This document shows positions 1 to 34,451 of a stretch of 34,451 nt of DNA, one piece after another. The DNA comes from Bacteroidales bacterium (GTDB lineage Bacteria; Bacteroidota; Bacteroidia; Bacteroidales; F082), in assembly GCA_015489465.1 (NCBI GenBank), contig WFZS01000143.1, positions 1-34,451 of the forward strand, read 5' to 3'. The position numbers and the translations under genes were made by a program. Numbering within the stretch: position 1 is the stretch's first letter; every line of letters begins with the position of its first letter. Under the pieces are notes generated by a model. It searched no databases, was not told where the DNA came from, and saw only the letters and a list, made by a program, of their open reading frames with translations.

Positions 1-1020
1 TTGTTTTCCGTTTTATTGTTGATGTTATTTTTATTTGTTCAACAAGCAAATTCGCAAGTAAGAAAATATTGGTATGTAGAACCTTCGGCGGGATTTACCA
101 TTAATAATGCGGTGGATATTCATTCGGGTGGTATTTTTCCGGGACCGGGTGAATGGAGATTTGGCGGTGGAATGGAACTCGGATGGCAGTTGGGTTATGT
201 TATAGGTATAAGCGGAAATATTTCTTATGCTAAATTATCGGGTGTGAACGATGTTTGGCATGAAAGCTTTGAAGCCGATTTTATTGAAACCGCTTTGAAT
301 GGCAGAATAAACCTTATGAATATTTTTGCCGGTACTAAAAAATCCGACAGAAAATTCAACTTTTATTTTATTGGTGGGTTAGGCGTTTCACAAGTTAATA
401 CGATTCATGTCAAAAATACAGATACGGATCCCGATACAACCAAATGGGGTTACGGAAATGGTCACGGTTTAGGAGGAAGGACTATTGCATCCGTTTTTAA
501 ATATGGTATGAAAGGTGAATATTATATTAATCCGAGACTTTCGGTGGGATTAACTGTGATGAACAGTTATGCCGATAATGATATAATTGACGGGCATGGA
601 CCGGAGTCGGGTTATAAAGGTTCTACATCAAAAGATACTTACGGATTTATAACGGCATCTATCCAATATAGAATAGGTTCCGGTGTTAGTGAAGCTCAGG
701 CATCTTATAAAGCGTCAAGACCGAAAAGAACAAAAAGAACAAGAAGTGCAAAACCTACAAGGGTTAAAAAGACAAAAGTAAGCAAGAAAAACAGAGTTAG
801 CAGTAGTGGAGGAGGTGGCGGTCGTGGATTCATATCCATTGGTAAAGGTAGTAGAAAAGGCTCCGAAAAAGTTCCAAGGTCGATGAAGCGAGGCAGAAGT
901 TCTAAAGCCGTTAAGATTAAGACAGGTAAATACAACGGATATCCATGGAGAAGAGGACAGGATTGGATAAGAATCAAGAAACATAAAGAAGATAAATACA
1001 GTAAATATAGAGGTGGTTGA
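1..1020 (+). CDS. Outer-membrane beta-barrel protein with long Lys/Arg-rich C-terminal tail (5' end cut)
   Basis: The visible reading frame begins inside or just before a signal peptide: the first 18 residues are hydrophobic and end in ANSQ, a typical Bacteroidota signal-peptidase I site. The true start is probably a few codons upstream of the window, since TTG at base 1 is only the first possible codon. Residues 20-226 look like an outer-membrane beta-barrel, with alternating aromatic/Gly strands such as WYVEPSAGF, GWQLGYVIGISGNISYA and TYGFITASIQYRI. Residues 227-339 are a very basic, Ser/Gly-rich tail (PKRTKRTRSAKP, a run of five glycines near 270-274, WRRGQDWIRIKKHK near the end). I do not recognise a named family. 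The gene ends just before a terminator and is not part of the ribosomal operon that follows. Its function is unknown; barrel and export are inferred from composition. Confidence 0.7.
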   Translation: MFSVLLLMLFLFVQQANSQVRKYWYVEPSAGFTINNAVDIHSGGIFPGPGEWRFGGGMELGWQLGYVIGISGNISYAKLSGVNDVWHESFEADFIETALNGRINLMNIFAGTKKSDRKFNFYFIGGLGVSQVNTIHVKNTDTDPDTTKWGYGNGHGLGGRTIASVFKYGMKGEYYINPRLSVGLTVMNSYADNDIIDGHGPESGYKGSTSKDTYGFITASIQYRIGSGVSEAQASYKASRPKRTKRTRSAKPTRVKKTKVSKKNRVSSSGGGGGRGFISIGKGSRKGSEKVPRSMKRGRSSKAVKIKTGKYNGYPWRRGQDWIRIKKHKEDKYSKYRGG

Positions 1021-1050
1021 TATTCCTTAATAGTTCTATAAAATAAAAGT

Positions 1051-1086
1051 GAGCCTTTTGTTGAAAAACAGAAGGCTCTCTTTTTT
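1051..1086 (+). terminator. Rho-independent terminator after the barrel gene
   Basis: GAGCCTT at 1051-1057 pairs with AAGGCTC at 1072-1078 around a 14-base loop, followed by a run of T at 1081-1086. It lies 30 nt after the stop codon of the barrel-protein gene. Confidence 0.85.
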
Positions 1087-1173
1087 AGATACATCTTCAA
1101 CCGGTAACAATGTTGGAATAATGTAACAGTCGTAAAAATTTTTATTCATACAGAAATAAAAATGGAAAAAGTC

Positions 1174-1203
1174 TTGGTAATTAGAAAATTATTTTTACCT
1201 TTG
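1174..1203 (+). promoter_or_regulatory. Bacteroidota-type promoter for the structured RNA
   Basis: TACCTTTG at 1196-1203 matches the Bacteroidota -7 consensus TAnnTTTG exactly. TTGG at 1174-1177 lies 18 nt upstream, close to where the -33 TTTG element is expected. Transcription would begin near 1210, at the edge of the first hairpin of the following folded RNA, about 250 nt before rpsL. Confidence 0.65.
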
Positions 1204-1209
1204 CAGCCC

Positions 1210-1372
1210 GTTTCAGGATAGTAGATGGAAAACCCTGAAACAGTTATAATTAAAGGAACCTGATAAGGTAAAACGCTATAGGTTTCTTGCGCGGCAAACA
1301 GGAGAGAGCTGCGTTGTTTTATCTGAAACAACACCAAAATCTCCTCCCTTATCAAGCCTTCCTTTAATTTAT
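1210..1372 (+). ncRNA. Candidate structured RNA of about 160 nt upstream of rpsL (6S-like or Bacteroidales-1-like fold)
   Basis: Hand folding gives a consistent set of helices. A 5' hairpin pairs 1210-1217 with 1234-1241 (GTTTCAGG/CCTGAAAC). An 11-bp closing stem pairs 1248-1258 with 1359-1369. It stacks on an 8-bp stem, 1261-1268 with 1347-1354. Inside are a CGCGGC/GCTGCG hairpin (1290-1295 with 1308-1313) and a 3'-side hairpin GTTGTTT/AAACAAC (1313-1319 with 1326-1332), which share base 1313 and so could compete. A long closed rod with an open central region and a small 3'-side hairpin resembles 6S RNA. A Bacteroidales motif called Bacteroidales-1 is also described as promoter-bounded RNA. 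The alternative is a long cis-acting leader of the str operon. Protein coding is unlikely: no good open frame with a start is seen. No U-rich terminator is obvious, so the 3' end is uncertain. Identity with a named family is not proven. Confidence 0.5.
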
Positions 1373-1405
1373 AACAATAAAAAGAGGTTAATTTAAAATA
1401 TTTTA

Positions 1406-1413
1406 TACTTTTG
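1406..1413 (+). promoter_or_regulatory. Promoter -7 element for the ribosomal protein operon
   Basis: TACTTTTG at 1406-1413 matches TAnnTTTG. No clear TTTG stands at the -33 position; the region is simply AT-rich. Transcription would begin near 1420, giving a 5' leader of about 40 nt before the rpsL ATG. No second convincing promoter of this type is seen in the gaps between rpsL and rplQ. Confidence 0.65.
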
Positions 1414-1460
1414 CGCCCTCAAAAATAAATGTGCAAAAGTTTAATAATTTAAAAATTGTT

Positions 1461-1838
1461 ATGCCGACAATACAACAGTTAGTAAGAAAAGGACGTAAAA
1501 AGTTAGTTGAAAAGAGCAAGTCTCCTGCTCTTGACGCATGTCCGCAACGTCGCGGGGTTTGTGTTAGGGTTTATACTACAACACCTAAAAAACCTAACTC
1601 GGCAATGAGAAAAGTTGCCAGAGTACGTTTGACAAACGGTAAAGAGGTTAATGCATATATCCCGGGTGAAGGTCACAATTTACAGGAACACTCCATAGTT
1701 ATGATTAGAGGAGGTCGTGTGAAGGACTTGCCCGGTGTTCGTTATCATATTATTCGTGGAGCTCTCGATACTTCCGGTGTGGAAGGTCGTACACAGCGCA
1801 GGTCCAAATACGGTACAAAACGTCCAAAGAAAAAGTAA
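1461..1838 (+). CDS. rpsL: 30S ribosomal protein S12
   Basis: This is S12 of the decoding centre, 125 aa, the usual length. I chose ATG 1461 because it gives the family N-terminus [12 protein letters not shown]; an upstream in-frame GTG at 1431 would add ten non-conserved residues. PKKPNSA (residues 42-48) and [13 protein letters not shown] (84-96) are the two decoding loops. Lys43 and Lys88, where streptomycin-resistance substitutions arise in other bacteria, are wild type, and Asp89, the residue methylthiolated in E. coli, is present. It is the first protein gene of the merged ribosomal operon, with the rpsG start 23 nt downstream. Confidence 0.98.
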
Positions 1839-1861
1839 AACAGCAATAAGCTTAGAATAAA

Positions 1862-2329
1862 ATGAGAAAATCGAAACCAAAGAAAAGAATAATACTTCCC
1901 GACCCGAAATACAACGATGTTTTGGTGACTAAATTTGTTAACAATATCATGTTAAAGGGAAAAAAGAGCATTGCATTTAAAATCTTTTACGATGCTATTG
2001 ATATTGTAAACGAAAAAATGGAAGAAGATGGTCTTGAGGTTTGGAAAAAAGCGCTTGCTAACGTTACTCCCTCAGTTGAGGTTAGAAGTCGCCGTATAGG
2101 TGGCGCTACTTTCCAAATTCCCTCTGAAATTCGTCCTGCACGTAAACAATCGATAGGAATGAAAAATCTTATCGGTTTTGCGCGCAAGCGTCATGAAAAA
2201 TCAATGTCGCAAAAACTTGCAAATGAAATTATGGCTGCTTACCGTGAAGAGGGTGGCGCCTTTAAGAAGAAAGAAGAAACGCATAGGATGGCGGAAGCTA
2301 ACAAAGCATTCTCGCATTTCAGATTCTAA
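1862..2329 (+). CDS. rpsG: 30S ribosomal protein S7
   Basis: S7 is the primary assembly protein of the 30S head and binds the 3' major domain of 16S rRNA and the E site. The 155-residue product has the basic N-terminus MRKSKPKKR, the conserved segment [20 protein letters not shown] (res. 69-88) and the C-terminal helix ending in NKAFSHFRF. Length is typical of bacteria. It lies between rpsL and fusA as in the classical str operon. In E. coli S7 autoregulates from the rpsL-rpsG gap; the 23-nt gap here is too short for such a structure. Confidence 0.98.
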
Positions 2330-2348
2330 AAGTTTAGGGTATTAATAG

Positions 2349-4469
2349 ATGGCAAAGAAAGAAAATAAAGGAACGAATAAATTAGAGCTTACCAGAAATA
2401 TCGGTATTATGGCTCATATTGACGCCGGTAAAACGACGACAACCGAGCGAATACTATATTATACCGGTAAGAACTATAAGATTGGCGAGGTTCACGAGGG
2501 TGCGGCTACCATGGACTGGATGGTTCAGGAGCAAGAAAGAGGTATTACCATTACTTCCGCTGCAACAACGGTTTATTGGGAACTTTTCGGGAAAAAATAT
2601 AAAATTAATATCATTGATACTCCTGGACACGTTGACTTTACCGTGGAGGTAGAGCGTTCACTACGTATTCTGGATGGTGCTGTTGCTTTGTTCTGTGCCG
2701 TTGGTGGTGTTGAACCGCAATCGGAAACAGTATGGAGACAAGCCGATAAATATAAGGTGCCCAGAATTAGTTTCATTAATAAAATGGACAGGTCGGGTGC
2801 TGACTTTTTCGGTGTTATAGAACAGATGAAAGAACGTCTCGGAGCTAATCCAGTACCTATTCAAATACCGATAGGTGCAGAAGAAGATTTCCAGGGTGTT
2901 GTTGATCTTGTTAAAGATAAAGCGTTTGTTTGGGATGAAACTTCTTTAGGAACTAAAATCGTTGAGATTCCCATTCCCGAAGATCTTAAAGAAACCGCTT
3001 ATAATTACAGAATGAAACTTATAGAAGGCGTTGCCGAAGAACGTGACGACCTTCTTGAAAAATATATGGAAGATCCTCATTCGATTACCGAAGAGGAAAT
3101 GATTGATGTTATCCGTAGAGCTACCCTCGATATGCGAATTACTCCTGTTATGTGTGGCTCTGCATTCAAAAACAAAGGTGTTCAAATGCTTTTGAACGCT
3201 ATTATCGAATTTTTACCTAGTCCGCTAGATATTGATGCTGTTGTTGGTATAAATCCGAAAACAGGTAAGGAAGAGGTTCGTAAACCCGATCCTAATGATC
3301 ATTTTAGCGCACTTGCTTTTAAAATAGCAACGGATCCTTTTGTGGGACGCCTTTGCTTTTTTAGAGTTTATTCCGGTACATTGGAATCCGGATCCTATGT
3401 ATATAATGCTAATACAGGTAAAAAAGAGCGTATCAGCCGTATTATGCAGATGCATGCTAACAAGCAAAATCCCATGGATAAAATTGAAGCCGGGGATATA
3501 GCAGCTGCAGTCGGTTTTAAAACCATTCGTACCGGAGATACTCTTTGTGACGAAAAACATCCCATTCTTCTTGAATCGATGTCTTTCCCCGAACCTGTAA
3601 TTAGTATCTCAATAGAACCGAAAACTCAAAAAGACATGGATAGAATGGGTATGGCTTTGGCTAAACTTGCTGAAGAAGACCCCACATTCCGTGTTAAAAC
3701 CGATGAAGAATCCGGTCAAACCATTATTTCAGGCATGGGTGAACTTCACCTTGATATTCTTATTGACAGAATGCGTAGGGAATTCAAGGTTGAATGTAAT
3801 GTAGGTCAACCTCAGGTTGCATACAAAGAAGCTCTTACTTCGAATGTAGAGCACCGTGAAGTTTATAAAAAACAAACCGGAGGACGTGGTAAGTTTGCAG
3901 ATATACAATTTGAACTCGGTCCTGCTTTGGAAGTAGAAGAAGGTCTTGAGTTTATTGATGAGATTAAAGGAGGTAACATTCCTAAAGAATTTATACCTTC
4001 AGTTAAAAAAGGTTTTGAACTTGCAATGTCCAACGGTCCTTTGGCAGGTTTCCCGGTGGAAAGTATGAGAGTGCGTTTGTTTGATGGTAGTTACCATCCG
4101 GTTGACTCCGACCAACTTTCTTTCGAACTTGCTGCCAAAATGGGATTCCGTAACGCTGCACCTAAAGCAGGTGCCGTATTGCTTGAACCCATTATGAAAG
4201 TTGAAGTTGTTACTCCCGACGAATATCTTGGTGATGTTACGGGTGACCTTAACAGAAGACGTGCTGTTCTCGAAGAAATATCTGCTAAGATGGGACATCA
4301 GGTTGTTAAAGCTAAGGTTCCGTTGTCGGAGATGTTCGGCTATGTTACACAATTACGTTCGTTAACATCGGGACGTGCGACATCAACAATGGTGTTTGAC
4401 AGCTATAAAGAAGCTCCGGCAAATATTGCCGAAGAAGTTATAAAAAAAGCAAAAGGTATTGTTAGTTAA
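2349..4469 (+). CDS. fusA: Translation elongation factor G
   Basis: This translocation GTPase of 706 aa is the full family length. All GTP-binding motifs are visible: G1 AHIDAGKT (22-29), G2 within [12 protein letters not shown]3 DTPGH, G4 NKMD and G5 GSAF. Domain IV follows with the conserved [10 protein letters not shown] and GRGKFADIQ segments, and domain V carries the [15 protein letters not shown] segment that contacts the GTPase-associated centre. The start gives [20 protein letters not shown], as in other Bacteroidota EF-G. Domain IV looks intact, so this is an elongating factor and not a degenerate paralogue. It starts 20 nt after rpsG and is followed directly by rpsJ; tuf is absent. 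Confidence 0.98.
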
Positions 4470-4484
4470 TAAATTATTAATAAA

Positions 4485-4790
4485 GTGAGCCAGAAAATTA
4501 GAATAAAACTAAAATCTTACGATCACAATTTGGTGGATAAATCAGCCGAAAAGATCGTAAAGACGGTAAAAAGTACCGGTGCCATTGTAAGTGGTCCTAT
4601 ACCTTTACCAACTCACAAAAAGATTTTTACGGTAAACCGTTCAACTTTTGTGAATAAAAAATCAAGAGAGCAATTTGAGCTCAACACTTACAAAAGGTTG
4701 ATGGATATTTATAACTCATCTGCAAAAACTATTGATGCTTTGATGAAACTTGAATTACCAAGTGGTATTGAAGTTGAAATTAAAGTTTGA
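4485..4790 (+). CDS. rpsJ: 30S ribosomal protein S10
   Basis: S10 (NusE) belongs to the 30S head and also takes part in NusB-dependent antitermination. The product is 101 aa, standard length, with the N-terminus [20 protein letters not shown] and the conserved loop [28 protein letters not shown]. The start is GTG at 4485, the only suitable codon in register with the family N-terminus. It is the first gene of the classical S10 operon but lies only 15 nt after fusA, with no promoter or leader between them, so str and S10 appear to be cotranscribed. Confidence 0.97.
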
Positions 4791-4824
4791 TGAAAATTTA
4801 CACACAGGCTTAAAGAATTAAATC

Positions 4825-5448
4825 ATGTCAGGAATATTAGGAAAGAAAATCGGAATGACCAGCTTATATGACGAAAAAGGTAAAAACATACCTTGTACCG
4901 TTATTGAAGCAGGTCCGTGTGTAGTTACACAGATCCGTACTAAGGAAAAAGACGGATACGAAGCTGTCCAGCTTGCTTATGATGATAAGAAAGAGAAAAG
5001 AACTACAAAAGCTTTAAAAGGACACTTCGAAAAAGCCGGCACAACACCTAAAAGATATATAGCCGAATTTACACGTTTTGAAGATAAGAAAGAATTCGGT
5101 GATATTGTTACGGTAGAGGTTTTTAGCGAAGGTGAATATGTTGATGTTAGTGGAATTTCCAAGGGAAAGGGTTTCCAAGGTGTTGTTAAACGTCATGGTT
5201 TTGCCGGCGTTAACGATGCTACCCATGGCCAGCACAACAGGATGAGAGCTCCCGGTTCAATAGGCGCATCTTCTTATCCTTCCAGAGTTTTTAAAGGAAT
5301 GCGTATGGCCGGTCGCACAGGAGGTAAAAAAGTTAAAGTTCTTAACCTCCAGGTTTTAAAGGTAATTCCCGAAAAGAATTTGTTAGTAGTTAAAGGATCG
5401 GTTCCCGGTCCAAATAATTCATACGTAAAAATAGAAAGATGGAGTTAG
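4825..5448 (+). CDS. rplC: 50S ribosomal protein L3
   Basis: L3 is one of the first proteins to bind 23S rRNA and reaches the peptidyl-transferase centre. The 207-aa product starts [12 protein letters not shown], the family signature for the bacterial protein, and has the long central loop with [11 protein letters not shown] and [20 protein letters not shown], ending in [13 protein letters not shown]. Length is normal. Its last codons overlap the start of rplD by 10 nt in a different frame, which suggests translational coupling. Confidence 0.98.
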
Positions 5449-6068
5449 TAGTTCATACAAAGAGCGGAAAAGCTACAGATAAAAAGGTCGTTCTTGACGA
5501 CTCTGTCTTTGGAATCGAACCGAATGACCATGCTATTTATTTGGATGTAAAACAATATTTGGCAAATCAGCGTCAAGGTACCCACGATTCCAGAGAAAGA
5601 AGTGATGTAGCCGGTAGTACACGTAAAATAAAAAGACAAAAGGGAACCGGAACTGCTCGTGCCGGAGATATCAAAAACCCTTTGTTCCGTGGTGGTGGAC
5701 GTGTTTTCGGACCACATCCCCGTGACTACAATTTTAAATTAAATAAAAAAGTAAAAAGACTTGCTCGTAAATCGGCACTTTCTTACAAAGTAAAAGATAA
5801 CGAGTTGGTTGTGGTTGAAGACTTTAAAATGGAAAAACCTAAAACAAAGGATTTTGTTGACATACTTAAAGCATTCGACCAATTAAATAAGAAAACTTTA
5901 CTGGTATTGAACGAGAACGATGAGAATATTTATCTTTCAGCCCGTAATATTCAAAAGGTTAAGGTTATTAAAGCCGACTCATTGAATACTTACGATATCT
6001 TGAACAACAATAAGATTATTTTGGTTGAAAGCTCGTTGAAAACCATCAATGAATTATTAGGTAAATAA
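5439..6068 (+). CDS. rplD: 50S ribosomal protein L4
   Basis: L4 lines the exit tunnel. The 209-aa product contains the extended tunnel loop with [19 protein letters not shown] and [13 protein letters not shown] (about res. 63-98), followed by the globular domain. The ATG at 5439 lies inside the end of rplC (10-nt overlap) and gives the family-like start [12 protein letters not shown]. In E. coli L4 represses the S10 operon through an rpsJ leader; that leader is not present here because fusA abuts rpsJ, so such control is unlikely in this form. Confidence 0.97.
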
Positions 6069-6069
6069 T

Positions 6070-6075
6070 AAGGAG
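6070..6075 (+). promoter_or_regulatory. Canonical Shine-Dalgarno before rplW
   Basis: AAGGAG lies 8 nt upstream of the rplW ATG at 6084. This is a textbook ribosome binding site, whereas most genes in this operon have only A-rich upstream sequence, as expected for Bacteroidota. Confidence 0.7.
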
Positions 6076-6083
6076 AAAAAACG

Positions 6084-6374
6084 ATGGGAGTAATAAAAAA
6101 ACCGGTAATTACGGAGAAAATGACAGCCAAGGCCGAGACCCTTAACCAATACGGATTTATCGTTGACCCTAAAGCCAACAAAATCCAGATTAAAAAAGAG
6201 GTTGAGGATCTTTACGGAGTACAGGTTGTTTCCGTAAATACTATGAACTATTCCGGTAAAAGCAAATCCAGATTTACTAAATCGGGAGTTGTAACAGGAA
6301 AGACTAAAGCCTTTAAAAAGGCTATTGTTACGTTAGCAGATGGTGAAACTATTGATTTTTTTAGCAACATTTAG
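6084..6374 (+). CDS. rplW: 50S ribosomal protein L23
   Basis: L23 sits at the tunnel exit and docks trigger factor and signal recognition particle. The product is 96 aa with the N-terminus [18 protein letters not shown] and the conserved [20 protein letters not shown] segment. The Glu in EDLYG corresponds to the factor-docking region of the family. A clear Shine-Dalgarno precedes it. It starts 15 nt after rplD and ends 2 nt before rplB, in standard S10-operon order. Confidence 0.97.
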
Positions 6375-6376
6375 AC

Positions 6377-7201
6377 ATGGCTCTGAAAAAATATAAACCG
6401 ACAACCCCAGGTCAGCGCTTTAAGATTATCAGCGCGTTTGACGATATTACGACCGACAGACCGGAAAAAAGTTTGTTGGCTCCTAAAAAGAGTACTGGTG
6501 GTAGAAATAATGAAGGACATATGACAGTCCGTAATATCGGCGGAGGTCATAAAAAGAAATATAGAATCATTGATTTCAAAAGAGATAAAGAGGGAATACC
6601 CGCAGTGGTAAAAACCATTGAGTATGACCCTAACCGTACCGCGCGTATTGCGTTAGTGGTTTATGCCGATGGCGAAAAAAGATATATCATAGCTCCTCAT
6701 GGACTTAAAGTCGGCCAGACTATTATTTCCGGAAAAGGAGTAAACCCCGAAGTGGGAAATACTCTTTACTTGTCTGAAATTCCGTTTGGTACTATCATCC
6801 ATAACATTGAATTAAGACCCGGTCAGGGTGCAAAGATGGCACGTAGTGCCGGAAGTTATGCTCAGTTGATGACTCGCGAAGGTAAATTTGCAATTATAAA
6901 ATTACCTTCAGGGGAAACCAGAATGATACTTCAAACATGTAAAGCTACGGTGGGTATGGTTTCCAATGTTGACCATAGCCTTGAAAAATCGGGTAAAGCC
7001 GGTCGTAGCCGCTGGTTGGGTCGCAGACCGAGAGTTCGTGGTGTGGCAATGAACCCTGTAGATCACCCGATGGGTGGTGGTGAAGGTCGTGCTTCCGGAG
7101 GTCATCCCCGTTCACGCAAAGGATTACCTGCCAAAGGGTATAAGACTCGTCCCAAGAAGAAAGATTCTAACAGGTACATCATTGAAAGACGTAAGAAATA
7201 A
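6377..7201 (+). CDS. rplB: 50S ribosomal protein L2
   Basis: L2 is needed for subunit association and peptidyl-transferase assembly. The 274-aa product has the OB-fold and SH3 parts of the family and the C-terminal signature [14 protein letters not shown] (225-238). His230 corresponds to the functionally important E. coli His229. The second position, usually His in HPHGGG, is Met, a form seen in Bacteroidota L2. The C-terminus YIIERRKK is also typical of that phylum. The gene starts 2 nt after rplW. Confidence 0.98.
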
Positions 7202-7221
7202 CAACGTAAACAGATAATATT

Positions 7222-7500
7222 ATGAGCCGTTCATTAAAAAAAGGACCTTATATACATTATAAACTCGAGAGAAAAGTTTTGGCAAACATAGAGTCGGGTA
7301 AAAAGACCGTGATTAAAACATGGTCCAGAGCATCTATGATCTCACCTGACTTTGTCGGTCAAACCATAGCAGTTCATAATGGAAATAAATTCATCCCTGT
7401 TTACATTACTGAAAATATGGTTGGTCATAAACTGGGAGAATTTGCTCCTACCCGTATTTTCAGAGGACATGCAGGCAAGAAAAATAAAGGTAAAAAATAA
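7222..7500 (+). CDS. rpsS: 30S ribosomal protein S19
   Basis: S19 is in the 30S head and pairs with S13 near the A-site tRNA. The 92-aa product has the signature [19 protein letters not shown] and the C-terminal block [19 protein letters not shown], followed by a short Lys-rich tail. Length and order (after rplB, before rplV) are standard. Confidence 0.98.
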
Positions 7501-7511
7501 AGCTAAGCAAA

Positions 7512-7943
7512 ATGGGATCTAGAAAACATAACAGTGCTGAAAAACGCAAGGAAGCGAAAAAAACACAATATATAGCACGCTTACGTAATGTTCCTACTTC
7601 ACCGCGTAAGATGAGGCTTGTTGCCGATATGGTACGTGGTATGGATGTTGAAAAAGCTTTGGCTGTTTTGCAACATACAAATAAGGAAGCTGCCGGAAGA
7701 CTCTACAAATTACTTCGTTCGGCAATTGCAAACTGGGAAGTAAAAAACGAAGGAAAAAGAATAGAGGATAATGCTCTTTACATTAAAGAGATTAGTGTTG
7801 ACGGAGGCAGAATGCTGAAAAGGATTCAACCGGCACCTCAAGGTAGAGCCTATAGAATAAGAAAACGTTCAAATCATGTAACGTTAGTTCTCGGCAACCG
7901 TATCGACGAATTGAATGAAGTTGTTGAAAATAACGAAAATTAA
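7512..7943 (+). CDS. rplV: 50S ribosomal protein L22
   Basis: L22 forms part of the exit tunnel constriction. The 143-aa product carries an N-terminal extension of about 20 charged residues relative to the E. coli protein, then [21 protein letters not shown] and the tunnel hairpin segment [25 protein letters not shown]. The tip [13 protein letters not shown] is intact, without the deletions that cause macrolide resistance in other bacteria. It starts 11 nt after rpsS. Confidence 0.97.
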
Positions 7944-7964
7944 GAACTTTAATATTATAGTTTA

Positions 7965-8681
7965 ATGGGACAAAAAACTAATCCAATAGGACTCAGGTTA
8001 GGAATCATCAAAGGATGGGATTCATACTGGTATGGCGGCAAAAATTTTGCCAACAAATTGGTTGAAGACGATATGATAAGAAAATATCTTGAAGTTCGTC
8101 TTGCCAAAGCCGGTATTTCGAAAATAAAGATTGAACGTACTTTTAAGTTTATTACCGTTACTATCTTTACTGCCCGTCCGGGTATTATTATCGGAAAAGG
8201 CGGACAAGAAGTAGCCAAATTGAAAGAAGAGCTTAAAAAACTTACAAATACGGAAATTCAAATAGATATTTCCGAAATAAAACGACCTGAGTTGGATGCC
8301 AAAGTGGTAGCAACAACAATAGCAAAACAGATAGAAGGAAGAATATCTTTCCGTCGTGCTATAAAAACCGCCATTGCATCTAGCATGAGACTTGGAGCAC
8401 AAGGAATAAAAGTTCAAATTTCTGGACGTCTCGGAGGTGCCGAGATGGCACGTAGCGAAACGTATAAGGAAGGGCGTATTCCTTTGCATACATTGAGAGC
8501 CGATATCGATTATTCGCTTGTGGAAGCTCATACTACATACGGTCGTATAGGTATAAAAGTTTGGATTTTCAAAGGAGAGATTTACGGAAAACCAGAACTT
8601 GTGGGAACAACAACTACCAAATCAAAACGCGGTGGAGCAAAAGGCGGTGGACGTCAGAGAAGAAGAGAAAATAAGCGTTAG
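7965..8681 (+). CDS. rpsC: 30S ribosomal protein S3
   Basis: S3 lines the mRNA entry channel. The 238-aa protein begins [14 protein letters not shown]. It has a type II KH domain with the GKGG loop at 77-80 (in [10 protein letters not shown]), then the C-terminal domain with [20 protein letters not shown], the basic segment that contributes to mRNA unwinding. A short Gly/Arg tail ([16 protein letters not shown]) ends the protein. Order and length are typical. Confidence 0.98.
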
Positions 8682-8706
8682 TAGAAATTTTAAAAGCTAA
8701 ATAGGC

Positions 8707-9126
8707 ATGTTACAACCTAAAAAAACAAAATACAGAAAACAACAGAAAGGCAAGATGAAAGGCAATGCTCATCGCGGGCATCAATTGGCTTTCGGGTCTT
8801 TCGGTATTAAAACTTTGGAACAGGCTTGGATAACATCACGTCAGATAGAAGCTGCTCGTCAGGCTGTTACACGTTATATGAAACGTGAAGGGCAGATCTG
8901 GATCAGAATATTTCCTGACAAACCTGTTACCAAAAAACCTGCTGAAGTACGTATGGGTAAAGGTAAAGGTGCACCGGAATATTTCGTTGCACGTGTTACA
9001 CCCGGTCGTATTATCTTTGAGGCTGAAGGCGTACCTTTGGCAATTGCCCAAGAAGCTCTTCGTCTTGCAGCTCAAAAGTTGCCTGTGAAAACCAAATTTG
9101 TTGTTAGAAGAGATTATACCGAGTAA
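8707..9126 (+). CDS. rplP: 50S ribosomal protein L16
   Basis: L16 helps position tRNA in the A site and is added late in 50S assembly. The product is 139 aa with the start [19 protein letters not shown] and the conserved [22 protein letters not shown] segment (about res. 69-90), which approaches the tRNA. It follows rpsC by 25 nt, before rpmC. No unusual feature is seen. Confidence 0.98.
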
Positions 9127-9138
9127 AAAATAGGAAAA

Positions 9139-9345
9139 ATGAAACAGGAAGTAATACAAGAGATGAGCACAGCTGAACTTATTGAACGTTTGGAAGAAGA
9201 AAGAAAACACCTTACCAAACTTAAACTCAATCATGCTGTTTCACCTCTGGACAATCCTCATAAGATAACTGCTAACAAAAAAGTTATTGCCAGAATTCTT
9301 ACTGAACTGAGGAAACGTGAAATTGAGGAAAATAACAATAAGTAA
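9139..9345 (+). CDS. rpmC: 50S ribosomal protein L29
   Basis: L29 is a two-helix protein near the tunnel exit. The 68-aa product has the usual helical hairpin pattern: [22 protein letters not shown], a turn with LDNPHKI, then the second helix [20 protein letters not shown]. Length is normal. It lies 12 nt after rplP and 8 nt before rpsQ. Confidence 0.96.
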
Positions 9346-9353
9346 TAAACACA

Positions 9354-9611
9354 ATGGAAAAGAGAAATCTTAGGAAAGAAAGAATCGGACTGGTCGTTAG
9401 TAACAAGATGGATAAATCCATCGTGGTTTCTATCGAACGTAGAGTAAAACACCCGATTTACGGTAAGTTCGTTAAGAAAACCAAAAAATTCATTGCACAT
9501 GACGAAAACAACGAGTGCAATGTTGGCGATACCGTCCGCATCATGGAAACCAGGCCATTGAGCAAAAATAAAAATTGGAGATTAGTAGAAATCATTGAAA
9601 GAGCTAAATAA
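9354..9611 (+). CDS. rpsQ: 30S ribosomal protein S17
   Basis: S17 is an OB-fold primary binder of 16S rRNA. The 85-aa product has [20 protein letters not shown] at the N-terminus, then [18 protein letters not shown] and the C-terminal [20 protein letters not shown], matching the family along its length. It ends 2 nt before rplN, so translation is probably coupled. Confidence 0.98.
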
Positions 9612-9613
9612 CC

Positions 9614-9982
9614 ATGATACAACAAGAATCAAGATGTACAGTTGCAGATAACAGTGGTGCTAAAGAAGTTCTCGTAATCAGAGTTCTCGGAGGTACTAAA
9701 CGCCGCTATGCTTCTATTGGCGATCAAGTAGTGGTTACTGTTAAAAACGCATTGCCCTCAGGTAACATCAAAAAGGGAACTGTAGCTAAAGCTGTAGTTG
9801 TTAGAACTAAAAAAGAAGTTAGAAGAAATGACGGTTCGTATATCCGTTTTGATGATAATGCTGTTGTACTACTGAATAATGCAGGCGAAATGATGGGAAC
9901 CCGTATTTTCGGCCCTGTTGCAAGAGAATTACGTGAAAAACAGTATATGAAAATCGTTTCACTGGCACCTGAGGTGCTTTAA
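9614..9982 (+). CDS. rplN: 50S ribosomal protein L14
   Basis: L14 is at the subunit interface and contacts 16S helix 14. The 122-aa product starts [19 protein letters not shown] and has the conserved segment [21 protein letters not shown] (about res. 76-96) and the ending [10 protein letters not shown]. Length is standard. It is the first gene of the classical spc operon, but only 2 nt separate it from rpsQ, so S10 and spc are contiguous here. Confidence 0.98.
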
Positions 9983-9995
9983 AGATTTTACGAAT

Positions 9996-10316
9996 ATGGC
10001 TAAATTACACATAAAAAAAGGTGATAATGTAATGGTGATTGCCGGTAACGACAGAGGCAAACAAGGACGTGTCCTTAGTGTCGATGTTGAAAAGCAAAGA
10101 GCCATTGTTGAAGGGGTTAATATGGTTAAAAAACATACTCGCCCCAATGCCGACAATCCTAAAGGTGGAATAATCGAACAGGAAGCAGCTGTTCATATTT
10201 CCAACCTTAAAGTGATTGATTCAAAGGGTAATCCTACTCGTATAGGCAGAAAAAAAGATGAAAAAACCGGTAAATCTGTTCGTTACTCAAAAAAATCAGG
10301 GGAGGTAATTAAGTAA
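9996..10316 (+). CDS. rplX: 50S ribosomal protein L24
   Basis: L24 starts 50S assembly. Its KOW motif is clear at the N-terminus ([20 protein letters not shown], about res. 4-23). The rest has the family block [13 protein letters not shown] and a C-terminal Lys-rich stretch with [12 protein letters not shown]. At 106 aa it has normal length. Its stop overlaps the rplE start as TAATG. Confidence 0.98.
10301..10306 (+). promoter_or_regulatory. Canonical Shine-Dalgarno before rplE
   Basis: GGAGGT, a perfect core anti-SD complement, lies 9 nt before the rplE ATG at 10316, inside the 3' end of rplX. It coincides with a TAATG stop-start overlap, so rplE may be initiated both by reinitiation and by direct ribosome recruitment. 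Confidence 0.7.
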
Positions 10317-10882
10317 TGGAATATCAACCTAGATTGAGAAAAAAGTATTATGAGGAAATCATTCCTGCACTGAAAGAAAAATTCGGTTATAAAACCGTTA
10401 TGCAGGTACCGAAATTGGTAAAGATAAACCTCAACCAAGGAATAAGTGCTGCTTTGACCGATAAAAAGCTCATTGATTTGGGAATTGCTGAAATGACTGC
10501 AATTACAGGACAAAAAGCAGTGCCTACCATATCGAAACGTGACGTTTCGAACTTCAAACTTAGAAGAGGTAACCCGATCGGTGTGCGTGTTACCTTACGC
10601 GGGGAAAAGATGTATGAGTTTTTGGACAGACTCATATCAATCGCTTTACCTCGTGTACGTGACTTCAGAGGTATAAACGACAAAGGTTTTGACGGTCGTG
10701 GTAACTACTCATTCGGTATCCCGGAACAAATTATCTTTCCGGAAATAGATATCGATAAAGTAAGTAAAATAAATGGTATGGATATTACATTCGTTACCAC
10801 TGCGAATACCGATGAAGAAGCTTTCGCTTTGTTGAAAGAGTTTGGATTACCATTTAAAAACCAAAAAAAACAGAATAACTAA
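10316..10882 (+). CDS. rplE: 50S ribosomal protein L5
   Basis: L5 binds 5S rRNA and contacts P-site tRNA. The 188-aa product has the family blocks [26 protein letters not shown] and the C-terminal [20 protein letters not shown] with [20 protein letters not shown]. Its start overlaps the rplX stop by 1 nt (TAATG) and its stop overlaps the rpsN start in the same way. Confidence 0.98.
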
Positions 10883-11151
10883 TGGCAAAAGAGTCAATGA
10901 AAGCGCGTGAGCGCAAAAGACAAAAACTGGTTGCAAAATATGCTGCCAAACGTGCTGAACTCAAAGCTGCAGGCGATTATGAAGCATTACAGAAGTTACC
11001 TAAAAATGCTTCTCCCGTTCGTTTGCACAACCGTTGTCAGTTAACGGGTCGCCCTAGAGGTTATATGAGACAGTTTGGAATTTCAAGAATTAATTTCCGT
11101 GAAATGGCCCTCAAAGGCCTTATCCCGGGAATTAAAAAAGCCAGTTGGTAA
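10882..11151 (+). CDS. rpsN: 30S ribosomal protein S14, zinc-free long form
   Basis: S14 is in the 30S head. The 89-aa product is the long form without zinc: it starts [14 protein letters not shown] and has only one cysteine ([12 protein letters not shown]), not the two CxxC pairs of the 61-aa type. The C-terminal signature [24 protein letters not shown] is complete. It shares a TAATG overlap with rplE. Confidence 0.98.
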
Positions 11152-11179
11152 TTTTTAATTTAAAAAAAGGTAAGTCAAG

Positions 11180-11581
11180 ATGATTACTGATCCGATAGCA
11201 GACTATTTGACAAGAATTAGAAATGCAGTAGCAGCCAAACACCGTTTGGTTGAAATTCCTGCATCAAACTTGAAGAAAGATATCACTAAAATCCTTAAAG
11301 AAAAAGGATATATTTTGAACTATAAGTTCGAAGATACAAAAAATCATCAGGGAAATATTAAAATAGCCCTGAAATATCATCCGGAGACAAAAGCTCCGGC
11401 AATCACAACCATCGAGCGTGTATCAACGCCGGGGTTGCGTAAATATGTAAGCGCCGACGAATTACCGAGGGTGAAAAACGGTTTGGGTATTGCAATCCTT
11501 TCAACTTCGAAAGGTGTTATTACCGATAAAGAAGCCCGCAAACTTAACGTAGGTGGTGAAGTAATTTGTTATGTAAGTTAA
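11180..11581 (+). CDS. rpsH: 30S ribosomal protein S8
   Basis: S8 is a primary binder of the central domain of 16S rRNA and, in E. coli, the repressor of the spc operon. The 133-aa product has [21 protein letters not shown] at the N-terminus and the RNA-binding C-terminal blocks [20 protein letters not shown] and [12 protein letters not shown] weak purine-rich AAGGT precedes the start. It follows rpsN by 28 nt. Confidence 0.98.
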
Positions 11582-11584
11582 ATT

Positions 11585-11589
11585 AGGAG
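11585..11589 (+). promoter_or_regulatory. Shine-Dalgarno before rplF
   Basis: AGGAG (within TTAGGAG) lies 8 nt upstream of the rplF ATG at 11598. It is one of three strong Shine-Dalgarno sequences in this operon. Confidence 0.65.
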
Positions 11590-11597
11590 ATAAAGCA

Positions 11598-12155
11598 ATG
11601 TCACGTATAGGAAAATTACCGATTGCTATTCCCCAGGGCGTTGAAGTAAACGTTTCTGATAATAACGTTGTTACCGTTAAGGGAAAACTTGGTGAATTAC
11701 GCCAAGTTGTTGACCCGGGTATAACCGTTAAAGTTGAAAACGGAACCATTACTCTGGAGAGAGCAACCGAAAGCAAAGATCATAAATCGAAACACGGTCT
11801 TTACCGTGCTTTGATTAACAATATGGTTAAAGGAGTATCAGAAGGAGTTTCTGTTGTCCTTGAACTTGTTGGAGTAGGTTTCAAAGCCGAAGCAAAAGGA
11901 CAGCTATTGGACCTTTCATTGGGATATTCCCACCATATCATTATGGAAATTCCACCGGAAATAAAGGTGGAAACGGTTAATGAAAGAGGTAAAAATCCGC
12001 TTATCAAAATGACATCATTCGATAAGCAATTATTAGGTCAAGTAGCTGCAAAAATTCGTTCACTGCGTAAACCTGAACCTTACAAGGGTAAAGGTGTTAA
12101 ATTCCAGGGCGAAGAGTTGAGGAAGAAGGCAGGTAAATCAGCAGCTGAAAAATAA
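11598..12155 (+). CDS. rplF: 50S ribosomal protein L6
   Basis: L6 is a two-domain protein near the sarcin-ricin loop. The 185-aa product begins MSRIGKLPIAIPQGVEV and has the second-domain blocks VVLELVGVGFKAEAKGQ, LSLGYSHHIIMEIPPEIKVE and the C-terminal RSLRKPEPYKGKGVKFQGE. Length is normal. It lies between rpsH and rplR as expected. Confidence 0.98.
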   Translation: MSRIGKLPIAIPQGVEVNVSDNNVVTVKGKLGELRQVVDPGITVKVENGTITLERATESKDHKSKHGLYRALINNMVKGVSEGVSVVLELVGVGFKAEAKGQLLDLSLGYSHHIIMEIPPEIKVETVNERGKNPLIKMTSFDKQLLGQVAAKIRSLRKPEPYKGKGVKFQGEELRKKAGKSAAEK

Positions 12156-12188
12156 TCTCTAAGTTAAACTGAAAAAACCTGGAATAAA

Positions 12189-12551
12189 ATGGGAGTAAAA
12201 AATAAAAAAGTAGCTAGCAGACTTAAAATAAAAATGAGAATCAGGAAAACCATAAAAGGTACTCCTGAAAGACCTCGCATGTCTGTATTTAGAAGTAATA
12301 AGCAGATATATGTTCAGCTTATAGATGATGTAAACGGAGTAACACTTGTTTCAGCTTCATCCCGTGAAAAAGGAATTGAAGGTGAAAAGATGACTAAAAC
12401 GGAACAGGCAAAGAAAGTTGGTGCGCTTATAGCTGAAAAAGCTAAAGCTGCCGGCATCGAGACTGTTGTTTTTGATAGAAACGGTTATTTGTATCACGGC
12501 AGGGTTAAAAGTTTAGCCGAAGCTGCCAGAGAAGGTGGTTTAAAATTTTAA
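12189..12551 (+). CDS. rplR: 50S ribosomal protein L18
   Basis: L18 binds 5S rRNA together with L5. The 120-aa product has the basic N-terminal region, then [20 protein letters not shown] and the C-terminal [20 protein letters not shown] with [13 protein letters not shown], diagnostic of the bacterial family. The upstream gap of 33 nt after rplF shows no promoter or terminator. Confidence 0.98.
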
Positions 12552-12557
12552 GAAATT

Positions 12558-13076
12558 ATGGCAAACATTAAGGCAAAAAGAGTAAAATCCAGTGAAATTG
12601 AACTAAAAGACAGACTGGTAAGCATTAACAGAGTTACCAAAGTAACTAAAGGTGGTAGAACATTCAGTTTTTCCGCTATCGTTGTTGTTGGTAACGAAAA
12701 TGGTATTGTAGGTTATGGACTTGGAAAAGCCAATGAAGTTACAGCCGCCATTGCCAAAGGAATTGATGATGCTAAAAAACACCTTATAAAAGTTCCTGTT
12801 CTTAAAGGTACGGTGCCGCACGAAGAAACAGGAAAATACAGTGGTGCCCGCGTATATATCCAACCTGCCGCTCCCGGTACGGGAGTTATTGCCGGTGGTG
12901 CTATGCGTGCAGTATTGGAAAGTGTTGGTGTAACTGATGTTTTGGCAAAATCTAAAGGTTCATCAAACCCTCACTCTGTTGTTAAAGCAACTATCGACGC
13001 TCTCTCTAAAATGCGTGATGCTTATACTGTTGCAGAAACAAGAGGTGTAGATTTGGATACAGTTTTTAACGGATAA
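12558..13076 (+). CDS. rpsE: 30S ribosomal protein S5
   Basis: S5 acts at the mRNA entry site and in decoding fidelity. The 172-aa product shows the N-terminal double-stranded RNA-binding domain ([38 protein letters not shown]) and the C-terminal domain with [18 protein letters not shown] and [16 protein letters not shown]. It starts 6 nt after rplR. Confidence 0.98.
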
Positions 13077-13089
13077 TAAGTTATTTATA

Positions 13090-13269
13090 ATGGCTAAAAT
13101 AAAAGTAACTCTTGTAAGAAGCGCAATAAACCGTCCGAGCAGACAAAAGAAAACTGTTGAAGCTCTCGGTTTGAGAAAGCTTAATCAGACCAAAGAATTT
13201 GAAGCTAACGGCGCAATTCTGGGTATGATTGAAAAAGTAAAACATTTGGTGAAAGTTGAAGAAATTTAA
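13090..13269 (+). CDS. rpmD: 50S ribosomal protein L30
   Basis: This short gene of 59 codons starts at ATG 13090 and ends with TAA at 13267-13269. The product begins [20 protein letters not shown] and continues [17 protein letters not shown], then the C-terminal [15 protein letters not shown], which fits the single L30 domain. It sits between rpsE and rplO as in the classical spc operon; some bacterial lineages have lost it, so its presence is informative. Confidence 0.97.
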
Positions 13270-13283
13270 AATATTTTAGAACG

Positions 13284-13730
13284 ATGGATTTAAGTAATCT
13301 TAAACCTGCAGAGGGTTCTGTAAGAAAAAACAAAAGAATAGGACGCGGACAAGGCTCCGGAAGAGGAGGTACCTCAACACGCGGTCATAAAGGAGCTCAA
13401 TCAAGATCGGGATACAAACGTAAACTCGGTTTTGAAGGTGGTCAAATGCCGCTGTTCCGCCGTGTACCTAAATTCGGTTTTAAAAATATTAACCGTAAAG
13501 AATATAAAGGTATAAATATCGGAACATTACAACAATTGGCCGATAATAAAGGTATTACCGTTTTTACAAAGGAAGTTTTTGTTGAAAACGGTCTTGCCGG
13601 AAAAAACGACCTGGTAAAAATATTAGGTAACGGAGAATTAAAAGTTAAAGTTGAAGTAACTGCAGATGCCTTTTCAAAAACAGCTGTTGCTGCTATTGAA
13701 GCTCAAGGTGGTACTGTAACTAAAATTTAA
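13284..13730 (+). CDS. rplO: 50S ribosomal protein L15
   Basis: L15 is a late-assembling 50S protein with a long extended N-terminal arm. The 148-aa product has the arm signature [20 protein letters not shown] and [16 protein letters not shown], then the globular domain ending [13 protein letters not shown]. It ends 6 nt before secY, so synthesis of the translocon is tied to ribosome synthesis. Confidence 0.98.
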
Positions 13731-13736
13731 TATTGA

Positions 13737-15092
13737 ATGAAAAAGCTGATAGAGATATTTAGAAACATCAACAAAATAGAGGAACTTAAAAAAAGAATCC
13801 TCTATACTCTTGGAATTATCTTGGTTTACAGGTTTGGTTCTTATGTGGTAATACCCGGTGTTGACCCAAGTATGCTTTCAAATCTTCAAAACCAGGCTAG
13901 TTCCGGTTTGTTAGGTTTGTTAAATATGTTCTCTGGCGGTGCTTTTTCAAATGCTTCGGTTTTTGCTTTGGGTATTATGCCGTATATCTCCGCCTCAATC
14001 GTTATCCAGTTGTTGGGTATGGCTATTCCGTATTTTCAACGTCTGCAACGTGAAGGAGAAAGCGGCAGAAGAAAGATTAATCAGATTACGAGATACCTGA
14101 CGGTAGTTATCGTTGCTTTCCAAGCACCCGGATATATAGCAAACCTTGTTTCACAACTTCCACCTGAAGCTATAACACCATTTAGCCCGAACCATACATC
14201 ACCTTCGGTATTTTTCTGGATTTCATCGACAATTATTTTGATTGCCGGTACTTTGTTTGTGATGTGGCTGGGTGAAAAAATTACCGATAAAGGTATAGGT
14301 AACGGTATATCATTGATAATTATGATTGGTATTATCGCCCGTTTGCCTTTTGCATTATTCGGTGAGTTTATTTCACGTTTGGAAGAACAAGGTGGTGGAA
14401 TGGTTTACTTTTTACTTGAACTTGTTGTTCTTGTTTTTGTTATCCTTTTTACCATTCTTTTGGTACAAGGAACAAGAAAAATTCCGGTTCAGTATGCAAA
14501 AAGAATAGTTGGTAACAAGCAATACGGCGGAGTTCGCCAATATTTACCTTTGAAAGTAAATGCTGCAGGAGTTATGCCTATCATTTTTGCTCAGGCTATT
14601 ATGTTCCTGCCTATTACTTTGGTAGGTTTTTCCAATTCCGATTCATTAAGCGGTTTTGCCGCTGCATTTACTAACTACAACGGTTTTTGGTATAACTTTA
14701 CGTTTTTTATTTTAATCGTATTGTTTACGTATTTTTATACTGCAATTACCATTAACCCGAAACAAATGGCTGAAGACCTTAAGAAAAACGGTGGTTTTAT
14801 CCCCGGTGTTAAACCCGGAAAACAAACTGCCGAATACCTTGATACCATTTTGTCAAGGATTACCCTTCCGGGTTCGATTTTCTTGGGAATTATTGCCATT
14901 TTGCCGGCATTTGCAAGGTTAGCGGGTGTTAGTAGTGCTTTTGCACGGTTTTTTGGCGGAACATCGCTTTTGATTCTTGTTGGTGTTGTTTTGGATACAC
15001 TTCAACAAATTGAAAGTTATTTGTTAATGCGTCATTATGACGGTTTAACAAAATCGGGACGTATCAAAGGGCGTCCTTCAATAGGATTTTAA
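13737..15092 (+). CDS. secY: Preprotein translocase subunit SecY
   Basis: SecY is the channel subunit of the SecYEG translocase in the inner membrane. At 451 aa it is normal length with about ten hydrophobic segments. Recognisable blocks are the plug/TM2 region GLLGLLNMFSGGAFSNASVFALGIMPYISASIV (given here only as the landmark around res. 58-90), LGEKITDKGIGNGISLIIMIGI, and the cytoplasmic loop GTRKIPVQYAKRIVG with YLPLKVNAAGVMPIIFA. The C-terminal HYDGLTKSGRIKGRPSIGF contains the SecA-contacting basic region. It would export the signal-peptide proteins later in this window. Confidence 0.98.
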   Translation: MKKLIEIFRNINKIEELKKRILYTLGIILVYRFGSYVVIPGVDPSMLSNLQNQASSGLLGLLNMFSGGAFSNASVFALGIMPYISASIVIQLLGMAIPYFQRLQREGESGRRKINQITRYLTVVIVAFQAPGYIANLVSQLPPEAITPFSPNHTSPSVFFWISSTIILIAGTLFVMWLGEKITDKGIGNGISLIIMIGIIARLPFALFGEFISRLEEQGGGMVYFLLELVVLVFVILFTILLVQGTRKIPVQYAKRIVGNKQYGGVRQYLPLKVNAAGVMPIIFAQAIMFLPITLVGFSNSDSLSGFAAAFTNYNGFWYNFTFFILIVLFTYFYTAITINPKQMAEDLKKNGGFIPGVKPGKQTAEYLDTILSRITLPGSIFLGIIAILPAFARLAGVSSAFARFFGGTSLLILVGVVLDTLQQIESYLLMRHYDGLTKSGRIKGRPSIGF

Positions 15093-15110
15093 TTTTCTCG
15101 TTAAAGAATT

Positions 15111-15887
15111 ATGATACATTATAAATCTGACGAGGAAATAGAAATACAAAGAGAGAGTTCTTTACTTGTTGGTAAAACCCTGGCTGAAGTAGCCAAACAT
15201 ATAAAACCCGGTGTAAAAACCAAAGAACTTGACAAGATTGCCGAAGAGTTTATTCTTGACCATGGTGCTAAACCCGGGTTTAAAGGATACGGTGGTTTTC
15301 CCGCTACTCTTTGCATCTCGGTAAATGATGAAGTTGTTCACGGGATACCGGGAGAAAGAGAATTGAAAGACGGAGATATAGTTTCGATAGATTGCGGAAC
15401 CATATTAAACGGATTTTACGGGGATTCTGCTTATACTTTTGAAGTCGGAGAAGTTGACGAAGAGGTTAAAAAGCTGCTTGAGCGTACAAAACAGTCACTA
15501 TACAGAGGAATTGAAATGGCTGTTTCAGGGAAAAGGGTAGGTGATATAGGATATGCCATACAAAACTATGTTGAACAATTCGGATACGGTGTGGTTCGTG
15601 ATCTTGTAGGACATGGAGTGGGAAGAAATTTGCACGAAAAACCCGAAGTACCGAATTACGGTAGGAGGGGAACCGGTGTGAAATTAAAAAAAGGTATGGT
15701 TCTTGCTATTGAGCCGATGATAAATATGGGTAGAAAAGAGGTGGTTCAGGATCCGGACGGATGGACAATCAGGACAATTGATGGCAAACCGTCTGCTCAT
15801 TTTGAACATGATGTGGCAATTAGGGAAGGAAAAGCCGATATTTTATCAACTTTTGAGTATATTGAAGAAGTGTTAAACAAAAAATGA
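15111..15887 (+). CDS. map: Type I methionine aminopeptidase
   Basis: Map removes the initiator methionine from nascent proteins. The 258-aa product has all five metal ligands of the family: Asp94 (SIDCGT), Asp105 (YGDSAY), His168 (GHGVGRNLHE), Glu201 (AIEPM) and Glu232 (FEHDVAI). There is no N-terminal zinc-finger extension, so it is the short bacterial form. It lies directly after secY with no adk between them, as in many non-Firmicutes spc operons, and 8 nt before infA. Confidence 0.97.
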   Translation: MIHYKSDEEIEIQRESSLLVGKTLAEVAKHIKPGVKTKELDKIAEEFILDHGAKPGFKGYGGFPATLCISVNDEVVHGIPGERELKDGDIVSIDCGTILNGFYGDSAYTFEVGEVDEEVKKLLERTKQSLYRGIEMAVSGKRVGDIGYAIQNYVEQFGYGVVRDLVGHGVGRNLHEKPEVPNYGRRGTGVKLKKGMVLAIEPMINMGRKEVVQDPDGWTIRTIDGKPSAHFEHDVAIREGKADILSTFEYIEEVLNKK

Positions 15888-15895
15888 TATATTAA

Positions 15896-16114
15896 ATGGC
15901 AAAACAACCGTCAATAGAACAAGATGGAACAGTAATAGAATCTCTCGGAAACGCAATGTTCCGTGTAGAACTTGAAAACGGGCATGTAGTAACTGCTCAT
16001 ATTTCAGGGAAAATGCGTATGCATTATATTAAAATTTTACCCGGTGACAGAGTAAAACTTGAAATGTCACCATACGATTTAACAAAAGGACGAATTACAT
16101 TCAGATATAAATAA
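15896..16114 (+). CDS. infA: Translation initiation factor IF-1
   Basis: IF-1 occupies the 30S A site during initiation. The 72-residue product is a single S1/OB-fold domain with the family signature [38 protein letters not shown] and [14 protein letters not shown]. Length is exactly that of the family. It is followed 7 nt later by rpmJ. Confidence 0.98.
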
Positions 16115-16121
16115 GAAAAAA

Positions 16122-16238
16122 ATGAAAGTAAGAGCATCACTTAAAAAAAGAACACCTGAAGACAAAATTGTACGTCGTAAAGGAAGGTTATACATTATTA
16201 ATAAGAAAAACCCTAAGTATAAACAACGTCAAGGGTAA
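16122..16238 (+). CDS. rpmJ: 50S ribosomal protein L36, zinc-free form
   Basis: This 38-codon gene starts with ATG at 16122 and ends with TAA at 16236-16238. The product reads [20 protein letters not shown], then [18 protein letters not shown]. It aligns with L36 along its full length but lacks the three Cys and the His that bind zinc in the C+ form, so it is a C- L36, as usual in Bacteroidota. It lies between infA and rpsM. Confidence 0.97.
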
Positions 16239-16281
16239 TTAATTGAATTTGTTGAACAATATTAAATAAAGAATAATAACT

Positions 16282-16656
16282 ATGGCTAGGATTGCTGGAG
16301 TCGATGTCCCGAATAAAAGGGGAGAAATTGCTTTAACCTATATTTACGGTATAGGTAGAAGCACCGCACAAAAAATTCTTACCGAAGCAGGTATTGACTG
16401 GAATAAAAAAACAAGCGAATGGACGGATAAAGAATTGACAACTGTCCGTACTATTATTGCAGACAATTACAAAGTTGAAGGTGAACTTCGTTCTGAAGTA
16501 CAAATGAATATTAAACGTCTCCAAGACATAGGTGCTTACAGAGGAATTCGTCACCGTTTGGGATTACCTGTACGCGGACAGACAACAAAAAATAATGCAC
16601 GTACACGTAAAGGACGTAAGAAAACCGTTGCCAATAAGAAAAAGGCTACTAAATAA
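16282..16656 (+). CDS. rpsM: 30S ribosomal protein S13
   Basis: S13 is in the 30S head and bridges to the 50S subunit and P-site tRNA. The 124-aa product has [20 protein letters not shown], the helix-hairpin-helix [17 protein letters not shown] and the C-terminal signature [20 protein letters not shown] with a basic tail. The 43-nt gap upstream contains TGAATTTG, one mismatch from the promoter consensus, which I do not regard as a promoter. Confidence 0.98.
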
Positions 16657-16699
16657 TAAATAACGTAATTGATTATATAGTCAAGAAATAAAAATAACT

Positions 16700-17089
16700 A
16701 TGGCAAAGAGAACCAGAAGTACAAAAAAAAGGGTTGTAAAGGTTGAGCCTGTTGGAAGAGCTTATATTAAAGCTACTTTTAACAATATTATCATCTCACT
16801 TACCAATGAACAAGGTCAGGTTATTTCCTGGGCTTCAGCAGGTAAAATGGGATTCAGAGGATCCAAGAAAAATACTCCTTATGCAGCTCAAATGGCTGCC
16901 GAAGATTGTGCAAAAACAGCATATGATGCAGGTCTTCGTAAAGTGAAGGTTTATGTAAAAGGACCCGGTTCGGGTCGTGAATCCGCAATTCGTACTATCC
17001 ATTCCTCAGGTATTGAAGTAACTGAGATTATCGATGTTACACCTATACCGCACAATGGATGTCGTCCACCTAAAAGAAGAAGAGTTTAA
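16700..17089 (+). CDS. rpsK: 30S ribosomal protein S11
   Basis: S11 forms the 30S platform near the E-site codon. The 129-aa product has the conserved [38 protein letters not shown] and the C-terminal [14 protein letters not shown]. Length is typical. It belongs to the alpha-operon part (rpsM-rpsK-rpsD-rpoA-rplQ). Confidence 0.98.
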
Positions 17090-17123
17090 TAACACATTCC
17101 GGATAATAATAAAATAACTAGAT

Positions 17124-17726
17124 ATGGCAAGATATATTGGCCCCAAATCAAAAATAGCACGTAAGTTCGGCGAACCGATTTTCGGACCGGATAAATATTT
17201 GGAAAAGAAGAACTATCCTCCCGGACAACACGGGGTGATGCGTAAAAGAAGAAAACAATCCGAATACGGAATGCAGCTTGCTGAAAAGCAAAAAGCAAAA
17301 TATACATACGGTATATTGGAGCGTCAATTCCGTAATATTTTCAAAAAAGCAACTCACAGAAAAGGTATTACCGGGGAAAATTTGCTTCAACTTATAGAAG
17401 CCCGTTTGGATAATGTTGTTTTTCGTTTGGGTATAGCTCCCACCAGAGCTGCAGCTCGTCAATTGGTTTCACACCGTCACATTACGGTTAACGGCGAAAT
17501 CGTTAACATTCCTTCTTATTCTGTTAGAGAAGGTGATATTGTCGGAGTACGTGAAAAATCAAAAAGTTTGGAAGTTATTACCGATTCATTGGCATCAAGA
17601 AAATCATATTCATGGTTGGAATGGGACGATGAAAAGATGCAAGGTAAATTTCTGAACTATCCCGCTCGTGAGGAAATTCCTGAAAATATTAAGGAACATC
17701 TCATAGTTGAGCTTTACTCAAAGTAG
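17124..17726 (+). CDS. rpsD: 30S ribosomal protein S4
   Basis: S4 initiates 30S assembly and, in E. coli, represses the alpha operon. The 200-aa product begins [20 protein letters not shown] and has the N-terminal region without a zinc-binding cysteine cluster. The S4 RNA-binding domain spans about 90-155 ([34 protein letters not shown]). It is followed by rpoA after 40 nt. Confidence 0.98.
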
Positions 17727-17766
17727 TAATTAACTGAATTAATATTAAATACGCTAAATATAAACT

Positions 17767-18759
17767 ATGGCAATTTTAGCATTTCAGAAACCTGATAAGG
17801 TTATAATGAACGAAGCCGATGACTTCCACGGCGTTTTTGAATTTCGCCCGTTGGAACCCGGTTTTGGGATTACAATTGGTAATGCATTCAGGAGAGTGTT
17901 GCTTTCTTCACTCGAAGGATTTGCTATTACCTCTGTATTGATCGACGGCGTTGTTCACGAATTTTCCACCATCGAAGGCGTAGTTGAAGATGTAACGGAA
18001 ATAGTCCTCAATCTTAAAAAAATCCGTTTTAAACAACAGATTCAAGATGAGGAGATGGAAAAAGTGAACATCGTTATCGGAGATCAGGAAGAATTTAAAG
18101 CAGGTGATATCAACAAGTTCCTTTCGGTATTTCAAGTATTGAATCCCGATGAGGTTATTTGTCACATGGACCCTTCGGTAAAACTGAGTATGGAACTTAC
18201 CATTAAAAAGGGTAGAGGATATGTTCCTGCCGAAGAGAACAAGGAAGAAGATGCACCGATGGGTACAATAGCTATCGATTCTATTCATACACCTATCAAA
18301 AACGTAAAATATCACGTTGAAAATTACAGGGTAGAGCAAAAAACCGACTATGAAAAATTGGTTATTGAAATAGATACAGATGGTTCTATTCATCCAAAAG
18401 ATGCATTAAAAGAAGCAGCAAAGATTCTTACACACCACATCATGCTCTTTTCAGATGAAAAAATTACTTTGGAACAAGAGGAGAAATCTATTGGAGACGA
18501 GCTTGATGAAAATACACTCCATATTCGTCAGTTACTGAAAACCAAACTTGTGGATCTTGATCTTTCGGTTAGGGCTTTGAACTGTTTGAAAGCCGCCGAT
18601 ATCGAAAAACTCGGTGATTTGGTTGCTTACAAACGAAACGATTTGCTGAAGTTTAGAAATTTCGGTAAAAAATCATTGGCTGAGCTTGACGAATTGGTTA
18701 AGAGTAAAGGCCTTGAGTTTGGAATGAATACATCAAAATATAAATTAGATAAGGAATAG
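17767..18759 (+). CDS. rpoA: RNA polymerase alpha subunit
   Basis: This assembly subunit of RNA polymerase is 330 aa. The N-terminal dimerisation domain is seen in [20 protein letters not shown] and [18 protein letters not shown]. The C-terminal domain (about 250-322) has [18 protein letters not shown] and [20 protein letters not shown]. Arg269 corresponds to E. coli Arg265, the key UP-element contact, so the alpha-CTD should be able to bind upstream DNA. The gene is 4 nt before rplQ, tying transcription capacity to ribosome synthesis. Confidence 0.98.
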
Positions 18760-18763
18760 AGCG

Positions 18764-19369
18764 ATGAGACATAAGAAAAGTTTTAATCATTTGGGAAGAA
18801 CAAGTGCACACCGTAAAGCTATGCTTTCGAATATGGCTTCTTCCTTGATATTGCATAAACGTATTTTTACAACTCTTGCTAAAGCTAAAGCATTAAGAGG
18901 TTATGTGGAACCCTTGATTACCAGGGCTAAAGAAGATACAACTCATTCGAGAAGAATGGTTTTCAGATATCTTAAAGACAAATACGCCGTTACTGAACTT
19001 TTTAGAGAAGTTTCGGTTAAGGTTGGTGATCGTCCTGGTGGTTACACCAGAATAATAAAATTGGAAAACCGTCTTGGTGATAACGCCGAGATGGCTATGA
19101 TTGAACTTGTTGATTACAACGAAAATCTTCTTACGGAAAAAACTGCCAAAAAGACGAAGACACGTCGTCGTCGCGGCGGTAAAAAATCTTCAACTCAAGC
19201 AAAAGTTGAAAATGCCGAGGTTGCTAAAACCGAAGAGGTAAAAGAAGAATCGGTAGAAAAAAAGGTGAAGGAAGAAGTTAAGGATGCCAAAGAAGAGCAA
19301 GAGCAACCTGAAGCTAAAAAAGAAGAGGACAAAAAAGAGAATACCGAAGATAATAATGAGGAGAAGTAA
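18764..19369 (+). CDS. rplQ: 50S ribosomal protein L17 with charged C-terminal extension
   Basis: L17 lies near the tunnel exit region. Residues 1-122 are the normal L17 domain ([52 protein letters not shown]). Residues 129-141 form a very basic linker ([13 protein letters not shown]). Residues 142-201 are a low-complexity tail rich in Glu and Lys with no hydrophobic core. The bacterial core protein needs only about 120 residues; extended L17 tails are known in Bacteroidota but their role is not. It is the last gene of the operon, followed by a strong terminator. Confidence 0.97.
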
Positions 19370-19390
19370 TTAACAACTTTTAAGAAACGG

Positions 19391-19423
19391 AAAGGGTGAT
19401 GCGAAAGCAATCACCCTTTTTTG
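19391..19423 (+). terminator. Terminator of the ribosomal operon
   Basis: AAAGGGTGATGC at 19391-19402 pairs with GCA-A-TCACCCTTT (19407-19419, one bulged A) around a GAAA tetraloop at 19403-19406, followed by T's. It lies 21 nt after the rplQ stop and is the first clear intrinsic terminator after rpsL. Confidence 0.9.
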
Positions 19424-19426
19424 TTT

Positions 19427-19434
19427 TACCTTTG
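19427..19434 (+). promoter_or_regulatory. Promoter -7 element for enolase
   Basis: TACCTTTG matches TAnnTTTG and begins 3 nt after the rplQ terminator T-run. The expected -33 position lies inside the terminator hairpin and has no TTTG. Transcription would start near 19441, giving a leader of about 30 nt before eno. Confidence 0.6.
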
Positions 19435-19457
19435 CATTTCGTTTAATAAACCAATAA

Positions 19458-20759
<1,302 letters not shown>

Positions 20760-20780
20760 CATATTTGGTTTCCTAGCAAA

Positions 20781-20813
20781 AAAAAGCAGCCTTTTCGCAG
20801 GGCTGCTTTTTTT
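20781..20813. terminator. Bidirectional terminator between eno and the GH13 gene
   Basis: AAAAAGCAGCC (20781-20791) pairs with GGCTGCTTTTT (20801-20811) around a 9-base loop. T-runs follow on the plus strand, and the A-run on the left gives T's on the minus strand, so it can serve both convergent genes. Confidence 0.88.
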
Positions 20814-20815
20814 AT

Positions 20816-22501
20816 TTACTTCATCCAGATAAAACCGTAAGGTTTAAGTTTCAGTAAATCTTTCTCAAAAACTGCATTATTTTTATATAGAGGTTTACCG
20901 TTTAAAAAATCCTTCGGAACATTAAAAGTTTGTTCCTTATCCGACAGATTATTTATCACCAGTATTTTCTTGTCGTTCGACTTTCTTAAATATGCCAATA
21001 TTTCTTTGGGAGAACTTATAAATTCGGTATCACCTCTACCGAAAATATCGGATTTTTTTCGACTGTTGAGCATTCCCGATATCAAATCGAAAACTTTTTT
21101 GTGAAAGCTGTTTTCATCTTTTAGCTCTTTTTCTATAGCTTCCCAATTTATTCTTCCTCTCACAAGAAATCTTGTATCGTCTTTTCCGGTAAGTTTTATC
21201 TGCTCTTTGTAATAATCTTCATCATTAAGTTTTCCAAACTCATCACCGTAGTAAACAACAGGCGTGCCTGTTAATGTTAACATTAAAGAATAAGCCAGTG
21301 CTATTTTGTCGGGGTTCCGTTTCATTAATTCCGAAAGCCTCGCGGAAATACCTTCACCGACTCTGAAATCCCATTCCGGTTTAAGACAATAATTATCGTG
21401 AATAAACTTTCTGTCTTCTTCGGTAACATATACCAGTTCAAGACTTAATTCGTCGTGAACCCGTAAAAAAGTAAACCACTGAGCATTTTCGGGGATTTCG
21501 GGGGTAACTTCTGGACTCAATGTTTTAATTACCGGTTGATTGTTTTGTGCTGCTATGGATTTGAACATCATGGGCATTAAAGGGAAATGGTATGCGGCAT
21601 GACATTCGTCGCCGTTGCCCAGATATTTAACAACTTCTTTGGGCTTTTGGCAAGCTTCAGCCAACAATAATGTACCTTCTTTAACATAGTCGAGCATGGC
21701 TCTGAAAAACTTTACTATGATATGTGTTTTCGGAAGGTTTTCACAACTTGTACCCTCTTCTTTCCATAAATAAGGTATGGCGTCTGCACGGAAGCCGTCT
21801 ATTCCCATTTTTAGCCAATAAATAAGATTTTCCGTCATGGAAAGCAAAACATCCGGATTTTTATAATTCCAATCGGGTTGAAAACTGAAAAATCTGTGGA
21901 AATAATACCAACCGTCGCCGTTAGGTTCCCAATTGCTTTCTTCTATTCCTTTAAAAATAATCCTGGCTTCACTGTATAACGAAGTATCTTTGGACCATAT
22001 GAAGTAATCTCTGTAACGATTGTTTTCGGATTTACGTGCCTCTTTGAACCATGGGTGTTCATCCGAACAATGATTAATTGCAATATCAAAAATTACTTTT
22101 ATTCCTCTTTTGTGTGCCTGATTTAAGAAGTTGCCGAATATTTTTTCTTGTTCTTCTTTTCTGAAATTTTCTTCAAGTCCCAGAAGGTCGGCACGTATCC
22201 TGTCATAGTTTCTTATATCAAACCCCGCATCCCGCATAGGAGAGTCCAATACCGGAAGCAGCCAAAGGCAGGTTACTCCCAAATTTTCCAAATAATCAAG
22301 TTTGTCAATGAGACCGTTGAAATCTTTGTTGAAAAGATCAACGTATAATGAATAAACAACCGCATCTTTATACCAGTCGTTATTATTTTCTTTTTTTTCA
22401 ATCACAGGCAAACCTGCTATAAATTTATCAAGTTTACCGGTATCCGTTCCGGGATATAAAATATTCCAGTATTCGTATAATCTTTTTTTATAAATGTTCA
22501 T
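20816..22501 (-). CDS. Trehalose synthase-like GH13 enzyme, cytoplasmic
   Basis: A GH13 alpha-glucan-active enzyme of 561 aa without signal peptide, so probably cytoplasmic. The four catalytic regions are intact: DIAINH (139-144), GIDGFRAD with nucleophile Asp240, LLLAEA with acid/base Glu282, and FLRVHDE with His349-Asp350. Its closest resemblance is to trehalose synthase / maltose alpha-glucosyltransferase (TreS): HPWFKEARKS, RDYFIWSKD, SNWEPNGDGWYYFHRFFSFQ and GNGDECHAAYHFPLMPMMF. It departs from TreS after the SPMRDAGFDIRNY block, where the usual PDYGTLDDF stretch is replaced by a charged helix (DLLGLEENFRKEEQEKIFGN). It carries no maltokinase fusion. The alternative is an alpha-glucosidase or amylase acting on maltodextrins; the substrate is not decided by sequence alone. 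Confidence 0.85.
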   Translation of the reverse strand: MNIYKKRLYEYWNILYPGTDTGKLDKFIAGLPVIEKKENNNDWYKDAVVYSLYVDLFNKDFNGLIDKLDYLENLGVTCLWLLPVLDSPMRDAGFDIRNYDRIRADLLGLEENFRKEEQEKIFGNFLNQAHKRGIKVIFDIAINHCSDEHPWFKEARKSENNRYRDYFIWSKDTSLYSEARIIFKGIEESNWEPNGDGWYYFHRFFSFQPDWNYKNPDVLLSMTENLIYWLKMGIDGFRADAIPYLWKEEGTSCENLPKTHIIVKFFRAMLDYVKEGTLLLAEACQKPKEVVKYLGNGDECHAAYHFPLMPMMFKSIAAQNNQPVIKTLSPEVTPEIPENAQWFTFLRVHDELSLELVYVTEEDRKFIHDNYCLKPEWDFRVGEGISARLSELMKRNPDKIALAYSLMLTLTGTPVVYYGDEFGKLNDEDYYKEQIKLTGKDDTRFLVRGRINWEAIEKELKDENSFHKKVFDLISGMLNSRKKSDIFGRGDTEFISSPKEILAYLRKSNDKKILVINNLSDKEQTFNVPKDFLNGKPLYKNNAVFEKDLLKLKPYGFIWMK

Positions 22502-22524
22502 CCGTTTTATTTTAATAATTTCGG

Positions 22525-22532
22525 CAAAATTA
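22525..22532 (-). promoter_or_regulatory. Promoter -7 element for the cytoplasmic GH13 gene
   Basis: On the minus strand TAATTTTG (22532 to 22525) matches TAnnTTTG, 23 nt upstream of the ATG. No clear -33 TTTG is visible. The plus-strand half of this divergent region (to 22662) is AT-rich with only a weak TATTTTCA-like match for the next gene. Confidence 0.5.
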
Positions 22533-22662
22533 ACAAAAGGCTTTCCCGTAACACCTTTTCTTTAAAAATTAATTGATAAAACGGCGATTTGTTTTTTGGT
22601 GATGAAAATTTATTATTTTCACTTTTAATTAGTTTTTAATAAAGAAAATTAATAAAGATACT

Positions 22663-24051
22663 ATGTCGGTAAAAATTTTATATTCGCAACCTCTAAAAAT
22701 TACCCTTTTTTTTCTGGCGACATTTTTATATATCACTGCCGGTGCACAAGAAAAAACAAATATCAAAAAGGATAGGATTATGAGACATGTTGAATGGAGT
22801 AGGAATGCTAATATTTATGAAGTTAATTTAAGGCAATATACCGTAGAAGGTACCATAAAAGCTTTTATGAAACATTTGCCCGTGTTGAAAGATATGAATG
22901 TGGATATTTTATGGATTATGCCTATTCAACCTATCGGCGAAAAAAACAGAAAAGGTAGTTTGGGAAGTTATTATTCCGTTAAAGATTATAAGGCTGTTAA
23001 CCCCGAGTTCGGAACTCTGGATGATTTTAAAGAACTTGTAAGGGAAGTACATAAATCGGGAATGCATATTATCCTTGATTGGGTGGCAAATCATTCTTCA
23101 TGGGATAATGTATGGACAAAAAATCACCCCGATTTTTATGAAAAAGATAAGGACGGAAATTTTAAAGTTCCTTTTGACTGGACTGATGTAATCCAATTTG
23201 ATTATTCTAACCGTGCCATGAGAGACAGTATGATCAATGCTATGGAATACTGGATAAAGGAAACTGATATAGACGGTTACCGTTGTGACATGGCCGGAAT
23301 GGTCCCGGTGGATTTTTGGAATGAAGCCCGCACTAAAATAGAGAAAATAAAGCCTGTTTTTATGCTTGCCGAGGATGAGGAAAATGTGGCTCTTATGGAA
23401 TATGCATTTGACATGAATTACACATGGAGAATGATGCATATCCTTAACGACGTGGCAAAGGGTGAAAAGAACGTAAAAGATATTTGGGAAAACTTGATGT
23501 GGAGTAAGAAAACATTCCCTCCCGATACATACAGGATGTATTTTACGTCTAATCACGATGAAAATTCGTGGAACGGCTCCGGAATGGAAAGGTATGGAGA
23601 CGGGTTTGAAGCATTTACGGTTTTTACTTATGTAGTACCGGGAATGCCGTTGATATATAGCGGTCAGGAGGCGGGTAATACCAAACGTCTTAAATTTTTC
23701 GACAAGGATGAAATAGATTGGAGTAATTTGGCTTACAAAGATTTTTATACGATTCTTAATAAATTTAAAAAGGAAAATATTACACTTTGGAACGGTGTGG
23801 CCGGAGGAGATATAATTAATCTGAACAAAAAGGGAAGTGATAAAATATTTGCTTGTGAAAGAAAGAAAAATGACAATCGTGTAGTTTCCGTTATTAATTT
23901 TAGTAACGAGGAACAAAGCTTTGAGTTTGAGGAGGATGCAAATACAGGTGAGTTTGTTGATCTGTTCACCGGTGAAAATATTAACGTTGAAAAGGGGAAA
24001 AAGCTAAATCTAAAACCTTGGGGATATTTTATTTTGGTTGCAAAAAAATAA
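22663..24051 (+). CDS. Exported GH13 alpha-amylase-like enzyme
   Basis: A secreted GH13 enzyme of 462 aa. Residues 1-28 form a signal peptide (KITLFFLATFLYITAGAQ) without a lipobox cysteine, and there is no T9SS sorting domain at the C-terminus, so a periplasmic location is likely. The catalytic regions are DWVANHSS (139-146), DIDGYRCDM with nucleophile Asp209, FMLAED with Glu237, and FTSNHDE with His298-Asp299. A short C-terminal beta domain (about 385-462) ends in LKPWGYFILVAKK. It probably cuts maltodextrins taken across the outer membrane. A later ATG at residue 40 would remove the signal peptide and is less likely. Exact specificity is unknown. Confidence 0.85.
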   Translation: MSVKILYSQPLKITLFFLATFLYITAGAQEKTNIKKDRIMRHVEWSRNANIYEVNLRQYTVEGTIKAFMKHLPVLKDMNVDILWIMPIQPIGEKNRKGSLGSYYSVKDYKAVNPEFGTLDDFKELVREVHKSGMHIILDWVANHSSWDNVWTKNHPDFYEKDKDGNFKVPFDWTDVIQFDYSNRAMRDSMINAMEYWIKETDIDGYRCDMAGMVPVDFWNEARTKIEKIKPVFMLAEDEENVALMEYAFDMNYTWRMMHILNDVAKGEKNVKDIWENLMWSKKTFPPDTYRMYFTSNHDENSWNGSGMERYGDGFEAFTVFTYVVPGMPLIYSGQEAGNTKRLKFFDKDEIDWSNLAYKDFYTILNKFKKENITLWNGVAGGDIINLNKKGSDKIFACERKKNDNRVVSVINFSNEEQSFEFEEDANTGEFVDLFTGENINVEKGKKLNLKPWGYFILVAKK

Positions 24052-24107
24052 TGGAACCGTTTTTGTTGTAATTTACACTTGACATTAGTCACTATTTGGA
24101 GATATTT

Positions 24108-24158
24108 GGGGTAAATGCAAATATTTAATTGCTTTTACTTGCAAAATCCCCTGTTTTT
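24108..24158 (+). terminator. Possible weak terminator or regulatory hairpin
   Basis: GGGG (24108-24111) can pair with CCCC (24148-24151). An inner TGCAA (24116-24120) can pair with TTGCA (24139-24143), with mismatches between, followed by TTTTT at 24154-24158. It lies between the amylase and the modular T9SS protein. The stem is imperfect, so read-through or a 5'-UTR role is possible. Confidence 0.3.
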
Positions 24159-24229
24159 ATGCAATTTTACAGAAAGTTTATATGTTATAAATGAAAGAAT
24201 AATTAATGTTTAACCAAAAACTAAGTCTT

Positions 24230-25372
24230 ATGAAAAAATTTACTTTTAGTAATTTAATTGTTTTAATTGCTTTTCTTTTTTCGGCAATTAATCTTAACGC
24301 ACAAAGTTATCCCCAAGAAGGGTTAACTGTTTTACCTTTCGGTAATGCACAACCCGATCAAAAAGTAGCGCTTGTTCTTGATGTGTTGGCAACATGTCCC
24401 GATTCAGCATTGTTAAACGCCGATTCGGTTATGATGCATTCCGGAGTTACAATCGGAGAAGATCACTGGCAACATATTGTTGAATTCAACCAAACAGGTG
24501 CCAACGGTCAAACAACAAAACTTTATCCGTTTTCACCCGGTGCAATGCTTGTAAGTATGGCTTCACAGGATCCTTACACACCCGTTTCACCGGATGAAAT
24601 GTGTGTAGTAGTAGTAATACCGAGATGGACAGCTCCCGCAGGTGGCTTGGATGGTGCCGACACTGTATATATGCATGCAGGTGTTGAAATTAACGGCGAA
24701 GCATGGCAAAATGTTGTGCCTTTCGACAATCCTAATGCTGCAATGTCTCCTTATGAAATTAACGGTGAACAAGCTTGGATTAAAATACTTACTCCGAGAA
24801 CTTATTTCAATATTCCCGACAGTATAACCGATATTACCGCAATTAACTGCGTATTTAACGCAGGTGATTGGGATCATAAAGGTGGTGATTGGACACATGA
24901 CGGTGGTGTACAGGATTTCCGTCTTCAATTTGCTGGCGGTCATGCATACAAATATTCCATGATATATACACCTAATGATTTCTATGCTCTTGAAGACGGT
25001 GAAGTAATCAAAGGTATTGACTGTGTATTTAATGCAGGTGCTTGGGATGCCGGTGAAGGTAAAGCTCATAACGAAGCAGGTGACGGTTGTGAAGATTTCT
25101 ATGCTCCTTTAGGTACTACAGGTATCGTTGATAATGCTGCACAAAATTCGTTTGAAATTTATCCTAATCCTGTAAATGACGTATTATCAATTACTAACCT
25201 TAACGGTGCAAATGAAATTGTTATTTACGATGCTACGGGAAAAACAGTGTTGTCGCAACCTGTAAACAGTGATAAAGTTACTATTAATGTTAGCGATCTT
25301 CACGAAGGAATGTATGTTGTAAACATTTACGGTAACGGAGCAGTAAAAGCAAAGAAATTTCTTAAAAGATAG
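24230..25372 (+). CDS. T9SS-exported modular protein with repeated HxGV/WQ modules
   Basis: The start is set at ATG 24230, which gives a standard signal peptide (MKKFTFSNLIVLIAFLFSAI, cleavage after NLNAQ); an in-frame ATG 24 nt upstream would add eight residues. The mature protein has two copies of a small beta module: DSVMMHSGVTIGEDHWQHIV (res. 65-84) and DTVYMHAGVEINGEAWQNVV (144-163). Both are preceded by a beta strand of the KVALVLDV type in the first copy. It also has two copies of an I-x-x-I-x-CVFNAG-x-W-D stretch (202-215 and 260-273), each followed by a Gly/His/Asp-rich loop. Residues 305-380 form a T9SS type A sorting domain (EIYPNPVNDVLSI, EGMYVVNIYGNGAVKAKKF). No catalytic motif is seen. 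The same module begins the large GH13 enzyme downstream, so glucan binding is a reasonable inference but not shown. Confidence 0.8.
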   Translation: MKKFTFSNLIVLIAFLFSAINLNAQSYPQEGLTVLPFGNAQPDQKVALVLDVLATCPDSALLNADSVMMHSGVTIGEDHWQHIVEFNQTGANGQTTKLYPFSPGAMLVSMASQDPYTPVSPDEMCVVVVIPRWTAPAGGLDGADTVYMHAGVEINGEAWQNVVPFDNPNAAMSPYEINGEQAWIKILTPRTYFNIPDSITDITAINCVFNAGDWDHKGGDWTHDGGVQDFRLQFAGGHAYKYSMIYTPNDFYALEDGEVIKGIDCVFNAGAWDAGEGKAHNEAGDGCEDFYAPLGTTGIVDNAAQNSFEIYPNPVNDVLSITNLNGANEIVIYDATGKTVLSQPVNSDKVTINVSDLHEGMYVVNIYGNGAVKAKKFLKR

Positions 25373-25400
25373 TTTAAGTAATAACTGGTAATTTTTTTTG

Positions 25401-25425
25401 AAGCCGGCTTATGCCGGCTTTTTGT
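25401..25425 (+). terminator. Terminator after the modular T9SS protein
   Basis: AAGCCGGC (25401-25408) pairs with GCCGGCTT (25413-25420) around a TTAT loop and is followed by a T-rich run. It lies 28 nt after the stop codon. Confidence 0.9.
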
Positions 25426-25454
25426 TTTTACAAGGACTCTTTTAAGTACCTTTG
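25421..25454 (+). promoter_or_regulatory. Promoter for the large T9SS GH13 gene
   Basis: TTTG at 25421-25424 and TACCTTTG at 25447-25454 fit the -33 and -7 elements of Bacteroidota promoters, although the spacer of 22 nt is slightly long. The -33 element lies in the T-run of the preceding terminator. Transcription would begin near 25461, about 12 nt before the ATG. Confidence 0.65.
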
Positions 25455-25472
25455 TAAATAATAAATTTTAAT

Positions 25473-28229
25473 ATGAGAAAAACAATTTTTTTATTAATAC
25501 TTTTCGGGGTTTCATTGGTGAAATCACAGGTAATAACCGTTAATCCTCCGTTTCCTACTGCTGATGAACCCGTTACGGTAACTTTAAACACCGTTGGTAC
25601 GGCGTTGGAAAACTATGTCGGCGATGTGTATGCTCATACCGGTATAACAGTAAACGGACAACAATGGCAACATGTTATCGGAACTTGGGGAGACAACTCC
25701 ACACAGCCTAAATTGACAAATATAGGAACCAATTTATATGAATTGAATATAACTCCTTCCATTAGACAGTTTTACGGTGCTACCGAATCTGAAGATATTA
25801 CCCAATTATGTTTTGTTTTTAGAAGTGCCGATGCTTCTTTGCAAACATATCCCGATATTTTTTATGATGTTCAGGAAAGCACCTCGTTGAATGTTATTAT
25901 AACATATCCGCAACAAAATCCTTATATCGTAAAACTAAATGATACCGTTCATATTGAGTGGTATGCAAGTTTGGCGGATTCATCCTGTTTGTTTTTAAAC
26001 GGTGAAAAAATATTTTCCGGAACGGGAGATTATTTTACGTATGATTTTACCGCACTCGAAAGTGGTAATAATACCGTAAAAGTAGTAGCAAGGAATAGTG
26101 ACGGAATTGTTGCCGATTCATTGGATTTTTATGCTAGAGATTCTGTTGAGGTAGCCGATTTACCCGGAGGTGTTGTTGACGGAATAAATTATATTAACGA
26201 TACTTCCCTTATCCTTTGTTTGTATGCTCCTTATAAGGATTATGTTTTTGCAATAGGTGATTTTTCAGACTGGAAGGTTAAAGATGAGTATTATATGAAA
26301 ATTACTCCTGACAGTTTGAGGTATTGGGTCAGAATAAACGGACTTGAGCCCGGAAAACAATATATTTACCAATATTTTATTGACGGAGAAATAAGGGTTG
26401 GCGATATTTATGCGGATCAGGTTTCCGACCCCTGGAACGATAAATACATTTCGTCAACAACTTACCCCGGTTTACCCGAATATCCTTACGGCAAAACGGA
26501 AGGAATTGCAACGGTTTTTAAAACAGGTCAACAGGATTACCAGTGGGAAGTTACTGGCTTTGAAGCTCCGGAAAAAGAAAAACTTGTTGTTTACGAGTTA
26601 TTGGTACGTGATTTTATCGGTAAACATGATTTCCAAACTTTGAAAGATACTTTGAGTTATTTGAAAAGGTTAGGAGTTAATGCAATTGAATTAATGCCTG
26701 TGAGTGAATTTGAAGGCAACAGTAGTTGGGGTTACAATCCTAATTATTATTTTGCTCCCGACAAATATTACGGTCCTAAAAACAGTTATAAAGAGTTTAT
26801 AGACAAATGTCATGAAAACGGAATGGCCGTTATAATGGATATGGTTCTTAATCATGCTTTCGGGACATGTCCTTTGGTAATGATGTATTGGGATAAAACA
26901 AATAACAGACCTGCTGCAAACAATCCTTGGTTTAATCAGGAATGTCCGCATCCGCCATATTGTTGGGGATTTGATTTTAACCACGAAAGTCCCGACACAA
27001 AGAGATTTGTCGATTCGGTAACATCTTACTGGCTTACCCAATATAAAGTTGACGGTTTCAGGTTTGATTTCACAAAAGGGTTTACAAATAACAATACGGG
27101 AAGCGGTTATGATGCCGACAGGATAGCAATATTAAAGCGTATGGCTGACCATATATGGCAAGTGAAGCCCGGTGCTTATGTTATACTTGAACATTTTTGT
27201 GATAATAGTGAAGAAAAAGAGTTGGCCGATTATGGCATGATGATTTGGGGTAACTCGAATTACAATTATAACGAAGCAACGATGGGGTGGTTGCAGAATT
27301 CAGATTTCTCGTGGATTTCGTACAAAAAAAGAGGCTGGAGTCAGCCTAATGTTATGGGATATATGGAGAGTCATGACGAGGAAAGGCTTATGTATAAGAA
27401 TTTAAAGTATGGAAACGCCTCGGGAAGTTATAATGTTAAAAATTTAAGTACTGCACTTAAACGAATGGAACTTGCGGGTAATTTCTTTTTTACTGTTCCA
27501 GGACCTAAAATGATATGGGAGTTCGGCGAAAGAGGTTTTGACCTTTCAATAAATTATCCGTGCGGAGATGAGAGTTGCCGGACCGACCCGAAGCCACCGC
27601 GCTGGGAATATATGCAAGATTGGCGTAGAAGGAATGTTTATAATGTCTGGAAGTCATTGATTGATTTGAAAGAACGATATGATGTTTTTAGTACGGATAA
27701 TTATGAAACGGATTTTGCTGGAGCTGTAAAAAGATTAGGTCTTAAATCGAATGAAATGAACGTTGTAGTTTTGGGAAATTTTGATGTTGTGGCAAAAGAG
27801 GGTAATCCTAAATTTTATTCAACGGGTAAATGGTACGAATACTGGACCGGTGATTCCATTGAGGTTAACAATGTAAATGAGAAAATATTGTTGCAACCGG
27901 GGGAATATCGTTTATATACCGATAAAAAAATTGAGTCTCCCGGATTTACGGGTATCGGCGAAATTGATGATGTAACAGTTGATTTTACTGTATATCCCAA
28001 TCCTTTATCGGATATATTAAACCTCGAAATTAAAAATTCATACGGTTTAGATAATGTAACCGTTTCAATAATTTCGACAGACGGAAGACTTTATTACTAT
28101 TCAAAACCGGACATTCATAAAGGATTAAATAGAATAACTATTAATGTGGAACGAATACCCGAAGGAATCAATTTCATTAAGGTAAGTTCAGGTAACACTG
28201 TTAGTGTTAAAAAATTTGTAAAACTTTAA
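25473..28229 (+). CDS. T9SS-exported multidomain GH13 amylase/pullulanase-like enzyme
   Basis: A 918-aa secreted glucan hydrolase. The order is: signal peptide (1-19, ending KSQ); HxGV/WQ module (about 20-133, AHTGITVNGQQWQHVIGTWG and DITQLCFVFRSAD); an Ig-like domain (about 138-222); a CBM48/isoamylase-type domain (about 228-350, VFAIGDFSDW, YIYQYFIDG); the GH13 barrel (about 370-740); a C-terminal beta domain; and a T9SS type A sorting domain (about 838-918, YPNPLSDILNLEI to SVKKFVKL). Catalytic parts are intact: DMVLNH (456-461), VDGFRFD with nucleophile Asp532, VILEHF with Glu573, and ESHDEER with His634-Asp635. CBM48 plus this barrel points to starch, glycogen or pullulan as substrate; exact bond specificity is not decided. 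It would act outside the cell or on its surface. Confidence 0.9.
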   Translation: MRKTIFLLILFGVSLVKSQVITVNPPFPTADEPVTVTLNTVGTALENYVGDVYAHTGITVNGQQWQHVIGTWGDNSTQPKLTNIGTNLYELNITPSIRQFYGATESEDITQLCFVFRSADASLQTYPDIFYDVQESTSLNVIITYPQQNPYIVKLNDTVHIEWYASLADSSCLFLNGEKIFSGTGDYFTYDFTALESGNNTVKVVARNSDGIVADSLDFYARDSVEVADLPGGVVDGINYINDTSLILCLYAPYKDYVFAIGDFSDWKVKDEYYMKITPDSLRYWVRINGLEPGKQYIYQYFIDGEIRVGDIYADQVSDPWNDKYISSTTYPGLPEYPYGKTEGIATVFKTGQQDYQWEVTGFEAPEKEKLVVYELLVRDFIGKHDFQTLKDTLSYLKRLGVNAIELMPVSEFEGNSSWGYNPNYYFAPDKYYGPKNSYKEFIDKCHENGMAVIMDMVLNHAFGTCPLVMMYWDKTNNRPAANNPWFNQECPHPPYCWGFDFNHESPDTKRFVDSVTSYWLTQYKVDGFRFDFTKGFTNNNTGSGYDADRIAILKRMADHIWQVKPGAYVILEHFCDNSEEKELADYGMMIWGNSNYNYNEATMGWLQNSDFSWISYKKRGWSQPNVMGYMESHDEERLMYKNLKYGNASGSYNVKNLSTALKRMELAGNFFFTVPGPKMIWEFGERGFDLSINYPCGDESCRTDPKPPRWEYMQDWRRRNVYNVWKSLIDLKERYDVFSTDNYETDFAGAVKRLGLKSNEMNVVVLGNFDVVAKEGNPKFYSTGKWYEYWTGDSIEVNNVNEKILLQPGEYRLYTDKKIESPGFTGIGEIDDVTVDFTVYPNPLSDILNLEIKNSYGLDNVTVSIISTDGRLYYYSKPDIHKGLNRITINVERIPEGINFIKVSSGNTVSVKKFVKL

Positions 28230-28232
28230 AAA

Positions 28233-28266
28233 AAAAGGCATTTTGAAAATTTTCAAAATGCCTTTT
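28233..28266. terminator. Perfect palindromic bidirectional terminator
   Basis: The 17-base arms 28233-28249 and 28250-28266 are exact reverse complements (AAAAGGCATTTTGAAAA and its complement). The outer A/T runs provide U-tracts for both convergent genes, which end at 28229 (plus) and 28288 (minus). Confidence 0.88.
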
Positions 28267-28287
28267 CCGATTTAATCTCTCGTTTTA

Positions 28288-29019
28288 TTATTTAACAATA
28301 AGTTTCTTGGTGGCTATAATGTTGTTATCAACTTTCAATGAATAAAAGTATAAACCGGGTGTCAAATCCGAAATATCCAGAACAACACCTGTACTGTTTA
28401 CGTCGAGAGCTATTCTTTTAATCGTCCTTCCCAATACATTTGTAATATTCAATACGGCAGAATTTCCTCCGGTTACTTTGTAATCGATTTTCATATGGTT
28501 TTTTGCCGGATTCGGGTAGGCATCCGAAAAAGTAACGTTGTTGAATTCGTTATCATTAATACCGCTTGTATTATAATCGAATTTAACAACTACAGATACG
28601 GAAATATTTGCATCTTCACCATCATAAAAAGTGTATTTAATGACAGTAATGCCTTGGTGCCCCATTGGTGAGTAATGAGCGGCAAAATCTTGTTCCGATG
28701 ATGACTGGCCTGGATTTAAAGAAAGAGCATCATAAGAAGTGTCAACATCAGAAGGAAGGCAAGTGTTTGGCCAGCAGAAATAATTTGTTGTACTATCCAC
28801 TTCTTCCAAAATATTTCTGGCTACATACAAATTAACGGTTCTGTCGGTATTGTTTTTTACAATAGCCTCAAAAGCCATTTCACCGAAATCGGCATTATAT
28901 TCCGTAACCGTAACTGTATCTGTAAGTAATTCTCCATTGTGATATAACTCAAGAGATTGAGCGTTTAATGCAAAAGCAGCGATAACCGCTATTAATAAAA
29001 AGAATAAATTTTTTTTCAT
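28288..29019 (-). CDS. Small T9SS type A sorting-domain protein of unknown function
   Basis: The 243-aa product has a signal peptide (MKKNLFFLLIAVIAAFALNA, cleaved before QSLELY), a single beta-sandwich-like domain (about 22-150) and a T9SS type A sorting domain (about 163-243: SDAYPNPAKNHMKIDY, DLTPGLYFYSLKVDN, ATKKLIVK). The middle domain contains the pair Cys82/Cys87 in NYFCWPNTCLP, probably a disulfide, and an HYSPMGHQGITVIKYTFYDG stretch. I recognise this as a common shape among Bacteroidota T9SS cargo but know no assigned function. It is transcribed divergently from the Omp28-like gene next to it. Confidence 0.8.
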   Translation of the reverse strand: MKKNLFFLLIAVIAAFALNAQSLELYHNGELLTDTVTVTEYNADFGEMAFEAIVKNNTDRTVNLYVARNILEEVDSTTNYFCWPNTCLPSDVDTSYDALSLNPGQSSSEQDFAAHYSPMGHQGITVIKYTFYDGEDANISVSVVVKFDYNTSGINDNEFNNVTFSDAYPNPAKNHMKIDYKVTGGNSAVLNITNVLGRTIKRIALDVNSTGVVLDISDLTPGLYFYSLKVDNNIIATKKLIVK

Positions 29020-29063
29020 AAACGTGATTTTTATTTGTGTGTTACTTAATGATTTATTTGTTC

Positions 29064-29091
29064 CAAAATTATAAAAACTTTTGCCAACAAA
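29064..29091 (-). promoter_or_regulatory. Promoter for the small T9SS cargo gene
   Basis: On the minus strand TTTG (29091-29088) is followed after 16 nt by TAATTTTG (29071-29064), an exact TAnnTTTG match. It stands 44 nt upstream of the ATG at 29019. The spacer is a little short. Confidence 0.55.
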
Positions 29092-29181
29092 AATAACTTA
29101 ATTTATTACTGTATTTTTACATTTTGTTAATTAAGCTAAAAAGAAATTTTATTTGACTAAATATAGTTTAATTTCTTTAAT

Positions 29182-29189
29182 TACTTTTG
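29182..29189 (+). promoter_or_regulatory. Promoter -7 element for the Omp28-like gene
   Basis: TACTTTTG matches TAnnTTTG and lies 31 nt upstream of the ATG at 29221. A TTTG at 29152-29155 is somewhat too far upstream (26-nt spacer) to be a certain -33 element. Confidence 0.55.
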
Positions 29190-29220
29190 TTGTCATAGTG
29201 TAAATTTAAAATAGTATTGT

Positions 29221-30891
29221 ATGAAACGTTTAAACATTCTTTTATCATTAGCTTTTATTTTGATAAATATTTTTTCTTTTGCTCAAACCCAAAGACTTGT
29301 TCTTGCGGAAGAGTTTACAAATGCCAGTTGCGGACCGTGTGCTTCCCAAAATCCGGCCTTTGATGCTTTGTTGCAACAAAATACCGATAAAGTTACTTCT
29401 ATTAAATATCATATGAGTTGGCCCGGACCGGATCCCATGTATTCGCAAAATACCGTTGATAACAATGCAAGAAGAAGTGTATATGGCATTAACAGTGTTC
29501 CTCACGTTCAGATGGACGGTAGTTGGTGGGACGGTATGCCTTCGCAAGTAAATCAGGCAAGGATAAACAGTGCTTATGCCAGACCTTCTGCTTTTGAAAT
29601 GCAGGTTCAACATCAACTTATTGATAATGACCAAAAAATTTATGTTAAAACATTGATTAGAGCTACCGAAGATGTTAACGTAAGTAATTTACGGTTGTTT
29701 GTGGTTGTAATTGAAAAACATATTCATTTTAACAGCCCTCCGGGATATAACGGTGAAAAAGATTTTTACAATGTTATGAAAAAAATCCTGCCGGATAAAA
29801 ACGGTTATAAATTAAGCTCGAACATATCCAACGGAGAATATTTTTTGGTTGAAAATACTTGGGAATTGGCTAACGTTTATAATAATAACGAATTATCAGT
29901 GGTGGCTTTTATTCAGGATATGGGTTCAAAAGAAGTATATCAGGCCGCAAACAGTAGTACGGATCCTTTAGTATTACCTTATCAAAATGATGTTGAAATT
30001 ACAGGGCTGAAATACGAGACGGATAAGAATTGCAGCGGAACGATGAGCCCGGTAGTTGAGATTAGAAACAACGGAAATAATACTCTTACTTCGATGGAAG
30101 TAAAATACAGTGTCAATAACGGTGAAGAGCATACCTATAATTGGACGGGAAACGCCGCATCATTGGAGAAAACGGAAATACCGCTTACGGATTTATCCTT
30201 TGATGTTCTTGATACAAACCACCTTGTTGTAACCGTTACCAAGGTAAATAACGTAAATGATGAATACGTTGCGAATAATAATTTGGATTTTGAATTTTAC
30301 CGTGCCGATGTTGTTGAACAAGCATATTTGATAATTTATCTTGATCAGCATCCGGAAGAAACTACATGGAAATTAATGAAATCCGATAATACGGTTGTGC
30401 AGGAAGGAGGCCCTTATTCGGGTTCGGGACAAAAAGTTATAAATCTTGAATTTAACGGCTCCGGATGTTATCGTCTTGAAATGTATGATGCAGGCGGAGA
30501 CGGTTTTTCAGGTACCGGTAAATATATAGTTGCATATGGGGATAACAGTATTTCATTTGAAGGTAAGCACTTTACGGATAAAGATGTTAATGAGATTTCT
30601 TATGATATCGTAGGTGTAAAAAGCAATATTTCGGATATTAAGGATTTAAATATTTATCCTAATCCGGCTACCGATAAAATCCGTATTTCTTTTTATTTGA
30701 TAAGTAAAGAAGATGTCGGAATTGAGATAATTGATATGCAAGGACGTGTTGTAAAACAATTTGACAGACGTTCATTCGATGCCGGACAAATAAATACCGA
30801 TGTTGATATAGACGATTTGACGGCAGGTTTATATCTTGTGAAAATAACCGCAGGAAATCAGGTTAAAATTGATAAGATAAATGTGAAGTAA
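29221..30891 (+). CDS. Omp28-like T9SS-exported protein with thioredoxin-type CGPC motif
   Basis: A 556-aa exported protein. The signal peptide is residues 1-21 (MKRLNILLSLAFILINIFSF, cleavage near AQ). The N-terminal domain begins LVLAEEFTNASCGPCASQNP, with Cys37-Gly-Pro-Cys40 in the position of a thioredoxin active site and a VP pair (SVPHVQMDG, Pro94) where the cis-proline is expected; this matches Omp28-related proteins. Then come a CARDB/Ig-like domain (about 255-360), a domain with WKLMKSDNTVVQEGG and CYRLEMYDAGGDGFSG (about 365-450) common in T9SS cargo, and a T9SS type A sorting domain (about 475-556, IYPNPATDKIRIS to KIDKINVK). It may be a surface thiol-disulfide protein, but redox activity is only inferred from the motif. 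Confidence 0.83.
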   Translation: MKRLNILLSLAFILINIFSFAQTQRLVLAEEFTNASCGPCASQNPAFDALLQQNTDKVTSIKYHMSWPGPDPMYSQNTVDNNARRSVYGINSVPHVQMDGSWWDGMPSQVNQARINSAYARPSAFEMQVQHQLIDNDQKIYVKTLIRATEDVNVSNLRLFVVVIEKHIHFNSPPGYNGEKDFYNVMKKILPDKNGYKLSSNISNGEYFLVENTWELANVYNNNELSVVAFIQDMGSKEVYQAANSSTDPLVLPYQNDVEITGLKYETDKNCSGTMSPVVEIRNNGNNTLTSMEVKYSVNNGEEHTYNWTGNAASLEKTEIPLTDLSFDVLDTNHLVVTVTKVNNVNDEYVANNNLDFEFYRADVVEQAYLIIYLDQHPEETTWKLMKSDNTVVQEGGPYSGSGQKVINLEFNGSGCYRLEMYDAGGDGFSGTGKYIVAYGDNSISFEGKHFTDKDVNEISYDIVGVKSNISDIKDLNIYPNPATDKIRISFYLISKEDVGIEIIDMQGRVVKQFDRRSFDAGQINTDVDIDDLTAGLYLVKITAGNQVKIDKINVK

Positions 30892-30915
30892 TAATATATA
30901 TTTACGAATATTTTG

Positions 30916-30950
30916 AAGCGTCGTAAATAAAAAATTGCGACGCTTTTTTT
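30916..30950. terminator. Terminator between convergent Omp28-like and murF-alr genes
   Basis: AAGCGTCG (30916-30923) pairs with CGACGCTT (30938-30945) around an AT-rich 14-base loop, followed by TTTTT. The T-run overlaps the stop codon of the minus-strand murF-alr gene (TAA at 30951-30949). Confidence 0.85.
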
Positions 30951-33432
30951 ATTCGTAATAGTAAATACGTTTTACCCTGGAAGAAATTCTGCTTAATATT
31001 TCGTATGATATTGTGTCCGCTTTTTTTGCCAGTTCCGAAACTTTATGGTTGTCGTCAAAGATTATGACCTCGTCACCTTCCGACGCTTCTATGCCGTTCA
31101 GGTTTATTATACACATATCCATACAAATATCACCAAGTATTGTTGCGGGTTTTCCGTTTACCCATAAACAACCGTTTTCATTTCCGAGTCTTCTCAAAAG
31201 CCCGTCGGCATAACCTACTGAAACAATGCCGATTTGGGTATCTTCCGGTGCAATCCACGATCTGTTGTAACTTACGGATTCACCTTTTTTTATTTTCTTG
31301 ATTTGTGAAATGGAAGTTTTAAACGTAATTACATTTTTTAAGACACCTTTATTATCTTCGATTCCGTAAAGTCCTATACCCACTCTTACCATATCAAAGT
31401 GAGCTTCCGGGAAACGCTTTATTCCTGCCGAATTTACAATATGTAATAAAATTTTATGATTGAAATGGCTTTTGATTTCTTCGGCCATTAGTTTAAACCT
31501 GTCTATTTGATTTTTAGTAAAATCATCAAATTCTTCCTTGTCGCTTGCAGCCAGATGAGAAAATATACTGTTCAGATATAAAAGTTTATTCTTTTTTATC
31601 TTTTTTATAAGTTTTGGAAGTTCGTCTTCATTAAAACCGAGCCTGTGCATTCCCGTATCAAGTTTTATATGAATTTTAACGGGCTTGTTTTGGGGTATCG
31701 CATTTTGTTTTATTGACTTTTCCAACAATTTTAAAGCTCTGAAACTGAATATTTCAGGTTCAAGGTCATATTTAATCATGGTGTCAAAAGCGGTTTCCTC
31801 AGGGTTCATAACCATGATCGGTACATTTATACCCGATTTCCGCAATTCCACACCTTCGTCGGCATAAGCAACAGTTAAATAATCTATATTATGATATTGT
31901 AAAATATTTGCTATTTCAAAACTCCCGCTGCCATACGAAAAAGCTTTCACCATTGCCATAACTTTTGTTCCCGATACGGTTAATGATTTGAAATAGTTAA
32001 GGTTATGAACAAGGTTGTTTAAATTTATTTCCAAAACCGTTTCGTGGAACTTTTGCTGCAATATCTTGTTAATAAGTTCAAACTCAAAGACTCTGGCACC
32101 TTTTAACAAAATAGTTTGATTTTGAAAATTGGACGTGGGATATTTAGATAAAAACTCTTTTGTACTATCAAAAAATTGCGAATCAATTGTAAATTTATCA
32201 GCTTGCGATGATATATCTTTACCTATTCCTATAAGTTTTGTAATACCTTTTTGAACAAGCAGGTCGTTAACTTTGGAGTATAATTCAAACGCCGGCACTC
32301 CTGTTTGTAAAATGTCGGATAGTATAACAACCTTTTCTTTATGTTGATTTTGTTGGCTTATAAAATCTATAGCTATATTCAACGAATTTATATCGGAATT
32401 ATAGGAGTCATTTATGATAGAACAGTTGTTAATGCCCTCTTTTAACTCAAGCCTCATGGCAACATTATGCAGACCTTTCATCCTTTGGGCAATAACGCTA
32501 TTGTCATAACCCGAAAACAACATTGTAGCCCAACAATGAATTGCATTTTCGATGGAAGCCGAATCAAGAAAAGGAATCTCTATTGAAATATCTTTATTTT
32601 GGAAACTTGCGGTTATAGTTGAAAACCCTTTTTCCTTTTCAATATTTTTTATTACAAGATTGTTGGAAACGTTTTTACCCCATGAAAAGGTGTTAACCTT
32701 TTTAAGTATCTCGGATTTTATCAGAACTTCTTCGATATCTTTATGGTCTGAGCAATAAATCAAAGTTTTGGTGTCGGTGAAAAGTTTTAATTTTTCACCG
32801 ATTTTTTGTATTTTATTCAGGAAGTTTTCGCTGTGGGCATCCCCTATGTTTGTAAAAATTCCTATATCGGGTTCAATAATTTTTTTAAGATTACTCATCT
32901 CGTCAGGCTCCGAGATTCCGGCTTCGAAAATTGCCAGTTGATGAGTTTCATTCATTTGCCAAATGGAAAGAGGAACACCTATTTGCGAGTTGTAACTTTT
33001 AGGACTTCTGACAATTTGTTTATCGGGACTCATTAACTGATAAAGCCATTCTTTCACGACAGTTTTACCGTTACTCCCCGTTATGCCGATTACAGGAATT
33101 TCAAATTGTTTTCTATGATATGCAGCAAGTTGTTGTAAAGCATAAAGGGTATTCTCTACTAAAAAAAATACAGCGCCTTCGTATTTCGGATTGGCTTTTT
33201 CTTCCTTGGAAATTACAAATGCTCTAACTCCGTTTTTATAAAGGGTTTTGATGTACTTATGACCGTCGTTATGTTTACTTTGTAAAGCAAAAAAAAGTGT
33301 TCTTTTGGGTGTTATGAGTTTTCTACTGTCAATCAGAATGTCTTTTATTTCAATATTCTCCTTTGAATAAGATATTGTTTTGGCATCTATTATTCCGGCT
33401 ACCTCTTTTTCCTTATATATTTTATGCAGCAT
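30949..33432 (-). CDS. Bifunctional MurF ligase-alanine racemase fusion
   Basis: An 827-aa cytoplasmic fusion of two cell-wall enzymes. Residues 1-460 resemble MurF (UDP-MurNAc-tripeptide:D-Ala-D-Ala ligase): P-loop GITGSNGKT (116-124), YNSQIGVPLS, NIGDAHSENF, NDSYNSDINSL (341-351) and LLKGARVFEFE. Residues 465-827 are a fold-type III alanine racemase: PLP lysine Lys496 in MVKAFSYGSG, LDTGMHRLGF (591-600), catalytic Tyr722 in SYNRSW, and SVGYADGLLRRLG. The Alr half makes D-Ala, the substrate route to the dipeptide that MurF adds. The fusion is common in Bacteroidota. Several MurF motifs differ from the E. coli form (NDSYNSD for DDSYNAN, SDILQTG for GDMAELG, KGAR for KGSR), so the ligase activity is less certain than the racemase. 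It starts 11 nt after pdxA, probably as one transcript. Confidence 0.95.
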   Translation of the reverse strand: MLHKIYKEKEVAGIIDAKTISYSKENIEIKDILIDSRKLITPKRTLFFALQSKHNDGHKYIKTLYKNGVRAFVISKEEKANPKYEGAVFFLVENTLYALQQLAAYHRKQFEIPVIGITGSNGKTVVKEWLYQLMSPDKQIVRSPKSYNSQIGVPLSIWQMNETHQLAIFEAGISEPDEMSNLKKIIEPDIGIFTNIGDAHSENFLNKIQKIGEKLKLFTDTKTLIYCSDHKDIEEVLIKSEILKKVNTFSWGKNVSNNLVIKNIEKEKGFSTITASFQNKDISIEIPFLDSASIENAIHCWATMLFSGYDNSVIAQRMKGLHNVAMRLELKEGINNCSIINDSYNSDINSLNIAIDFISQQNQHKEKVVILSDILQTGVPAFELYSKVNDLLVQKGITKLIGIGKDISSQADKFTIDSQFFDSTKEFLSKYPTSNFQNQTILLKGARVFEFELINKILQQKFHETVLEINLNNLVHNLNYFKSLTVSGTKVMAMVKAFSYGSGSFEIANILQYHNIDYLTVAYADEGVELRKSGINVPIMVMNPEETAFDTMIKYDLEPEIFSFRALKLLEKSIKQNAIPQNKPVKIHIKLDTGMHRLGFNEDELPKLIKKIKKNKLLYLNSIFSHLAASDKEEFDDFTKNQIDRFKLMAEEIKSHFNHKILLHIVNSAGIKRFPEAHFDMVRVGIGLYGIEDNKGVLKNVITFKTSISQIKKIKKGESVSYNRSWIAPEDTQIGIVSVGYADGLLRRLGNENGCLWVNGKPATILGDICMDMCIINLNGIEASEGDEVIIFDDNHKVSELAKKADTISYEILSRISSRVKRIYYYE

Positions 33433-33443
33433 TTTTTAGTTTC

Positions 33444-34451
33444 TTACATTTTTTTGGAAATTTCAAGAGGGTTGGCATTTTCTTCATCAAATTTTCTTCT
33501 GTTTTTGAAAATGTCAATTGCTAAATAAATTGCTTCACGAAGTGATTTTTCAGAAGCTTTGTTTAATCCTGCAATATCATAAGCGGTGCCGTGGGCGGGT
33601 GATGTTCTTATAATCGGCAACCCTGCCGTGTAGTTTACCCCTCCTTTGTCGGCCATAAGTTTAAAAGGTATCAAACCTTGATCATGATACATTGCCAAAA
33701 CAGCATCATATTTAAAATGGTTTCCGCTTCCGAAAAACCCGTCTGCTGGAAAAGGTCCGTAAACAAGGGAACCTCTGTTTTTCATATTTCTTATGGCCGG
33801 ATATATAATTTCTTTTTCCTCATTGCCGATGAGTCCGTTATCGCCTGCATGAGGGTTAAGTCCCAAAACGGCAATTTTCGGTTTGTTAATTGCAAAATCC
33901 CTTTTTAAAGATTGTTCCAAAATCAGCAGTTTCGATATGATCTTTTCTTGTGAAATTTCTGACGCAACATCTTTTAAGGCAATATGGTTTGTTACCGTAC
34001 CTATTCTTATATCATTATGAACCATTAACATCAAAACCTCTTTTCTGTTATATTCTTTCGCCAGAAAATCGGTATGTCCGGAAAAGGGAAAATCGTCGGA
34101 ATAGGCGTTTGCCTTATTTATCGGAGCTGTAACCAATACATCAATTTTTGCACTGTTGATATCGGAAACCGCAACTTTCAGGGCTTTTACCGCATAATAT
34201 CCAGCTTCTTTTGTGGATTTACCGAATTCTATTTTAACAGGTTCATTAGAAAGATTTACAATATTTACTTTTTTATTGGGAATGTTTTTCGTGTCCTTTA
34301 AAATATTGTAGTTAAAGTCTTTGAAATTAAAGTGTTTTCTGTTAAAAGCCAGAACCTTTGACAAACCGTATATGACAGGTGTAAACATATCAAGTAGCCT
34401 GTTGTCGCTAAAGGCTTTCATAATTATTTCATAGTTTATCCCGTTAAAGTC
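33444..34451 (-). CDS. pdxA: 4-hydroxythreonine-4-phosphate dehydrogenase (5' end cut by window)
   Basis: PdxA oxidises 4-phosphohydroxy-L-threonine in the DXP-dependent pathway to pyridoxal phosphate. The frame stays open to the window end (34451), where it encodes DFNGINYEIIMKAF; the family usually begins about 15 residues further upstream with a GDxNGIG-type segment, so the ATG at 34421 is internal and the gene is partial. Family motifs are present: TAPINKA, the metal-ligand histidines in SGHTDFLA, LNPHAGDNG and MYHDQGLIPFK, and the C-terminal IRTSPAHGTAYDIAG. Its 3' end lies 11 nt before murF-alr. Confidence 0.96.
   Translation of the reverse strand, partial: DFNGINYEIIMKAFSDNRLLDMFTPVIYGLSKVLAFNRKHFNFKDFNYNILKDTKNIPNKKVNIVNLSNEPVKIEFGKSTKEAGYYAVKALKVAVSDINSAKIDVLVTAPINKANAYSDDFPFSGHTDFLAKEYNRKEVLMLMVHNDIRIGTVTNHIALKDVASEISQEKIISKLLILEQSLKRDFAINKPKIAVLGLNPHAGDNGLIGNEEKEIIYPAIRNMKNRGSLVYGPFPADGFFGSGNHFKYDAVLAMYHDQGLIPFKLMADKGGVNYTAGLPIIRTSPAHGTAYDIAGLNKASEKSLREAIYLAIDIFKNRRKFDEENANPLEISKKM

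What the first reader, a model, noticed from the sequence alone, without database searches (positions are those of the whole stretch)
1204..1372. Strongly folded, promoter-bounded RNA upstream of the ribosomal operon
Between two TAnnTTTG promoters there is no reading frame but a set of at least five helices, including an 11-bp closing stem and an adjacent 8-bp stem separated from their partners by about 80-90 nt. The shape (closing rod, open centre, terminal hairpin, small 3'-side hairpin) suggests a 6S-like regulator of RNA polymerase or a Bacteroidales-1-type RNA. If it is 6S, its placement directly before the operon that contains rpoA and the ribosomal proteins would be notable. A cis-acting rpsL leader is the alternative.
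Basis: partly seen in the sequence, partly recalled or inferred. Interest (0 to 1): 0.62.

Follow-up and report, generated by a model that had tools for sequence, protein, structure and literature searches.

The report
Conserved leader RNA before rpsL operon

Summary
Window 1204-1372 lies between two TAnnTTTG promoters (1196-1203, 1406-1413) and folds better than all 200 shuffles (z = -4.15). It is a real RNA family. An unbiased pattern scan of 84,980 genomes returned 119 stretches: 106 lie upstream of rpsL on the same strand, 9 are cut at a contig or locus edge, and 4 are unrelated or unexplained. Cross-species complementarity tests support the helices (P4 z about 10; exact own complement 82/110 against 188/1540 for other species' variants). 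A 7-bp pseudoknot stem pairs in 92-100% of sequences at its three variable positions. G-U asymmetry puts the RNA on the + strand. P1 precedes the RNA in 106/107 cases. A second promoter lies between RNA and ATG in 87/107; 20/107 lack it, so there the RNA must be the rpsL 5' leader. Nothing in Rfam 15 matches. The 6S and Bacteroidales-1 readings fail: the best 6S candidate of this genome lies on another contig. Best reading: a new pseudoknotted cis-acting leader of the str-S10-spc-alpha operon, probably sensing a ribosomal protein (S7 by precedent). The ligand and the effect on expression are inferred. It is confined to part of one order. rpsL leaders of unrelated structure are known in other phyla.

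The parts
1174..1203 (+). Promoter P1 of the RNA (TTG 1174-1176, TACCTTTG 1196-1203), Bacteroidota type
   Evidence: Sequence; TAnnTTTG precedes the RNA core in 106/107 representative homologues (10.6 expected), median 57 nt before ACCTGA
1210..1241 (+). 5' hairpin H1 (GTTTCAGG 1210-1217 / CCTGAAAC 1234-1241)
   Evidence: MFE; closing pair covaries G-C 17, A-U 5, G-U 1 in family homologues
1245..1373 (+). Conserved pseudoknotted RNA domain (model R1 hit 1245-1372)
   Evidence: R1 60.5 bits here; covariation 0.247 against 0.134 in shuffles
1245..1257 (+). P1 helix, 5' strand (TATAATTAAAGGA), pairs with 1360-1373
   Evidence: cross-species complementarity peak at offsets -10 to -6 before ACCTGA, z up to 4.4
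1255..1261 (+). P2 pseudoknot stem, 5' strand (GGAACCT), pairs with 1280-1286 AGGTTTC
   Evidence: 98.8% of cells paired in the family; extension pairs 108/108, 101/108, 99/108 over the order, with A-U, G-U and G-C types
1262..1268 (+). P3, 5' strand (GATAAGG), pairs with 1347-1353 CCTTATC
   Evidence: Column 20-85 C-G 9, U-A 6, A-U 1; column 24-81 G-C 17, C-G 6; z = 3.3
1269..1274 (+). P4, 5' strand (TAAAAC), pairs with 1316-1321 GTTTTA
   Evidence: Own exact complement downstream in 82/110 against 188/1540 for other variants; z = 9.8
1280..1286 (+). P2 pseudoknot stem, 3' strand (AGGTTTC)
1289..1314 (+). P5 hairpin (GCGCGGC 1289-1295 / GCTGCGT 1308-1314)
   Evidence: 4 of 5 pairs with compensatory changes, 91.7% of cells paired
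1316..1321 (+). P4, 3' strand (GTTTTA)
1322..1346 (+). Variable segment; a local hairpin (P6) in many relatives, no clear equivalent here
   Evidence: By eye in the alignments
1347..1353 (+). P3, 3' strand (CCTTATC)
1360..1373 (+). P1 helix, 3' strand, C/U-rich (TCCTTTAATTTATA)
1406..1413 (+). Promoter P2 core (TACTTTTG) between the RNA and rpsL
   Evidence: Sequence; present in 87/107 homologues (9.3 expected), median 47 nt before ATG
1461..1838 (+). rpsL (S12), first gene of the str-S10-spc-alpha operon (rpsG 1862, fusA 2349, rpsJ 4485 ... rpoA 17767, rplQ 18764)
   Evidence: Pfam; downstream neighbour in all 30 family loci checked and 106 of 119 scan hits

Best explanation
The element is a structured 5' leader of the rpsL (str-S10-spc-alpha) operon, made from its own upstream promoter P1. 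SHOWN: the RNA is on the + strand; it has a 5' hairpin, a closing helix P1, nested helices P3, P4 and P5, and a conserved pseudoknot stem P2 whose 5' strand (GGAACCU) overlaps the end of closing helix P1, so long P2 and full P1 cannot both form; it is linked to rpsL and not to the gene upstream; distal promoter and RNA occur together. INFERRED: the leader senses an operon product, most plausibly ribosomal protein S7 (rpsG, known regulator of the str operon in E. coli) and less likely S12, L4 or another r-protein. Binding would shift the P1/P3/P4 fold against the long P2 hairpin and so lower output of P1 transcripts. As no intrinsic terminator is conserved behind the RNA, it often lies more than 100 nt from the start codon, and Bacteroidia ribosomes do not use Shine-Dalgarno pairing, the output is more likely premature (factor-dependent) termination or mRNA decay than blocking of the ribosome site. 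Promoter P2 would give an unregulated basal level.
For: Linkage: all 30 family loci checked lie upstream of rpsL, as do 106 of 119 stretches of an unbiased scan of 84,980 genomes, while the upstream neighbours form 31 clusters among 75 loci and lie on both strands. Structure. Cis: in 20/107 homologues no TAnnTTTG lies between RNA and ATG, so P1 is the only recognisable promoter and the RNA must be in the 5' UTR. No intrinsic terminator lies between RNA and rpsL in the window. Strand: 73 G-U against 22 A-C cells. Precedent: rpsL leaders in other phyla and S7 control in E. coli (PMC2965389); Bacteroidia ribosomes fail to recognise Shine-Dalgarno sequences (PMC9976891 abstract).
Against: 87/107 homologues have a second promoter after the RNA, so P2 transcripts escape any control by the leader; this is unusual for r-protein feedback. 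There is no sequence mimicry of rRNA (best PWM score 1.7 against a null best of 0.6 +/- 5.0). 85/116 sampled genomes of the order do without the RNA. No binding, transcript or expression data exist.
Confidence: 0.6

Rival explanations
1. A stable small RNA with its own promoter P1 that acts in trans (for instance on RNA polymerase or mRNAs) and merely sits before rpsL, which is read from P2.
For: It has its own promoter, is compact and closed by a helix, and 87/107 loci have a separate rpsL promoter. Some Bacteroides sRNAs come from 5' UTRs (PMC7366714).
Against: Near-exclusive linkage to rpsL across many families; no terminator behind it in the window and none at a conserved place elsewhere; 20/107 loci have no other recognisable rpsL promoter.
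Confidence: 0.15
2. A processive antitermination or RNA-polymerase-modifying leader that equips P1 transcripts to cross the ~18-kb operon.
For: It sits at the head of a very long operon (rpsL 1461 to rplQ 19369); a promoter-proximal element is coupled to one promoter; it has an intricate conserved fold; no terminator lies next to it.
Against: No direct evidence; most sampled families of the order manage without it.
Confidence: 0.12
3. A metabolite or ppGpp riboswitch controlling ribosome synthesis.
For: A pseudoknot with a highly conserved core (ACCUGAnAArnunARRC...AnAGGU), as in many riboswitches, and mutually exclusive helices.
Against: Found only before rpsL; no expression platform recognised; no Rfam riboswitch match.
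Confidence: 0.1
4. 6S RNA or a Bacteroidales-1 RNA.
For: General shape of a long rod with a separate promoter.
Against: No Rfam match even at E <= 10; a separate 6S-Flavo match in the same genome and in 39/60 family genomes.
Confidence: 0.01

Closest known systems
rpsL-leaders of Listeria, Xanthomonas, Pseudomonas, Rickettsia (PMC2965389) and the rpsL/fusA element of Pelagibacter (cited there)
   Same: Structured RNA upstream of rpsL at the head of the str operon; presumed r-protein feedback
   Different: Those in PMC2965389 are terminator/antiterminator attenuators; this one has no conserved terminator, has a pseudoknot core, lies between two promoters and is confined to Bacteroidales. No Rfam family matches it.
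Ribosomal leaders L13-Bacteroidia and S4-Bacteroidia (PMC7247131)
   Same: cis-acting r-protein leaders in the same class
   Different: Other operons (rplM; rpsD-rpoA-rplQ). In the passages searched the paper names no S12 or S7 leader from Bacteroidia, and the window has no gathering-level Rfam hit.
6S-Flavo RNA (RF01685)
   Same: Bacteroidota; a long rod-like RNA
   Different: No match here; the diverged 6S candidate of this genome is at G000:C209:6639-6778

Membership tests
6S RNA / 6S-Flavo (RF01685) | Match to the covariance model | tested here: not met
   No hit at E <= 10 in 1000-1500; separate locus hits instead
6S RNA / 6S-Flavo (RF01685) | Binds RNA polymerase and yields pRNA | not testable with these tools
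   Needs RNA-seq or binding assays
Bacteroidales-1 (RF01693) | Match to the covariance model | tested here: not met
   none
Ribosomal-protein leader (cis-acting) | Conserved position upstream of an r-protein operon, same strand | tested here: met
Ribosomal-protein leader (cis-acting) | Covarying RNA structure on the coding strand | tested here: met
Ribosomal-protein leader (cis-acting) | Contained in the mRNA 5' UTR | tested here: inconclusive
   Implied in 20/107 loci with no TAnnTTTG between RNA and ATG; 87/107 have a second promoter; no transcript data
Ribosomal-protein leader (cis-acting) | Mimicry of the rRNA binding site (common, not obligatory) | tested here: not met
   best rRNA window no better than shuffled rRNA; sequence only, structural mimicry not tested
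Ribosomal-protein leader (cis-acting) | Binding of, and repression by, an operon-encoded r-protein | not testable with these tools
   Needs EMSA and reporter assays
Published rpsL-leader attenuators (PMC2965389) | Terminator/antiterminator pair before rpsL | tested here: not met
   None between RNA and rpsL in the window; in homologues 17/110 terminator-like hits at scattered places, 3.3 expected

The most novel reading that the evidence does not exclude
A new mechanistic class: an RNA module coupled to one promoter that reprograms RNA polymerase (processive antitermination) or directly senses a growth signal, acting on P1 transcripts of the whole str-S10-spc-alpha operon and gained and lost together with P1.
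Probability: 0.18. Interest if true: 0.8.

Novelty: new member of a known kind. Interest (0 to 1): 0.52.

Why it matters
How Bacteroidota control ribosomal-protein synthesis without Shine-Dalgarno recognition is little known. This leader gives a compact conserved RNA at the head of the main ribosomal operon, whose presence and absence across families, two-promoter layout and covarying core make the question directly testable. It is also a candidate for a new Rfam family.

Tried and rejected
6S and Bacteroidales-1: rejected by Rfam scans and by the separate 6S-Flavo match. Minus-strand RNA: its MFE is lower (z = -6.5), but homologues show 73 G-U against 22 A-C cells on the + strand. rRNA mimicry: the core resembles E. 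coli 16S ACCUCAUAAAG (S7 region, recalled from memory), but the rRNA of a family member has no match better than shuffles. Intrinsic terminator: not conserved. Mobile repeat: rejected by the fixed position. First MAFFT plus RNAalifold on raw sequences found only the P2 stem and part of P5, because loops vary in length and the fold is pseudoknotted. A trimmed, hand-anchored alignment was needed; the cross-pairing tests do not depend on it. The exceptions of the pattern scan, L074, L084 and L111, lack rpsL and, by eye, the distal half of the motif; L158 was not examined further. The two copies in L118 flank an N run and are probably an assembly artefact. The CM search of whole genomes scored few candidates per genome, so its low rates are not prevalence; prevalence rests on rpsL-anchored regions (31/116).

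Full report
OBSERVATION. The stretch 1204-1372 folds to -46.8 kcal/mol against -31.8 +/- 3.6 for shuffles (z = -4.15, 0/200) and lies between TACCTTTG (1196-1203) and TACTTTTG (1406-1413). The gene upstream, a beta-barrel-like protein with a sub-threshold Pfam match, ends at 1020 and is closed by an intrinsic terminator at 1051-1078. No terminator follows the RNA before rpsL (ATG 1461). Downstream are S12, S7, EF-G, S10, L3, L4 and, further on, S4, RpoA and L17.

NOT 6S. Rfam 15 gives no match at gathering level in the whole window, no 6S or Bacteroidales-1 match at E <= 10 around the site, and nothing at E <= 0.05 in 20 homologous loci. A full-length 6S-Flavo match lies on another contig of the same genome (38.1 bits, E about 3e-4, below the family cut-off of 85 bits). 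39 of 60 family genomes carry one such match, with none in 14 control genomes. These are probably diverged 6S RNAs.

A CONSERVED FAMILY TIED TO rpsL. A DNA search finds the region in 35/61 relatives, and all 30 loci checked are upstream of rpsL. A covariance model R1 finds it in other families of the order, always before rpsL where checked. 106 are upstream of rpsL on the same strand, 9 are at a contig or locus edge, 3 (L074, L084, L111) are chance hits by my reading, and one (L158) is unexplained. Named records are nearly all Bacteroidales or Bacteroidetes MAGs (Lentimicrobium, Marinilabiliales, Draconibacterium and others); the few with other labels are either among the chance hits or carry a Bacteroidales-like rpsL (L100). 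Upstream neighbours fall into 31 clusters in 75 loci, on both strands. Among 116 genomes sampled across the order by their rpsL gene, 31 have the RNA. Among 395 genomes drawn from the phylum, nearly all from other orders, only the window's own genome matches the pattern.

STRUCTURE. In a gapless alignment of 24 trimmed family sequences, the model of P1, P3, P4, P5 plus pseudoknot P2 pairs 84.5% of cells (36-50% when slid by 1-3 columns), with covariation score 0.247 against 0.134 +/- 0.010 in shuffles. P3 shows C-G/U-A/A-U and G-C/C-G exchanges, P4 A-U/C-G, P5 four of five pairs. That alignment was anchored by hand, so I also used tests free of it. Over 110 representatives from the order, the exact complement of a sequence's own P4 5-mer occurs downstream in 82/110, against 188/1540 for other sequences' variants. 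In own-versus-other cross-pairing P4 has z = 9.8, P3 3.3, P1 2.3, and two control segments 0.8 and -0.2. A sliding 6-mer profile peaks just before ACCTGA (P1), at GANAAR (P3) and at NARRC (P4). P2 (GGAACCU with AGGUUUC) pairs in 108/108, 101/108 and 99/108 at its three variable positions, with A-U, G-U and G-C types. The 5' hairpin keeps its closing pair (G-C 17, A-U 5, G-U 1). G-U cells outnumber A-C cells 73 to 22, so the RNA is on the + strand, although the - strand has the lower single-sequence energy. The end of closing helix P1 and the P2 stem share the GGA nucleotides, so a choice between two folds is built in; that it is used is inference.

PROMOTERS. Over 107 representatives, TAnnTTTG lies before the RNA in 106 (10.6 expected), median 57 nt before ACCTGA. 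A second lies between RNA and ATG in 87 (9.3 expected), median 47 nt before ATG. Twenty have only the first, so there the RNA is bound to be in the rpsL 5' UTR. Genomes without the RNA keep the proximal promoter (59/85) but mostly lack a distal one (23/85, against 30/31 with the RNA). P1 and RNA thus behave as one module.

MECHANISM. No intrinsic terminator is conserved (17/110, scattered), and the RNA often lies more than 100 nt from the start codon. Bacteroidia ribosomes fail to recognise Shine-Dalgarno sequences (PMC9976891 abstract). I therefore favour a leader that senses an r-protein (S7 by precedent in E. coli; PMC2965389) and acts on P1 transcripts by factor-dependent termination or decay. 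The ligand and this step are inferred. The proximal promoter P2, which escapes the leader, is the main difficulty and keeps an sRNA, an antitermination element and a riboswitch alive. rRNA mimicry by sequence was tested and not found.

NOVELTY. rpsL leaders of other phyla are attenuators of unrelated structure, and the published list of 20 r-leaders has L13 and S4 from Bacteroidia but, in the passages searched, names no S12 or S7 leader. The text search covered open-licence PubMed Central papers only, so an earlier description elsewhere is possible. I rate it a new member of the kind 'r-protein-operon leader RNA', with a new structure.

Noticed in passing
L250, L253, L258, L261, L268, L270 (rpsL upstream regions): Several genomes of the order that lack this RNA have another leader of about 140 nt before rpsL with a shared pattern (TATCTTTGC, GTTTTTGACG, YTGATTATG, GTTTTTGACGTC): a possible second, unrelated rpsL leader.
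   Followed up: partly
G000:C209:6639-6778 (-), L001 1501-1640: Diverged 6S-Flavo candidate of this genome, below the Rfam cut-off but with one full-length match in 39/60 family genomes; Rfam's model probably misses the 6S of this family.
   Followed up: partly
window 17124-19369: No S4-Bacteroidia leader (or any Rfam family) reaches the gathering score before rpsD-rpoA-rplQ in this genome.
   Followed up: no
L118 5149-5331: Two copies of the core 155 bases apart beside a run of N; probably an assembly duplicate.
   Followed up: no
window 1300-1305 with 1339-1344: In this genome the P5 loop (AGGAGA) can pair with UCUCCU in the variable segment, and a hairpin GUUGUUUU...AAACAAC competes with P4; both appear limited to the window's genus.
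   Followed up: no
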